64,000 nucleotides of DNA, taken from assembly GCF_000430805.1 (NCBI RefSeq), contig NZ_AUMS01000001.1, forward strand, positions 434,001-498,000, written 5' to 3'. This document shows, piece by piece, positions 1 to 64,000 of the stretch (position 1 is the first letter of the stretch; each line of letters begins with the position of its first letter). Source of the DNA: Chitinilyticum aquatile DSM 21506 (GTDB lineage Bacteria; Pseudomonadota; Gammaproteobacteria; Burkholderiales; Chitinibacteraceae). The position numbers were made by a program, and so were the translations under genes. A model generated the notes under the pieces. It was not told the DNA's origin, searched no databases, and worked only from the letters and a program-made list of their open reading frames with translations.

Positions 1-890
1 CCGTAGCCTTCGGCGTGCGCGGGGAAGATATTCTTGTCACCGACATGCCGCCCGCCGCGCACCATGGCCAGGTTGACACACAGGAGGCCATCCTGCAGTA
101 CGCAGGCCAGAATGTCGGCATCCAGCTCGCTTCCCTTGCTTTCCACGAACTGTTTTTCCTGCACGCGGGCCAGTGCCGCGATCTGGTCGCGCACCGCTGC
201 GGCCTCTTCGAATTTCCATTCCCCTGCCAGCGCCTGCATGCGGGCTTCCAGCCCGCTCAGCAGCTCACCGGTTTTGCCATTGAGAAACTGCACGGCATTC
301 TGCACGTCGGCACGGTAATCCTCGCTTGATATCAGGCCGACACACGGCGCGGTGCAGCGCTTGATCTGGTGCAGCAGACAAGGTCGTGAACGGTTGCTGT
401 ATACGCTGTCCTCGCAGGTACGCAGCCGGAATACTTTCTGCAGCAGCTGGATGGACTCCTTCACCACATAGCCATTCGGATAGGGCCCGAAGTACTGATG
501 CCGTTTGTCGAGTGCGCCGCGGTAATACGCCAGCCGGGGGAATTCATGGCCGGACAGCATGAGGTAGGGATAGCTCTTGTCGTCGCGGAACAGGATGTTG
601 TAGCGCGGGCTGAGCGCCTTGATCAGATTGTTTTCCAGCAGCAGGGCTTCCGCTTCGCTGCGCACTACGGTGGTTTCCAGCCGTGCGACCTGCGACAGCA
701 TCAGGCGGATGCGGGGGCTCAGATCGCTTTTCTGGAAATAGCTGCCAACGCGTTTCTTCAGGCTGTTGGCCTTGCCGACATAGAGTACAGAGCCATCGGC
801 AGCCAGATAACGGTATACGCCGGGCAGATCAGGCAGGTTGCGAACCTGCTCGAGCAGCTCGTCTGAAAATGGCGATGGGGAGGCGGACAT
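1..890 (-). CDS. uvrC: UvrABC excision nuclease subunit C (5' part of gene, truncated by window edge)
   Basis: UvrC makes both incisions around a DNA lesion after damage recognition by UvrA/UvrB. The frame is open from ATG at 888-890 to the window edge, about 296 codons, so the C-terminal RNase H-like nuclease and HhH domains lie outside. Visible are the N-terminal GIY-YIG nuclease (GVYRY at residues 24-28, LYVGKA at 36-41, with the following Lys/Arg cluster), a Cys-rich segment ([17 protein letters not shown]) typical of UvrC, and a UVR (UvrB-binding) motif around residues 205-235. The start is the first ATG giving the usual N-terminus, with the domain beginning about 20 residues in. It is read leftward; the next gene rightward is separated by about 150 bp holding a palindromic repeat. 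Identification is secure. Confidence 0.96.
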
Positions 891-984
891 GCGCAGGACC
901 AGCACGGTAAAACGCCATTTTACCCGGGCTGGCAGCATGGCAAGCAGAAGAGTTGGGGGCGAAATAGGCTGCCCTTGGAATACG

Positions 985-1040
985 GGGCAATGTAATGCTT
1001 CACAACCAAATAAAAGCAAGGGTTACGGCGATATACCCAT
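985..1040. repeat. Palindromic intergenic element, copy A (degenerate)
   Basis: The right arm ends in CGATATACCCAT, identical over 12 bases to copy B near 8.38 kb. The centre AACCAAATAAAAGCAAGGGTT resembles the CCCTTTTAAATAAAGGG core of other copies. The left arm is badly degraded. The element abuts the stop codon of the small membrane-protein gene. Confidence 0.45.
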
Positions 1041-1354
1041 CAACCAATTGCAAAAAGCGACAGTGCAAAGACAATCAGGAATGCGCAACCCAGGCCAATC
1101 AGCCACGGCAAGCTGGGTAGGAATTCATCGCGCGGCATGGTATGCGGGGAGCGCAGAACCTGTCGGCGTCCCTTGCGCTGGTGCTTGGGCAGATCACCCG
1201 GCAAGGTTGCCATGCAGGTGAGCATTTCTTCGGCTGAATTGCGCCGCCGCTGCACAAGCAAGAGCAGTGCACAAAGCAGTACGGTTAGCAGCAATAAACA
1301 CAACAGAAACAGGATCGGGGAATCCATGATCTCCGCAACCAAGGGGGAACTCAT
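1040..1354 (-). CDS. Small two-helix membrane protein, unknown function
   Basis: The 104-residue product has two hydrophobic segments, about residues 12-34 (LFLLCLLLLTVLLCALLLLV region) and 83-103 at the C-terminus. They flank a basic, polar stretch (QRRRNSAEE, KHQRKGRRQVLRS). No family is recognised. The first 9 codons are optional: a second ATG at residue 10 (1327) would give a 95-residue protein starting MDSPILF. It lies between uvrC and a region without genes, on the same strand as uvrC. The open frame with clean membrane segments supports a real gene, but there is no homology-based support. Confidence 0.5.
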   Translation of the reverse strand: MSSPLVAEIMDSPILFLLCLLLLTVLLCALLLLVQRRRNSAEEMLTCMATLPGDLPKHQRKGRRQVLRSPHTMPRDEFLPSLPWLIGLGCAFLIVFALSLFAIG

Positions 1355-1739
1355 GGAAAAATAACAAACACGAAAGGACTAAGCAAGACAAATAGCGGGA
1401 TTTGACGAGTTTTTACAAAAAATAACCTTTCTTTGCTGTCGCGATTTAGCACTGGTCTGGCGAGATGGCAATTTGGCAGGCAAGTAGCCGTCGTAAGGTG
1501 CCGCAAGTTTCACCAAACCCACTGCAGCAGTGCCAGGTGAAGGCCTCGCGCCATCCTTATCCATGATGTCCATGGAAAGCCAGAAGGAACAAAGCAGGTG
1601 ATGAGTTCTGACTCTTCAAGCGGCGTCGGGGGCCTGGCGTTACCTGACCCTCATGTCGGCCGAGGAGCTGATGTCAAGATGCGGCAATTGCGCCGGCCAA
1701 CAGCAATTCCCAGAAGAGGCCGGACAAGCCCTGCGCCCC
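1355..1739. other. Non-coding gap
   Basis: This 385 bp gap lies between the small membrane protein and the SDR gene. The only open frames are short and lack a ribosome site or recognisable composition. No tRNA, repeat copy or clear terminator was seen. It may hold the promoter of the membrane-protein gene. Confidence 0.5.
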
Positions 1740-2426
1740 TTACCAGGGTAATTCGCTGCCGTCGTACTTGAAAAACCGACCGCTATCCCAGTCCTGCAGA
1801 CTGGCGATGACCGTGCGCATTCCTCTCACGCTACTGGCTGCATCAATCAGCGCCGCCGGGCCACCCATGTCGGTGCGTACCCAGCCCGGGTGCAGGAGCA
1901 CCACGGTATGCCTGCCGGCGAGATCCACCGCCATGCTCTTGCCAATGGCGTTGAGCGCGGCCTTCGAAGCCCGATAGGCATAATCGCCGCCGGAGCCATT
2001 ATCAGCCATACTGCCCATCAGGCTGCTCAGATGAGCGATGCGGGCACTGGACCTGAGCAGTGGCAACAGAACCTCGGTCAGGCGCAGCGGTGCCAGCACA
2101 TTGACCGCCAGTACACGCTGAAATTCGGCGAGGTCACAATCGCCCAACTGCTGGTGGATGCCGCCATAAATGCCGGCATTATTGATCAGCAAATCAATAC
2201 ACTCGCCGGCAAGACTGGCAGGCAGGCGGTCAATGGCCGCCAGATCGCCCACGTCGAGCTCCAACTGTCGCAGCTGCTGCGGATACTGCTGCTGCAGCTC
2301 ATCGAGCTGCGCAGCGGCATGACGGCGGGCAGCCAGCACCCGCCAGCCTTCCTGCAGATACTGCCGGGTGAACTCAAGTCCGAGCCCGCGGCTGGTTCCG
2401 GTAATGAAGACGGTGTTGTGTGTCAT
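1740..2426 (-). CDS. Short-chain dehydrogenase/reductase, C-factor/sniffer-like
   Basis: A 228-residue classical SDR, predicted cytosolic, NAD(P)H-dependent oxidoreductase of unknown substrate. Seen: the dinucleotide motif TGTSRGLG (9-16), NNAG (82-85), a Ser pair at 134-135 in the active-site position, and the YxxxK pair Y151/K155 in YRASK. After that comes HPGWVRTDMGG, typical of the C-factor/carbonyl-reductase-like subgroup. The gene follows rhlE on the same strand with a 17 bp gap, so the two are probably co-transcribed. The length is usual for the family. The general assignment is firm; the substrate cannot be inferred. Confidence 0.85.
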   Translation of the reverse strand: MTHNTVFITGTSRGLGLEFTRQYLQEGWRVLAARRHAAAQLDELQQQYPQQLRQLELDVGDLAAIDRLPASLAGECIDLLINNAGIYGGIHQQLGDCDLAEFQRVLAVNVLAPLRLTEVLLPLLRSSARIAHLSSLMGSMADNGSGGDYAYRASKAALNAIGKSMAVDLAGRHTVVLLHPGWVRTDMGGPAALIDAASSVRGMRTVIASLQDWDSGRFFKYDGSELPW

Positions 2427-2443
2427 GTCTGCCGGGCTCCAGC

Positions 2444-4249
2444 TCAGGAGTGACGGCCGCCGCCGCCACGATTGCCACCGCCATTTCCGCCACGGTTGCC
2501 ACCACCACCGCGATTGCCCCCGCCACGATTACCACCACCGCCACGGTTGCGGCCGGTACTGTCACCAAAATAGGCCCAGAGCGGCGTGTTTTCATTGCTC
2601 AGCGGTTGGGCGTCCGGGTCGCGCCGCCGATTGCCGTCCTGCTGACGGGAACCGGTACTTGCGGCGCCTGAGGTTGCCTGGCCTTGTGGCTTGCGCGGTT
2701 TCTGCTCGCGACGTTGCTGGCCATTACTGTTGCCCTGCTGCTCTTGCGCAGCACGCTCACGCGGCTGACCGTCCCGCTGGCCGGATTTGTTGCGTCGCCG
2801 CCGCTTGTTGCTGCGCACCTGCTGATCGCCGGTGTTTGGCTGCGTGGCAGTTGCCGTGCTTTCGCCTTCGGTGCTTATGGGTTCCTGCTTCTCGACTACA
2901 CCGCTACCGCCCATCAGGGCGGCCACAGGCGCTGCCTTGCGGGTTCGCGCAGCGCGAGCGGGACGCTCTGCATCCGAACCGTTTCCGGTTTCTGCTGCCG
3001 CGGGCTTGCTGGACTGCGATCTGGCTCCCGCCGGCTTGTTGCGTGCCGGGCGAGACTGTGCGCTGCGCGGACCTCTCGCCTCGCGCGGTGCGCGCAAGGG
3101 TTCAGGGGCAACACTCAGATCGGCCTCGAAGCCTTCCAGCGTAAAACGCGGCAATTCGCGCTTGAGCAGTTTTTCGATATCGGCCAGCAGCTTGAATTCA
3201 TCCACGCAGACCAGTGACAGGGCCTCGCCCTCGGAACCGGCACGGCCGGTACGGCCAATGCGGTGCACATAGTCTTCCGGCACATTGGGCAATTCGAAAT
3301 TGATCACGTGGGGCAATTCGCTAATGTCGATGCCGCGCGCCGCGATGTCGGTTGCGACCAGTACCTGCAGCTCGCCCGACTTGAACTCGGACAATGCCTT
3401 GGTGCGGGCGTTCTGGCTCTTGTTGCCATGAATCGCCATGGCGGTGACACCAGATTTGTTGAGCTGCTCGGCAAGGCGGTTTGCGCCATGCTTGGTGCGC
3501 GTGAATACCAGCACCTGATGCCAATTATTGTCCTGGATCAGGCGGGTCAGCAGATCGCGCTTCTTGTCGCGATCAACGATATGCACACGCTGGGCCACCG
3601 TTTCGGCAGCAGCGTTGCGGCGAGCGACCTCGATGAGCACCGGCTGGTTCAGCAGCTTGTCGGCCAGCTCCTTGATCTCGTCGGAATAAGTGGCCGAGAA
3701 CAGCAGATTCTGGCGTTGTACCGGCAACAGGGCCAGCACCTTCTTGATGTCATGAATGAAGCCCATGTCGAGCATGCGGTCAGCCTCATCCAGCACCAGA
3801 ACTTCGACACCGGAGAGATCGAGCGTGCCTTGCTGGGCATGATCAAGCAGACGTCCCGGTGTCGCCACCAGAATGTCGACCCGCTTCTGCAGCTTCTTGA
3901 TCTGCGGGTTGATCGCGACACCGCCGAACATCACCATCGATGGAATTTTCAGGTGTGCGCCGTAGGCCTGCACCGACTCTTCCACCTGGGCAGCAAGTTC
4001 GCGGGTTGGCGCCAGGATTAGCGCACGAATCTTGCCTTCGGCCTTGGCCGGGCGGGTACTGAGCAGCTGCAGCAGAGGCAGCGTGAAGCCGGCAGTTTTG
4101 CCGGTGCCGGTTTGTGCACCGGCGAGAATGTCTCCGCCGCCGAGTACAGCGGGGATGACCTGGGTCTGAATGGGGGTGGGCGTGGTATAGCCACGCTCCG
4201 TCACGGCACGGACGATTTCGTCCGACAGGCCGAGGGCGGCAAACGACAT
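2444..4249 (-). CDS. rhlE: DEAD-box ATP-dependent RNA helicase RhlE
   Basis: A 601-residue RNA helicase acting in RNA remodelling, ribosome assembly and mRNA turnover. It carries the Q-motif region (TPTPIQ, 23-28), Walker A AQTGTGKT (45-52), PTRELA (81-86), DEAD (154-157) and SAT (185-187). Motif [10 protein letters not shown] lies in the second RecA domain. From about residue 375 the sequence is a long low-complexity, basic tail rich in Arg, Gln and Pro. It ends in a run of about 30 residues made almost only of Gly, Arg and Asn (RGGGGNRGG-type repeats), an RGG RNA-binding tail. The helicase core is family-typical; the tail makes the protein longer than E. coli RhlE (454 residues). The SDR gene follows 17 bp downstream. 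Confidence 0.93.
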
Positions 4250-4490
4250 GCAAGCTCCGGAATGGCGTCATTGCATCTGCCGGCAGCCGTCGGGAGACGG
4301 CACCAGTCTGCGGCAGCGCGAATCAATCAAGAAAAGTGATTATCAAGTAACGCGCAGAGGGCGCGCCGGCCACCAAGACTGGGGGGTAGCCGCTCCGGCA
4401 TTATAGGCGTGTCAAGCCGAAGTGGGAAACGATTATTCCATGACGCAGCAAAAATTCAGACACGGCAGCAAGCGATCTTCGCCTGTCATG

Positions 4491-5594
4491 TCAAAGGAGC
4501 TCCGCATCTCGGGCTTGCTCTGCCCGCTTCCGCCTGAGCGTCGCCAGACCCTCTTGCTCGTCGCAGCTCAGAGCAGGTGCGACACGACAACCCGAAGCCG
4601 AACTTTCCAGTGCTGCCTCGAGCACGGCCATCACTGCAACGGCTTCGAGCGGAGTAACGGGATTGCAGCTCTGCCCACGTACCGCTGCAGCCACGGCGGC
4701 ATAGTATGCCGGATAATTGCCGCGCGGCAGCGTTATACCCCCAGCCCCGTCAGCCTCATGGCCAAATAGCTGATTGGCATTCAGATCGATACCCCAATCA
4801 GGACTCGCAGGCAGCAGGCCGTTTTTCAGCTGGCCTTCCTGTTCGTCCAGACCGTACTTGACCCAGCTGCCGGCTGTGCCATGGACCGCAAAACGCGGCA
4901 CGCCACCGCTTACCAGCATGGAGGCGTGCAGCAGCACCGCCTTGTCGGGGTAATGCAACTGAACATGAGCCCAGTCCGGTGAAATGCCTTCCGGACGGGT
5001 AATGCGGATCGAGGCGCTCACAGACTGGGGCACACCGAACAGCAGCAGAGCCTGATCAATCAGGTGTGGACCCAGATCATGCCAGAGCCCGGCTCCCGGC
5101 CCATCCCCCTCCCGCCAGCGCGGCTGGACTAGCGGGCGGAAGCGGTTGAACTGGCTATCGAACTGCACTACATCGCCAAGCGTTCCCCGCTGCAACAAGG
5201 CTTGCAAAGCCAGAAAATCCGCATCCCAGCGCCGGTTCTGGAAGACAGAAAGAACACGCTGCCGCTGCTGTGCCAGTTCTGCCAGCGCCCTCGCCTCCGT
5301 CAGCGTCACCGTGAATGGCTTGTCCACCACCACATGCTTGCCAGCCCGCAAGGCGCTGGCAGCCATCGGGGCATGCAGATGATTCGGCGTAGCAATCACC
5401 ACGAGGTCGATATCCGGATCATCCTGCACCTCTTCGAGAGCGGTTGCCACTCTCGCTGAAGGCAAGGCGGCATGAACTTCAGCGGGTTTGCTGCTCAGAA
5501 CAGTGGTGACCTGGATCCCTGCCTCTGCGCGCAGCAAGGGCAGATGAAAAGTACGCCCGGCGTAACCAAAACCAAGTAAAGCGGTTCGAATCAT
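4491..5594 (-). CDS. Gfo/Idh/MocA family NAD(P)-dependent oxidoreductase
   Basis: A 367-residue oxidoreductase with an N-terminal Rossmann fold (GFGYAG, residues 8-13) and the family DKP motif (VVVDKPFT) where the catalytic/cofactor lysine lies. The usual C-terminal alpha/beta substrate domain follows. It resembles the YdgJ/YhhX-like subgroup of sugar or inositol dehydrogenases; the substrate is unknown. The ATG at 5594 is chosen because it starts the Rossmann fold directly and has GGAAG 7 bases upstream; an open frame continues upstream to 5696 but would overlap the promoter of the divergent lexA-like gene. The shared intergenic region is about 195 bp. Confidence 0.85.
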   Translation of the reverse strand: MIRTALLGFGYAGRTFHLPLLRAEAGIQVTTVLSSKPAEVHAALPSARVATALEEVQDDPDIDLVVIATPNHLHAPMAASALRAGKHVVVDKPFTVTLTEARALAELAQQRQRVLSVFQNRRWDADFLALQALLQRGTLGDVVQFDSQFNRFRPLVQPRWREGDGPGAGLWHDLGPHLIDQALLLFGVPQSVSASIRITRPEGISPDWAHVQLHYPDKAVLLHASMLVSGGVPRFAVHGTAGSWVKYGLDEQEGQLKNGLLPASPDWGIDLNANQLFGHEADGAGGITLPRGNYPAYYAAVAAAVRGQSCNPVTPLEAVAVMAVLEAALESSASGCRVAPALSCDEQEGLATLRRKRAEQARDAELL

Positions 5595-5673
5595 GTCAGC
5601 ACTTCCGAGGGTATATATGACAGTGAACAGACTATGCCACAGGCGTAGCACGCCGTGGGAAACGTACCGGCAA

Positions 5674-5719
5674 TTGACAGCAGAACGCCCGTTCACTAAG
5701 CTACATGGAACGAATGTTC
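5674..5719 (+). promoter_or_regulatory. Promoter with two GAAC-N4-GTTC operators for the lexA-like gene
   Basis: A -35 TTGACA (5674-5679) and a -10-like TAAGCT (5697-5702) are 17 bp apart. Two boxes of identical form overlap it: GAACGCCCGTTC (5683-5694), between -35 and -10, and GAACGAATGTTC (5708-5719), just past the -10. Their starts are 25 bp apart. This is the placement expected for repressor autoregulation. The box form resembles the Gram-positive LexA box (GAAC-N4-GTTC) rather than CTG-N10-CAG. Binding by the adjacent gene product is inferred. Confidence 0.7.
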
Positions 5720-5789
5720 GCCACCCACAGTCAGCGGCAACACCAGACTGCGGCGCTTCTTACCCAACCTTTCACGTCAGGGTCCACGC

Positions 5790-6377
5790 ATGGGCAACCC
5801 AAACCGCGATCACGAATACCTGGCCAAACTGCAGGATTATTTCGCCAGCTACCGCAGCATCCCGTCGTACGCCGTCATCGGCGAACTGCTTGGCATGGCA
5901 TCCAAATCGGCCGTTTCAGCACTGGTCAAGCGACTCAGTCTCGCCGGTTATCTGGAGATGAGTCCAGACAAGCGCCTCGCCCCTACCAAGCGCTTTTTCG
6001 AGCGCGAACTGGCCGATTTCAATGTGCCGGCCGGCCTGCCCGCTGCCGCGAACGATGCGATGAGTGAATCGCTTTCGGTCGATGACTACCTGATTCCACG
6101 CCCTTCCAGCTCCATCCTTGTGCGGATCAAGGGCGATTCGATGATGGATGCAGGCATTTTCGATGGCGACATTGCCGTCATCGAGAAGCGGCATGCTGCC
6201 AATCTCGGAGATTATGTCCTTGCCATCGTCGACAACGAATACACATTGAAAGAACTGGGCCGGGACAAGCAGGGCTACCTGCTGATTCCGCACAATCCGG
6301 ACTTCTCCCCCATTCGGCCGACGCACAGCCTGGAAATCTTCGGCGTGCTGACCGGTCTGATCAGAAAATACCGTTAA
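5790..6377 (+). CDS. LexA-family self-cleaving repressor (LexA2-like, S24 peptidase)
   Basis: The 195-residue product has an N-terminal winged-helix region (about 8-66, recognition segment SKSAVSALVKRLSLAGYLE) and a C-terminal S24 peptidase domain. Cleavage is predicted at Ala81-Gly82 (NVPAG). The catalytic pair is Ser117 (GDSMMD) and Lys154 (YTLKEL). LexA-type repressors cleave themselves when RecA filaments form, releasing SOS genes. The wing domain differs from E. coli LexA (no SPNAAEEHL), and the protein looks more like the LexA2 regulators linked to imuA-imuB-dnaE2 mutagenesis cassettes, but no polymerase gene follows; tRNAs and pyk do. An AGGG lies 7 bases before the ATG. A UmuD-like role is less likely because the DNA-binding domain is complete. 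Confidence 0.82.
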   Translation: MGNPNRDHEYLAKLQDYFASYRSIPSYAVIGELLGMASKSAVSALVKRLSLAGYLEMSPDKRLAPTKRFFERELADFNVPAGLPAAANDAMSESLSVDDYLIPRPSSSILVRIKGDSMMDAGIFDGDIAVIEKRHAANLGDYVLAIVDNEYTLKELGRDKQGYLLIPHNPDFSPIRPTHSLEIFGVLTGLIRKYR

Positions 6378-6397
6378 CCGTTTTTTGCCAAAGACGC

Positions 6398-6426
6398 TTG
6401 CCAATTTTTCAAAAGACCCGTATAGT
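6398..6426 (+). promoter_or_regulatory. Sigma-70 promoter of the tRNA-Arg/tRNA-Glu unit
   Basis: TTGCCA (6398-6403), a 17 bp spacer, then TATAGT (6421-6426), followed by a GC-rich discriminator (CCGGCC). Such discriminators are typical of stable-RNA promoters under stringent control. It begins just after the lexA-like stop codon and is 50 bp from the first tRNA. Confidence 0.7.
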
Positions 6427-6475
6427 CCGGCCTCTCTGCTGAAGACCTCACGGAATGAAGCAGAAAATGGTCAGC

Positions 6476-6552
6476 GCGCCCGTAGCTCAGTTGGATAGAG
6501 TATTTGGCTACGAACCAAAGGGTCGGGCGTTCGAATCGCTCCGGGCGCGCCA
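6476..6552 (+). tRNA. tRNA-Arg (anticodon ACG)
   Basis: A 77-base cloverleaf: acceptor GCGCCCG pairs with CGGGCGC, the anticodon stem TTTGG/CCAAA encloses loop CTACGAA with anticodon ACG (read as ICG), the T-loop is GTTCGAATC, and CCA is encoded at the 3' end. It is the first gene of a two-tRNA transcript. Confidence 0.95.
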
Positions 6553-6568
6553 ACCACACACTGCCTCA

Positions 6569-6644
6569 GTCCCCATCGTCTAGAGGCCTAGGACACCGCC
6601 CTTTCACGGCGATAACCGGGGTTCGAATCCCCGTGGGGACGCCA
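6569..6644 (+). tRNA. tRNA-Glu (anticodon TTC)
   Basis: A 76-base cloverleaf: acceptor GTCCCCA pairs with TGGGGAC, anticodon TTC sits in loop CTTTCAC, T-arm CCGGGGTTCGAATCCCCG, and CCA is encoded. It lies 16 bp after tRNA-Arg in the same transcript. Confidence 0.96.
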
Positions 6645-6668
6645 GCTTTCAAAGCTGGCTATTTTTTT
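6641..6668 (+). terminator. Intrinsic terminator after tRNA-Glu
   Basis: The inverted repeat GCCAGCTTT/AAAGCTGGC is followed by ATTTTTTT. The stem begins at the tRNA's own 3' end, so terminator and CCA end overlap. Confidence 0.8.
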
Positions 6669-6825
6669 GCCCGCTTTCCGGGCGCACCTCCTGCAGCCGC
6701 CCGCGCCGGCCTGACCAGCATCAAGAATCCCTCCTATTTCTGACGCGAGCACTACAGAAGACCTCTTGCCGTCATGCAAGACCGCATATAATGCGTCTTA
6801 CATTTTGCAACACTGGATAAACCCC

Positions 6826-8259
6826 ATGTCATCTGCAACACTGCCTCGCGGCACCAAAATCGTCGCTACCCTTGGCCCGGCCTCGACCGAGCCCGCCGTT
6901 CTCGAAAAACTGATCGAAGCCGGTGTTAACACCGTCCGCCTGAATTTCTCGCACGGCAGCGCCAAGGATCATATTGATCGCGCGAATACCGTTCGCGCCA
7001 TTGCCGACAAGCTGGGTCGCCCCGTTGCCGTTCTCGCCGATCTGCAGGGCCCGAAGATCCGCATCGGCAAATTTGAAAAGAATCGCATCGAATTGAAAAA
7101 AGGCGAGACCTTCATTCTTGATGCCAGCTGCGAAATGGGTAACCAGGAACGCGTTGGCCTCGATTACAAGGAACTGCCCAATGACGTGTCCGCTGGTGAC
7201 ACCCTGCTACTGGGCGACGGCGAAATCCAGCTGGAAGTTGTATCTGTCAAAGGCGTAGAAGTCCACACCACCGTACTGTTCGGCGGCCCGCTCTCCAATA
7301 ACAAGGGCATCAACCGCAAGGGCGGCGGCCTGACTGCTCCCGCGCTCACCGCTAAGGACATGGAAGACATCAAGACGGCAGCTGCCCTGCAAGCCGACTA
7401 CATTGCCGTGTCCTTCCCGAAATCCGCCGCCGACATGTATATGGCCCGCACCCTGCTGCGCGCAGCCGGTGGTACTGGCGGCCTGATCGCCAAGATCGAA
7501 CGCACGGAAGCTGTTGCCAATCTGGATGAAATTCTGGACGCCTCCGACGGCATCATGGTCGCCCGTGGTGATCTGGCTGTGGAAGTCGGCGATGCGGCAG
7601 TTCCGGCGCTGCAGAAAATGATGATCCGCCGTGCCCGCACCAAGCAGAAGATCAGCATTACCGCCACCCAGATGATGGAATCGATGACCAACAGCCCGGT
7701 TCCGACCCGCGCCGAAGTCTCCGACTGCGCCAACGCGGTACTGGACGGCACCGATGCCGTGATGCTGTCTGCCGAATCTGCTGCCGGCAAGTACCCGGTC
7801 GAAGCCGTTGAGGCTCTCGTTCGCACCTGCCTGGAAGCCGAGCGCTCGGGTGAAAGCCGTGTTGATCGCGAATTCACCACCGCTGACAGCTTCAAGCGTA
7901 TCGACCAGACCGTCGCCATGTCGGTCGTCTACGCCTCCATGCACATGGAGCTCAATGCCGTAGCCGCGCTGACCAACTCCGGCACTTCGGCTCTCTGGCT
8001 GTCGCGCTACATCGGCAAGGTGCCGGTTTATGCTTTCACCAACTCGGTCAGCACCTACCGGAAAATGGCCCTGTATCGCCATATCCAGCCCGTACTGATT
8101 CCGGCCATCGCGGATCGTGAAACTGAAATCACGCACATCCAGGCCGAACTGGTTCGCAGCGGCAAGATGGTTCCCGGCGATCGCCTGGCCGTCACTTTCG
8201 GTGTACCTGCCGGCGGCGGCGCCAATTCGCTGCGGATTTTCGACATCCCGGCGCGTTAA
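6826..8259 (+). CDS. pyk: Pyruvate kinase
   Basis: The 477-residue enzyme converts phosphoenolpyruvate and ADP to pyruvate and ATP, the last step of glycolysis. Seen: the N-terminal RGTKIVATLGPAS, the barrel with the catalytic-lysine motif LIAKIER and MVARGDLAVEVG, ITATQMMESM, and the C-terminal allosteric domain ending in GGANSLRIFDIPAR. The length fits the PykA-type of proteobacteria. The ATG at 6826 is preferred over an in-frame ATG at 6766 because the protein family starts here and a TATAAT at 6787-6792 would lie inside the longer frame. It is a single gene ended by a strong terminator. With pflBA in the same window it points to fermentative pyruvate metabolism. Confidence 0.95.
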   Translation: MSSATLPRGTKIVATLGPASTEPAVLEKLIEAGVNTVRLNFSHGSAKDHIDRANTVRAIADKLGRPVAVLADLQGPKIRIGKFEKNRIELKKGETFILDASCEMGNQERVGLDYKELPNDVSAGDTLLLGDGEIQLEVVSVKGVEVHTTVLFGGPLSNNKGINRKGGGLTAPALTAKDMEDIKTAAALQADYIAVSFPKSAADMYMARTLLRAAGGTGGLIAKIERTEAVANLDEILDASDGIMVARGDLAVEVGDAAVPALQKMMIRRARTKQKISITATQMMESMTNSPVPTRAEVSDCANAVLDGTDAVMLSAESAAGKYPVEAVEALVRTCLEAERSGESRVDREFTTADSFKRIDQTVAMSVVYASMHMELNAVAALTNSGTSALWLSRYIGKVPVYAFTNSVSTYRKMALYRHIQPVLIPAIADRETEITHIQAELVRSGKMVPGDRLAVTFGVPAGGGANSLRIFDIPAR

Positions 8260-8283
8260 GCCGAGAGCGGTCGAAACACAAAA

Positions 8284-8314
8284 ACAAACGGGCCCTTCGG
8301 GCCCGTTTGTTTTT
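8284..8314 (+). terminator. Intrinsic terminator of pyk
   Basis: A 12 bp stem, ACAAACGGGCCC/GGGCCCGTTTGT, with a TTC loop, followed by a T-run. Confidence 0.9.
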
Positions 8315-8334
8315 CCATCGAAACCATCATAATA

Positions 8335-8387
8335 ATGGGTATTGTCACGCAGCCATTGTGATTAAATGACTGCAGCGATATACCCAT
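8335..8387. repeat. Palindromic intergenic element, copy B
   Basis: The left arm ATGGGTATTGTCACGCAGCCAT and right arm ATGACTGCAGCGATATACCCAT are imperfect inverted repeats about a TGTGATTAA centre. It lies between the converging pyk and pnp terminators. It shares the ATGGGTAT ends and TTTAAAT-like centre with the other copies. Confidence 0.7.
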
Positions 8388-8416
8388 TAAAAACGCCCTC
8401 CATCCGGAGGGCGTTT
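8386..8416 (-). terminator. Intrinsic terminator of pnp
   Basis: Stem AAACGCCCTCC/GGAGGGCGTTT with a 4-base loop, followed on the minus strand by TTTTTAAT. It touches the right end of repeat copy B. Confidence 0.85.
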
Positions 8417-8439
8417 CATGTCGGAAAGCGTCAGGCCAT

Positions 8440-10587
8440 TCAGGCCGATTCGCCCTCGACAGCTGGTGCGTCTGCAGCCGGTGCAGCTACTTCTTCAGCC
8501 AGCAGCGCCTTGATCGACAGGCGGATGCGACCCTTCTCGTCCTGCTCCAGCACCTTCACGCGAACAACCTGACCTTCCTTGAGGTGGTCGGCCACGTTCT
8601 TGATGCGCTCGTTGGCGATCTGGCTGATGTGCACCAGACCATCCTTGCCCGGCATGATGGAAACGATGGCGCCGACATTGTTGTCCAGAATCTTGACGAC
8701 CGGACCTTCATAGACCTTGCCGATTTCCACTTCAGCCGTGATCAGGCCGATGCGGCGCTTGGCTTCGTCAGCACCTTCGCTCGACACGGAGGCGATGGTG
8801 ATGGTGCCGTCTTCCTGGATGTCGATCTGCGTACCGGTTTCCTCGGTCAGTGCGCGAATCACGGAGCCGCCCTTGCCGATCACGTCGCGGATCTTGTCCG
8901 GGTTGATCTTCATGGTATAGAGACGCGGAGCGTGCGTGCTGACTTCTTCACGCGCACCTTCCAGAGCACCCTGCATGATGCCCAGGATATGCAGACGGCC
9001 TTCCTTGGCCTGCTCCAGCGCCACCTTCATGATTTCCTTGGTGATGCCGTTGATCTTGATGTCCATCTGCAGCGCGGTAATGCCGCCATCGGTACCGGCC
9101 ACCTTGAAGTCCATGTCACCCAGGTGATCTTCGTCACCCAGAATATCGGACAGCACGGCAAAACGGTTGCCTTCCTTGATCAGGCCCATGGCGATACCGG
9201 CTACGTGCTTCTTCATCGGCACGCCTGCATCCATCAGCGCCAGCGAGCCGCCGCAGACGGAAGCCATTGACGAGGAGCCGTTGGACTCGGTGATCTCGGA
9301 TACGACACGCATGGAGTATGCAAACTCGTCATTGCCCGGCAGCATGGCGATCAGCGCACGCTTGGCCAGACGACCGTGACCGATTTCACGACGCTTCGGC
9401 ACGCCGACGCGGCCGGTTTCGCCTGTGGAGTACGGCGGGAAGTTGTAGTGCAGCATGAAGCGGTCGGTGTATTCACCGTGGATGGCGTCGATCTTCTGCT
9501 CATCCATTTTGGTACCGAGGGTCGCAACAACCAGCGCCTGGGTTTCGCCACGGGTAAACAGTGCGGAGCCGTGTGTACGCGGCAGCACGCCGGTACGGAT
9601 CGAGATCGGGCGCACAGTACGGGTGTCGCGGCCATCAATGCGCGGCTCGCCGTTCAGGATCTGGCCGCGCACGATTTCGGCTTCCAGGCCCTTGAAGATC
9701 GACTTGATTTCGTTGGCTTCCAGCGTGCCGGTTTCTTCCGTGATCAGCGCTTCTTTTACCAGCGCCCAGGTTTCGTTGATCTTCTGGGTGCGCAACTGCT
9801 TCTGGCGCAGCTTGAATGCCTGCTTCAGACCTTCACCGGCAATGCCGCGAATCTTCTCAGTCAGTTCGACATTGACTTGCGGCTCTTCCCAGTCGAACAG
9901 CTCCGGGTTTACTTCATCAGCCAGCTCGTTGATTGCCTTGATGGCGGCCTGCATCTGATCGTGACCGAACACCACGGCGCCCAGCATCACTTCTTCCGAC
10001 AGCTCGTTGGCTTCGGATTCGACCATCAGCACAGCCTGCTCGGTGCCGGCGACCACCAGATTCATCTGCGAGTTTTCCAGCTGCTCGTTGGTCGGACACA
10101 GGATGTACTGGCCGTCAACATAGCCCACGCGCGCAGCGCCGATCGGGCCCTGGAACGGCACGCCGGAAATCGCCAGCGCAGCGGATGCGCCCAGCATGGC
10201 GGCAATGTCGGAATCGATGTTCTGGTCAACGGACACGGTGGTCGCGATGATCTGGATATCGTTGTAGAAACCTTCGGGGAACAGCGGACGGATCGGGCGA
10301 TCGATCAGGCGGGAAGTCAGTACTTCCTTTTCGCTGGGCTTGCCTTCGCGCTTGAAGAAGCCGCCGGGGATCTTGCCGGCAGCATAAGTCCGTTCGAAAT
10401 AATCGACGGTCAGCGGGAAGAAATCCTGACCCGGCTTGACGTCGCGTGCGGCTACCACGGTAACCAGTACAACGGTGTCATCCATGCTGACCAGAACGGC
10501 GCCGCTGGCCTGACGGGCGATTTCGCCGGTTTCAAGCGTGACGGTATGCTGGCCGTACTGGAAGGTTTTGACGATCTTGTTGAACAC
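8440..10587 (-). CDS. pnp: Polyribonucleotide nucleotidyltransferase (PNPase)
   Basis: PNPase degrades RNA 3' to 5' by phosphorolysis and is part of the degradosome. The 715-residue protein has the family order: RNase PH domain 1, alpha-helical linker, RNase PH domain 2, KH ([15 protein letters not shown], near 555-570) and S1 (about 620-690), then a short Ala-rich tail. The start chosen is GTG at 10587 ([12 protein letters not shown]), the usual PNPase N-terminus, with AAAAGGA 8 bases upstream; an in-frame codon 18 bases further upstream lies before this ribosome site. It is the last gene of the operon begun at rimP, 256 bp after rpsO, with its own leader hairpin. Confidence 0.96.
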
Positions 10588-10671
10588 TGATGTTTTCCTT
10601 TTCACATTTTTCGCACCGGATCATGGCGCGTCGCGTTTGCAATAATCTGCAGTCAACTGTCAGCAGGATCC

Positions 10672-10690
10672 TGTCAGTACATACCTGACA
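10672..10690 (-). promoter_or_regulatory. Leader hairpin upstream of pnp
   Basis: Inverted repeat TGTCAG/CTGACA with a 7-base loop, about 85-100 bases before the pnp start and within the transcript leader. In E. coli the pnp leader is cut by RNase III and the transcript is then autoregulated. Whether this hairpin plays that part is inference; the stem is short. Confidence 0.35.
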
Positions 10691-10798
10691 CTGCCGCCGG
10701 TTCCGGCACAACCTACCCCCCGCCTGCCGCCGGATCCGCTGTTAAGCCGGCGCGAGGGTTTGGGGCGCTGAACTGATAACGATTCATGCACCCCGAAA

Positions 10799-10833
10799 AC
10801 AAAAAAGTCGCAGTCAGATGACTGCGACTTTTT
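10799..10833 (-). terminator. Terminator between rpsO and pnp
   Basis: Stem AAAGTCGCAGTC/GACTGCGACTTT (12 bp) with T-runs on both sides, 11 bp beyond the rpsO stop. Partial read-through would feed pnp, as is known in E. coli. Confidence 0.85.
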
Positions 10834-10843
10834 GGCGCTGCGC

Positions 10844-11113
10844 TTACTTGCGCAGGCCCAGCTTGGCGATCAGATCGCGATAGCTGTCTACATTGGTACG
10901 CTTGAGGTAGTCCAGCAGACGACGACGACGCGAAACCATCTTCAGCAGACCACGACGGGAGTGGTGATCCTTCTTGTGTTCCTTGAAGTGGGGGGTCAGG
11001 TCGTTAATGCGGGCGGTCAGCAGAGCCACTTGAACTTCAGTGGAGCCGGTATCGCCAGCGGCGCGCTGGAATTGCTTTACTACTTCAGCCTTGCTTGCAA
11101 CTGTTACAGTCAT
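10844..11113 (-). CDS. rpsO: 30S ribosomal protein S15
   Basis: The 89-residue S15 binds 16S rRNA helices 20-22 early in small-subunit assembly. The family motifs [36 protein letters not shown] and [11 protein letters not shown] are all present. ATG at 11113 follows a GGAGAAAGTA ribosome site; the open frame continues far upstream into truB but the family length is 89. It sits between truB and pnp in the usual order. A GNRA-capped hairpin just before the ribosome site could be the autoregulatory leader. Confidence 0.97.
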
Positions 11114-11128
11114 TACTTTCTCCAAATG

Positions 11129-11144
11129 GACCGGTTGCCCGGTC
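11129..11144 (-). promoter_or_regulatory. rpsO: Hairpin with GCAA tetraloop upstream of the rpsO ribosome site
   Basis: On the transcript strand GACCGG-GCAA-CCGGTC forms a 6 bp stem with a GNRA tetraloop, ending about 15 bases before the start codon and 5 bases before GGAGAAAG. S15 represses its own translation in several bacteria through leader structures of varied shape; a role here is inferred from position. Confidence 0.4.
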
Positions 11145-11195
11145 AGACGAGCAGGGGCGAGTCGGAACCAGCCTCTGCTTCTTACACCAACTGGT

Positions 11196-12107
11196 TTACA
11201 AACCAGCCAGCAGACGTTTGGACCGCAGTTCGCAGCCGTCGCCGACCACCACCACTTCGCCCAAACCGATAAACCGCCGATTATCCGTGGTTTCCGCTCC
11301 GGCGTAAAGCCGATATTCACCCGCCGGACAAGCGTTGATGCGCGGCCGCTGGCCGCGACTGATCAACTGGAATTGCGCATCATCCAGCACGAATTCCGGC
11401 AATTCGGCCAGCAAGGCATCCGCCGGCAGCAGCAGGGCTTCGCGCTCCGCCATGCTCATGGCCTCGAAAGCAGTGATATCCACCGCGCCCGCCAGCGTAA
11501 AACCGGCGGTCTGCGTGCGACGCAGCCCGGTCAGATACGCGCCGCAACCGAGTGCCTTGCCGATATCATCGGCCAGTACGCGGATATAGGTGCCCTTCGA
11601 GCAGCGCACATCGATCACCAGTTCCGGCGCCTGGTAACTGACCTGTTCAATCCCGTAAATGGTGACCGCACGCGGCGCGCGCTCGACCTCGATGCCGGCG
11701 CGGGCGTATTCGTACAGCGCCTTGCCATCGCGCTTGAGCGCCGAATGCATCGGCGGCACCTGGCTGATCGGCCCGGTGAATTGCTGCAAAACAGCAGCAA
11801 TCACTGCGGCATCATGCGGCGCAACGCCGGATTCACTGATTTCACCCTCGCCATCCAGCGTGGTCGACACCCTGCCCAGGCACAGCGTGGCACGATAGCC
11901 CTTGTCGGCATCAAGCATGCGCTGCGCAAATTTGGTCGCCTCGCCAAAACAGAGCGGCAACAAACCGGTCGCAAACGGATCGAGCACACCGGTATGGCCG
12001 CCCTTTTCCGCCTGCAGCAGCCAGCGGGCCTTTTGCAGGGCGCCATTGCTGGACCAGCCGTGCGCCTTGTCCAGCAGCAGCACCCCGTCAATCTTGCGTT
12101 TAGCCAT
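11196..12107 (-). CDS. truB: tRNA pseudouridine-55 synthase TruB
   Basis: The 303-residue TruB converts U55 of the tRNA T-loop to pseudouridine. The catalytic aspartate is D43 in [13 protein letters not shown] (36-48). Downstream, [15 protein letters not shown] and the C-terminal PUA-like domain are present. The N-terminus [14 protein letters not shown] is typical. Its stop codon lies inside a CTGGTTT/AAACCAG inverted repeat (11191-11206), which may slow exonucleases or pair in the rpsO leader. The gap to rbfA (67 bp) holds repeat copy C. Confidence 0.95.
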
Positions 12108-12117
12108 ACATATATCC

Positions 12118-12167
12118 TGGGTATATGGCTATAGCCCTTTTATTTAAAAAGCTATAGAGGCATACCC
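12118..12167. repeat. Palindromic intergenic element, copy C (inside the rbfA-truB gap)
   Basis: Left arm GGGTATATGGCTATAGC and right arm GCTATAGAGGCATACCC (imperfect) surround CCTTTTATTTAAAAA. This copy sits inside an operon, between rbfA and truB, so the hairpin will be present in the mRNA. Confidence 0.7.
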
Positions 12168-12174
12168 TTGTAAA

Positions 12175-12552
12175 TCAGTTCTCTTCGTCCGGCGCCTTGG
12201 GCAGGCTGGCCGCCTGGTTGATCAAGCTTTCCAGCTGCATGCCGCGCTCGACCGAGTGGTCATATACAAAGTGCAATTCGGGCATCTTGAAGAGCGAAAT
12301 GCCACGCGCCAGCTCGCTGCGCAGGAAACCCTTGGCCTGCTCCAGCTTTTCGGCAATCGCCGCCTGAGCTTCGGCATCGCCGAGGAAGGTATAGAAAATC
12401 TTGGCATGCGAATAATCGCGGGTGACTTCCACGTCAGTCACCGTGATCAGGCTGGCCTTGGGGTGATCCAGCTCGCCGCGGATCAATTCGGCCACATCGC
12501 GCTGCAACTGCTGCGCAACGCGGTCGGAACGGGTAAAGCTTTTCTTGGGCAT
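12175..12552 (-). CDS. rbfA: 30S ribosome-binding factor A
   Basis: The 125-residue RbfA is needed for late maturation of the 30S subunit and 16S rRNA processing, and for cold adaptation. The single KH-like fold is recognisable: RVAQQLQRDVAELI at the N-terminus, ITVTDVEVTRDYSHAKIF, and RSELARGISLFKMPELHFVYDHSVERGM. Length is typical. It lies between infB and truB in the conserved order. A terminator-like hairpin precedes it. Confidence 0.95.
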   Translation of the reverse strand: MPKKSFTRSDRVAQQLQRDVAELIRGELDHPKASLITVTDVEVTRDYSHAKIFYTFLGDAEAQAAIAEKLEQAKGFLRSELARGISLFKMPELHFVYDHSVERGMQLESLINQAASLPKAPDEEN

Positions 12553-12589
12553 GATTGCTCCTGTTTGCGCCGGCTCGCCATATCAAAAG

Positions 12590-12621
12590 CACAAAACCGC
12601 AGGGAGGCATCCCTGCGGTTG
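12590..12621 (-). terminator. Terminator-like hairpin between infB and rbfA
   Basis: The 11 bp inverted repeat AACCGCAGGGA/TCCCTGCGGTT is followed on the minus strand by TTTTGTGCTTTT. It lies in the 99 bp infB-rbfA gap, so it would act as a partial terminator or attenuator within the operon. Confidence 0.6.
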
Positions 12622-12651
12622 TGCGGACTTGCAAAGCCGGCCGTAAACCAA

Positions 12652-15342
12652 TTAGAGGGTACGGGCCACTTCGATGATTTCGAAGACCTCCAGCTGGTCG
12701 CCCACCTGGATGTCGTTGTAGTTTTTGAGCTGCAAACCACACTCGAAGCCACCTTTGACTTCCTTGACATCGTCCTTGTAGCGCTTGAGGCTATCCAGCT
12801 CGCCGGTAAACACCACCACGTTGTTGCGCAGCAGGCGGACACCGGAATGACGCTTGACGACACCATCCATCACCAGACAACCGGCAATCGCGCCAACCTT
12901 GGAGACGGTGAACACCTGGCGGATTTCGACCAGACCGGTGATCTGCTCACGTTTTTCCGGAGCCAGCATGCCGGACAGCGCAGCCTTCACCTCATCTACC
13001 GCATCGTAAATGATGTTGTAGTAGCGCAGATCAACGCCTTCAGCTTCGGCCAGCTTGCGGGCCGAGCCGTCAGCACGGACGTTGAAGCCGATTACCACAG
13101 CCTTGGAGGCCAGTGCCAGGTTGATGTCGGATTCGCTGATCGCACCAACGGCGTTGTGCAGAATCTGCACGCGCACTTCGTCGGTGGAGAGTTTCGCCAG
13201 CGATTGCGACAGCGCTTCGGCCGAACCCTGCACGTCGGCCTTGATGATGACCGGCAGGTTCTGTACTTCGCCTTCGGTCATTTGGGCAAACATGTTTTCC
13301 AGCTTGGCGGCCTGCTGGCGCGCCAGCTTGACATCACGGAACTTGCCCTGACGGAACAGCGCGATTTCACGCGCCTTCTTCTCGTCGGCCAGCACCATGG
13401 CGTCTTCACCGGCTGCCGGCACATCCGACAGACCAAGAATTTCGACCGGAATGGCCGGGCCGGCTTCGTCAATCGGCTTGCCGTTTTCATCCAGCATGGC
13501 GCGAATACGGCCATAAACCTGACCGGCCAGCAGCATGTCGCCCTTCTTCAGCGTACCGCTCTGCACCAGGAAGGATGCGACCGGACCACGACCCTTGTCG
13601 AGGCGCGCCTCGATGATGATACCCTTCGCCGGTACATCGACCGGAGCGGTCAGCTCCAGCACTTCGGCCTGCAGCAGGATTGCATCGAGCAGTTCGTCAA
13701 TGCCCTCGCCCTTCTTGGCGGAAACATGCACGAACTGGGTATCGCCACCCCAGTCTTCCGGCACCACTTCGTGAGTCACCAGTTCCTGGCGGATGCGCTC
13801 CGGATTGGCTTCCGGCTTGTCGATCTTGTTCACTGCAACCACGATCGGCACGCCGGCCGCCTTGGCATGGTGAATCGCTTCGATCGTTTGCGGCATCACG
13901 CCATCATCAGCCGCCACCACCAGTACAACGATATCGGTCAGCTTGGCGCCACGTGCACGCATGGCGGTAAATGCCTCGTGACCCGGGGTATCGAGGAAGG
14001 TAATTATGCCCTTCTCGGTTTCCACGTGATAGGCGCCGATGTGCTGGGTAATGCCGCCAGCTTCACCTGCCGCTACCTTGGCGCGACGGATGTAATCCAG
14101 CAGCGAGGTCTTGCCATGATCGACGTGACCCATGACGGTAACGACAGGGGCGCGCGAAATGGCTTCGTGCTCACCGGCAGCATCATCGCCCAGATAGGTT
14201 TCCGGATCGTCCAGTTTGGCTGCAATCGGGGTGTGGCCCATTTCTTCCACGACAATCATCGCGGTTTCCTGGTCGAGCACCTGGTTGATCGTTACCATCA
14301 TGCCCATTTTCATGAGGGCACGAACGACTTCAACGCCCTTCACCGCCATTTTGTGAGCGAGATCAGCAACCGAAATGGTTTCCGGAATGCTGACTTCCTT
14401 CACCTGCGGCTCGGTCGGCGCCTGGAAGCCGTGGGCATTGTTGTCATTCTGCTGCTGGCGCTTGCCACCCTTCCTGCCGGATTTCCAGTCACCACCGGTA
14501 TCGCCACCACGCGTCTTGATGCCTTTCTTGCCGCGACCTTCTTCCCAGCTGCTCTTGCCATCCTTCTTGTCCTTCTTGTCGGAAGGCTTGCTGGCAACCG
14601 GAGCCGGAGCCACTGGCTTGACAGGCTCGGGCGCACGCATCGGCTTGTCGCTGGGCTTGCGCAATTCAACACGCTGACCAACACGCGGGCGATTGTCATT
14701 GCCGCGTGATTCCGGTGCGCGCACCTCAGGCTTACGCTCTGCAGTAGCCGGACGTTCGCTGCGTGGCTCGACTCGCGGCGCATGACGAGGCGCAACGACT
14801 TCTTCCACTTTGGGGGCTACAACGGGTGCAGCCTCGATCACAGGGGGGGGGGGCTCTGCCACAGCCGGTTCGGCGCGAGCCGGCGCTTCATTGCGCTGCT
14901 GCTTGGCGCGCATTTCGGCTGCCTGGCGTTCACGCAATTCATTTTGACGGCGGGCCTCTACTTCACGCGCGGCCTGCTGCTCGGAATCAATGACCGCTGC
15001 TGCCGGCGCGGCATTGGTCGGCGCAGCAGCAATCGGAGCTGCGACGATCTCCGGCGCAACGACAACCCGCTTTTTCCGTGTTTCAACCGTAATGGTCTTT
15101 GCCTTGCCGGTTGCATCGGTCTTGCGGATTTCGCTGGTTTCCTTGCGGGTCAGCGTAATGCCTCCCTTGTTTCCTGCGCCATGCTTTTGCTTCAGATGTT
15201 CCAGCAGACGAGCCTTGTCATCTGCCGTCAGGGAGTCCTGCTCGGTCGTCTTGTTGACTCCGGCTGCGCGAAGCTGCTCCAGCAGCTCCTGTGCCGGCAT
15301 TCGTAATTCGGCTGCAAACTGACTGACTTTTAGTTCACTCAT
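12652..15342 (-). CDS. infB: Translation initiation factor IF-2
   Basis: The 896-residue IF-2 GTPase places initiator tRNA on the 30S subunit. N-terminal IF2-N module (residues 1-50), then a long Ala/Pro/Glu/Arg-rich linker (about 100-300), a second N-module, the G domain with GHVDHGKT (about 404-411), DTPGHEAF and NKID, and C-terminal beta-barrel domains. Its ATG overlaps the nusA stop (ATGA), implying translational coupling. An 11-base G/C homopolymer (14843-14853) in the linker encodes the proline run AEPPPPVIE and could be prone to slippage. Length is normal for proteobacterial long-form IF-2. Confidence 0.96.
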
Positions 15343-16835
15343 GCGTTTTCCTCCCGCGCATCAACGAACCAGTGCTCGCGCGCTTTCAAGATGAGTTGTT
15401 TGGCCGAGTCCTCGTTCATGCCGGTCATTTCCGTCAATTCGTCTACCGCGAGCTCGGCCAAATCGTCGCGGGTATGGATATCTTTCTCGGCCAGGAGAGC
15501 GGCGAGCTCCGGAGTCATGCCTTCGAGGGTTTTCAGATCCTCGGACTGATGCTCCAGCTTTTCTTCACGGACAATGGCCTGCGTCAGCAGGGCATCGCGC
15601 GCACGGGCTCGCAGCTCATTGACGGTATCTTCGTCAAAAGCCTCGATTTCTAGCATTTCGTTCAGCGGCACATAAGCCACTTCTTCCAGGGTATTGAAGC
15701 CTTCCTGCACGAGTACATCAGCGACATCCTCGCCGATATCCAGTGCCTGCACGAAGAGCTGGCGGACCTTGGAGAATTCTTCCTCGTGTTTTTGCTCGGC
15801 CTGCTCGACGGTCATGATATTGAGCTTCCAGCCGGTCAGTTCAGAAGCAAGCTTGACGTTCTGCCCGCCTCGGCCAATTGCCATTGCCAGGTTTGACTCG
15901 TCGACCACGACATCCATGCTGTGATTGTCTTCATCCACCACGATGGAATTTACTTCGGCCGGAGACAGGGCGCCAATCACGAACTGGGCTGCATCGTGTG
16001 ACCAGAGCACGATATCGACGCGCTCGCCGGCAAGCTCGTTGGTGACCGCATTCACGCGGGTGCCACGCACGCCGATGCAGGTACCTTGCGGATCGACACG
16101 CTGATCATTCGACTTGACCGCGATCTTTGCACGCATGCCCGGATCGCGGGCCACACCCTTGAGTTCGATGAAACCATTCTCGATTTCCGGCACTTCCAGC
16201 TCGAACAGCTTGGCCATGAATTCGGGGGCTGTACGACTCAGTACCAGCATCGGACCGCGACCAAGGCGATCAATGCGCAGCAGGAAGGCTTTGATGCGGT
16301 CGCCAACACGCAGGTTTTCCTTCGGGATCATCTGGTCGCGCGGCAGGATTGCTTCCAGCTTGCCGATTTCGATGATGGCATTGCCACGCTCGATACGCTT
16401 GATCACACCGGATACAATGTGCTCGCGGCGTTGCAAGAAGTCATTCAGATTCTGCTCACGTTCGGCATCACGGATTTTTTGCAAAATCACCTGCTTGGCC
16501 GACTGGGCACCAATTCGACCGAAATCGATAGGCTCAAGCTCGACTTCCCAGACGTCACCCACCTTGAGGTTCGCGTCATAGTCCGGCGCATCGGTAATCG
16601 CGATCTGGCAGGCCGGCATTTCATGGTCATTGTCTTCGACCACGGTCCAGACGCGCAAAGCGCGATGCTCACCGGTATGGCGATCGATTTCGACTCGAAC
16701 CTCGGCCTCGTCATCATCCAGACGCTTCTTGGTCGCGGATGCCAGCGCCAGCTCCAGCGCGCCGAAAACCACCTCACGATCCACATTCTTTTCGTGCGCC
16801 AGCGCATCAACCAGCACGAGAATTTCACGATTCAT
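15339..16835 (-). CDS. nusA: Transcription termination/antitermination factor NusA
   Basis: The 498-residue NusA binds RNA polymerase and nascent RNA to control pausing, termination and antitermination. Domains in order: N-terminal RNAP-binding domain, S1 (about 135-200), two KH domains ([14 protein letters not shown] and [15 protein letters not shown]), and two C-terminal acidic repeats as in gammaproteobacteria and betaproteobacteria. ATG at 16835 is preceded by GGAGGAAGG and begins [18 protein letters not shown], typical of the family; the frame is open upstream but without support. It lies 43 bp after rimP and overlaps infB by ATGA. Confidence 0.96.
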
Positions 16836-16878
16836 TGCAATCCTTCCTCCGGTACGGCTCTTTCGTGCCGGGACAATG

Positions 16879-17316
16879 TCAGAACTGCGGCTCAAGCCGC
16901 ACACGATCAACCTGAGAGTGCGGCAAGCGCAGCTCCTCTCCATTCACCAGCAGGACGAGTTCCTCGCCCTGCAAACCTACCAGACTGCCAAGCAGCATCC
17001 GCCGCTTGTCCGGCAATGGAATACGCAACTTGACCTTGACCATGCTGCCGGCAAAGCGCTCAAAATCCGCCGGTTTTTTCAGTGGTCGGTCCAGCCCCGG
17101 AGACGACACCTCAAGACGCTCGTAGGCCACCTCTTCCACCATGAACAGGCGTGTCAGATGGTTGCTGACCAGTACGCAATCATCGATGGTCACGCCATCA
17201 GGCTGCTTGTCGATAAACAGGCGAACCATGCCGCCGGCACCAATTTCCAGGTCCACCAGTTCGAACCCGAGGCCCGGCAAGGTCGCATCAACCAGACTTT
17301 GCAGACTTACTGCCAT
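16879..17316 (-). CDS. rimP: Ribosome maturation factor RimP
   Basis: The 145-residue RimP assists 30S assembly. Family signatures seen: [11 protein letters not shown] near the N-terminus, [10 protein letters not shown] in the centre, and a C-terminal Sm-like barrel ending in [14 protein letters not shown] at 17316 has AGGA 8 bases upstream; an earlier in-frame start at 17340 lies in the T-run of a terminator-like hairpin. It is the first gene of the rimP-nusA-infB-rbfA-truB-rpsO-pnp operon. Confidence 0.92.
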
Positions 17317-17335
17317 ATACGCTTCCTGCACCACA

Positions 17336-17366
17336 AACAAAAAATGGGCTGCAAGACTGCGCCCAT
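17336..17366 (-). terminator. Terminator-like hairpin in the rimP-nusA-infB operon leader
   Basis: On the transcript strand AATGGGCGC and GC(A)GCCCATT form a stem with a 6-base loop, followed by TTTTTG. It ends about 20 bases before the rimP start codon. As the operon includes NusA, a termination factor, an attenuator role is an attractive inference. Confidence 0.6.
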
Positions 17367-17410
17367 TCGATCAAGGACAGCTCCCGGCAATCTGCCATGA
17401 GCTTTGCGCC

Positions 17411-17438
17411 ATCATAACAGAATGCGAACAAGTTTAAA
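17411..17438 (-). promoter_or_regulatory. Candidate sigma-70 promoter of the rimP operon
   Basis: TATGAT (minus strand, 17416-17411) with TTTTAA/TTTAAA 16-17 bp upstream. It lies about 45 bp before the leader hairpin. The -10 is good, the -35 poor. The rest of the 306 bp gap to pilU shows no gene. Confidence 0.4.
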
Positions 17439-17622
17439 ACCGCTGCGGAACGCTTCGGATGGATTCATCCGGCAGGCTGCATGTCCTGCCATATCGACTA
17501 TCCTCCAGACAGGCGCTCTGCCTCGACTCACTTCCGATGCAACACCGGGAGCATATTCCGAATACCGCACTTACCCGAAACAGGTAAAATTCCCCAGCCC
17601 ACATTCTGCCGGACACATTCCA

Positions 17623-18780
17623 ATGAATCTGCTTCCCTTTTTCAAGCTGATGGCCGAACGCAATGCCTCAGATCTGTTCCTGTCGGCGCACTCCCCCATC
17701 GTGATCAAGATTCAGGGCACATGCCACCCGGTCAACAATCAGGTGCTAGCCCCGGAACACGTCAAGCAACTCGCCTATCAATTGATGAACGAGGGCCAGA
17801 TCGAACGCTTCGAGCGCGAACTGGAGATGAATTTTGCACTCTCCATTCCAGGAGTAGGCAGCTACCGGATCAATATCTTCAAGGCACGCGGCAATGTTGC
17901 CGTCGTTGTGCGCTACATCCGCATAAATGCTCCTTCGATTGAAGAGCTGCGCATGCCACCGGTCCTCAAGGATCTGGTCATGGAGAAGCGCGGCATCATC
18001 CTGCTGGTTGGCGCCACCGGCTCGGGTAAATCCTCCACCGTGGCCGCAATGCTCAATTACCGCAACGAGAATCATGCCGGCCACATCCTGACTATCGAAG
18101 ATCCGGTCGAATTCCTGCATCCACACAAGAAATCGATTTTTAACCAGCGTGAAGTGGGCATCGACACGCTGAGCTACTCCGAAGCATTGAAGAACGCGAT
18201 GCGCGAGGCTCCTAATGTGCTGATGATGGGCGAAATCCGCGATCGCGAAACCATGCTTTACGCCATGCAGTATGCCCAGGCCGGCCACCTCTGCATTTCG
18301 ACACTGCACGCCAACAACAGCTACCACTCGCTTAGCCGTATTGTAAATTTCTTCCCGCAGGAAGCCCGCGAAGCACTGCTCTACGACCTATCGACATCGC
18401 TGAAAGCGATCGTGTCGCAACGCTTGGTGCGCAACAAGCAGGGTGTTCTGGTTCCTGCGGTTGAAGTCATGCTCAACACCAACCGTATCGCGGAGCTCAT
18501 TCGAAACGGTGATCTGGCCGACATCAAGGAGGCCATGGAACAGTCACTGTCCGAAGGTTCACAGACATTCGAGCAATCGCTGTACCGCCTTTACCGCTCC
18601 GGTGAAGTCGAACTGGATGAGGCGCTGCGCAATGCCGACTCTGCCACCAACCTCTCCTGGATGGTAAACAACTCGCAATCCGTAGAGGAACAGGAAAAAG
18701 CGGCTGTCGCCAACAAGCAGACCGCGCAGCAGAAACCGGACGATGAACCGGAAATCAGCTTCAACATGGAACTGCACTGA
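17623..18780 (+). CDS. pilU: Type IV pilus retraction ATPase PilU
   Basis: The 385-residue hexameric ATPase belongs to the PilT/PilU group that powers pilus retraction with PilT at the inner-membrane platform. Seen: ASDLFLSAHSPIVIKIQG at the N-terminus, Walker A GATGSGKSS (130-138), the Asp-box region TIEDPVEFLH, Walker B LMMGEIRD, and the His-box STLHANN. The C-terminal extension past residue 345 favours PilU over PilT. ATG at 17623 gives the family N-terminus; the frame is open for 73 codons upstream without features. PilT itself is not in the window. The next gene starts 3 bp downstream. Confidence 0.9.
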   Translation: MNLLPFFKLMAERNASDLFLSAHSPIVIKIQGTCHPVNNQVLAPEHVKQLAYQLMNEGQIERFERELEMNFALSIPGVGSYRINIFKARGNVAVVVRYIRINAPSIEELRMPPVLKDLVMEKRGIILLVGATGSGKSSTVAAMLNYRNENHAGHILTIEDPVEFLHPHKKSIFNQREVGIDTLSYSEALKNAMREAPNVLMMGEIRDRETMLYAMQYAQAGHLCISTLHANNSYHSLSRIVNFFPQEAREALLYDLSTSLKAIVSQRLVRNKQGVLVPAVEVMLNTNRIAELIRNGDLADIKEAMEQSLSEGSQTFEQSLYRLYRSGEVELDEALRNADSATNLSWMVNNSQSVEEQEKAAVANKQTAQQKPDDEPEISFNMELH

Positions 18781-18783
18781 GCG

Positions 18784-19152
18784 ATGACTACTCTTTATGG
18801 CATCAGCAACTGCGACACCATCAAAAAGGCGCGCCGCTGGCTCGATGACGCCGGCATTGATTACACCTGGCATGATTACAAAAAATCGGGAATCACCCTC
18901 GAGCGACTGCACGACTGGAGCCAACAACTCGGCTGGGAAGCATTACTGAATCGCAAGGGAACGACCTGGCGCAAACTGGATGAAGCCGTGCAAGCCAGCA
19001 TCACGGACGCGAACAGTGCTTGCCTGCTGATGCATGCCCATACTTCGCTGATCCGCCGCCCTCTACTTGAGCATGAAGGTATGGTGATTGCCGGATTTGA
19101 TGAAGAAACCTATAGCAAGCTACTCAACGTGGACACAGGTAGTGATATATAG
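18784..19152 (+). CDS. ArsC/Spx-family reductase-like protein (YffB type)
   Basis: The 122-residue thioredoxin-fold protein has a single conserved cysteine, C10, in the signature YGISNCDTIKKA, and the family RRPLLEHEG near the C-terminus. YffB proteins resemble glutathione-dependent arsenate reductases, but their physiological substrate is unsettled. It starts 3 bp after pilU and is probably co-transcribed; this pairing does not explain its function. Confidence 0.85.
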   Translation: MTTLYGISNCDTIKKARRWLDDAGIDYTWHDYKKSGITLERLHDWSQQLGWEALLNRKGTTWRKLDEAVQASITDANSACLLMHAHTSLIRRPLLEHEGMVIAGFDEETYSKLLNVDTGSDI

Positions 19153-19204
19153 TCAGCCAGCGCTTTAAATACGAGGCACAGAGGCGAATACCGAGTAAGG
19201 TACC

Positions 19205-19417
19205 ATGCAGAACAAATACACGACAGGCTGTGCACATGCATTGCAGCGGGGCAACAACAAGACCAGACCAGCACCACTGACCGATGCCTGCCCTGCCTGC
19301 GGCGCCCGCTGCGATGCAATCATCAGCAACGGCCTGCCTCCGCACCATATCGATTTCAGCTGCCAGTGCAACCAATGCAATTTCCAGTGGCAGCCGAACC
19401 AGCAGGATTCCATGTAA
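19205..19417 (+). CDS. Small zinc-ribbon-like protein, unknown
   Basis: A 70-residue product with two cysteine clusters, CPACGARC (29-36) and CQCNQC (53-58), spaced as in a zinc ribbon. An AAGG lies 6 bases before the ATG. It lies between the YffB-like gene and the flgM promoter. No family is recognised. The paired cysteines make chance unlikely, but the ORF is short. Confidence 0.5.
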   Translation: MQNKYTTGCAHALQRGNNKTRPAPLTDACPACGARCDAIISNGLPPHHIDFSCQCNQCNFQWQPNQQDSM

Positions 19418-19448
19418 ACTTCTTTGCTGAGCGTTTAAAAAATCCAGT

Positions 19449-19475
19449 TAAAGATAATCACCCAAGCGCCGATAT
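19449..19475 (+). promoter_or_regulatory. FliA (sigma-28) promoter of flgM
   Basis: TAAA (19449-19452), 15 bp spacer, GCCGATAT (19468-19475). This matches the class-3 flagellar consensus TAAA-N15-GCCGATAA in all but the last base. It lies about 57 bp before flgM. The same motif precedes fliC and pseB. Confidence 0.85.
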
Positions 19476-19532
19476 AGAGCTTAATATAACTATTGCTACA
19501 CATGGGCATGTGTACCCGGACCGGAGCAGGCC

Positions 19533-19814
19533 ATGAAAATCGACAGCCAGGGCAAACCGCTAGCCCCTCCGCAATTGCGGACAGCGGAAAATCGCAGCAG
19601 TACCAGCAGCAAGGCAGGTGAAGCCAGCCTGCAGCAGGACAGTGTTCAACTGAGCAGCAGCGCAGGCATCAGCCAAGGCGAAAGCACGTTTGACGCCGAC
19701 AAGGTCGCAGCCATCCGTCAGGCAATCAGTGAAGGCCGCTTCCAGGTCAAGCCGGAAGCCATTGCCGACGGCCTGCTCGATAGCGTCAAAGACCTCCTGA
19801 CCCGCCAAGCCTGA
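19533..19814 (+). CDS. flgM: Anti-sigma-28 factor FlgM
   Basis: The 93-residue FlgM binds FliA and holds it inactive until the hook-basal body is complete and FlgM is exported. The N-terminal half is polar and low-complexity (disordered in known FlgM). The C-terminal half carries the family signature: DADKVAAIRQAISEGRFQ and AIADGLLDSVKDLL. GGAG precedes the ATG. It has its own FliA promoter, giving a feedback loop, and is followed after 14 bp by flgN. Confidence 0.93.
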   Translation: MKIDSQGKPLAPPQLRTAENRSSTSSKAGEASLQQDSVQLSSSAGISQGESTFDADKVAAIRQAISEGRFQVKPEAIADGLLDSVKDLLTRQA

Positions 19815-19828
19815 TCACGAAACAGCAC

Positions 19829-20299
19829 ATGCCCACTTCGGAACTTGAACTCAGCCTCGATGCGGAGCTGGAGCAGCTGGAGCAGCTTCTTGGCCTGCTG
19901 AAGAAAGAGCAGCAGCTGCTTACAGAGCGCAAACTGGATGATCTGATTCCGCTGCTTGAAGAAAAGACAACCCAGTTGCGGCACTTGGAAAACCGCAGCC
20001 AGGCAAGGCGTCAGGCATTTGCGAAACTAGGCATCAGCGACCAAGCCGGTCCAATCCGCAGCTGGCTGCATACCCACCAAAGCAATCTACTTCCGAAGTG
20101 GGAGCAGCTGCTGGATAAAGCCCGCATGGCTGAGCTGTTGAACCGCACCAATGGCCAACTCATCAGCACGCGCCAGGAAATAGAACAGCAATTCCTGCAG
20201 CAAGCCGTCAGACCAGACAGCGACGAGCTGCCCTCCTATTCCGCAGACGGCAAAATCAGTAGTGCAGGCAGCGCAGCCCGCCGACGTGACCTCGTCTAG
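19829..20299 (+). CDS. flgN: Flagellar export chaperone FlgN
   Basis: The 156-residue, mainly alpha-helical FlgN-type chaperone escorts hook-filament junction proteins FlgK and FlgL to the export gate. Long heptad-like Leu/Glu/Gln helices (ELEQLEQLLGLLKKEQQLL) and LNRTNGQLISTRQ near the C-terminus fit FlgN. Location after flgM is the standard arrangement. Sequence conservation in this family is low, so context carries much of the call. Confidence 0.88.
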   Translation: MPTSELELSLDAELEQLEQLLGLLKKEQQLLTERKLDDLIPLLEEKTTQLRHLENRSQARRQAFAKLGISDQAGPIRSWLHTHQSNLLPKWEQLLDKARMAELLNRTNGQLISTRQEIEQQFLQQAVRPDSDELPSYSADGKISSAGSAARRRDLV

Positions 20300-20311
20300 C
20301 CCAACAGCAAA

Positions 20312-20845
20312 TCAATCGACCAGAAAGCTCCCCCCTCCTTCAAATCGGCTCAGATAGTACGGCTGCGTCATGGATTCGACCCTGACCTTGCCTCGGGAGT
20401 TGGGTGCGTGGACAAATCGCCCATCCCCAATATAGATACCGACATGGGAGCGCGGCTTGCCCAGAGTATTGAAAAATACCAGATCGCCAGGTCGCAATTG
20501 CTCCCTGGAAACCAGGCGGGCCAGCTGTGATATCTGTGCAGCATTGTGCGGCAAACTCACTCCTGCGGCCTGCGCATACACGTACCGCACAAGACCACTG
20601 CAATCAAGACCCGCCTCAGGATTGGCCCCGCCAAAGGTATAACCGACATCAATCAGGCCAAGCGCGCGCATGGCCACTTCCTGCCCCGCATTGGGTGGAA
20701 GCCGCAGCGCTTGACTAGAAGACGTTGGGGGGGAGCCCCGCCTTTTATCCTGCCCTGCCGGTGGTGACTGAGTGCTGCTGCATGCCGCCATCAGCAGCAC
20801 AAAAACGAACAGGGACGCTCGTCCGGAAAATACTGCGGTCTTCAT
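20312..20845 (-). CDS. NlpC/P60 family lipoprotein (peptidoglycan endopeptidase)
   Basis: The 177-residue protein starts with a lipoprotein signal (lipobox LMAAC, lipidated Cys22), a Pro/Ser linker, and a C-terminal NlpC/P60 papain-like domain. The catalytic set is Cys82 (LDCSGLV), His134 (SHVGIYIG) and a third polar residue near His146 (FVHAPN). Such enzymes cut D-Glu-diaminopimelate bonds in peptidoglycan stems (Spr/MepS-like). ATG at 20845 is chosen since it directly begins the signal peptide; an upstream in-frame ATG at 20890 would spoil it. Convergent with flgN. Confidence 0.9.
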   Translation of the reverse strand: MKTAVFSGRASLFVFVLLMAACSSTQSPPAGQDKRRGSPPTSSSQALRLPPNAGQEVAMRALGLIDVGYTFGGANPEAGLDCSGLVRYVYAQAAGVSLPHNAAQISQLARLVSREQLRPGDLVFFNTLGKPRSHVGIYIGDGRFVHAPNSRGKVRVESMTQPYYLSRFEGGGSFLVD

Positions 20846-20939
20846 TGCCAAATCGCCTTCTGCAATTCGAATATGATCTTTACCCTGCATTTGTTTTCAA
20901 CTTTATATTGCAAAGCAGCAAAATGACAATGCCGCCAAT

Positions 20940-20956
20940 ATGCTGCAAAGCAGCAT
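20940..20956. promoter_or_regulatory. 17 bp palindrome upstream of pflB and the NlpC gene
   Basis: ATGCTGC-AAA-GCAGCAT is a perfect inverted repeat. A partial direct copy (TTGCAAAGCAGCAAAATG) lies about 30 bp before it. Position between two divergent genes suggests an operator. The binding protein is unknown. Confidence 0.4.
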
Positions 20957-21021
20957 AAAATGTAGCACTCTCTATTCCAACAACAGCCTGCCAATCATGA
21001 TGCAGATCAAATTTTGATTAT

Positions 21022-21098
21022 GAATCCTTGTTAGGATTCTTTGTGCATATTTACCAAGCATTACAGCATATCGCAGTGCTAATCTACATCTTGTAGAT
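21022..21098 (+). promoter_or_regulatory. Two inverted repeats in the pflB upstream region
   Basis: GAATCC-N6-GGATTC (21022-21039) and ATCTACA-TCT-TGTAGAT (21082-21098) lie 84-160 bp before the pflB start. The second is a 7 bp perfect palindrome. Neither is a good FNR site (TTGAT-N4-ATCAA), although pfl genes are generally induced without oxygen. They could be operators or leader hairpins. Confidence 0.4.
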
Positions 21099-21181
21099 AA
21101 GGGATTACACCAACCCGGGCCCACCAGACCGGGGCTGGTTCAACAGGTCGTCAACCAGACATCGCCATTAGGAGCATCACC

Positions 21182-23434
21182 ATGAACGCACCGGAAACCA
21201 CTCTCCAACTCGACGCATGGCGCGGTTTTACCACCGGCGAGTGGCAAAACAAGGTCGCTGTACGTGACTTTATCCAGCTGAATTACACCCCGTACGAAGG
21301 CGACGACAGTTTCCTTGCCGGCCCGACCGAACGCACCAAGCAACAATGGGCTGTTCTGTCCGAACTCCTGAAGCAGGAACGTGAAAAGGGCGTACTGGAT
21401 GTTTCCGCTGATCGCGGCGCCAGTATCACTGCACACGATGCCGGCTATATTGCCAAAGATCTGGAAGTGATTGTCGGCCTGCAGACTGACGCTCCGCTCA
21501 AGCGCGCGATCGTTCCAAACGGTGGCCTGCGCATGGTGCAGACCGGCCTCGAAGCATATGGTTTCAAGCTCGACCCCAAGGTAGAGGAAGCCTACAACTT
21601 CTACCGCAAAGACCACAATATGGGCGTTTTCGATGCCTATAACGCTGATATCCTGGCCTGCCGCAAGTCCGGCGTGATTACCGGCCTGCCGGATGCCTAC
21701 GGCCGTGGCCGTATCATTGGCGACTATCGTCGCGTCGCTCTTTACGGTGTTGATTTCCTGATCAAGGACAAGAAACGCGAAAAGGCCGAACTCGACGATG
21801 TTGATTTCACCGAAGACGTCATCCGCACCCGCGAAGAACTCTCCGAGCAGATCAAGGCTCTGGGCGAGCTGAAAGAAATGGCCGCCAAATATGGCTTTGA
21901 CATCGGTCGCCCGGCTGCAACAGCCCAGGAAGCCGTACAGTGGACCTACTTCGGCTACCTGGCTGCCGTCAAGGAACAGAACGGTGCCGCCATGTCGATT
22001 GGCCGCATCTCCACTTTCCTCGACGTGTATTTCGAGCGTGACCTGAAAGAAGGTCGCATCACCGAATCCGAAGCCCAGGAAATGATCGACCATCTGGTCA
22101 TCAAGCTGCGCATCGTGCGCTTCCTGCGCACTCCGGAGTACGATCAACTGTTCTCGGGCGATCCGACTTGGGTGACTGAATCGATCGGTGGCATGGGCGA
22201 AGACGGCCGCACACTGGTTTCCAAGACCAGCTTCCGTACCCTCTGGACGCTCTGCAACCTCGGCCCGGCACCGGAACCCAACCTCACTGTACTGTGGTCC
22301 ACCAAGCTGCCCAAAGGCTTCAAGGACTTCTGCTCGAAGATGTCCATCGAAACATCGGCCATCCAGTACGAATCCGATGACCTGATGCTGCCGCAATGGG
22401 GCGATGACTATGCGATTGCCTGCTGCGTTTCGGCCATGCGCGTCGGCAAGCAGATGCAGTTCTTCGGCGCACGCTGCAACCTGGCCAAGGCCATGCTGTA
22501 TGCAATCAACGGTGGCGTTGATGAAAAGACTGGCGCCGTTGTTGCCAAGGGCTTCGAGCCGATCACAGCCGAATACCTGGACTACGACGAAGTCGTGGCC
22601 AAGTTCGACAAGATGATGGACTGGCTGGCCAAGACCTATGTGAAGGCACTGAATGCTATCCACTACATGCACGACAAGTACCATTACGAACGCATCGAAA
22701 TGGCACTGCATGATCGTGACATTCTGCGCACCATGGCCTGCGGTATTGCCGGCCTGTCGGTAGCTGCCGACTCCCTGTCCGCCATCAAGTTCGCCAAGGT
22801 AAAAGTAATCCGCAATGAAGCCGGTGTAGCCACCGATTTCGAGATTGAAGGTGATTACCCGGCCTTCGGCAATAACGACGATCGTGTCGACAGCATTGCC
22901 GTGTGGTTGACTGAAACCTTCATGAACAAGATCAAGCAGCACAAGACCTATCGCAACTCGATGCCGACCCAATCGGTTCTGACCATCACGTCCAACGTGG
23001 TATATGGCAAGAAAACCGGCAACACCCCGGATGGTCGTCGCTCTGGCGAACCGTTTGCTCCGGGCGCCAACCCGATGAACGGCCGCGACAAGTCTGGTTT
23101 CGTCGCTGCAGGCGCATCGGTCGCCAAACTGCCGTATGAAGCCGCACTGGACGGCATCAGCTGGACAGCTTCGGCCACTCCGGATGCCCTGGGTCACACG
23201 CTGGCTGATCGCGTGAACAACCTGACCAACTGTCTGGATGGTTTCTGCGGCGCTTCGGGCTTCCACATCAACGTCAACGTGCTGAACCGCGAGATGCTGA
23301 TCGACGCCATGGAACACCCGGAAAACTACCCGCAGTTGACCATCCGCGTGTCGGGCTATGCGGTCAACTTCATCAAGCTGACTCGCGAACAGCAGATGGA
23401 TGTAATCAACCGCACCTTCCACATGCACGCCTGA
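21182..23434 (+). CDS. pflB: Formate C-acetyltransferase (pyruvate formate-lyase)
   Basis: The 750-residue glycyl-radical enzyme converts pyruvate and CoA to acetyl-CoA and formate without oxygen. The adjacent catalytic cysteines are Cys414-Cys415 ([13 protein letters not shown]), and the radical glycine is Gly725 ([10 protein letters not shown]). Length and N-terminus ([20 protein letters not shown]) match the PflB clade rather than diol dehydratases. It is followed by a terminator and then pflA. No focA formate channel gene precedes it, unlike in enterics. Confidence 0.97.
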
Positions 23435-23473
23435 TAGGCTGACAAGCCGCGCCGCCCGCAAGGGCGGCAAGCA

Positions 23474-23503
23474 CGGGCCAGCTGAAAAGCTGGCCCGTTT
23501 TTT
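23474..23503 (+). terminator. Terminator between pflB and pflA
   Basis: GGGCCAGC-TGAAAA-GCTGGCCC followed by GTTTTTTA, 40 bp past pflB. It would make pflA transcript much rarer than pflB or require a separate start. Confidence 0.85.
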
Positions 23504-23520
23504 ATCGGCAACACGCTACA

Positions 23521-24369
23521 ATGACTGAAAATCTCATTCCGCTTCGCACTGAGCCATCCATGACTGAAGAAAAAAAACCAGCCGGAGAGATCTTTCCTGC
23601 GACCGTTGATGACGAGGGTCATCTGGTCGGCTATATCCACTCCTTTGAAACAGGTGCTGCTGTTGATGGGCCAGGCATGCGCTTTGCCCTCTTCATGTCC
23701 GGCTGCCAGTTCCGCTGCCTGTATTGCCACAATCCGGACACCTGGAAAATCTACTCGGGACGGCAGATGACCATTGATGCAGTCGTGGCCGAGATCGGAA
23801 AGTACGCCAATTTCCTGAAGTTTGCCGGCGGCCTGACCATCACCGGTGGCGAGCCGCTGATGCAGGCTCACTTTGTTGGCGAGGTGTTCTATCGCGTCAA
23901 GAAACAATGGGGGCTGCATACCGCACTCGATACGCAGGGTTTTCTGGCTGCACACCTTGATGATGCCTGGTTTGCCAATGTGGATCTCGTCCTGCTGGAC
24001 ATCAAGCAGATGAATCCGGAAAAGTACGAGAAACTGACCAGCAAACCGCTACAGCCAACACTCGATTTTGCCGAGCGGCTGATCCGGCTCAAAAAGAAAA
24101 TCTGGATCCGCTACGTCCTGGTTCCCGGCTGGAGTGACGATGAGCAAGACGTGGAAAAACTGGCTGTCTATCTGGCTGACCTGAACCAGCGCGGGCCTGG
24201 TCTGCTGGAGCGCGTTGAAGTACTGCCCTTCCACAAGATGGGCGAGCACAAATGGGAAGAACTGGGCATGAAGTATGAACTGACTGATACTCCGCCGCCG
24301 GCACAGGATGTCGTGGATCGGGTCCGTGGCCAGTTCAGCCACCACCTCCCGTACACACTGATCTGCTAA
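23521..24369 (+). CDS. pflA: Pyruvate formate-lyase activating enzyme
   Basis: A 282-residue radical-SAM enzyme that installs the glycyl radical on PflB. Cluster cysteines Cys62, Cys66 and Cys69 form CQFRCLYC. GGEPLMQ supplies the SAM-binding GGE motif. It is about 35 residues longer at the N-terminus than E. coli PflA (246). ATG at 23560 is an alternative start; neither has a strong ribosome site. It follows pflB across a terminator. Confidence 0.94.
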   Translation: MTENLIPLRTEPSMTEEKKPAGEIFPATVDDEGHLVGYIHSFETGAAVDGPGMRFALFMSGCQFRCLYCHNPDTWKIYSGRQMTIDAVVAEIGKYANFLKFAGGLTITGGEPLMQAHFVGEVFYRVKKQWGLHTALDTQGFLAAHLDDAWFANVDLVLLDIKQMNPEKYEKLTSKPLQPTLDFAERLIRLKKKIWIRYVLVPGWSDDEQDVEKLAVYLADLNQRGPGLLERVEVLPFHKMGEHKWEELGMKYELTDTPPPAQDVVDRVRGQFSHHLPYTLIC

Positions 24370-24378
24370 ACACATCTA

Positions 24379-24426
24379 CCTATATGGCTACAGCCCTTTT
24401 AAATAAAGGGCTGTAGCCATATACAC
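24379..24426. repeat. Palindromic intergenic element, copy D (near-perfect)
   Basis: TATATGGCTACAGCCC and GGGCTGTAGCCATATA (24381-24423) are a perfect 16 bp inverted repeat around TTTTAAATAAA. This is the best preserved copy. It sits between the convergent pflA and MFS stop codons and could terminate transcription both ways. Confidence 0.8.
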
Positions 24427-24435
24427 TACAAGAAA

Positions 24436-25575
24436 CTACCAGCGCACCACTCTTGCCAGTATGGCAATGAATAACGCCATGCAGGCCACCAGCCCCATCC
24501 CAAAGGACAGTGATGTTGTATGTGCGACAAAGCCGATCAGCGGAGGCCCCAGCAGAGCCCCGACTGAGCCCATCGTCGTAACGGCTGCCAGCGTGACGGC
24601 ACCATGCTTCGCAGCGCCCTGATAAACACATGGCGAAACCGCAGCCATCCCGACCCCGATCAGAGCAAACGCGAGCAAGCCGGCAACGTAACCTCCCGCT
24701 ACGATGCCAAGCAGCAGACCACCACCAGACAGCAAGCCGCCGGCGACCAGCAGTGTCCTAGCACCGAAACGCAAGCGCCAGCCATCGCCAAACCAGCGCG
24801 CCAGAAACATGGTCGTAGAAAATGCAGCAAGGCCAAGCGTTGCCAGCTGCTGGCTCACCCCGGCGACATCTTTGAGATACAGCGCGCTCCAGTCATTCAT
24901 CGAACCTTCGACAATCGTGCCACAGAATGCCAGCAGGCCAAATCCGACCGCGGCGCCTGCCGGCAGAACAAAGCGCCTGCCACTACCGCTGCCAACTGCC
25001 GCCGGCTCGGATGGAATGAGCCTTGGACCGGCATAGAGCGCACCGAGCACGATCATTGCGGCGGCAAGGCCGAAATGCCAGCCGAGCACTGGCGTGGCAT
25101 GCTGGACCAGCATGTAAGCCAGCATTGCAGCGGCCAGCAGCCCGAGGCTGAAAATGGCATGCAGACGCGACATGATCATTTTCCCCGAGGCCTGCTCGAA
25201 TTCAACCGCCTGGGTGTTCATCGCCACATTCAGACAGCTCGCAAGTACGCCCTCCGCCAGCATGATCACGATGGCCAGCGCATAATTTTCCACAGCAGAC
25301 AGTGCGAGCAACACCAGCGGCAATCCCGAAACGGCAAACAGGCAAACTTTTCGCGTGCCAAACCACTGCAACACCCAAGCAGTAAGCGGAAATGAAAATA
25401 CCGCCCCCAAACCTGAGGCCAGCAAAAAGAAGCCCAGCTGCGCATCATTGATCCCCAGCTGGGCTTTCAGTGCCGGGATACGAGCCGCCCAAGTGCCGTA
25501 ATTAAGCCCGAGACAAAGAAAAAGAGCGGCAATCGCTGCATGAGCCTGCTGCAGGCGTACATCAGAAAAAGTCAT
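24436..25575 (-). CDS. MFS transporter (YbjJ-like)
   Basis: The 379-residue permease has about 12 hydrophobic segments spread along the protein and begins with LFLCLGLNYGTWAARIPALK, the signature of the YbjJ-type branch of the major facilitator superfamily. GTRKVCLF fits the loop 2-3 motif only weakly. The substrate is unknown. It is convergent with pflA and next to, but not obviously part of, the flagellar gene block; the gap to the flhB-tail gene is 9 bp, so read-through from the flagellar transcript is possible. Confidence 0.82.
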   Translation of the reverse strand: MTFSDVRLQQAHAAIAALFLCLGLNYGTWAARIPALKAQLGINDAQLGFFLLASGLGAVFSFPLTAWVLQWFGTRKVCLFAVSGLPLVLLALSAVENYALAIVIMLAEGVLASCLNVAMNTQAVEFEQASGKMIMSRLHAIFSLGLLAAAMLAYMLVQHATPVLGWHFGLAAAMIVLGALYAGPRLIPSEPAAVGSGSGRRFVLPAGAAVGFGLLAFCGTIVEGSMNDWSALYLKDVAGVSQQLATLGLAAFSTTMFLARWFGDGWRLRFGARTLLVAGGLLSGGGLLLGIVAGGYVAGLLAFALIGVGMAAVSPCVYQGAAKHGAVTLAAVTTMGSVGALLGPPLIGFVAHTTSLSFGMGLVACMALFIAILARVVRW

Positions 25576-25584
25576 CAGATTGAT

Positions 25585-25944
25585 TTAGCCGGTACTGCCG
25601 GACGAGTCGGAAGAGGAACCCGCATCCTCAGGCTTTGGCAACAGCGCTGTCAACTCGGGAGTTTCCGGCGAAGCGCCATTTTCCAGCAGATAAATGAAAG
25701 CCAGCAGTTCGGCTACGGCCCGGTAGAGCTGCGGCGGGATGTGCTGATCCAGATCCACTTGCATGAGCAAGGACACCAGCTCGGGGGATTCATGCACGAA
25801 AACACCGGCTTCGCGGGCTTTTTCGATGATTCTCTCCGCCATCAGCCCACGCCCCTTGCCGGAAACTCGCGGAGCACCACTGCCCTCCGCATAGGCCAGC
25901 GCAACGGCCTGAAGCTGCCCGGAGCTGCGCTGTACTTTCTTCAT
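25585..25944 (-). CDS. FlhB C-terminal-domain-like flagellar protein
   Basis: The 119-residue product resembles the cytoplasmic tail of FlhB/YscU export switch proteins (AVALAYAEGSGAPRVSGKGRGLMAERIIEKAREAG, VSLLMQVDLDQHIPPQLYRAVAELLAFIY; quoted in parts), but has no membrane part and no NPTH autocleavage site. Similar stand-alone genes occur beside fliK in other bacteria and can partly replace the FlhB tail. The start overlaps the fliK stop by ATGA. A Ser/Asp-rich C-terminal tail of about 20 residues is probably disordered. Confidence 0.85.
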   Translation of the reverse strand: MKKVQRSSGQLQAVALAYAEGSGAPRVSGKGRGLMAERIIEKAREAGVFVHESPELVSLLMQVDLDQHIPPQLYRAVAELLAFIYLLENGASPETPELTALLPKPEDAGSSSDSSGSTG

Positions 25945-27101
25945 GCACCGGCCTCTTCATCCGGAGCAACAAGCGCCTGCGCCAACTGCAAGCCGGCAGC
26001 GGAAAATCGCTGCGCAAGCACAGGCAAGGCGGCAGTCACTGCAGTCCGGCTCGCGGACTCGGGAACTACAAAGCGCACGGAGAACTGCCCATTCTGCAGA
26101 CGGGCAATCACGCCAATTGAGCCAAGATGAGGCATCTGCAAATCCATGCGGCTCTGCCAGGCCCTCGTCTCCGCCTCATCAGCCTGTGGATCACGGGCAT
26201 CGCGCTCCCAGCCCAGTGACCACTCCATGGGCTGACCGGGCCACGCCTGCCCTTGCCAGTGCAAGGGGCGCTGTTCCACCATTCCGAGCTGCTGTTGCAC
26301 GAGCTGGCGCAACTGCTGCGCTGGATCGGCCGAATCATCCGGCTGCATACCCTGATTTGCCATGAATAACAGGCGGTCATTCGCCGCATGATCGGCAGGC
26401 CTTGCAGCCTGGGAAGTCGCAGGTTCAGGGCGTGAACCTTGCAACGATTCCTGAGCATCATTGGCCGATGGAGCAAGTTGCGTTTTTACAGCCTGCTCCG
26501 AGCCAGATAGCCTGGTCGAGTCAGCATTCACCATTGCGGCCTGAGGCTCGCGCAGCAACTGCGGCAAGCTACGCTGCCCGCTGACCCATTGCGCCTGATG
26601 CGACTCGTAAAACAAGCCGCTCTCTCCCAGACGCCCGGCCAGTTGGCTTGCCAACTTTGCCGGATCAGGCGAACCGGAAAACAGCGGCTCGGACTGCCGC
26701 AACACTGGAGCAGCATCGTTTGAAGCAAGTTGCGTCACGAGAGTGGCAAGACGCTGCGCAGCCTGGCTTAATGCCACATTTGGCGCCTGCGGAGACTGTT
26801 GCGGCGCTGCAGCATCCATTTGAAACCGTATCTGAGGAGACCCCTGAAGAACAGTGAGGTCCAGCTTATTACCCGGCTGGGTATTACTGGGGAGATTCAT
26901 ATCAAGCAACTGGTCTTTCACCAGCACGGCAAAGCGCCCATTCGGCAGCATAGCCTGCACCGTTGCCTGTACCCGTTCCCCGACAGTCAGCAGTACCTGC
27001 GCCCCCTCGGGAGGGCGTGCAACGTCAATCACGCCCTGCTGGGCACGCAAATAATTCTGAACCAGACTGACAGGGCCGCTACCAGGCAACATGGTGAACA
27101 C
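25941..27101 (-). CDS. fliK: Flagellar hook-length control protein FliK
   Basis: The 386-residue protein has a Gln/Ala/Pro-rich, weakly conserved N-terminal and middle part and a conserved C-terminal FliK domain (about 280-375): PMEWSLGWERD, MPHLGSIGVIARLQNGQFSVRFVVPES. FliK measures hook length and signals the FlhB switch in substrate specificity. The neighbouring FlhB-tail-like gene overlaps it by 4 bases, which fits this partnership. The N-terminus has LLTVGERVQATVQAMLPNG, as in other FliK-like proteins. Confidence 0.85.
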   Translation of the reverse strand: MFTMLPGSGPVSLVQNYLRAQQGVIDVARPPEGAQVLLTVGERVQATVQAMLPNGRFAVLVKDQLLDMNLPSNTQPGNKLDLTVLQGSPQIRFQMDAAAPQQSPQAPNVALSQAAQRLATLVTQLASNDAAPVLRQSEPLFSGSPDPAKLASQLAGRLGESGLFYESHQAQWVSGQRSLPQLLREPQAAMVNADSTRLSGSEQAVKTQLAPSANDAQESLQGSRPEPATSQAARPADHAANDRLLFMANQGMQPDDSADPAQQLRQLVQQQLGMVEQRPLHWQGQAWPGQPMEWSLGWERDARDPQADEAETRAWQSRMDLQMPHLGSIGVIARLQNGQFSVRFVVPESASRTAVTAALPVLAQRFSAAGLQLAQALVAPDEEAGA

Positions 27102-27127
27102 TCTCCACTCTCAGCAACCCCAGGCGA

Positions 27128-27529
27128 TCAGGTTTTTCCTTCTGACCGATACAAGGCCACAATCAACTCGGCCTCGCCACGGGCCAAACCGCAATTGCGC
27201 TGGATCTCCTCAACACCGGCCCCTTCATGAACCAAGCGAATGGCCTGAGCATATGGGCTGCGACCTGAAATCTCCGCGTCATCTGCTGCTACGTGATCAG
27301 ACGATGCAGAGATGAGCCGCAATTGCGCTTCCTGAGCAGCCAGTCTGAGTCCTAAGAGTTCAACATCATTTCTCAGCCGAGATTGCTCCTGCAGGAGCAG
27401 CTGCTGCTGATGCAGTTGGCGGCGATTCTTTGACCAGAAGAATAAGAGCTCGATGGCATAGACAGCCAGACATACCCCCAGCAATAGCAACGCGGTCTCA
27501 AAACTGATGGCTATTGTAGAAGGGGCCAT
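27128..27529 (-). CDS. DUF2802 membrane-anchored protein
   Basis: The 133-residue protein has one N-terminal transmembrane segment (about 10-30), a coiled-coil Gln/Leu-rich stretch (35-70), and a C-terminal helix-turn-helix-like part (AIRLVHEGAGVEEIQRNCGLARGEAELIVAL in sections) typical of DUF2802. These genes occur within flagellar clusters; the function is unknown. It is 26 bp from fliK and in the same direction. Confidence 0.75.
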   Translation of the reverse strand: MAPSTIAISFETALLLLGVCLAVYAIELLFFWSKNRRQLHQQQLLLQEQSRLRNDVELLGLRLAAQEAQLRLISASSDHVAADDAEISGRSPYAQAIRLVHEGAGVEEIQRNCGLARGEAELIVALYRSEGKT

Positions 27530-27559
27530 GAATTGAACTTCCTGACGTAATGGAAAACA

Positions 27560-27877
27560 TCAGGTCCGATAGGTACGCTGCAGTTTTCCCTGATTATTCA
27601 TACTTTGCAGAATCTGCTGAGTCTCCTGGCGCCAAGCCTCAAGATGCGGCATCAGAAATTGCAATTCATCTTGTACCGATTGGGCCAGAATTGCCAGCTT
27701 CTGCCGCTCAGGAGGGGGATATGCAGCCAAATCAGCATTGGAGATTGCTTGCAATGCCTGGGACAGCGCGGGGAATTTTTCGATTGTATCGTCCCAGGCT
27801 TCCTCATCCAGTTGCTGCCGCATTTGCTGGAGCATGTCCAGCAATTCCTCGAAACGTACCTTGTCAGACGCGGCCAT
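27560..27877 (-). CDS. fliT: FliT-like flagellar export chaperone
   Basis: A 105-residue helical protein (VRFEELLDMLQQMRQQLD and later LMPHLEAWRQETQQIL) located directly after fliS, as FliT, the FliD chaperone, usually is. Sequence conservation is low in this family, so the name rests mainly on size, helicity and position. ATG at 27877 is preferred since it overlaps fliS by 14 bp; the longer start at 27931 would overlap fliS by 68 bp. Confidence 0.7.
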   Translation of the reverse strand: MAASDKVRFEELLDMLQQMRQQLDEEAWDDTIEKFPALSQALQAISNADLAAYPPPERQKLAILAQSVQDELQFLMPHLEAWRQETQQILQSMNNQGKLQRTYRT

Positions 27878-28310
27878 ACTGTACCGCCTGCTCGGCTGGG
27901 GCAGCCTGCGGACTTTGCGCTGCCGGAGCAATCGAAGCCCATGAATCTTTCAGATCACGCAGAAGAGTCAAAGCCTGATCGAGACGATCGGGATCATTGT
28001 GTAAATTACCCTCGAGCAGCAAATGCGCGATGTACTCATACAGGGCATCGAGATTCTCGGCGAGTTCGCCTCCGGCCTCGCGATCCAGACTCAGGCGCAA
28101 GCCGTCTTCGACAATTGCAATGGCCTTCGAAATTGCAGACCCCTTCTCGCTGATCTGCCCACTTTCCATATGAAGCTTTGCCAGCGTTACCGCCTTGATC
28201 GCCCCTTCATACAAAAGGATGATCAAACGATGCGGCGATGCTGTCGAGACATCAGCATCCAGACTTTGCACACCATAGGCAGACATTGCACGTCGCAAAT
28301 TAGCGCTCAT
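27864..28310 (-). CDS. fliS: Flagellin export chaperone FliS
   Basis: The 148-residue FliS binds the disordered C-terminus of flagellin and prevents early polymerisation. Family motifs: AYGVQSLDADVSTASPHRLIILLYEGAI (in parts), KGSAISKAIAIVEDGLRLSLD and LYEYIAHLLLEGNL. Length is normal apart from an Ala/Gln-rich tail. It lies 20 bp after fliD. Confidence 0.95.
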   Translation of the reverse strand: MSANLRRAMSAYGVQSLDADVSTASPHRLIILLYEGAIKAVTLAKLHMESGQISEKGSAISKAIAIVEDGLRLSLDREAGGELAENLDALYEYIAHLLLEGNLHNDPDRLDQALTLLRDLKDSWASIAPAAQSPQAAPAEQAVQYGRV

Positions 28311-28330
28311 GATGAGAAGCTCCTCTTGTA

Positions 28331-30337
28331 CTACTGAAATTTCGGCAAACTTGCCAATTGCTGGGTCAGCGAGCTGCTGGTTTGCTGCAATTGGGTCAGC
28401 ATCGTATCCAGCGCAACATACTGGGCGCGATAACGTGCTTCCAATGCGGTCATACGACGCTCGAATACCACTTTCTGCTGCTGGACGTCTTTGACGCTCT
28501 TGTTCAGTGAGTCCAGCTTGGTTCCAACGGTGCCTTTGGAATCAAGCATCGTAGCAACAGCCTTGTCAAGCTGGTATGCAAACCCCTGCGATACCGCCAG
28601 GGTTCCACGACTACCAGTTGCACCGCCTTGGACCTGCAATTTGAAGCCGTCATCGTTATAAAGTTTCTGGCCCTCGCCCTTCAAGGCAACACCATTCATT
28701 GTACCTGCAACATCCAACCCCGTTGTTGCCACCCCACCACTCAAACCAAGATCAGCATGAGAGCTGCTGATCGTCACACTCGACGCAGCGCCGTATTTCT
28801 GTGACGAAATACTCAGCTTGCCAGATCCGTCAATGGTCACGCTAACACTACTGCCAGCTGCTTTCAGCGAAGCATCCGAGTTGATGCGGGTTTGGAGTTC
28901 TGCGGCCAACTGTGCACCGGTATAAGTCCCCTGAGTCAAATCAACCGAAATCGCCTTGCCATCAACACTAAGAGACATACTCCGATTACCGGAAGTGATA
29001 GCCAGTTTTCCAGTGCCATCAAAGGCTACACTTCCTGCTGCCACATAGCTGCCCTGGGTAGCAAGCCGGCTTATATTCAAGGCATAATTACCCGTCGCCA
29101 GCGTCTTCCCAAGTGATTCGACTTTAAGTAAAGGATCATCAATACGGCCATTTGAAGCAAACAGGCTGGTAACGCCCTGGGGATCGTCGGCCATGGCCTT
29201 GGAAAGCTTGCTTTCATCCAGCTTCATCACACCTTCACGATCTATACTGATTCCAACCTGACTGAGGCGCTTCAGATTGCCGCCTGTAAAATCCAGCGCT
29301 TGATTCATTACACTGCGCAATTCTGATTCAATCACCCGCGGGCCATAATCACCGCTCAAAATTTGGGCATTAACGGATTCACCGGGCTTGGCATTGGCAA
29401 CATCTGCCTTGGTCAGGCCACGCATGGTGGAAATAAGCTCATTGTAGGATTTGACCATTTCCTTCAAGGGGGCACTGATGGATGCTGCATTCTTGCTGAC
29501 GTCAACTTTGACACCAGTGGTTGTTTCCTTGAGAAGATTCAGCGTCAAGCCATCAATCGCATCAGTCACGGTATTGCTCGGCTTGGTAATTGCAATTCCA
29601 TCAATTTTGAATATGGCATCCTTCGCAGCCATATTCTGCGTCAGATTGGAAACCGTGCCAGTACTTGATGCGTTATATGCAAATGCAGACAGGCCTGTCA
29701 TGTCGATATTGGCAGCCGCAGCTCCCCCTTCATCGACGCTGATGCGCATGGCGCTATTACTACCGGTTTCATTCGAAGACAGTGCGAGGCGATAGCCTGT
29801 GCCATCATTGACAATGCTCGCGGTTACGCCGGCATTGGCCTTGTTGATGGCATCGCGCATACCCGTCAGTGAATTATTGCTGGCATCAATCGTAATTGAT
29901 GCACCCGTACGACTGGGGTTCTGGACAAACTCCCCACTTGCATAGCTACCGAAGTCAATCGTCAATTTACCCAGACCTACTTCATCGCTCGTCTTTGTAA
30001 AAACCTTGCTGGCCAATTTTTGCGATGAAGCCAGCTGAGTGACCTCAATATTGTACTTGCCGGCCTGGACAGTAGAACCGGCAGAGACCTTCACCGCCGC
30101 ATCATCCGACGAGCTCGCACTGGTCGAACCGACATAACTCGCCACATTATTCAGCTTTGCCAGCGCGGCCTGAAAAGAGGACAACCCTCCTTTTATCGTG
30201 CCGTACGCACTGATTTTGGCTTGCAGACTTACTTCCTTCACAGACATTTTCTGTGCAGGCTGCCGCTCAATGGCCATCAACTGACTAACGATACTGTTAA
30301 TATCGATGCCACTCATACCGCCAGTAGTGATTGCCAT
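28331..30337 (-). CDS. fliD: Flagellar filament cap protein FliD
   Basis: The 668-residue filament cap (HAP2) protein assembles at the filament tip and folds incoming flagellin. N-terminal MSGIDINSIVSQLMAIERQP and the C-terminal helical region with LTQLQQTSSSLTQQLASL are typical. The centre is Ser/Thr/Ala/Gly-rich as in other FliD. It is longer than E. coli FliD (468) and similar to the longer variants of polar flagella. It precedes fliS and follows flaG. Confidence 0.94.
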   Translation of the reverse strand: MAITTGGMSGIDINSIVSQLMAIERQPAQKMSVKEVSLQAKISAYGTIKGGLSSFQAALAKLNNVASYVGSTSASSSDDAAVKVSAGSTVQAGKYNIEVTQLASSQKLASKVFTKTSDEVGLGKLTIDFGSYASGEFVQNPSRTGASITIDASNNSLTGMRDAINKANAGVTASIVNDGTGYRLALSSNETGSNSAMRISVDEGGAAAANIDMTGLSAFAYNASSTGTVSNLTQNMAAKDAIFKIDGIAITKPSNTVTDAIDGLTLNLLKETTTGVKVDVSKNAASISAPLKEMVKSYNELISTMRGLTKADVANAKPGESVNAQILSGDYGPRVIESELRSVMNQALDFTGGNLKRLSQVGISIDREGVMKLDESKLSKAMADDPQGVTSLFASNGRIDDPLLKVESLGKTLATGNYALNISRLATQGSYVAAGSVAFDGTGKLAITSGNRSMSLSVDGKAISVDLTQGTYTGAQLAAELQTRINSDASLKAAGSSVSVTIDGSGKLSISSQKYGAASSVTISSSHADLGLSGGVATTGLDVAGTMNGVALKGEGQKLYNDDGFKLQVQGGATGSRGTLAVSQGFAYQLDKAVATMLDSKGTVGTKLDSLNKSVKDVQQQKVVFERRMTALEARYRAQYVALDTMLTQLQQTSSSLTQQLASLPKFQ

Positions 30338-30400
30338 TTCCCCACCTCTTCAAGCAAACTGCCGTACAGATTAATTCTGCACAACACATGAAACAATAAA

Positions 30401-30799
30401 TCAAGCCTTATCCCTAACCAGCAAACCCTGCAACTTGTCAATAGCTTTCGCAATATTCAGGACTTCTTGCGATGGAATTTGGCGCAATATTTCTTTGGAC
30501 TGCGTATCGACCAATTTTACCATTTTAATCTTGGTATCTTCATCCGTTGAAAACTCAAGCCCTACATCCTTGTTCAGGGTCTTGATCGTCTCATTGATCT
30601 GCTTCACAGCTTCATCAATCTGACGTGCCTGCTCCTTGGGATCAATGGCCTGCACTGCATCGCGACTAGCCTCGACCGGCTTGGCGGTTTCATTTGCCAG
30701 CCTGGAAGATGTTTGGGTCGTCATTTGCGACCGGACAGCTTCATCGCCTTTGGGCAACGGCTGCTGTGTTGCGCCTACTGAATTGATTTGCATGGCCAT
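30401..30799 (-). CDS. flaG: Flagellar protein FlaG
   Basis: The 132-residue protein has the FlaG core in its C-terminal half: INETIKTLNKDVGLEFSTDEDTKIKMVKLVDTQSKEILRQIPSQEVLNIAKAID (quoted only as family region 68-122 with key motifs LEFSTDE and IRQIP-like LRQIPSQE). FlaG influences filament length in polar flagella. It lies between fliC and fliD, the usual place. Confidence 0.9.
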   Translation of the reverse strand: MAMQINSVGATQQPLPKGDEAVRSQMTTQTSSRLANETAKPVEASRDAVQAIDPKEQARQIDEAVKQINETIKTLNKDVGLEFSTDEDTKIKMVKLVDTQSKEILRQIPSQEVLNIAKAIDKLQGLLVRDKA

Positions 30800-30814
30800 A
30801 CTCCTTTTGGACAG

Positions 30815-30842
30815 ATGCCCCGAAGCCTGCGCTCCGGGGCAT
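30815..30842 (-). other. Stem-loop between fliC and flaG
   Basis: ATGCCCCG and C(C)GGGGCAT form a stem around AAGCCTGCGCT. There is no T-run on the transcript strand, so it is more likely an RNA-processing or stabilising hairpin than a full terminator. It could help explain high fliC relative to flaG mRNA. Confidence 0.45.
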
Positions 30843-30872
30843 TTTCAGTTTACTCCAGCACTAGCCTGAAGT

Positions 30873-32312
30873 TTAGCCACGCAGCAGGCTCAGGACCTGG
30901 TTCGGCAGAGCATTTGCCTGTGCCAGCATCGCAGTACCCGCTTGCTGCAACACCTGCGAACGAGTCAGGTCAGCCGTTTCCTTGGCAAAGTCGGTATCAC
31001 GAATGCGGCTACGTGATGCAGACAGGTTTTCCGAAGTGGTTGCCAGGTTCTTGATGGTGGTTTCAAACCGCGACTGGATAGCACCGTAGTTGGCACGAAC
31101 ATTATTGATATTGTTCAGTGCCTGATCAACGATGCGAATTGCCATCGTTGCCGATTCTGCGGAACCCACGCTGATAGTGCTTACCGTGTTATTAGAGTCC
31201 GACTTGGTTGTTTTGAAATTAACATTAGCAGGACCACCCAAGCTAAAGCCACTAGTAGAATCAAGGTTGATAACCCCTTGAGCCTCGATGCCACCAGCAG
31301 TCAGGGCAACACCAGCAACATAGCTGATCGTTCCTTGGGCACGCTGCCCACCGGTAGCCATATTGATGACATTGGATGATCCCAATGTAATGGATTGGCC
31401 AGAGTCGTTCAAGATATCGATGCCAGTACCGGCTTTGTTAACTTGTGCGGTGACACCGGTTTCAGACGACTTCTTATTGATTTCACTGACAGCTTGAGCG
31501 AAATCATCTGCACTATTGGCACCTACACCAATATTGAAGGTTACATTGACCGCAGTCGAATTATTCGACTTGATGCTGATGGTATTGGAGCCGGACGATG
31601 TAAATGTCAAACGCGCCAGGGTACGAGCAGATGCAGAAACGCCAGTCGCTTCGGACTTGGAGTTAATCTTGTCTGCCAAATCTTTCGCGCTATCGCCTGC
31701 AAGAACGGCAACCGTAGCGCGAGTCAGACCATTGATCACCAACGAGCCGGCAGTCAAGTTTGCTGCTGCAGCAGCGGCAACGGCAGAACCTCCAATCGTG
31801 TTCAGACCATACTTATTGGTACGTACATCGGCCGAACCAACGGTAATCACCTGATTTGCATTGGCGCCGACCTGGAAGGTCATCGACCCGTTCGAGCCGT
31901 TCATCAGCTTCAGGCCGTTGAATTCAGTGGTGTTTGCAATGCGTTCCAGTTCGCCGACCAGATTCGACACTTCGGCGTTCAGTGCCTGGCGGTCGCTACC
32001 CGAATTGGAGCCGTTAACCGACTGTACAGCCAGCTCACGAATACGTTGCAGGATGTCGCCACTGGACTGGAGGGAGCCTTCAGCCGTTTGCGACAGGGAA
32101 ATGCCGTCATTTGCGTTGCGACGAGCCTGATCCAGGCCACGAATCTGACTGGTCATGCGCTCGGAAATCGCCAGACCAGCTGCATCATCCTTGGCGCTAT
32201 TAATGCGCAGACCAGAGGAAAGGCGCTGCAGCGAGGTGTTGAGTGAGTTGGCGGAGTTGGCCAGATTGCGCTGCGAGTTCAGCGAGGGCACGTTTGTGTT
32301 AATGACTTGCAT
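30873..32312 (-). CDS. fliC: Flagellin FliC
   Basis: The 479-residue filament subunit. The conserved N-terminal D0/D1 ([34 protein letters not shown]) and C-terminal D1/D0 ([36 protein letters not shown]) flank a variable Ser/Thr/Asn/Ala-rich region (about 165-390). That region is the exposed surface where glycans are attached in other species. A FliA promoter lies about 80 bp upstream. It is preceded on the same strand by the pse operon. Confidence 0.96.
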
Positions 32313-32392
32313 GATCGTTCTCCTTGGTGTGAGAGGGCATCTCGGCTAAGGGAGCTTAGTCGTTCACGACTGCCCGACTGCTCTTGGTGCAT

Positions 32393-32419
32393 ATATCGAC
32401 CGTATCCAAGGCAACTTTA
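32393..32419 (-). promoter_or_regulatory. FliA (sigma-28) promoter of fliC
   Basis: On the minus strand: TAAA (32419-32416), 15 bp spacer, GTCGATAT (32400-32393). Same spacing as the flgM and pseB promoters, one base different in the -10. No clear terminator was found between it and the stop of the upstream TPR gene, so pse-operon transcripts could run into fliC. Confidence 0.8.
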
Positions 32420-32554
32420 GCAAGATTTCACTTTTTCCAACAAAATAGGTCCATCGCCGTCGGCAGGCTCAAAAACCCAGAAAACAATAACGTATAGGCC
32501 TGCATCCATTTAAAATAAAGATCCACACAAGCATACAACATAGGGTATATAAGA

Positions 32555-34462
32555 TCAGCTCGTAAGCCCGGCCAGAATCTGACGCAACCTGGCAAAAACG
32601 CAGGTCCATGATTCATCATATGCACGAAGCATGGGCTGCACGGTTGGCAGCCATGGATAGTGCTCGGTACCAAACATGAAATAATCAATGCAGTACCCCA
32701 TGCGCAGTACCGGCCGGCCAACACAGGCACCAAGAACCGAAATCGTGTTGCATGGCGCCATCACAAGGTCGCAGGCGCGCAGAAGGGCGGCTGATGCATC
32801 AAGATCGTCAAGATGATCCACATCTTCGAAGAGGTGAAATCGGTCTCCAAGACGGGCACGCAAATCAGCGACTTCCTCATCGCTTATGCCGTACTGCGCA
32901 CACACCCACTGTATTCCAGGCAAATCAAACAGCGGCTGCCAGAATTCCAAATCTGGATAATGATGATCACGGCGCAAACCGCGGCGTATGCTGCGCCAGG
33001 AAAAGGCAACCCGCAAACCCGCAGGCAAAGCAGCAACACGTTCCTGCAAATTGGCAGCCAACCCTTCATCCAGCACCAACTCAATCGCTTTCCCTGCAAA
33101 GTCTTCGAGCCTGTTGCGATAAAACTTGCCCAGAGAGGCAAGCGAAATCACATAATCATAGTCATCACGGAGTGTCGCCTCATTACAAGCATCAATCGAG
33201 AAAACATCAATCTCAGGGAAAGTGCGCTTCATCAGGCTATAGAGCTTCGGCTGGCATCCAAAGCCGATTTTTGCTGCATTGGCAGGCAAATCCAGCAGCA
33301 TACTTGAAAACAGCAGCTCATCTCCCACACCTTGCTCACGCAAAACCAGCAGCCGCTTGCCATCCAATGCTTCACCTTGCCAAACAGGAATCCCCAGCTC
33401 AAAATATGTTGATGAGGACTCATTTAAACGCCCCTCATACAAAGGCCAAGCATCCTTAAGCCGCCCCATGCAAAAATAGGAAGTCCCCAAATTCGTTTGG
33501 TAATGCACATTCCCCGGGCGTGCAGCAAGGGCCATTTCGCCATATCTCGCAGACTCCTCCAGAAAACCCATGTCACGCAATATATTATTCAGATGATGAT
33601 AAATACGTGGGTCATCTGGATTAGCCAAAGCCGCAGCTTTATAACAAGCCACAGCATCTCCGAACCGCTCTAGGGATTTATAGAGGGCGGCTTTATTTAC
33701 CAGTGCTTGCTTACTAGCAGGATTTATCGCAAGCGCCATATCAAAGGCCCGCATGGCCTCATCAGCCTCATCTGCAGCCATGTGAGCAGCCCCCAGATCC
33801 TCCCACGCAGAAGCTAGCTGCCTCTTATCACCACCACTTCGATCGATGATGCCAATGCATTTTCTAGCCACTTCTTTAGCTTCAGAAGCTTTTCCATTGG
33901 ATATCAAGATCTCAAAATATCTACTCAAAAATTCAATGTTTTCATTATTCTTATAATCCGTTCCCTCAACCACCATCAGAGCCTGGGAAAAATGTCCGGC
34001 ATTTGCCCACATCATCCCGAGCAATGAAGCCACATCGGGATCACTGCGATCACGTTTATACAGATCAATAAGAATCTCTTCCGCCGCCTTGGGATCTCCT
34101 TGGTGATGAAGCTCCACAGCATAATAAATAGCCGCCTCTTTACTGGACGGCAGTATCTGATAGGCAAGCTTTGAAAATTTCAACGCCCCATCGCGATTAT
34201 TTAAATTAACATATATCTTTGCAAGTAAAACCGCCGCATCATATGAGGCATTATCCAGATCAAACGCGCGAAGCGCAGCCATTTCCGCCTCATCATATTT
34301 AGCAAGCATGGCAGCAAGAGAACCATAGAGGAGTTGCGAACCATAATGGTCACGCAGTCCTTCCTCGTTTTTCCTCGCAATTCTGTAAGCTCGCTCAATA
34401 TCGCCCTTCATGCCAATATCACGTGCAAGAGCCATATTTTTCAATGCGGCAGTTTTATTCAT
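32555..34462 (-). CDS. TPR-glycosyltransferase, FlmG-like candidate flagellin glycosyltransferase
   Basis: The 635-residue protein has about eight tetratricopeptide-type repeats (residues 10-325; for example GSLAAMLAKYDEAEMAALRAFDLD and DEADEAMRAFDMALAINPASK, key positions A, Y/F, P) followed by a GT-B-like domain (330-635) with VLREQGVGDELLFSSML and a C-terminal acceptor/nucleotide-site segment around MAPCNTISVLGACVGRPVL. Caulobacter FlmG has the same architecture: its TPR part binds flagellin and its GT part adds pseudaminic acid. Here the gene ends a pse operon and lies next to fliC, so the same role is inferred. The 5' half is clearly more AT-rich than the neighbouring genes, hinting at separate ancestry. 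No Maf-type transferase is seen. Confidence 0.75.
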   Translation of the reverse strand: MNKTAALKNMALARDIGMKGDIERAYRIARKNEEGLRDHYGSQLLYGSLAAMLAKYDEAEMAALRAFDLDNASYDAAVLLAKIYVNLNNRDGALKFSKLAYQILPSSKEAAIYYAVELHHQGDPKAAEEILIDLYKRDRSDPDVASLLGMMWANAGHFSQALMVVEGTDYKNNENIEFLSRYFEILISNGKASEAKEVARKCIGIIDRSGGDKRQLASAWEDLGAAHMAADEADEAMRAFDMALAINPASKQALVNKAALYKSLERFGDAVACYKAAALANPDDPRIYHHLNNILRDMGFLEESARYGEMALAARPGNVHYQTNLGTSYFCMGRLKDAWPLYEGRLNESSSTYFELGIPVWQGEALDGKRLLVLREQGVGDELLFSSMLLDLPANAAKIGFGCQPKLYSLMKRTFPEIDVFSIDACNEATLRDDYDYVISLASLGKFYRNRLEDFAGKAIELVLDEGLAANLQERVAALPAGLRVAFSWRSIRRGLRRDHHYPDLEFWQPLFDLPGIQWVCAQYGISDEEVADLRARLGDRFHLFEDVDHLDDLDASAALLRACDLVMAPCNTISVLGACVGRPVLRMGYCIDYFMFGTEHYPWLPTVQPMLRAYDESWTCVFARLRQILAGLTS

Positions 34463-35034
34463 ATCACCTTGCTCAAGAAAGCTGCATATTTATAGACATC
34501 AACAGGGCATCCGCCATGCAATTCCTGGCCAGCCAGCACTGCCTCCCGGTGCATCACGGATTGCTCAAGAATCGCACACATGGGCTCATTCACAGACAAT
34601 GTTCCTGCCGTTACCTTCCTAATGCGACAAGAACTCAGCAAAAACGCAAGCAATGTATTCCAGGCATCACGCCCATATCCCTTACCCCGCACTTCCGCAG
34701 CGCCAAGAAGAATACCGACATCAGCCGTATCATGCTGCAGGCTGGCATACACTGTCATCGTTCCAACCATCTTGCCGCTAGCGACATCATCAATGGCAAT
34801 GAAGCGATTGCTCGTCCCGTGGAAACTGGCTGCATAAGCTGCACAGCTTTCCAGCGAATGCACATAGAAGCGCTGCCTGCTGTAGGCAACGATCTGTGGG
34901 TCATTCAGCCAGCCAACATATTCAGGGGATATATCTGCAGCACGAAAATCCCGCAGGTGCACAAGAGCTCCATATAGCTGCAACCCAGGGGCAGATTCGC
35001 TTACGGACCAAGGCCAAGTTGTTTCATCGCGCAT
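34459..35034 (-). CDS. GNAT-family N-acetyltransferase
   Basis: A 191-residue acetyltransferase of the RimJ/RimL-like group: LRDFRAADISPEYVGWLND near the N-terminus and the acetyl-CoA loop VRGKGYGRDA. In nonulosonic-acid clusters such enzymes acetylate amino sugars (PseH role), but a second GNAT is fused to PseG here, so this one may act on the amine made by the adjacent DegT enzyme. ATG at 35034 (GGA 8 bases upstream) overlaps the preceding gene by 11 bp; a start at 35085 is possible. It overlaps the TPR gene by 4 bases. Confidence 0.8.
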   Translation of the reverse strand: MRDETTWPWSVSESAPGLQLYGALVHLRDFRAADISPEYVGWLNDPQIVAYSRQRFYVHSLESCAAYAASFHGTSNRFIAIDDVASGKMVGTMTVYASLQHDTADVGILLGAAEVRGKGYGRDAWNTLLAFLLSSCRIRKVTAGTLSVNEPMCAILEQSVMHREAVLAGQELHGGCPVDVYKYAAFLSKVI

Positions 35035-36289
35035 ACCGTTTCCATACCTTGCGTATCGATTTGCTGATGTCATCAAGATCGTCAACAGTCAGTGCTGAAT
35101 GGCAAAAATCACCCAGCAACAATTCAGTCGAATACATGCGCTCAGCCACAGGGCAACTTCCGCGCGAGTAATCCAGCATATTGCGCGCTTCAGTAAACGG
35201 ATAGCCATGCGCTCCAAAGGCGATGCGCTGCTGGTAGAGTGGCTGCAAGTACAGCGGCTCGACATAGCCCTGACGCAGTGGAATACCCTCGGCGCATACT
35301 GCAGCGACAAACTCTTCGCGGGGTACGCCAAATTTGGCGGAATCGAATTTCATCGCGTAGACGTAGTAGCCATGCGTGCAGCCCTCCTGCACCAGGGGCT
35401 GCGCAATACCGGCAAGCTCAGCCATGCAGGACCGCAGATAATCGGCATTCTGCTGCCGTTTTGCGACCAGAGCAGGTAATTTCTTCAGCTGCTCGCCGGC
35501 GATTGCAGCCTCGATCTCTGTCATCCGGTAGTTGAAACCGACCATATTGACCAGGTTTTCCACTCCCTTTCCCTTCACAACCACTTCGCCATGGTTGCGA
35601 ATCAGCTGCAAACGCTCTGCCAGCGCCGGATCGTCGGTCACTGCCACACCACCTTCGCCGCAGTGAATGGTCTTGTGATAATTCAGGCTGTAAACACCAA
35701 TGTCAGCCAGCGTACCGGCCGGACGATCGTGATAGCTTGCTCCGGGTGCCTGCGCGCAATCTTCGATCACCACCAGACCATGTTCGTGAGCCAGAGCCAT
35801 GATGCCGTCGAAATCAGCCGGATGACCGAAGATATCGACAACAATGATGGCCTTGGTTTGCGACGTAATCCGGGCAGCGATGGTCGCCGGAGAAATGCAG
35901 AAGGTATCAGGATCAATATCGGCAAACACCGGAATCCCGCCATAGACCAGGGCTGCGGCAGCCGACGCCGACATGGTATAGGGCGAGACGATTACCTCGT
36001 CACCTGGTGAAACTCCTGCGGCACCGACGGCCGCATAGAGTGCCGAGGTAGCCGAATTCATGCTGACGGCGTGGGCAATACCAAAATGAGCTTCCCAGGC
36101 CCTCTCCAGCGCCTGCACACAGGGGCCGCCATAGAAATCGGGCGACCAGGTTCCCAGAAATTGGGACAGGATGCCGCGATCCAGCACCGCATTGACTGCA
36201 GCACGCTCCTCTTCACCCAGTGTGTTGTACAGCGGCATGGAGGTAGTTCGTACCGGGTTTCCACCTTCAATCGCCAATTTCTCTGCCAT
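35024..36289 (-). CDS. DegT/DnrJ/EryC1/StrS sugar aminotransferase (second in operon)
   Basis: The 421-residue PLP enzyme has the family active-site lysine Lys206 in LNYHKTIHCGEGG, and GFNYRMTEIEAAI further on. Such enzymes transaminate keto-sugar nucleotides. It is distinct from PseC (380 residues) in the same operon and carries a longer N-terminus with GGNPVR, as in StrS/ArnB-like branches. ATG at 36289 follows AAGGGA and overlaps the stop of the preceding gene (TGATG). With the neighbouring Gfo/Idh dehydrogenase and GNAT it could form a second amino-sugar branch: oxidation, transamination, N-acetylation. The exact substrate is unknown. Confidence 0.87.
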   Translation of the reverse strand: MAEKLAIEGGNPVRTTSMPLYNTLGEEERAAVNAVLDRGILSQFLGTWSPDFYGGPCVQALERAWEAHFGIAHAVSMNSATSALYAAVGAAGVSPGDEVIVSPYTMSASAAAALVYGGIPVFADIDPDTFCISPATIAARITSQTKAIIVVDIFGHPADFDGIMALAHEHGLVVIEDCAQAPGASYHDRPAGTLADIGVYSLNYHKTIHCGEGGVAVTDDPALAERLQLIRNHGEVVVKGKGVENLVNMVGFNYRMTEIEAAIAGEQLKKLPALVAKRQQNADYLRSCMAELAGIAQPLVQEGCTHGYYVYAMKFDSAKFGVPREEFVAAVCAEGIPLRQGYVEPLYLQPLYQQRIAFGAHGYPFTEARNMLDYSRGSCPVAERMYSTELLLGDFCHSALTVDDLDDISKSIRKVWKRYAR

Positions 36290-37308
36290 CACAATCCCTT
36301 CATCTTTTCCAATTCGTATCGTATACGACTAGATGCATTTATTTCATTGGGCTTCATGATCATACACCCATGCGTATTCCTTTGCCGCAGCCGAACCAGC
36401 AATTCCGGAAATCCATAGGCACGCACAATCGCCCCTTGTTCCTGCCAGGGCAGCCCATCTGTACAGGCTGTCATGCCGGGCTGGTAACTGAGCACAGGGC
36501 AGCCCAACGCAGCTGCCTCCAGCAGCAGCATGGAACTGATCCCCAGTACTTTATCGGCAGCACACAGGCAATCGTAAATATCATCCGCTTTCAGCAAAGC
36601 GAAATCCGCCCAGTCACTCGTAAACTCGCAAGCGGGTTCGCGTGGATGTTGCCGCAGACGCAAGGCCACAGGCAGCTGCAACTCGGCAAGCGCACGCTGT
36701 ATATCCTGCAGAATCTGCAACTCATCCAGCCCGCCCCGCCCCGTCAGGGCAGCCATCTCGCGCAGAGGCTGGGAGACAAATATCCATAACTCTTTCCCGG
36801 CAGCCACATGATTGATGCGGCGGATTTCAGCTTTACGCGTAGCGGTCAACGGCGGACGCCGACCAAGCTGCTCCAGCACCGGAACCCCGGCAACACACAA
36901 GCGCTCGGCCGGCAAGCCGGCATCTGCTGCCGCAGCAAGTGCCGCCCCATCTGGCAGGCCGATCCGGTCAGGAAAAACAGGCTTGCCATCCGCTGTGGTA
37001 AAACGTGCCAGGTAGTTGCTCCAGAAATCCACCACGGCAAATGAAGGTATGCCTGCCGCCTTCGCGGCTTGCCACCAGTGCAATTCATGCATCATGGCGT
37101 TGACTGAGGTTGCCGTCAGCAACACATCACAATCGCTCAGATCAGGAGTTTCCGCTGATACAACAACCCAGCCCTCAGCAGCCCAGCGGGCAAGAGTCGA
37201 GCCATAGGCAAAAAGGCGCAGCGAAAAGCCAGCATCCCGCAACTCCTGCAAAACCGGCAGGAGCACATTTCCACCTCCGGGATCGCCCGCAACAACGGCC
37301 ACGCGCAT
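36289..37308 (-). CDS. GT-B-fold protein, putative glycosyltransferase or epimerase-like
   Basis: The 339-residue protein starts with a Gly-rich loop VVAGDPGGGNVLLPVLQEL and has a second Rossmann-like half with SQPLREMA, LRLRQHPRE and ISSMLLLEAAALGCPVLSYQPG, the layout of GT-B enzymes such as UDP-GlcNAc 2-epimerase and CMP-sugar transferases. No family name can be given. It lies between the Gfo/Idh and DegT genes in the operon, with ATG at 37308 three bases after the preceding stop codon. It may transfer or prepare the operon's sugar. Confidence 0.65.
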   Translation of the reverse strand: MRVAVVAGDPGGGNVLLPVLQELRDAGFSLRLFAYGSTLARWAAEGWVVVSAETPDLSDCDVLLTATSVNAMMHELHWWQAAKAAGIPSFAVVDFWSNYLARFTTADGKPVFPDRIGLPDGAALAAAADAGLPAERLCVAGVPVLEQLGRRPPLTATRKAEIRRINHVAAGKELWIFVSQPLREMAALTGRGGLDELQILQDIQRALAELQLPVALRLRQHPREPACEFTSDWADFALLKADDIYDCLCAADKVLGISSMLLLEAAALGCPVLSYQPGMTACTDGLPWQEQGAIVRAYGFPELLVRLRQRNTHGCMIMKPNEINASSRIRYELEKMKGL

Positions 37309-37311
37309 CAA

Positions 37312-38301
37312 TCAAGCGCCCTCGCTGGCAACAGGCAGATATGCAGCAGCCTGACATGCAAGCCGCAAGGCCTGCGCAGCATCATCCGCCGAGCACAGCG
37401 GGGCGGCCCCCTGCGTAACAGCATCACGCAGATTTGCCACTGCGTGCAGCAAACTGTCACGCAAGCCCGATACGGTCTGCCAGCGCACCAGCTGCTGGTA
37501 ACCACTGAAATACGGGCTGGCCTCCACGCGATACCATTCGATATTCAGCCCTCCGTCGAGCACCCGCACTCGGCCATGAGTACCGACAATATCCATCTCG
37601 AAAAGCGTGTAATCGCGATCATCGGCTGCATGCAGATGAAGCAGCAAGCCTGACGCCGCAGACAGTATCACGTCGGGGGTTGCATCAACCCCGAATGGCC
37701 TAGCATGCGATTGCCTCACCTCATGCACGGCCAATTCGCCAAAAAACCAGCGCGCCAGATCAAGCCAGTGCGTGCCATTATGGCGAAGACCCTTGCCGTA
37801 GAAGCCGGTGACCGTGCGAATTTCACCCAGCTCACCGGAAATGATCGCCTGACGGACAGCCTGATGCGCGGAGCAAAAGCGGCGCGAATAATTCACCAGC
37901 ACGGGAATGCCACAAGCAGCAATCCGTGACAACAGCGACTCGGCTACGCCGGTGGACAGCGCCAGCGGCTTTTCCAGCAAGACTCCCCGCAATTGCGGCA
38001 CTTTAAGCGACTCGTCCAGATGACCGGCATGCAGCTCATCCGGACTGGCAATACTGATCACATCCAGCTCGGTTGTCGCGAGCATCTCGGCCGGATCGCG
38101 GAATACCCGGCAATCCGGCGCCCCGAACAGGGTCGCACAGCGCTTGGCTGTGGCCAAATCCGGATCAGCCACCGCTTGCAATGCAAGCCCATCCAGCGCA
38201 GCGTAGGCACCGGCATGCGAAGCAATGCCAACCCGCTGCACATCCTGTTGAAAGCCAAAGCCGATCCGGCCGCAACCGATCAGGCCCGCTCGCAAGGTCA
38301 C
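37312..38301 (-). CDS. Gfo/Idh/MocA oxidoreductase of the pse operon
   Basis: A 329-residue oxidoreductase with Rossmann motif GLIGCGRIGFG at the N-terminus and the family LLEKPLA (catalytic lysine). Related enzymes in nonulosonic-acid or amino-sugar clusters oxidise sugar nucleotides (WlbA-like) or cyclic sugar acids. It overlaps pseI by 4 bases, so it is co-translated with the pse genes. A role in making a 3-keto sugar for the adjacent DegT aminotransferase is an inference. Confidence 0.83.
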   Translation of the reverse strand: MTLRAGLIGCGRIGFGFQQDVQRVGIASHAGAYAALDGLALQAVADPDLATAKRCATLFGAPDCRVFRDPAEMLATTELDVISIASPDELHAGHLDESLKVPQLRGVLLEKPLALSTGVAESLLSRIAACGIPVLVNYSRRFCSAHQAVRQAIISGELGEIRTVTGFYGKGLRHNGTHWLDLARWFFGELAVHEVRQSHARPFGVDATPDVILSAASGLLLHLHAADDRDYTLFEMDIVGTHGRVRVLDGGLNIEWYRVEASPYFSGYQQLVRWQTVSGLRDSLLHAVANLRDAVTQGAAPLCSADDAAQALRLACQAAAYLPVASEGA

Positions 38302-39350
38302 CGCAGCAACTCCCAGGTCAAGGGCGTGCCACGCTTCACTTCCACTTTCAGTTCCCGTCCCAGCACCTGAGGCAGATGCCTCGTCGGCAAGCCCAAACCG
38401 GGGCGAATCGCACGGACATTGCTTTCATCCAGCACCGTTCCTGCCGGCAAATCTGCCGTAATGTAGAGCGAACGCCGGAACACGCGGGATTTCTCCTCAG
38501 CGACGGTGGCGCCATAACTCACGCGCCCCAGCGCCTGCCACGCCCGACCGGTTTCGACCACGAGTTGGGCCATTTCCTCCGGCTCCAGCGAAAAGGTCGA
38601 ATCCACACCGCCGTCGGCGCGACTCAGCGTAAAGTGCTTTTCAATCACCGTGGCACCCAGCGCCACGGCCGCGACCGAGGCTCCGACGCCCATTGTGTGA
38701 TCCGACAATCCGACTTCGCAGCCAAACAGCTCGCGCAGGTGCGGAATGGTGCGCAGATTGGTATTTTCCGGCGACGCCGGATAGGTGCTGGTGCATTTCA
38801 ACAGCACCAACTGCCGGCAGCCGGCCTCTCTTGCCGCGGTCACCGCCTCATGCAGCTCGGCGACGGTTGCCATGCCGGTAGAAATGATCATCGGCTTACC
38901 GGTCGCGGCAACCTTGCGGATCAGGGGAAGATCGGTATTTTCAAAGCTCGCAATCTTGTATGCAGGAACAGCCAGCGACTCCAGAAAATCGACGGCGCTT
39001 TCATCAAATGGCGTCGAAAAACAGAGCATGCCATGGGAAGCTGCACGAGCCATGATGGGTGCATGCCACTCCCAGGGAGTATGAGCCTGCTGATACAGCC
39101 GGTACAAGGACGTACCCGCCCACAGACTGGCAGGATCGGCGATGCGGAATTCGCCTTCATCAATATCCAGTGTCATCGTGTCAGCAGTGTACGTCTGCAA
39201 CTTGAGCGCATGGGCCCCGGCAGCGGCAGCGGCATCGACTATTGCCAGCGCCCGCTCCAGTGACTGATTGTGATTGCCGGACATTTCAGCAATCACAAAG
39301 GGCGGGTGACCTTCTCCGATGGGCATGGGGCCGATACGCATCTCGCTCAT
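38298..39350 (-). CDS. pseI: Pseudaminic acid synthase
   Basis: The 350-residue NeuB-family enzyme condenses 6-deoxy-AltdiNAc with phosphoenolpyruvate. Seen: FVIAEMSGNHNQSLERA, the barrel region with STGMA and HTMG, and a C-terminal SAF/antifreeze-like domain (about 290-350). EMSGNHN and LKLQTYTADTMT are characteristic of PseI rather than sialic-acid NeuB. It overlaps its neighbours by 4 bases on both sides. Confidence 0.92.
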   Translation of the reverse strand: MSEMRIGPMPIGEGHPPFVIAEMSGNHNQSLERALAIVDAAAAAGAHALKLQTYTADTMTLDIDEGEFRIADPASLWAGTSLYRLYQQAHTPWEWHAPIMARAASHGMLCFSTPFDESAVDFLESLAVPAYKIASFENTDLPLIRKVAATGKPMIISTGMATVAELHEAVTAAREAGCRQLVLLKCTSTYPASPENTNLRTIPHLRELFGCEVGLSDHTMGVGASVAAVALGATVIEKHFTLSRADGGVDSTFSLEPEEMAQLVVETGRAWQALGRVSYGATVAEEKSRVFRRSLYITADLPAGTVLDESNVRAIRPGLGLPTRHLPQVLGRELKVEVKRGTPLTWELLR

Positions 39351-40807
39351 GTGCGGATATCTCCAATAGAAAGGACATAGGCCTCGCCATCACGTTGATA
39401 GCCTGCGCCTTGAAAAAGGGCTAGTGATGCATGATTAGCGGGCAAAATTTCAGCCCGTATCATCGTAACATCGGGCCAGTGGCAAACCAGTTCGTGCTGT
39501 GCGCGCCGCAGCAAAGCCGCGCCCAACCCTTGTCCGATGAACTGGGGCAACAGATAGATTGATACGCACACATCAGTTTGCTGCGGCAAACGATCAAAAC
39601 GCACCACACCGACAGGTTCCGCATCAAGCTCGCCGATCAGGAACAGGCAATCCTCGTCCTTGAGCCGCGCACTAAACCAGCGATCGTGAACAGGGCGACT
39701 GATTTCATCTGTCTGCAATGCCCAGCGGCGGATTTCAGGCGCATTGCGCGAAGCGAACAGCAAGTCACGATCCACTTCCAATACACGTCTAAGTATCAGC
39801 GCACATGCTCTTATTTCATTGACTACCCGGGCAATACCCTTGCCATCGACTCGTTTTCGCCCCGCCGCCGACCAGTGTGTGCGTTGCTGGTAATCGGCTG
39901 CCAGCACAGCTGCGCGAATCGCGGGCGCATCCACCTCATCAGCCCGACCAAGATAATGATGAAGACCCGCTTCGGCCATTGCCTCCGCTCCCGGTATCTG
40001 ATTGTCAGCGACGGCAATCACCAACCCCGGCAGGCCGATTGCAGCGCGTTCCAGAGCCATTCCTCCGGCAGCACCAATAAACAGGTCGTGCTCGAGCATC
40101 AGCTCGGCCAGATTGTCAACATGCCGCAGCAGACACCAGTCAGGCTGACTCACTGCACGCTGCTGCAAGGCGTTCCAGGCCAGGTTGGCCTGCCCTGCCA
40201 GAAAAGTAAAGTGGATGCCCGGCAGGCCGGTCGCTGCGTCCATGACCTTGAATAATTCACCACCTGGATCGCTCCCGCCGAAACTGACCAGCACCCGCCT
40301 TATCGTCCGGGATACCTGGTATGTTTTGCCGGCAAACTGCTCGCGCAGCAGGGCATAGCGAGGCCCAAGCAGCAAACGGCAGCCCTTACCCACCAGAGGG
40401 CGATAGTCACTCTCTGAAAAGGAAAGATTATGGTCAAGCACAATGTCTGCTGCATGAGGACGATTGCACAGGTCATCTATCGCCAGCAGATGCCGCACCC
40501 GGGGGCGCATGACCAGTTCCCAGTGGGCATCGAGTTCGTAATGATCAACGATCAGCCAGTCTGGAGGCTGTGGCAGGCTCTGCAGTATGCAGTCAGCCTC
40601 TTCCTGCGCATCGACCGCGCCAAGCAAAGGCAGCAAGCGGTATTGGCGCTGCCGCAGCATATCCTGCAAGGACTGCGGCAACTCGCGACATGCGAAGGTG
40701 ATTTCCGCTCCGGAATGAGACAAACCATCGGCCAGTGCCAGACAGCGCATGATATGGCCCGTCCCGATTGCCGGTGAAGCATCAGCCCGAAACAGGATCT
40801 GTGTCAT
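39347..40807 (-). CDS. pseG: PseG nucleotide-sugar hydrolase fused to a GNAT acetyltransferase
   Basis: The 486-residue protein joins two functions. Residues 1-330 are PseG: FRADASPAIGTGHIMRCLALAD at the start, LVSFGGSDPGG and GAAGGMALERAAIGLP, a GT-B-like hydrolase removing UDP from UDP-6-deoxy-AltdiNAc. Residues 345-486 form a GNAT domain (acetyl-CoA loop FIGQGLGAAL, then ILPANHASLALFQGAGY), plausibly the PseH step that acetylates the 4-amino group. A fusion would couple consecutive pathway steps and explains why no separate PseH lies next to it. Both parts are uninterrupted in one frame. Confidence 0.88.
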   Translation of the reverse strand: MTQILFRADASPAIGTGHIMRCLALADGLSHSGAEITFACRELPQSLQDMLRQRQYRLLPLLGAVDAQEEADCILQSLPQPPDWLIVDHYELDAHWELVMRPRVRHLLAIDDLCNRPHAADIVLDHNLSFSESDYRPLVGKGCRLLLGPRYALLREQFAGKTYQVSRTIRRVLVSFGGSDPGGELFKVMDAATGLPGIHFTFLAGQANLAWNALQQRAVSQPDWCLLRHVDNLAELMLEHDLFIGAAGGMALERAAIGLPGLVIAVADNQIPGAEAMAEAGLHHYLGRADEVDAPAIRAAVLAADYQQRTHWSAAGRKRVDGKGIARVVNEIRACALILRRVLEVDRDLLFASRNAPEIRRWALQTDEISRPVHDRWFSARLKDEDCLFLIGELDAEPVGVVRFDRLPQQTDVCVSIYLLPQFIGQGLGAALLRRAQHELVCHWPDVTMIRAEILPANHASLALFQGAGYQRDGEAYVLSIGDIRT

Positions 40808-41517
40808 GCCTGCGCCTGCGCCGAATCGGTCAGCGCAGCATGCATTAGTTCGGCACGAATCCAGTCTTCTGGCGTATCAATATCCTGCACCAGATGGCGC
40901 GGGAGAATCACCGGCAGAGAAGCGGGCGAAAAAATCACCTCTCCGCTTACCCAAGCCTCACAACGCCCCCAGTAGAACTGGCCCGCATCGTGATAGACCT
41001 CGTCCAGATCCTGCGAGCGGGTATTCCGGAACTCCGGGTACATGGCTTCAACACGGCCAGCGGCATTCAGCCGAATACCCCGCTGCACCGGAAACGGAAA
41101 CGTAGTCACCGAGAAAGCGTAGGCGGCATCGGGGTGCGCGGTGAGCTGCTCATAGCCCTGGCGGAGATACTGTGGCTGCACAAAAGGAGCGGTTGCATAG
41201 ATGCAGCAGACAAACTCCGCAGTATTACCCTGCTCGCGAAGCGCAAGAATGGCGTGTCGGATCACCTCGACCGTAGTGGAATAATCACCGGAAAACTCGG
41301 CCGGACGCACAAACGGCGTTTCTGCTCCAAGGTCTCGCGCCACAGCGGCGATCTCAGCGTCGTCCGTGCTAACCACAACGCGGTCGAACAAACCCGAATC
41401 CAGCGCAGCCCTGATCGAATAGGCAATCATTGGCTGGCCGTGGAACAGGCGAATGTTCTTGCGCGGAATCCGTTTGCTGCCACCGCGCGCCGGAATGATG
41501 GCAATGCTCCCGCTCAT
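40804..41517 (-). CDS. pseF: Pseudaminic acid cytidylyltransferase
   Basis: The 237-residue enzyme makes CMP-pseudaminic acid from CTP. Seen: the nucleotide loop IPARGGSKRIPRKNI, STDDAEIA, and YPEFRNTRSQDLDEVYHDAGQFYWG (in parts), as in PseF/NeuA. It overlaps pseC and pseG by 4 bases each. Confidence 0.93.
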   Translation of the reverse strand: MSGSIAIIPARGGSKRIPRKNIRLFHGQPMIAYSIRAALDSGLFDRVVVSTDDAEIAAVARDLGAETPFVRPAEFSGDYSTTVEVIRHAILALREQGNTAEFVCCIYATAPFVQPQYLRQGYEQLTAHPDAAYAFSVTTFPFPVQRGIRLNAAGRVEAMYPEFRNTRSQDLDEVYHDAGQFYWGRCEAWVSGEVIFSPASLPVILPRHLVQDIDTPEDWIRAELMHAALTDSAQAQA

Positions 41518-42656
41518 TGCAGCAACTCCTTCAATACACTGACCACTTCATCCTGCTGTGCATCCGTCATTCCGGCATGCAGTGGCAGCGTGATTGCCCG
41601 CTGATAATATGCTTCGGCAACCGGGCAATAGCCCCTAGTGAAGCCTTGCGCTTGGTAATAAGGCTGCAGATGCACGGGAATATAGTGCACGTTCACCCCG
41701 ACGCCACGTGCGCGCAGCTCGGTAAAAATGGCCTTGCGACGGGATGCATCGGCCAGCTGCACCACATACAGGTGCCAGGCTGATTCCTCACTAGGGGGCG
41801 GCAGAATCAGCGGCAGATCGGCGAGCAACGCGGTATAACGGCGTGCCAACTGACGACGCCGCAGCAGAAATACGTCAAGCCGCTGCAGCTGGGACAGCCC
41901 CAGCGCAGCCTGAAGATCAGTCATGCGGTAATTGAAACCCAACTCCAGCATCTGGTAGTACCATTCTCCCTCGCAGGCCGAATTCATCAGTGCCGGGTCG
42001 CGGGTAATTCCGTGACTGCGCAGGCGCTGCAGCTGATCAGCCCACTCGCGACGGTTGGTGAGCACCGCTCCACCTTCGGCGGTGGTGATGATTTTCACCG
42101 GATGAAAGCTGAACACCGTCATATCGGCATATTCACCACTCGCCACCGGCTGCCCGAGATAGTTTGCACCCACCGCATGCGAGGCATCTTCGATCACGAC
42201 AAAGCCATACTCTCGGGCCAATTGCCACAGTGCCTGCATGTCCGCACTACGCCCGGAAAACGCCACCGGGATCACGGCTTTCGGCAAACTGCCGCACTGT
42301 GAGGCTACAGCCAGCCGCTCAGCCAGCAGCCCGATATCGATATTGAGGGTATATGGATCAATATCAATAAAATCAACGGTTGCCCCACAATACATTGCAC
42401 AGTTTGCCGAAGCTACAAAGGTGTTCGGACTTGTCCAGACCTGATCGCCCTCACCAACGCCAGCGGCGAGACACGCCAGATGCAGTGCGGCCGTAGCACT
42501 GCTGACTGCCACTGCATGCCTGGCACCAGTACGCGCGCACAACGCAGCCTCGAAGGCAGGAACAGCCGGACCTTGCGTCAGCCAGTCGGAGCGCAACACC
42601 CCGTCGACAGCGGCAATATCGTCCTCGCTGATCTGCTGGCGGCCATACGGAATCAT
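41514..42656 (-). CDS. pseC: UDP-4-amino-4,6-dideoxy-N-acetyl-beta-L-altrosamine transaminase
   Basis: The 380-residue PLP aminotransferase performs the second step of CMP-pseudaminate synthesis. Active-site Lys188 in SFHPVKIITTAEGG is PseC-typical, as are MIPYGRQ at the N-terminus and GFNYRMTDLQAALG. Four-base overlaps with pseB and pseF. Confidence 0.94.
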   Translation of the reverse strand: MIPYGRQQISEDDIAAVDGVLRSDWLTQGPAVPAFEAALCARTGARHAVAVSSATAALHLACLAAGVGEGDQVWTSPNTFVASANCAMYCGATVDFIDIDPYTLNIDIGLLAERLAVASQCGSLPKAVIPVAFSGRSADMQALWQLAREYGFVVIEDASHAVGANYLGQPVASGEYADMTVFSFHPVKIITTAEGGAVLTNRREWADQLQRLRSHGITRDPALMNSACEGEWYYQMLELGFNYRMTDLQAALGLSQLQRLDVFLLRRRQLARRYTALLADLPLILPPPSEESAWHLYVVQLADASRRKAIFTELRARGVGVNVHYIPVHLQPYYQAQGFTRGYCPVAEAYYQRAITLPLHAGMTDAQQDEVVSVLKELLQ

Positions 42657-43648
42657 GGCGTTGCCCGATCCAGCGCCTGCAGTTCGGCGATATCGAGAAA
42701 CTGAGGGTTGTTATCCGATGCGAAATAAAATCCTTCCGGCGTCAGCACGCCGGTTTCGCCGGCCTCATTCGATTCGTAGCCGTGCTTGACGATGAAAGTG
42801 ATCGATGGCGCGATCACATAATGATCGGCAAATTCATAGGTATGAAAGCTGTCATCGCTGGAAATCATCAGCTCGTGCAGTTTTTCGCCAGGCCGGATTC
42901 CGATGATGTGCTGGGGCAAATCCGGTGCCATCGCGCGCGCAAGGTCGGTGATGCGCACCGACGGAATTTTCGGAACGAACAACTCGCCGCCCTGCATGCG
43001 ACCAAAATTGGCCAGCACAAAATCCACTCCCTGCTGCAAGGTAATCCAGAAACGGGTCATTCGCGCATCGGTAATCGGCAGACTCTGCGCACCATCGGAA
43101 ATCAGCTTGCGAAAAAACGGTACGACGGAACCACGCGAACCGACCACATTGCCATAGCGCACGACGGCAAAGCGTGTGCGATGACCGCCAACGATATTGT
43201 TTGCTGCAATGAACAGTTTGTCTGACAGCAGCTTGGTGGCGCCGTAGAGATTGATCGGACTGGCCGCCTTGTCGGTTGAAAGTGCGATGACTTTTTCAAC
43301 CCCATTCTCGATCGCAGCGCTAATGACATTCTCTGCCCCTGAGACATTGGTACGAATGCACTCGGTCGGATTATATTCGGCAGCAGGAACCTGCTTCAGC
43401 GCAGCAGCGTGTACTACATAATCGATGCCGCGCATGGCCTGTTTCAGGCGATCAGCATCACGCACATCACCTAGAAAGAAACGCATGCAAGGGTCAGTAA
43501 ACTCCTGCTGCATCTCGAACTGCTTCAGTTCGTCACGAGAGAAAACAACGATACGTGCCGGCTTATAACGCTGCAGCAAGGTTCGGATGAACATTTTGCC
43601 GAATGATCCTGTGCCACCAGTGATTAGAATGGATTTCTGGTCAAACAT
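42653..43648 (-). CDS. pseB: UDP-GlcNAc 4,6-dehydratase (inverting)
   Basis: The 331-residue SDR performs the first, committed step of pseudaminic acid synthesis with C5 inversion. Seen: TGGTGSFGK (10-18), the region SPINLYGATK with the YxxxK pair, RYGNVVGSRGSV, and FVPKIPSVRI. It is the first gene of the ten-gene operon. The transcript probably starts near 43.73 kb from a FliA promoter, giving an 80-base leader with a palindrome. Confidence 0.95.
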   Translation of the reverse strand: MFDQKSILITGGTGSFGKMFIRTLLQRYKPARIVVFSRDELKQFEMQQEFTDPCMRFFLGDVRDADRLKQAMRGIDYVVHAAALKQVPAAEYNPTECIRTNVSGAENVISAAIENGVEKVIALSTDKAASPINLYGATKLLSDKLFIAANNIVGGHRTRFAVVRYGNVVGSRGSVVPFFRKLISDGAQSLPITDARMTRFWITLQQGVDFVLANFGRMQGGELFVPKIPSVRITDLARAMAPDLPQHIIGIRPGEKLHELMISSDDSFHTYEFADHYVIAPSITFIVKHGYESNEAGETGVLTPEGFYFASDNNPQFLDIAELQALDRATP

Positions 43649-43699
43649 ACGCTTCCCTGGTCGTTAGGCGGCTTACTGCCGAAATGGCAGCTTACCTTT

Positions 43700-43719
43700 A
43701 TTGCTGTAAGTACAGCAAT
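43700..43719 (-). promoter_or_regulatory. 20 bp palindrome in the pse operon leader
   Basis: ATTGCTGTA-AG-TACAGCAAT is a perfect 9 bp inverted repeat lying between the FliA promoter and pseB. It could be an operator or a 5' mRNA hairpin. No T-run follows, so it is not an intrinsic terminator. Confidence 0.5.
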
Positions 43720-43740
43720 CGGATGCTTATTCTGCAAAGC

Positions 43741-43767
43741 ATATCGGCGACAAAGCACACGACTTTA
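43741..43767 (-). promoter_or_regulatory. FliA (sigma-28) promoter of the pse operon
   Basis: Minus strand: TAAA (43767-43764), 15 bp spacer, GCCGATAT (43748-43741), identical in both elements to the flgM promoter. It lies between the galU terminator and pseB, about 93 bp before the pseB start. The exact spacing and match make chance unlikely. Confidence 0.82.
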
Positions 43768-43775
43768 TGCAGGCC

Positions 43776-43812
43776 AAACAAAAAGGCCCCGGAGGCGCGA
43801 CTCCGAGGCCCT
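43776..43812 (-). terminator. Terminator of cro-galU
   Basis: Stem AGGGCCTCGGAG/CTCCGGGGCCTT (one mismatch) with loop TCGCGC, followed by TTTTTTG. It separates galU from the pse promoter. Confidence 0.85.
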
Positions 43813-43830
43813 CGGCAAGAAAAAGTGGAA

Positions 43831-44904
43831 TCAGCCTTTCTGCGCGCAATATGCCCGCAGGTAGCGGTCAAACTCCTCGCCCACCTCGTAATGCTTGCGC
43901 CCCAGTTCGACCGTTGCCTTCAGGTAACCCAGCTTCGAGCCACAGTCATAGCGCACTCCCTCAAGCTTGTGCGCGAGGATGTGCTGCTCCTGCATCAGCG
44001 CAAAAATGCCGTCGGTGAGCTGAATCTCGCCACCCTTGCCCGGCTGTACGTGCTGGAGGTGATGGAAGATGCGCGGAGTGAGGATGTAGCGACCGACGAC
44101 AGCCAGGTTGGACGGCGCTTCTTCGGGCTTCGGCTTCTCGACGATGTTGTTGATGCGCAGGCGATTGGCCGGCGCATCCTGCACCTCGACAATGCCGTAG
44201 GAGCCGGTTTCTTCCTTCGCCACTTCCTCGACGCCCAGCACGGAGCAATGCGTGTCGTTGAACACATCCACCATGTATTTCATTTCCGGACCATCAATCA
44301 GGTCATCGGCCAGAATCACGGCAAACGGTTCGTCGCCGACCACCGGCTTGGCGCACAGTACGGCGTGGCCCAGGCCCAGCGCCTCGGGCTGGCGGATGTA
44401 AATGCAGGTCACCGATTTCGGAATAATGCCGCGCAGAATTTCCAGCAGCTTGTCCTTGCCCTTGGCTTCCAGCTCGTTTTCCAGCTCGTAGGCCTTGTCG
44501 AAGTGGTCCTCGATGCTGCGCTTGTTGCGCCCGGTGATGAAGACCATCTCGGTGATGCCGGCCGCCAGCGCCTCTTCGACGGCATACTGGATCAGCGGTT
44601 TGTCGACCACCGGCATCATTTCCTTGGGGCTGGCCTTGGTGGCGGGCAGGAAGCGGGTGCCCATACCGGCAACCGGAAAAACGGCCTTGCGAACCTTTTG
44701 CATGCTGCTGTCCTCTGCAATCGAAGGGATAAGTCGGGGATGGTGTTTCAGCAAACCGAGCCGCAATGCCGCACCCAGCACCTGATCGGCCTGACGTTGC
44801 GGCAAAAGATCGGGCCACTGCGAAATGGCCGAGCGCCCGAGGCCGAGTGCTTCGGCAAGACGGGTCTGGGTGCCAAACAGTTGCAGGGCTTCGGATTTGC
44901 GCAT
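43831..44904 (-). CDS. galU: Cro-like DNA-binding domain fused to UTP-glucose-1-phosphate uridylyltransferase (GalU)
   Basis: The 357-residue frame joins a Cro-family domain (1-54, with helix-turn-helix [17 protein letters not shown] at 14-30) through a short linker (55-67) to a complete 290-residue GalU starting at Met68. GalU makes UDP-glucose for envelope sugars; [17 protein letters not shown] and [13 protein letters not shown] are its UTP- and substrate-site signatures. ATG at 44904 begins the Cro part (a GTG at 44910 is also in frame). Met68 (44703) has GAGG 8 bases upstream, so a plain GalU may also be made. Two palindromes overlap the promoter. I know of no GalU with such a domain. Confidence 0.85.
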
Positions 44905-44910
44905 GAGCAC

Positions 44911-44977
44911 ATGTTCAAACTATTGAACAGCAATGTCAACATCCGAAAGCACCAAAAAATGTTCAAATAATTAAACA
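44911..44977 (-). promoter_or_regulatory. Promoter with two 18 bp palindromic operators for cro-galU
   Basis: Palindromes TGTTCAAACTATTGAACA (44912-44929) and TGTTCAAATAATTAAACA (44960-44977) share the form TGTTCAA-N4-TT(G/A)AACA and are 48 bp apart. On the minus strand a -35 TTGACA (44939-44934) is followed after 17 bp by GAACAT (44916-44911) as a weak -10; operator 1 fills the spacer. The start of transcription would then be within a few bases of the ATG, suggesting a leaderless or very short leader mRNA. Autoregulation by the Cro part is inferred. Confidence 0.7.
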
Positions 44978-45030
44978 CCATCTACAAGAGTAGTATTCCG
45001 CAAAGCCAGCGGGCCGAATCGAATCCATGA

Positions 45031-45434
45031 CTAGCCGATGCGATGCACCTCCATCACCCCGGCCATGGTGTCGTAGTAGAAGTAATCACTGCGATTATCC
45101 GCCAGCCAGACGATCTGCCGCCGCTGCGGCTGTGGTACATGGCAAATCATGCCATCACCGAATTGCAGGCATTGCGCAACGCTCACCGTTGCCTGGGGCC
45201 AGTCCATTTTCTGCCAGAATCGCAGGCGTGCCGCGTCATCGAGCACCTTGCCCGCCATGCAACTATCGTCACCATGCTGCAGCACCTGATAAATACCGGC
45301 AGTACTGCGCTGCACAGTCCATACCGCGTCATTGCGTTTGCCGGTGAAGGCGTGGCCATATACCCCGGAAAGTACCTCCGCACAGCCATTTACTGACAAT
45401 ACGGCCAGCCCGATACCCGCAAGCAACTTTCCCA

Positions 45435-45435
<1 letters not shown>
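45031..45435 (-). CDS. Putative small lipoprotein, unknown
   Basis: The 134-residue product starts with a signal sequence and a lipobox-like VNGC (Cys18 from the second Met). It has several further cysteines (DDSCMAG, QCLQFGDGMICH) and YDTMAGVMEVHRIG at the end. No family is recognised. ATG at 45435 overlaps the ligA stop, so it is probably co-transcribed at the end of the smc-zipA-ligA block. It could be a periplasmic or outer-membrane lipoprotein with a disulfide. Confidence 0.6.
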
Positions 45436-47894
<2,459 letters not shown>

Positions 47895-47935
47895 TCACAG
47901 CGGCGTCCGGTATTCAATTCAGATTCGGAAAACGT

Positions 47936-49150
47936 TCAGGCAAACAGGCGCAGCGCCGCCATCGACCCCGGCGCAATGCCACGATCATCCATGCGGGCGT
48001 AAATCCCGGCCAGCTGCTTGCGGATGCTGGCGATGCTGCTTGGCGTCAGTGGCTTGCCATTGTCATCGACCAGATTTCCGGCCACCGACCCGGCCAGGTT
48101 CTGCGCGAATTCGCTCAGGTAATCGAATACCGCCAGACCGCCCGCTACTCGCGGCACGTCAAACAGCAGGGTCAGCGCCTCAGACGTCTTGCCGAACGGG
48201 GTCTGGTCCTGGTTGGTCAGCGTGAACAGGGTCTTGCCGGAATCACTGCGGTAATGGAAGGCGCCATCGGGGCCGCGCACCAGGCCGGCCTGCTCGGCCA
48301 GCACCCGCACCTTTTCCATCGGGAAGGGGCGATCAATCGCCAGCACGTTCAGTCCGATCAGCACATCGACACTGGCACAGAATTCGTCAAGATCCTGGGC
48401 GGCGGCGAGCTTGGCGCTGCGCTGCGGGTAGCTGACACTGGCCTCGATGCTGTCGGCGAACTGCTGCACGCCCATGGTAAAGGCATTGAGCTGCTCGGAA
48501 GTCACCGGCCCCTGCCGGTCGGCCAGCTGCAGACCGACACGCAGTTCGGTAAAGCGGCTGCGACTGGTGGATTGCACCGCTTCCCAATGATCCTGCAGCG
48601 TGCGGCCAATCACCTGCACGCGCTTCGCTGCCGGGAATGGCGGTACCTCACCGGCGCTCACCGGCTCACCGGCATGGATTTCGGCGATGAAATCCAGCGC
48701 CGGATCAAGCAGGCTGCCTGCCAGTGCTTCAGCAGGAGCATCCTCTTCCTCTGCCACCGGAGCTGATGCCGGCGTCGCGGCCGGGGCTACCGGGCGAACC
48801 ACCGGTTCGGCCGGAACATAGGCAGGTGCAACCGGCTCTGGCTGTGGCGCAGCACGGCCGGCCAGACCGACCGGCAGCGGCGGAATATCGTCTTCTCCGA
48901 CGATGGGCTCGGGCACATCGTCAACCAGCGCAGGACGCAGGCGCGGTTCGTCGACCATTGGCTCGACACGCAGACTTTCGCCCTGGCGCACCATATTCCG
49001 CGGTGTATCCATCAGCACGTCGGGCTGATTGCGCGCAAAAGCCTGACCGGCTTCGCGACGATAGCGGTATTCCTGCCACCAGTTGAAGGCATAGACAGCG
49101 GCGACGATAACGCCACCGACAATCAGTGATCCCAGTTGTAAGTCGGTCAT
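47936..49150 (-). CDS. zipA: Cell division protein ZipA
   Basis: The 404-residue protein has an N-terminal membrane anchor (about 4-24, LGSLIVGGVIVAAVYAFNWW), a Pro/Ala/Glu-rich linker (about 60-170), and a C-terminal FtsZ-binding domain ending GSMAALRLFA. ZipA tethers FtsZ to the membrane. It is placed between smc and ligA, the expected betaproteobacterial position. Domain conservation is weak, so context adds weight. Confidence 0.86.
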   Translation of the reverse strand: MTDLQLGSLIVGGVIVAAVYAFNWWQEYRYRREAGQAFARNQPDVLMDTPRNMVRQGESLRVEPMVDEPRLRPALVDDVPEPIVGEDDIPPLPVGLAGRAAPQPEPVAPAYVPAEPVVRPVAPAATPASAPVAEEEDAPAEALAGSLLDPALDFIAEIHAGEPVSAGEVPPFPAAKRVQVIGRTLQDHWEAVQSTSRSRFTELRVGLQLADRQGPVTSEQLNAFTMGVQQFADSIEASVSYPQRSAKLAAAQDLDEFCASVDVLIGLNVLAIDRPFPMEKVRVLAEQAGLVRGPDGAFHYRSDSGKTLFTLTNQDQTPFGKTSEALTLLFDVPRVAGGLAVFDYLSEFAQNLAGSVAGNLVDDNGKPLTPSSIASIRKQLAGIYARMDDRGIAPGSMAALRLFA

Positions 49151-49268
49151 ATCAGATCAGACAGTATCAGCATGTGATTCTTCGCAGCCGGCATCGCCGG
49201 CTACGCGTTTTCATCCATTGTGCGGCGCTTTTGCGCTCTGCATTTATCCATTGCACCCAGTGCAACGC

Positions 49269-52200
49269 TCAGGCCGGAGCCGCTTCGCGCATCGACAGGG
49301 CAGCGGCAATATCCACCGCCACCACGCGCGACACGCCCTGCTCCTGCATGGTCACTCCCACCAGCTGCTCCGCCATTTCCATCGTCAGCCGGTTATGGCT
49401 GATATACAGAAACTGTGTGCGTTCGGCCATTTTCTTGACCAGATCGCAAAAGCGCAAGGTGTTGGCATCATCCAGCGGCGCATCCACCTCGTCCAGCAGG
49501 CAGAAAGGCGCCGGGTTCAGCCGGAACAGCGAGAATACCAGACTTAGCGCCGTAAGTGCTTTCTCGCCCCCGGAAAGCAGGTGAATCGTCGCGTTCTTCT
49601 TGCCCGGAGGCTGGGCCATGATCTGCAGGCCGGCATCGAGGATTTCCTCACCCGTCAGCACGAGTTCCGCATGGCCACCACCGAAGAGCAGCGGAAAAAG
49701 CTCCTGCAGATTGCCGTTCACCGCGTCATAGGTACTTTGCAGCAGGGCGCGCGTTTCGCGGTCGATGCGGCGGATCGCATTTTCCAGCGTATCCATCGCG
49801 GCAAAGAGATCCTCGCTCTGCGCCTGCAGATAGCCTTGCCGTTCGCGCGAAGCCTCCAGCTCTTCCAGCGCAGCCAGATTCACCGCGCCCAGCGCATTCA
49901 CCGCCTGCGAGAGCTTGCCGATTTCCGATACCAGCCCGGAAACCTTCATCCCGGGTTCGAGTTTCTGCTGCAGCGCCGCCTCATCGGCGGCGGCCTCTGC
50001 CAGCTCCAGCGCAAAGCGCTCGAGCGCAAGGCGCGCTTCCTGCTCGGCCAGCCGCGCCGCACTCACGGCTTCGCGCGCCGGCTCGAGCGTTGTCTCGATC
50101 AGCTGCTTGCCCGCCTCTTCGTCGCGCAGTTGCTGCGTGATGCCGTTGAGGACATCGCGTGCGGCCGCCAGCGCCCTTTCCTTGTCCGTGCGAACATTGA
50201 CGGCTTCCTGGAAGCCGACGTCGAAATCACCCTCGTCGATGCCTGCCAGCTCTTCCAGCAGCATGCCAAGGCGCTCTTCCTGCGCTTCGCGCTGCTGCAC
50301 CAGATCCTCGTGCCGGCGCGCCAGATCGGCGAGCCGCTGTGTCGCGCTCTGCACAGCAAAACGCGCTTCCTGCGCGCGGCGATCCACTTCGCGCAGGCGG
50401 CTGCGCAAGAGTGTCAGCGCAGTTTCCGCCTCGACGCGGTCCAGCTTCAGCGTCTCAAGCTCATCATCCAGCGGTGCCAGCGCGGCCTCCTGGATCACGG
50501 CTTCGGTTTCGCAGTCGCGCAGCGCAGCCTCCTCGGCATCAAGCTGCTGCCGCAGGTGTTTCAGCTCGTCCTGCAACGCCTGCAGGCGGCTCTGTGACTG
50601 CACGCGGGCTTCTTCGCGGCGTGCGTGTTCCCGTTCCAGCTGCCCGAGCTGCTGCCGCTCGACCTGCTCCTGCTGCCGCAGGGTGCGCAGTTGCGCCTCC
50701 GCCTCTTCGCTGGCGGCAACGCTTTGCGCCAGTTCAATCGCCGCCTGCCGCAGGGTTTCTTCACCGGCGGCCAGCCGCTCCTGCAGCGCCAGCAATTCCT
50801 GCTGCCGCGCAAGTACACCGCTATCGCCAGTCGTGCCGGCATGGAAATGAACGGCATTGCGGTCGAGCAGATGCCCGTCCGCCGTCACCAGCAGCTGCCG
50901 GGCTGACAGTTGCGGTTGCAATGCCTTTGCCGCAGCCCAGTCACTGACCACGAAGACACCAGCCAGCCAGTCATCGAGCGCGGACTCCAGACGAGAATCA
51001 CGACACTGCACCAGCGGCTGCAAAGGCTGCGCGCCGGCCAGCCCGGCGACGCGGATGTACTCGCCATGGGAGGCAGGATGGATGAGCATCAGCGAATCAT
51101 CAGGAGGTATATCGGTGAAGCCCTTTCCAATAATTGCCTGCAGACGCATACCCAGCACCGCTTCCAGAGCCTGTTCCCAGCCGGTGGCAACATCCAGCAG
51201 TTCGAACAGACGCGCGCCATCCTGCAAGCCATGCTGCTGCAGCCAGCCTGCCAGCGCATCCGCGTCACGGCGCTGCTGCATGCCGGCCAGGGCATCATGG
51301 CGAGCCTGCATCTGTGCGACGTCCAGCCTGCAGGCGTCGTGCTGCTGACGGCTCTGCTGCGCTCGGCCACGTGCAGCCTGCACTGCCGCCTCGGCATCCG
51401 CCAGCGCCAGCACGCGCTCTTCAAGTGCGAGGCGGCGTTCTTCGAGCTGCAGGAGGGCCTCGTCATCCGTATCGGGCGAGGCAAAGCGTGCGGATTCAGT
51501 CATCAGCCGCGTAAGGCGATCGCGCAGCGCATCCCGTGCACGGGCATGATTCTGTGCCTGCTGGCGCGCCAGCTGGGCTGCTGCGCGCGCCTGGGCATGC
51601 CGCTCGCGCAGTTGCTGGTAGCGGCCATCAATGTCCTGCTGGGCGGCCTCCTGCTCGGGCAGACGCAGATATTCTTCTTCGGCGGCCAGTGCCGCCTCTT
51701 CGGCCTGCAGCGCTGCCTCTTCGCTGCGCGACTCCCATTCTTCCTGCTCGGCCTGCAACTGGCGCAGCGTATCGTCCAGCCGCGCCAGACCGTCGCGCGT
51801 TTGCTGGCATTCTCCGGTCAGGCGCTGGCGATTCTGGCGCAGATGCTGCAGCTGCTGTTCCAGGCGCGCGACCGCAGCATTCGCATCATAAAGATGCGCC
51901 TGCGCATGGTGGACGTCATCACTGGCGGTGAAGTGACTTTCGCGCAGGCTTTCAATAGTGGCTTCACGGGCACGCAGGGCGGCAAGCTGGCCTTCCAGTG
52001 CGGTCAGGGCGGTTTCGATGGCCTGTCGGGCGGCCTCCGCTTCACGGGCGGCGTCGAGCTTTCTGAGCAGCGCCAGCAGATTCTGCTTTTCGACGATGGT
52101 TTCGCGCAGATTCTGGTAACGGCTGGCGACTTCGGCCTGGGCGGCGAGTTTTTCCAGCTGGCGTTCGAGCTCCTGGCGGATGTCCTCGACGCGCGCCAGA

Positions 52201-52769
52201 TTGTCGCGGGTGTCGGCGAGGCGGGATTCGGTCTCGCGGCGGCGCTCCTTGTATTTGGAAACGCCAGCAGCCTCTTCGAGAAAATGCCGCAATTCTTCGG
52301 GGCTGGCCTCGATGATGCGGTTGATCATCCCCTGGCCGATGATGGCGTAGCCGCCCTTGCCCACACCGGTGCCGAGAAACAGGTCGGTGATATCGCGGCG
52401 GCGCACGGTCTGGTTATTGATGTAGTAGCTGGAATCGCCCTGGCGCGTAAGCACGCGCTTGATGCTTATCTCTGAAAACTGGCCCCACTGGCTCTGGATC
52501 AGGCCGGCGGAATTGTCGAACACCAGCTCGACCGACGCCCGGCTGACCGCCTTGCGCGTGGTCGAACCGTTGAAAATCACGTCCATCATCGATTCGCCGC
52601 GCAGCTGCTTGGCACTCGACTCACCCAGCACCCAGCGCACGGCATCGATCACGTTCGATTTGCCGCAGCCATTCGGACCGCACACAGCCACCAGCTGACC
52701 CGGCACGGCAATGCTCGTGGGATCGACAAAGGACTTGAAACCGGCCAGCTTGATGTGGGAAAGGCGCAC
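49269..52769 (-). CDS. smc: Chromosome partition protein SMC
   Basis: The 1166-residue condensin ATPase: Walker A GPNGCGKS (31-38), long coiled coils rich in Gln/Glu/Ala/Arg, hinge about 505-630, signature LLSGGEKAL (about 1065) and Walker B LLDEVDAPLDDAN (about 1090). It compacts and helps segregate chromosomes. The start taken is GTG at 52769 (VRLSHIKLAGFKSF), the usual SMC N-terminus; an ATG at 52814 adds 15 unsupported residues. No scpA/scpB genes are in the window. Confidence 0.94.
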   Translation of the reverse strand: MRLSHIKLAGFKSFVDPTSIAVPGQLVAVCGPNGCGKSNVIDAVRWVLGESSAKQLRGESMMDVIFNGSTTRKAVSRASVELVFDNSAGLIQSQWGQFSEISIKRVLTRQGDSSYYINNQTVRRRDITDLFLGTGVGKGGYAIIGQGMINRIIEASPEELRHFLEEAAGVSKYKERRRETESRLADTRDNLARVEDIRQELERQLEKLAAQAEVASRYQNLRETIVEKQNLLALLRKLDAAREAEAARQAIETALTALEGQLAALRAREATIESLRESHFTASDDVHHAQAHLYDANAAVARLEQQLQHLRQNRQRLTGECQQTRDGLARLDDTLRQLQAEQEEWESRSEEAALQAEEAALAAEEEYLRLPEQEAAQQDIDGRYQQLRERHAQARAAAQLARQQAQNHARARDALRDRLTRLMTESARFASPDTDDEALLQLEERRLALEERVLALADAEAAVQAARGRAQQSRQQHDACRLDVAQMQARHDALAGMQQRRDADALAGWLQQHGLQDGARLFELLDVATGWEQALEAVLGMRLQAIIGKGFTDIPPDDSLMLIHPASHGEYIRVAGLAGAQPLQPLVQCRDSRLESALDDWLAGVFVVSDWAAAKALQPQLSARQLLVTADGHLLDRNAVHFHAGTTGDSGVLARQQELLALQERLAAGEETLRQAAIELAQSVAASEEAEAQLRTLRQQEQVERQQLGQLEREHARREEARVQSQSRLQALQDELKHLRQQLDAEEAALRDCETEAVIQEAALAPLDDELETLKLDRVEAETALTLLRSRLREVDRRAQEARFAVQSATQRLADLARRHEDLVQQREAQEERLGMLLEELAGIDEGDFDVGFQEAVNVRTDKERALAAARDVLNGITQQLRDEEAGKQLIETTLEPAREAVSAARLAEQEARLALERFALELAEAAADEAALQQKLEPGMKVSGLVSEIGKLSQAVNALGAVNLAALEELEASRERQGYLQAQSEDLFAAMDTLENAIRRIDRETRALLQSTYDAVNGNLQELFPLLFGGGHAELVLTGEEILDAGLQIMAQPPGKKNATIHLLSGGEKALTALSLVFSLFRLNPAPFCLLDEVDAPLDDANTLRFCDLVKKMAERTQFLYISHNRLTMEMAEQLVGVTMQEQGVSRVVAVDIAAALSMREAAPA

Positions 52770-52854
52770 GGCGACTCGGGGAAAAGGCGGTGCGCCGATT
52801 GTACCGAAGAGCAAGCCTGGCCGGCAGCATTATCCGGCCAGTTGTCGCGGCCTC

Positions 52855-53415
52855 TTACTTCTCGATGCGGGTAAGCTTGTTGCCCTGCAGGCCCAGCCCC
52901 GCCATCAGCCCCTTCTGGCTGAAGATGAAGGCGTAGATGTCATCCTTCATCGTGGTGGTGGTTTTTTGCCTGGCCATGCCTTCATCGACCAGCACCACGC
53001 TCGGTCCCACGCCGACTTCGAATCCTTGGGCAGCATCCAGCGCCTGCAGCGCCGTTTCATTCATGAAAAACATGGCGTAGCCATATTTCTGCACGCCAAT
53101 CTGCATGCCGTATGACGCGCCGGCCGTGCTGTAGTACGCACTGGCCTTGCCATTGCGCCACAGCACACCTTCACCGTATTGCCCGCCAACCATCACGCCG
53201 CCCTTCTTGACCGCAGGAAAAACCAGCACGGCAACCGCCTGCGCATTCAGCGACTTGGCGGCCGGCGTCGTCGCCAGCAGCGTCTGCAGCGCAGCCTTCG
53301 AGGTTTTCTCCAGCTCGGCCTTGCTCGGGCCGGCCGCATGGGCGGCAAGCGGGAAGAGGCCAAGCACAAACAGCAGCACGCCAAAGCGCGCAAATCGCAG
53401 CAGAACGTCCGACAT
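52855..53415 (-). CDS. SYLF/YSC84 domain secreted protein
   Basis: The 186-residue protein has a signal peptide (about 1-27, cleaved after AHA) and a single SYLF (Ysc84) domain: VAVLVFPAVKKGGVMVGGQYGEGVL, YGMQIGVQKYGYAMFFMNE (given in parts). SYLF domains bind lipids in eukaryotes; bacterial function is unknown. ATG at 53415 gives the signal peptide; the frame is open further upstream without support. A single gene between smc and dps. Confidence 0.85.
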   Translation of the reverse strand: MSDVLLRFARFGVLLFVLGLFPLAAHAAGPSKAELEKTSKAALQTLLATTPAAKSLNAQAVAVLVFPAVKKGGVMVGGQYGEGVLWRNGKASAYYSTAGASYGMQIGVQKYGYAMFFMNETALQALDAAQGFEVGVGPSVVLVDEGMARQKTTTTMKDDIYAFIFSQKGLMAGLGLQGNKLTRIEK

Positions 53416-53504
53416 GACAGCTCCTTCACTCAACGGTAAACGGATGCTGTTGAGTATAGACCTGCAATGCCGGCAGAACGCGCTGTTTTTCTCCTGCCTG
53501 CCGC

Positions 53505-53993
53505 TTATTCTTCGAGCAGGCTGCGCAGCATCCACGCGGTTTTCTCGTGGATTTCCAGCCGCTGCGTCAGGATGTCCGCCGTTGGCTGGTCATTGGCAGC
53601 ATCCACCAGCGGGAACAGGCTGCGGGCGGTGCGGGCAGTGGCTTCCTGCGCGGCAACCAGATGGCGGATCATCTCGTTCGCTTTCGGCACACCTTCCACT
53701 TCTTTGATCGAGGCGAGCTGCACGAATTCACGATAGGTGCCGGGAGCAGGCTCACCCAGCGCGCGGATGCGCTCGGCAATCACATCGAGCGCATTCCATT
53801 GTTCGGTGTACTGGGTCATGAACATGTTGTGCAGACTGTTGAACTGCGGGCCGGTGACATTCCAGTGGAAATTGTGCGTCATTAGGTACAGGGTATAGCT
53901 GTCGGCCAGCAGCTTTGCCAGACCAGCAGCAATCGCCTTGCGGTCTTTGTCGCTGATACCGATGTCGATGCGCGGTGATTTCTGTTTTGCCAT
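53505..53993 (-). CDS. dps: Dps family ferritin-like DNA-protection protein
   Basis: The 162-residue protein stores iron as a dodecamer and protects DNA from peroxide. The ferroxidase residues are visible: His in [11 protein letters not shown] and the downstream [18 protein letters not shown] with Asp and Glu ligands. N-terminus [14 protein letters not shown] is short and basic. ATG at 53993 follows AAGGAGATCC. AT-rich upstream DNA (about 54.0-54.1 kb) probably holds its promoter; no OxyR site was identified. Confidence 0.92.
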
Positions 53994-54198
53994 GATGGAT
54001 CTCCTTCCGTGAAATGGATTGCGGATGCCGGCAAGCACCGTTGATTGATCATAAATCTATCAAACACCACAATCCAATAGATGTTAATAATTACCGCATA
54101 TTGGCATGACTATCAGCGCATTACTCCCCGGATGAAGCAAATCCAACAGCCCGGATGAATTGCTTTGCGCCAGCCCGGTGCTTGGGCATCATCCTCTC

Positions 54199-55533
54199 AT
54201 GCCCCCTGCCCGCCTGCCCCGCATCGCCCTCATCCTGACCGAGTTCCCGCCCTCGTTTGGCGGCATGCAGACGCATGCACAGCATCTGGCACACGCCCTG
54301 CATGCCGACGGCCATGCCTGCATGGTATTCACCTATCGCGCCGACCAGAACGAGCTGCAGGAGAAAGCGGCAAGCTTCGATGCCGCTTCCGGCTATCCGG
54401 TGCGCCGCATCCTCAGCCGCATCGGCTTCTGGCATAACCACCACCTGCTCATGCGCGAGCTGCGGGCTTTCGCTCCCGATCTGGTGTATGCATCGAATGT
54501 GTATTACGGCCTGCTGGCCGAGGAACTCCGCATTCCCGTCATCTGCCGCTCGGTCGGCAATGACGTGCAGCGTCCGTGGATCAGCTACCCCTTCCGTACC
54601 GGCAGCCAGCTGGTCAGTCACCCGAAACTGGAACGATGGCTGCACCGGCTGTATCGCCGCTGCAATACGCCGGAGTGGCTGGAAGCCCTGCTGCGCCAAC
54701 AGCGCCTGCAGCTGATGCAGCGTAGCGCACACGGCAACGCACTGGTACTGGCCAACAGCCACTACACCCGTGACCTGCTGCAGCAGGTCGGACTGGCCAG
54801 TGGCCGCATCCGTGTCCTGCCGGGCGGCGTCGACAGCCGGCGTTTTGCTCGGGCAGCCCCGCCGGATGGCTGGCGCCGGCACCATGGCATTCCGGAGCAG
54901 GCCTTCGTGCTGATGACGGCATGCCGACTCGTTGCCAAGAAAGGCATCGACTTTCTGCTGGCGCAAGTGCCGGCCCTGCGCCGCATCGCGCCCGAGCTGC
55001 ACCTGCTGGTGGTCGGCGACGGGCGCGAACGCAGGCGCTGCGAAACGCTGGTTGCCTCTCTGGGGATCGCGGAGCATGTCACCTTCACCGGTCGCATTGC
55101 ACAGGAAGCGATCCAGCACGCCTACGCCGCCAGTGATCTGTTTGTCCTGGCCAGCCGCATCAGCATCAACCGCGTCAGCGGGCTTGCCGACGCCGAAACC
55201 ATGGGACGGGTGCTGTGCGAGGCCAACGCGGCAGGCTTGCCGCTGCTCGCCAGCCACAGCGCCGGCATTCCCAGCGTGGTGCGGCATGAACACAACGGCC
55301 TGCTGTTCAGGCCTGACGATGCGCAGGATTTTCTGGCCTGCTTCACGCGCATCTACCGCGATACCGCACTGCGCCGGCAGCTGGCAGACGCAGGCCGGCA
55401 ACGGGCCGAGCAGGAATTCGACTGGTCGGTGCTGCTGGCTGCTCACCGCAGAGCCTTTGCCGAGGTTCTGGCGGCACCGGCCCTACTGCAGACTCATCCC
55501 GACAATCCTTCATTTGCACCAAAAACCGGCTAG
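54199..55533 (+). CDS. GT4-family glycosyltransferase
   Basis: The 444-residue retaining GT-B enzyme has EFPPSFGGMQTHAQHLAHAL at the N-terminus, ANSHYTRDLL, LPGGVDSRRF and the nucleotide-sugar region MGRVLCEANAAGLPLLAS with glutamate of the E-x7-E type. It resembles lipopolysaccharide or exopolysaccharide glycosyltransferases. ATG at 54199 is preferred; ATG at 54160 would add 13 poor residues. It is a single gene, so the acceptor is unknown. Confidence 0.85.
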   Translation: MPPARLPRIALILTEFPPSFGGMQTHAQHLAHALHADGHACMVFTYRADQNELQEKAASFDAASGYPVRRILSRIGFWHNHHLLMRELRAFAPDLVYASNVYYGLLAEELRIPVICRSVGNDVQRPWISYPFRTGSQLVSHPKLERWLHRLYRRCNTPEWLEALLRQQRLQLMQRSAHGNALVLANSHYTRDLLQQVGLASGRIRVLPGGVDSRRFARAAPPDGWRRHHGIPEQAFVLMTACRLVAKKGIDFLLAQVPALRRIAPELHLLVVGDGRERRRCETLVASLGIAEHVTFTGRIAQEAIQHAYAASDLFVLASRISINRVSGLADAETMGRVLCEANAAGLPLLASHSAGIPSVVRHEHNGLLFRPDDAQDFLACFTRIYRDTALRRQLADAGRQRAEQEFDWSVLLAAHRRAFAEVLAAPALLQTHPDNPSFAPKTG

Positions 55534-55564
55534 CTGCCAAATATAGCAACAAGAAAACCATGCA

Positions 55565-55615
55565 AGATATATCACCGTAGCCATTATATTTAAATGGATA
55601 CAAGGACATACCCAT
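55565..55615. repeat. Palindromic intergenic element, copy E
   Basis: Left GATATATCACCGTAGCCAT and right ATGGATACAAGGACATACCC are imperfect inverted repeats around TATATTTAA. It is in the gap between the GT4 gene and the DJ-1 gene. Confidence 0.6.
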
Positions 55616-55737
55616 GGCTTCACTCCAAAGTCCGACCGGAACGCCCTTGCTGCCAGCCACCCTCCATGCGGCCAGGACCGGCATGATCGGCTATGATTGC
55701 CGGACACGCACATCCACCGCCCCGCAAGGAGTCCGCC

Positions 55738-56292
55738 ATGCCCGTCGCTCATGTTTACGTCGCCCCCGGTTTTGAAGAAGTCGAACTCGTCACCATCGTC
55801 GACATCCTGCGCCGCGGCGGCGTGGACACAAGAATGGTCGCACTGGGCGACTCACTGCAAGTGATCGGCGCGCACGGCATTGCAATCGCGGCAGACCTCT
55901 CTTTCAGCACGGCAGACAACGCACTGGCCGACGCCATCATCCTGCCCGGCGGCGGCCCGGGCACACAGGCACTGCTCGCCAGCCCCGCCCTGCACGCCCG
56001 TCTGCAGGAACACCAGGCTGCCGGCAAACTGGTCGCCGCCATCTGCGCGGCACCGATGGTGCTGGCCAAGGCCGGCGTGCTTGCCGGGCTGGATGCCTGC
56101 TGCTTCCCGGGCTGCGAGCCGGCCCTGATTGAGGGCAGTGCGGAAGTCTGGAGCTACAACGTGGTCGAAGCCGGCAATGTCATCACCTCGCGCGGACCCG
56201 CCACCGCAGCCAGCTTTGCGCTGACCATCCTGCAGCGCCTGACTGACGCTGCCACCGCACAGCAGGTCGGAAGGGCGATGCTGTATCTGTAA
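55738..56292 (+). CDS. DJ-1/PfpI (YajL-like) family protein
   Basis: A 184-residue DJ-1 superfamily protein with nucleophile Cys103 in AAICAAPMVLA, Glu15 in PGFEEVELVT, and a GGGPGTQAL loop. YajL-like proteins act as redox chaperones or deglycases. AAGGAG precedes the ATG. No operon partner is apparent. Confidence 0.88.
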   Translation: MPVAHVYVAPGFEEVELVTIVDILRRGGVDTRMVALGDSLQVIGAHGIAIAADLSFSTADNALADAIILPGGGPGTQALLASPALHARLQEHQAAGKLVAAICAAPMVLAKAGVLAGLDACCFPGCEPALIEGSAEVWSYNVVEAGNVITSRGPATAASFALTILQRLTDAATAQQVGRAMLYL

Positions 56293-56434
56293 CTGGCCAT
56301 GCCGGCCCCGCACGGCGCAGGCAGAAATTACCCGCCCGCCTGCGCCCCGTCGGGCCAGCGGAATTTAAATGCCAATTTCTGGCGCAATGTCAGGCTAAGC
56401 TTCGAAGATCAGATCACAACAGGGGAGCAACATC

Positions 56435-57229
56435 ATGCGAGCCCTGATCCTCGTTCTTCTCATCCTGCTGGCGCCCTCCGCGCTGGCAGCAGACATCACC
56501 CTGCGGATGATGACCCGCCGCGATGGCCAGCACGAGTACTATCATCGCCTGCTGGCCGACGCCCTGCGCGCGCAGGGGCATACCGTCACACTGCTGGCCA
56601 GCCCCGAGTTACCTGCCACCCGGCGCAACCGCATGCTGGAAACCGGCGAACTGAACGTGCACTGGCTACTGCGCAGCAAGCAGCGGGATGGCATGTATCT
56701 GCAGGTTCCGGTCGACCTGACCAAGGGGCTGATCGGCCAGCGCCTGCTGCTCATCCCCAGGGGTACTGCGGGGCGCTTTGCCGCAGTGAACAATCTGGCC
56801 GATTTTCAGGCCCTGCAGCTGCGTGCCGGGATGGGAAAGGACTGGTTCGATGTCCGCATCTGGCAGGCCAACCAGCTGCCGGTGCTTGAGCAGCCGGGAG
56901 ACTGGCAACTGCTCTACCGGATGGTCAGCACCGCAGACCGGCAGATCAATTACCTGCCACGTGGCGCACTGGAAATTGTCAGCGAGCAGCAGGCACACCC
57001 AGAGCTGGAGATCGAGCCCCGGCTAGTGCTGATCTATGACCGCGACTTTGTGTTTTATGTCAGTCGCACGGACCCGCAGTTGCAAAAGACCATCACCGAA
57101 GCGCTACGCGCGGCAAAAGCAAGCGGGCTGCAGCAGCGGCTGATGGATCAGTACTTCCGTGAACAATTGCAGCCGCTCCAGTTGCCCAAGCGGCTCAGCA
57201 TTCAGCTGACCGTGCCGGATGATCTGTAA
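56435..57229 (+). CDS. Periplasmic solute-binding-protein-like
   Basis: The 264-residue protein has a signal peptide (cleavage near LAADI, about 18) and a fold like family-3 substrate-binding proteins: ELNVHWLLRSKQRDGMYLQ and DRDFVFYVSRTDPQLQKTITEAL. It is a lone gene, without ABC permease genes nearby, so it may be an orphan sensor rather than a transporter part. Confidence 0.65.
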   Translation: MRALILVLLILLAPSALAADITLRMMTRRDGQHEYYHRLLADALRAQGHTVTLLASPELPATRRNRMLETGELNVHWLLRSKQRDGMYLQVPVDLTKGLIGQRLLLIPRGTAGRFAAVNNLADFQALQLRAGMGKDWFDVRIWQANQLPVLEQPGDWQLLYRMVSTADRQINYLPRGALEIVSEQQAHPELEIEPRLVLIYDRDFVFYVSRTDPQLQKTITEALRAAKASGLQQRLMDQYFREQLQPLQLPKRLSIQLTVPDDL

Positions 57230-57282
57230 CCTGCCCGCAACCGCAGCACCGCAGCGCATACCCGGCTGCACGCCTGATACGC

Positions 57283-57621
57283 TCAGCCATCCACGACAGG
57301 CAATTCCGGCAGCCCGTGCCTCGCCCGCGCGCGGTTACAGGCCGAGGCGTAATTGCCGATTTCGGCCAGCGGCGCGAATTCGCGACAGGGTGAGGGGCGT
57401 TCGCTGTAGATGCCGCACCAGACTTTCTCGCCAATCTTGCCGCACAGAGCCAGGCAGCGCGGGCTGGCATAGTCGGTGCCCTTGAGGCGAGCATGCTCGC
57501 GCCCCTCCATGTCGGCCAGACCATCGGGCACGCGCCCACCCTCGCTTTCCAGCTCGGAAGAATGAAAGGTGACGCGAAAGGCGGCGCAGCAGGCGCCGCA
57601 GCTCAGACAGGGATTGTCCAT
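57283..57621 (-). CDS. YkgJ-family cysteine-cluster protein
   Basis: The 112-residue protein has the cysteine pattern CLSCGACC at residues 5-12, then CLALC and later single cysteines (WCGIY, PSPCREF), as in YkgJ/UPF0153 zinc- or iron-sulfur-binding proteins. ATG at 57621 (MDNPCLSCGACC) is the natural start. Divergent from the DUF2863 gene. Confidence 0.85.
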   Translation of the reverse strand: MDNPCLSCGACCAAFRVTFHSSELESEGGRVPDGLADMEGREHARLKGTDYASPRCLALCGKIGEKVWCGIYSERPSPCREFAPLAEIGNYASACNRARARHGLPELPVVDG

Positions 57622-57746
57622 GACCGTGTGCGTGACAATGGGAATGCAGAGGCTTTTACCGTTTTCCTTGCGTCTTGCCAAGCCGGCAACCGGCCCGGGT
57701 GCTAGAATCAGCCTTCCGAGACACACCATCGCTCAAGCGCACGATC

Positions 57747-58925
57747 ATGCTGAAACGCCCCCGCACTCCCCGCCGCAACCGCCGCACGACTGACATCGAC
57801 GAGCTGATCCGTCTCGCCACCGGCCTGTCGGAATCCTGCACGCGGCCGGAAGATGAATTCTGGCAGGCAGCGCTCGGCGAAGCGGTACTGCATCTGCTGC
57901 AAACTGGTGACGAGGAAACCCTGAATACCGCACTGGAAAGCCTCGCACAGATCGAAAGCGAAGCGTGGAACGAGCTGGCGAATGAAATCGAGACCGCCTG
58001 CGAAACCCGGATCATCCACGCCGACGGCACCGACTGGCAGGTCGTGCTGCTCGCAGCACCGGTTCTGAGCTGGTCGCGCTATGGCATTCCGGCAGGCATG
58101 CTTGGCCGCGAGCTGCTGCAGACGCTGCGCGTGCAGCTTGGGGCGCATGTTCTGGCCCGCGACACGCGGCTGGCGATGGTCGATTATCTGTTCAGCCCCG
58201 ACCAGCTTCCGCAGGGCTTCTGCCCGACATACGGGCTACTGCAGGAGCTCGCGCCACTGGCCGTCGCTGGCAAAGACCTCTCCCTCGCCGGCAGCCAGAT
58301 GCCGGAAACGGCGGCCTTTCTGTCCGACTCGCGCTACATCGTCTGCGCGGTTGCCGCACCTCTCGGCCAGGCCCTGTTCCGCTGGCAGGAAGACGATGGC
58401 GAGCGCCGTGAAGCCGAGCAGCAATGGCTGAAACAGGGTGGCGGAGCGCTCGCTCCCGTTTTTGCCGGCTGCGCGATGGAAGCGCTGTTGCCACAGGCCT
58501 ATTTCGCCGCATGGCGTGCCACCGATCACGCCTCACGCGCTTATTCAGTGCGCGCCACGGTCGCGTTTCTACAGCTTACGCTCAATGTGGAAGCACGCGA
58601 GATCTCGGCGGCAATTGCCGCCTGCCATGGCCAGCGCCTGGAAGAATACCGTGTCGGCTTCATGCTCAAACGCAGCAGCCAGGTCATTCACGGTGTGGTG
58701 TGGCCACTGCTGGATGGCGAGGGCGAACACACCGACTGCATCAGTGATATCGAGGCCATCCTGCGCGAATGCGGTGTCAGCAACATCACCGTGCATGACC
58801 ATACCTTTCCAACCGACTTCTGCGACGATTGCGGCAGCCCTTTCTTCCCGAACGCCGATGGCGAACTATTGCATACGGAACCGCCGGAAGAAGCCCAGGA
58901 ACAGACACCCCAGCACCTGCACTGA
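57747..58925 (+). CDS. DUF2863 family protein
   Basis: The 392-residue product matches DUF2863, a betaproteobacterial family of unknown function: Arg-rich start LKRPRTPRRNRR, SWSRYGIPAG, and a C-terminal CDDCGSPFFPNADGELLH with a CxxC pair that may bind metal. ATG at 57747 follows the basic start; ATG at 57675 would add 24 residues. Convergent with the chemoreceptor gene. Confidence 0.78.
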   Translation: MLKRPRTPRRNRRTTDIDELIRLATGLSESCTRPEDEFWQAALGEAVLHLLQTGDEETLNTALESLAQIESEAWNELANEIETACETRIIHADGTDWQVVLLAAPVLSWSRYGIPAGMLGRELLQTLRVQLGAHVLARDTRLAMVDYLFSPDQLPQGFCPTYGLLQELAPLAVAGKDLSLAGSQMPETAAFLSDSRYIVCAVAAPLGQALFRWQEDDGERREAEQQWLKQGGGALAPVFAGCAMEALLPQAYFAAWRATDHASRAYSVRATVAFLQLTLNVEAREISAAIAACHGQRLEEYRVGFMLKRSSQVIHGVVWPLLDGEGEHTDCISDIEAILRECGVSNITVHDHTFPTDFCDDCGSPFFPNADGELLHTEPPEEAQEQTPQHLH

Positions 58926-58975
58926 AACCAGCATCCACACTGAAACCAATAGTAGCGGCTTGAATACCAAACATA

Positions 58976-59023
58976 GTATGTCGCCACAACCCTTTAAATG
59001 AAAAGGCCGGGCAAACATACCCG
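58976..59023. repeat. Palindromic intergenic element, copy F (overlaps a terminator)
   Basis: GTATGTCGCCACAACC and GGCCGGGCAAACATAC are imperfect inverted repeats around CTTTAAATGAAAA. Its right arm forms the terminator of the chemoreceptor gene. It lies between convergent genes. Confidence 0.6.
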
Positions 59024-59029
59024 GCCTTT
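59001..59029 (-). terminator. Terminator of the chemoreceptor gene
   Basis: AAGGCCGGG/CCCGGCCTT stem with an 8-base loop followed on the minus strand by TTCATTT. Confidence 0.8.
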
Positions 59030-59051
59030 CTACTGCCAACTTCTACCCGGA

Positions 59052-61604
59052 TCAGAATTCCTCCCAGGCTTCTTCGTCGTGCTCAGTCACACCCCGCGCC
59101 GGGGCAGGCTTGGCCGGCTTCTTGCCGCTGGCAGCCAATGCCGGCTTGGGCCTGGCTGCCGCAGTGGTGGCACTGCTGCTGCGCACGGGCTGGGCTGCGG
59201 CAGGCAGACTCCGGCTGACCACATTATCGAGCTTGAAGGCAGCAATGGCACGGCTGAGAACCTGGGCCTGCTCACGCAGAGAGCCGGCCGCCGCGGCAGC
59301 TTCTTCCACCAGCGCGGCATTCTGCTGCGTGGTTTCATCCATCTGGCAGACCGCCTGATTGACCTGGGCAATGCCCGCGCTCTGTTCGATCGAGGCCGCC
59401 GAAATTTCTGCCATGATATCAGTCACCCGCTTCACGCTGGTTTCGATTTCCTGCATGGTGCTGCCCGCCTGATTGACCAGCCGCGCACCGCCATCGACCT
59501 TCTCGACCGAGTCACCAATCAGCCCCTTGATTTCCCGTGCGGCAGAGGCGGAACGCTGTGCCAGCGTGCGCACTTCACTGGCCACCACTGCAAAGCCCCG
59601 GCCCTGTTCGCCGGCACGCGCAGCTTCGACCGCTGCATTGAGCGCCAGGATATTGGTCTGGAAGGCGATGCTGTCGATGACGCTGATGATCTCGACAATC
59701 TTGCGTGACGAATCGCTGATCGACTGCATCGTTTCCACGACCTGCCCGACCACAGCCCCACCCTTGCCGGCCACCTCGCGCGCGCCGATGGCGAACTGGT
59801 TGGCCTGCTGGGCATTTTCGGCATTCTGTTTCACGGTCGAAGTGAGCTCTTCCATGCTGGACGCCGTCTCTTCCAGGCTGGCCGCCTGCGATTCGGTGCG
59901 CCTGGAAAGATCCATATTGCCTTCAGCAATTTCACCGGCAGCGGTATTGATCTGGCTGGCCGCCTGAACGATTTCGCCAACCAGCTGCTTGAGGTGGTCG
60001 ACTGTCCCGTTGATGCCCTGCGCGGTCTGGTCAAAAAGACCGGCATATTGGGCGGTGATCCGCTGTGTAAGGTCACCTTCGGCCAGCGCCCCGGCAACAC
60101 GGGTTACGTCATTGAGGCCAGCCTCGGTGGTGGCAGAGAGCTTGTTGAGCAGCTCGGCCAGCGTCAGCGTATAGCCCTGTTTGCCGGCCAGCGTCAGCTT
60201 GTTGCTGAAATCGCCACGATTGGCAGCCGCATCCACCAGCTGCTGGATTTCATCGACAGTCGTATTGAGTGCAAGCACGATGCCATTGACCGCAGTCCGC
60301 GTCTGCCCGAATGCGCCCGGGTAATCCTTGCTGATCTTCTGGCCAAGATCTCCGGCAGCCAGAGCCTGCGAAACACGATTGATGTCGTTGAGGCCTTCTT
60401 CCGTTGTGGCGGAGAGCTTGTTGAGCAGTTCGGCCAGTGTCAGCGTATAGCCCTGCTTGCCGGACAGCTCAAGCCGGCGGGTGAAATCACCGCGATTGGC
60501 GGCTGCATCGACCATTCCCTGGATTTCCCCGATCACGGTGGACAGTGCCGTTACCGTACCGTTTACGCCAGCTGCAGCCTCACCGAAAACGCCCGGATAG
60601 TTGCGGTCGATCTTCTGGGTCAGGTCACCAGCAGCCAGCGCATTGGCAACACGGGTCACATCCTTGAGACCCGCATCGGTTGTTACGGAGAGATCATTCA
60701 GCGATTGCCCAAGCTCTGCTGCAAAACCCTGATGATTTTTCACATCGATGCTGCGGCTGAAATCCCCCTGCCTGGCCGCGCTGACGAGCCCCTGCGCATC
60801 GCCGATGATGCGCTTCAGGGCATCCTGCATGTTCTGCATGGCAGCAAGCAGCTGGCCGGTTTCGTCACGCGAGCTGACCTCGACATGGCCGGACAGATCG
60901 CCGGCAGCAAGTGCATTGGCCACCTCGACCGCACGCCCGAGCGGACGGGTAATGCTGCGTGCGATCAGGAATCCCATGATGATGCCCAGCGCGACACCGA
61001 GCACGACGATGATGATGAGTGTCTGCCTGGCACTGCCATAGAGGCTGACCGCTTCATCAAACACGCCCTTGGCAAAATTGACCTTGAGATCAACGAGTTC
61101 GTCAATTTGCTGGCGAACAGCCTTCCCATTACGATCAAGATCGCCATTCATCATGACACTGGCTGGCGAGCTGGCATACAACGGCTGCTGCATCAGCAAC
61201 GGCACAAGCTGATCAAGATTGCGGTTATATTCAGCAACCAGAGTGTCGTAATTCGACAGCATCTGCTTGCCTTTATCGGTTGTGTAGTACGTCCGGGCCT
61301 CAGTCATTTTCTGATTGAGCTCAGCGCGCCACCGATTCAGATCAGCCTGCGCAGCTTCTTTTTCTGCTTGGCTCGTTGCCAGCGGAATATTACGGTAAGC
61401 ACGTGCGACATTCAGCTGGGCAGCCTTGGCCTCATGGATTGCGTTGATGCCAAGCAGATCTTTTTCATAAATGCGCTCGGTCATACCGTTGATCTGGGCC
61501 GCACTGCGAATGCCCAGCACACCGATAATCGCGCCAATCAGGGCAAGCAACAGGAACGCAAGAATCAGCTTTCCGCCCACCCGCATGTTTCTGAACCAGC
61601 TCAT
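59052..61604 (-). CDS. Methyl-accepting chemotaxis protein with several HAMP domains and a C-terminal CheR/CheB-type pentapeptide
   Basis: The 850-residue chemoreceptor has TM1 (11-32), a periplasmic four-helix-type sensor (33-185), TM2 (about 190-212), a HAMP at 213-265, then further HAMP-like units. Two near-identical copies of a 92-residue unit (DAAANRGDF to LSATTE) start near 60.42 and 60.14 kb on DNA (period 276 bp). The signalling domain (about 540-800) has the tip near residue 650 ([22 protein letters not shown]). The last five residues are AWEEF, matching the xWxxF pentapeptide that binds CheR/CheB in enteric receptors. GGAGG before ATG 61604 fixes the start. Confidence 0.93.
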
Positions 61605-61777
61605 TTGACACCTCCAGCACATAATCAAAGCGCTCATGTGAACCGCTTGCCGGCATCATCACACATGAACACATGCCAATACTTACACATGTGAAAATTA
61701 TAGATAATTTCCGAGTAATTGTTCTGCGGTGCAACAAAAAGCGCCAAACGGTAAAAAAAGGGAGGGATACGGCAGAA

Positions 61778-61806
61778 ACAACAAAGCCCCGACTGGCGGG
61801 GCTCTG
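61778..61806 (-). terminator. Terminator of the distal tRNA-Ser
   Basis: AGCCCCG/CGGGGCT stem followed on the minus strand by TTGTTGTTT. Confidence 0.75.
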
Positions 61807-61815
61807 TGTGAAAAC

Positions 61816-61906
61816 TGGCGGAGAGAGGGGGATTCGAACCCCCGATAGGCTATTAACCTATACACGCTTTCCAGGCGTGCGACTTAAACCACTCATCCAT
61901 CTCTCC
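61816..61906 (-). tRNA. tRNA-Ser (anticodon GGA), copy 1
   Basis: 91 bases including CCA. Acceptor GGAGAGA/TCTCTCC, anticodon GGA in loop CTGGAAA, a long variable arm (TATAGGTTAATAGCCTATC) and T-loop GTTCGAATC. Identical in sequence to the copy 223 bp to the right. Confidence 0.96.
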
Positions 61907-61996
61907 GGACAAGGAGGCGAACTATACACGGCAGAACGCCGGCCTGCAATCCGGTTTTGTCAACTTTTCGCTGAAAATGCGCGAAGATGCGACAAA

Positions 61997-62026
61997 TAAA
62001 AACCCCAGTGTAAACACTGGGGCTTT
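61997..62026 (-). terminator. Terminator between the two tRNA-Ser genes
   Basis: CCCCAGTG/CACTGGGG with a short TAAA loop, followed on the minus strand by TTTTTATTT. The upstream copy thus has its own terminator. Confidence 0.8.
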
Positions 62027-62038
62027 AACTGATTCGGC

Positions 62039-62129
62039 TGGCGGAGAGAGGGGGATTCGAACCCCCGATAGGCTATTAACCTATACACGCTTTCCAGGCG
62101 TGCGACTTAAACCACTCATCCATCTCTCC
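62039..62129 (-). tRNA. tRNA-Ser (anticodon GGA), copy 2
   Basis: 91 bases, identical to copy 1 over the whole tRNA, also with encoded CCA. The flanks differ, so this is a tRNA-sized duplication, each copy with its own terminator. Confidence 0.96.
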
Positions 62130-62225
62130 GCAAGAGAGGCCGCATAATAGCCCTCAACCCCGCCATTGGCAAGCATTTTCTCAATTGCACAGACCCCGAA
62201 TTTCCGGAGTCACGGGGATATGCGC

Positions 62226-62254
62226 AAAAAGAAAGCCCGCTTGCGCGGGCCTTC
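62226..62254 (-). terminator. Terminator of aspS
   Basis: AAGCCCGC/GCGGGC(C)TT stem with TTGC loop, followed on the minus strand by CTTTTTG. Confidence 0.8.
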
Positions 62255-62270
62255 TCTCACCTGTTCCGGC

Positions 62271-64000
<1,730 letters not shown>

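Follow-up and report, generated by a model that had tools for sequence, protein, structure and literature searches.

The window analysed here is a 64,000-nucleotide stretch of the Chitinilyticum aquatile DSM 21506 genome (contig NZ_AUMS01000001.1). On its minus strand, the open reading frame 43831–44910 runs without interruption through a Cro-type repressor domain and a complete GalU, the enzyme that makes UDP-glucose from UTP and glucose-1-phosphate. Translation from the ATG at 44904 gives a protein of 357 aa, and a 359-aa version starts at the in-frame GTG at 44910, two codons upstream of that ATG. The gene and its parts are as follows:

43831–44904, minus strand: coding sequence of the cro-galU fusion, with 357 codons (ATG) or 359 (GTG at 44910)
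44743–44904, minus strand: Cro domain of the P22/DicC type, residues 1–54, supported by Pfam P22_Cro, P22 Cro 1rzs, AlphaFold2/Foldseek and pN/pS
44704–44742, minus strand: variable linker, residues 55–67, with five Met-to-Met lengths, always in frame; pN/pS 0.85
43831–44703, minus strand: GalU from Met68, 290 codons, above the TIGR01099 cut-off; its start is ATG in 40/40 fused loci
43782–43813, minus strand: intrinsic-terminator-like hairpin 3' of galU; the region has 4 such sites vs. 1.7 in shuffles

An earlier note on this DNA had claimed that a Cro part and a complete GalU share one uninterrupted frame. This is borne out by the open reading frame, by Pfam and NCBIfam, and by the 40 fused loci of the family. 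The note had also named a stop codon between the two parts in relatives as evidence against its claim. Neither a stop nor a frameshift was found between them at the 40 fused loci, all of which read through from the Cro ATG to the last GalU codon, with a Met-to-Met distance of 60, 61, 62, 63 or 67 codons that is in frame throughout. A stop flagged in genome G034 in the first comparison lies outside the fused frame, which stays open there for 369 codons. As judged from these frames, Cro-GalU is a true fusion. The terminator-like hairpin after galU is in keeping with a single-gene unit.

The N-terminal part matches the Pfam family P22_Cro (PF14549) with 33.0 bits, above the cut-off of 30.2, over residues 4–43 of the 359-aa form, the match spanning only 40 of the 60 model positions. 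The NCBIfam model of DicC (NF007282) gives 27.6 bits, far under its cut-off of 130. With a profile of 17 Cro parts of the family, P22 Cro (1rzs) came first among solved structures (E = 1e-8). An AlphaFold2 model of residues 1–59 has a pLDDT of 89.8, and its best Foldseek match is again 1rzs (TM 0.72, E 1.4e-3), which places the model in the Cro fold; no Foldseek match reached an E of 1e-3 or better. The best 20 of 141 matching phage records comprise DicC, ZF40 Cro and similar proteins with 30–49% identity and a best E of 1e-5. Over the 40 fused loci, Cro has a pN/pS of 0.20 and GalU one of 0.12, compared with 0.85 in the linker; these values are calculated from uncorrected proportions that are near saturation. 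None of the 40 deviates in the helix-turn-helix core or in the last helix (DQ..GAA.R.G). By these measures the Cro part is under purifying selection, and selection acts on both halves of the protein, Cro and GalU.

The C-terminal part reaches 383.2 bits with the NCBIfam galU model TIGR01099 (cut-off 326.8) over residues 73–332, and Pfam places an NTP_transferase match of 112.7 bits C-terminal of the P22_Cro match. The full-length AlphaFold2 model has a mean pLDDT of 51.5, and its GalU part is unusable. GalU forms oligomers. Several solved GalU entries, among them 2e3d, 6mnu, 2ux8 and 8f73, contain at least four chains each, which agrees with GalU oligomers without showing them. One family genome (G002) holds a second, unfused GalU-like gene (L047), with 60% identity over residues 70–352 and a very long branch in the GalU tree.

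A pseudaminic acid gene set follows galU at 37312–43648 on the minus strand, with PseB, PseC, PseF and PseI above their NCBIfam cut-offs and a Gfo/Idh-type oxidoreductase after the pseudaminic acid genes. Within this stretch, a frame of 486 aa (39347–40807, minus strand) matches PseG with 266.5 bits (cut-off 153.55) and has a C-terminal GNAT domain that resembles PseH with 47.4 bits, below the cut-off of 93.1; it is possibly a PseG-PseH fusion. A 340-aa frame in the pseudaminic acid cluster (36289–37311, minus strand) has no Pfam match. Between ligA and cro-galU lies a 135-aa frame (45031–45438, minus strand), for which Pfam gives no match at E up to 1.

Distribution and origin of the fusion

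The fused frame occurs in 40 of the 43 genomes of the GTDB family and in 10 of its 11 genera, including Deefgea, Chitinibacter, Iodobacter, Andreprevotia and Chitinolyticbacter. The fusion is a family-wide trait of ten genera that extends beyond one genome. The three family genomes without cro-galU (G024, G025 and G026) make up one genus, g8. At E up to 0.1 nothing in them matches Cro, and their nucleotidyl transferase matches are weak (best 2.7e-14, with 32% identity). Cro and GalU may have disappeared from this genus jointly, or it may never have acquired them.

In a GalU tree of 113 rows, the 40 fused loci group by their GalU parts into one clade (support 100/99, and 99% of 200 bootstrap trees), which adjoins unfused Chromobacteriaceae and then Chitinimonas. 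The tree is rooted at its midpoint and has long branches elsewhere. A single gain of the fusion would be the simplest history. The best 80 GalU loci comprise 8 fused and 72 unfused ones. Two unfused Chitinimonas loci are labelled Chitinibacteraceae in the tree, so the trait is not universal in Chitinibacteraceae as the tree labels name it; the GTDB family may differ.

Outside the family no fusion was seen in the sampled genomes of the order, class and phylum. A search with the junction protein in 399 genomes of the order gave, among the matches listed, 13 family members, all of them fused; some other, unfused genomes of the order align from about residue 15 with internal stops, again among the matches listed. 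Two candidates from outside the fused set were rejected, since the frame upstream of the aligned part carries no Cro sequence: G273, aligned from residue 4 in an open frame, and L092, aligned from residue 17. The Cro profile has matches in 21 of 300 order genomes, 10 of which are family members with the fusion. In the other 11, the match falls in a frame of 57–107 aa (8 genomes) or in a longer one (3 genomes), namely in G251 and G259, whose GalU lies on a different contig, and in an 867-aa frame of G216. For the class (369 genomes) and the phylum (398 genomes), this profile found, besides the gene of the window, only frames of 59–149 aa. These order, class and phylum Cro searches covered samples of genomes, with the best 16–22 first-look candidates per genome scored. 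The best 10 of 287 plasmid records are annotated as GalU or sugar nucleotidyl transferase, or are unannotated, and align from at least residue 10 onward. Among the open-access papers listed in literature searches, no title or abstract opening describes a GalU with a DNA-binding domain.

As regards the source of the Cro part, three loci with the nearest stand-alone Cro relatives (L135–L137) were read. L135, the best such relative in the class, keeps a similar last helix. Both L135 and L137 adjoin CI-like repressors, while none is visible beside the Cro of L136. No palindrome of the type described below, with fewer than four mismatches, occurs at the three loci. The CI-like repressors at two of the three loci, together with the similar last helix of L135, suggest a prophage origin of the Cro part.

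Promoter, palindromes and the internal start

Upstream of the Cro ATG and before Met68 lie the following predicted control features:

44934–44939, minus strand: -35 box TTGACA, with TTG in 40/40 loci; it starts 10 nt upstream of the proximal palindrome's first base
44911–44916, minus strand: predicted -10 box GAACAT, in the right half of the proximal palindrome, placed by geometry
44912–44929: proximal palindrome (putative operator), exact, overlapping spacer and -10; at most 2 mismatches in 40/40 loci
44960–44977: distal palindrome (putative operator), exact; at most 3 mismatches in 40/40 loci
44711–44715, minus strand: Shine-Dalgarno-like GAGGA before the internal GalU start; a Shine-Dalgarno (SD) 4-mer is present in 40/40 loci, and the energy test gives p 0.0015

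The two palindromes follow the 18-bp pattern TGTTYAA-N4-TTRAACA. The window has no further match with up to 2 mismatches, and its shuffled versions contain 0.15 such palindromes on average, two being reached in 3 of 100 shuffles. A scan of the whole genome found exactly two perfect palindromes, both at cro-galU. The 43 family genomes contain 27 exact palindromes, 20 of them at cro-galU and 7 elsewhere in 6 genomes, vs. 1 match of a reversed control pattern. Twin palindromes precede the gene at all 40 fused loci, most of which carry an imperfect copy. The proximal site begins 24–26 nt before the Cro ATG and has 0, 1 or 2 mismatches in 11, 18 and 11 loci, respectively; the distal site is located 48–51 bp further upstream, with 0, 1, 2 or 3 mismatches in 9, 21, 6 and 4 loci. 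No pair of sites with up to 3 mismatches was detected in about 380 nt scanned upstream of the 72 unfused GalU loci, one of which had less than 300 nt to scan; a single site was present with 2 mismatches at one of these loci and with 3 mismatches at five. The palindromes appear to be a pair of candidate operators dedicated to the promoter of cro-galU itself. Since the spacing between their centres varies from 48 to 51 bp, rigid contact between proteins at the two sites is disfavoured, and flexible arms fit better.

The -35 and -10 boxes stand in a fixed register with the proximal palindrome at the 40 fused loci. The -10 box GAACAT has only 3 of the 6 consensus bases and follows a 17-nt spacer; written as RAACAT, it keeps AACA in 40/40 loci and the last T in 36/40. 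A scan with a generic sigma-70 consensus found no promoter upstream of cro-galU because of this poor -10 box, and the promoter call rests on conservation. In part, this layout alters the picture drawn in the earlier note, which had both palindromes overlapping the promoter and one of them exactly in the spacer. The proximal palindrome does overlap the promoter core, while the distal one lies 20 bp upstream of the -35 box; of the 17 spacer bases, the last 13 fall within the proximal site, which extends over the first 5 positions of the -10 hexamer as well. A protein bound there would cover the -10 box. The conservation of the linker frame and the palindromes in relatives, which the note had proposed to check, is found at all 40 fused loci.

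The Cro ATG lies 6–8 nt past the end of the proximal palindrome, where transcription is expected to begin. All 40 loci have ATG here, and one of them has an SD 4-mer upstream. Geometry and the absent SD both fit a leaderless layout in 39 of the 40 loci, the transcription start being predicted from the geometry. With its start codon at that position, the mRNA of the fusion should be leaderless. The message of lambda cI from PRM is an example of this type.

The second start is of a different kind. Met68 (ATG at 44703–44701) is preceded by GAGGA at 44715–44711; the GalU start is ATG in all 40 loci, and in all 40 an SD 4-mer begins 10–14 nt upstream, vs. a base rate of 46 in 502 Cro-frame windows of ten representatives. 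With one representative for each of ten genera, the mean SD pairing energy at Met68 is -6.6 kcal/mol vs. -4.7 kcal/mol after synonymous recoding (p 0.0015) and -2.3 kcal/mol at other Cro-frame codons (p 0.0005). The corresponding means for all 40 loci are -5.9 (GalU start), -3.9 (recoded) and -2.5 (other codons), and the mean before the Cro ATG is -0.4. Taken singly, only 5 of the 40 linkers surpass 95% of their synonymous recodings. The SD-like motif begins in all three codon phases (31, 6 and 3 loci, which are not independent). Synonymous change is lower in the linker than in GalU within five groups of relatives (0.00/0.27, 0.07/0.53, 0.09/0.56, 0.38/0.51 and 0.44/0.61), a comparison of few sites that carries supporting weight only; over all 40 loci the linker changes as much as GalU (pS 0.71 vs. 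0.69). On the whole, the SD-like motif before Met68 appears to be kept at the nucleotide level. The suggestion in the earlier note that Met68 has a good ribosome site, and that two starts are possible, is supported by comparison, both ATGs and the SD-like motif recurring at 40 of 40 loci. The enzyme is probably made in two forms, a 357-residue fusion and a 290-residue GalU.

Possible mechanism and known systems

We consider it likely that cro-galU encodes a metabolic enzyme which represses its own gene, having arisen by a one-time joining of Cro and galU, with operators at its own promoter and two protein forms. Speaking for this are the family-wide fused frame, the selection on Cro, the twin palindromes in register with the promoter, which unfused loci lack as a pair, and the SD-like motif at Met68. 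Against it stand the weak -10 box that the consensus scan missed, the varying spacing of the sites, the few linkers that singly surpass their recodings, a linker pS as high as that of GalU, the seven exact palindromes at other places and the four distal sites with 3 mismatches. A prophage-type Cro domain would have been joined once to the chromosomal galU in the family ancestor. The Cro domains, gathered by the GalU oligomer, would bind the two palindromic operators, and occupation of the proximal site would cover spacer and -10 box and exclude RNA polymerase. The promoter would be shut when GalU is plentiful, and galU made only to the extent that GalU is scarce. The fusion would be translated from the AUG at the 5' end of its leaderless message and plain GalU from the internal AUG, which has an SD of its own, giving a regulatory and an enzyme-only form. 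Two or more Cro pairs of one oligomer could be available to the operators, and plain GalU from Met68 could dilute the Cro arms. More tentatively, the two forms may co-assemble into a rheostat, in which the strength of repression is set by the ratio of initiation at the leaderless and the SD-led start of one message and by bound substrate. If so, the enzyme would report its own dose and the supply of UDP-glucose to its promoter.

A scheme of plain dose feedback keeps repression by Cro and has practically only the fusion made, with no metabolite sensed and the SD-like motif left over from an old galU start. It shares the evidence for repression, and the predicted leaderless AUG in 40/40 loci suits it; still, the motif is kept in all 40 loci despite nearly saturated synonymous sites (pS about 0.7), and it is stronger than synonymous recoding yields. 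We regard this scheme as possible but somewhat improbable. In another view, Cro is a relic without function and translation yields GalU from Met68 alone, for which the better ribosome site of Met68 could be cited. The pN/pS of 0.20 and the invariant helix-turn-helix core of Cro, the frame kept in 40/40 loci across five linker lengths and the conserved palindromes make it very improbable.

Two further possibilities concern what the bound protein does. The unequal positions of the two sites and the weak promoter core would allow an activator or a two-way switch, in which occupation of the distal site, centred near -65, activates and proximal binding represses at higher dose. Such a switch is unlikely, as the helix face is not fixed when the spacing varies between 48 and 51 bp, and the proximal site covers the -10 box. 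Control of other genes as well, e.g., envelope or glycan genes, would accommodate the seven exact palindromes that 6 of the 43 genomes carry outside this locus and the pseudaminic acid genes that adjoin cro-galU in the window. We find this broader role less likely still, given that the two exact sites of the C. aquatile genome are those of cro-galU and that nothing else in the window matches with up to 2 mismatches.

To our knowledge, few enzymes carry a DNA-binding domain of their own, and Cro-GalU, as a conserved protein, would bring a central enzyme of sugar-nucleotide metabolism into this group. Cro-GalU combines enzyme and DNA-binding domain in one protein (Pfam, NCBIfam and the family-wide frame) and has candidate binding sites at its own gene; it seems to work like a trigger enzyme, with repression as the proposed outcome. 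An excerpt of one source names BirA, NadR, PepA, PutA and PyrH as trigger enzymes of E. coli, and describes PutA as a single-target regulator that in one survey bound only its own putA-putP region (PMC8249747). PutA and BirA are described in an excerpt of another source, in which GalU does not occur (PMC6978683). Cro-GalU differs from PutA, BirA and NadR both in the enzyme (GalU) and in the DNA-binding domain (P22-type Cro).

Compared with an ordinary GalU (TIGR01099), Cro-GalU holds the complete enzyme, 70–76% identical in alignment to unfused relatives, and has in addition an N-terminal domain, palindromes of its own and a predicted leaderless start. The operator sites of P22 are about 18 bp long. 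Cro-GalU resembles P22 Cro and DicC-type phage repressors in domain family, modelled fold and palindromic 18-bp site, whereas the phage proteins are stand-alone repressors of about 60–100 residues and Cro-GalU is fused to an enzyme and chromosomal, at galU. A phage-type repressor domain would here provide a housekeeping enzyme with its regulatory arm and be kept across ten genera. The locus would be a compact natural circuit of one gene, two operators and two start codons, in which leaderless translation, feedback and enzyme dose come together. As a precedent for two proteins of which one is leaderless, the nearest case found is VirF30/VirF21 of Shigella, where, according to an excerpt of the source, one gene yields a long and a short form from different starts, one of them leaderless, with negative autoregulation (PMC5101355). 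In VirF, the short form is leaderless and the autorepressor, while the prediction for Cro-GalU assigns both roles to the long form.
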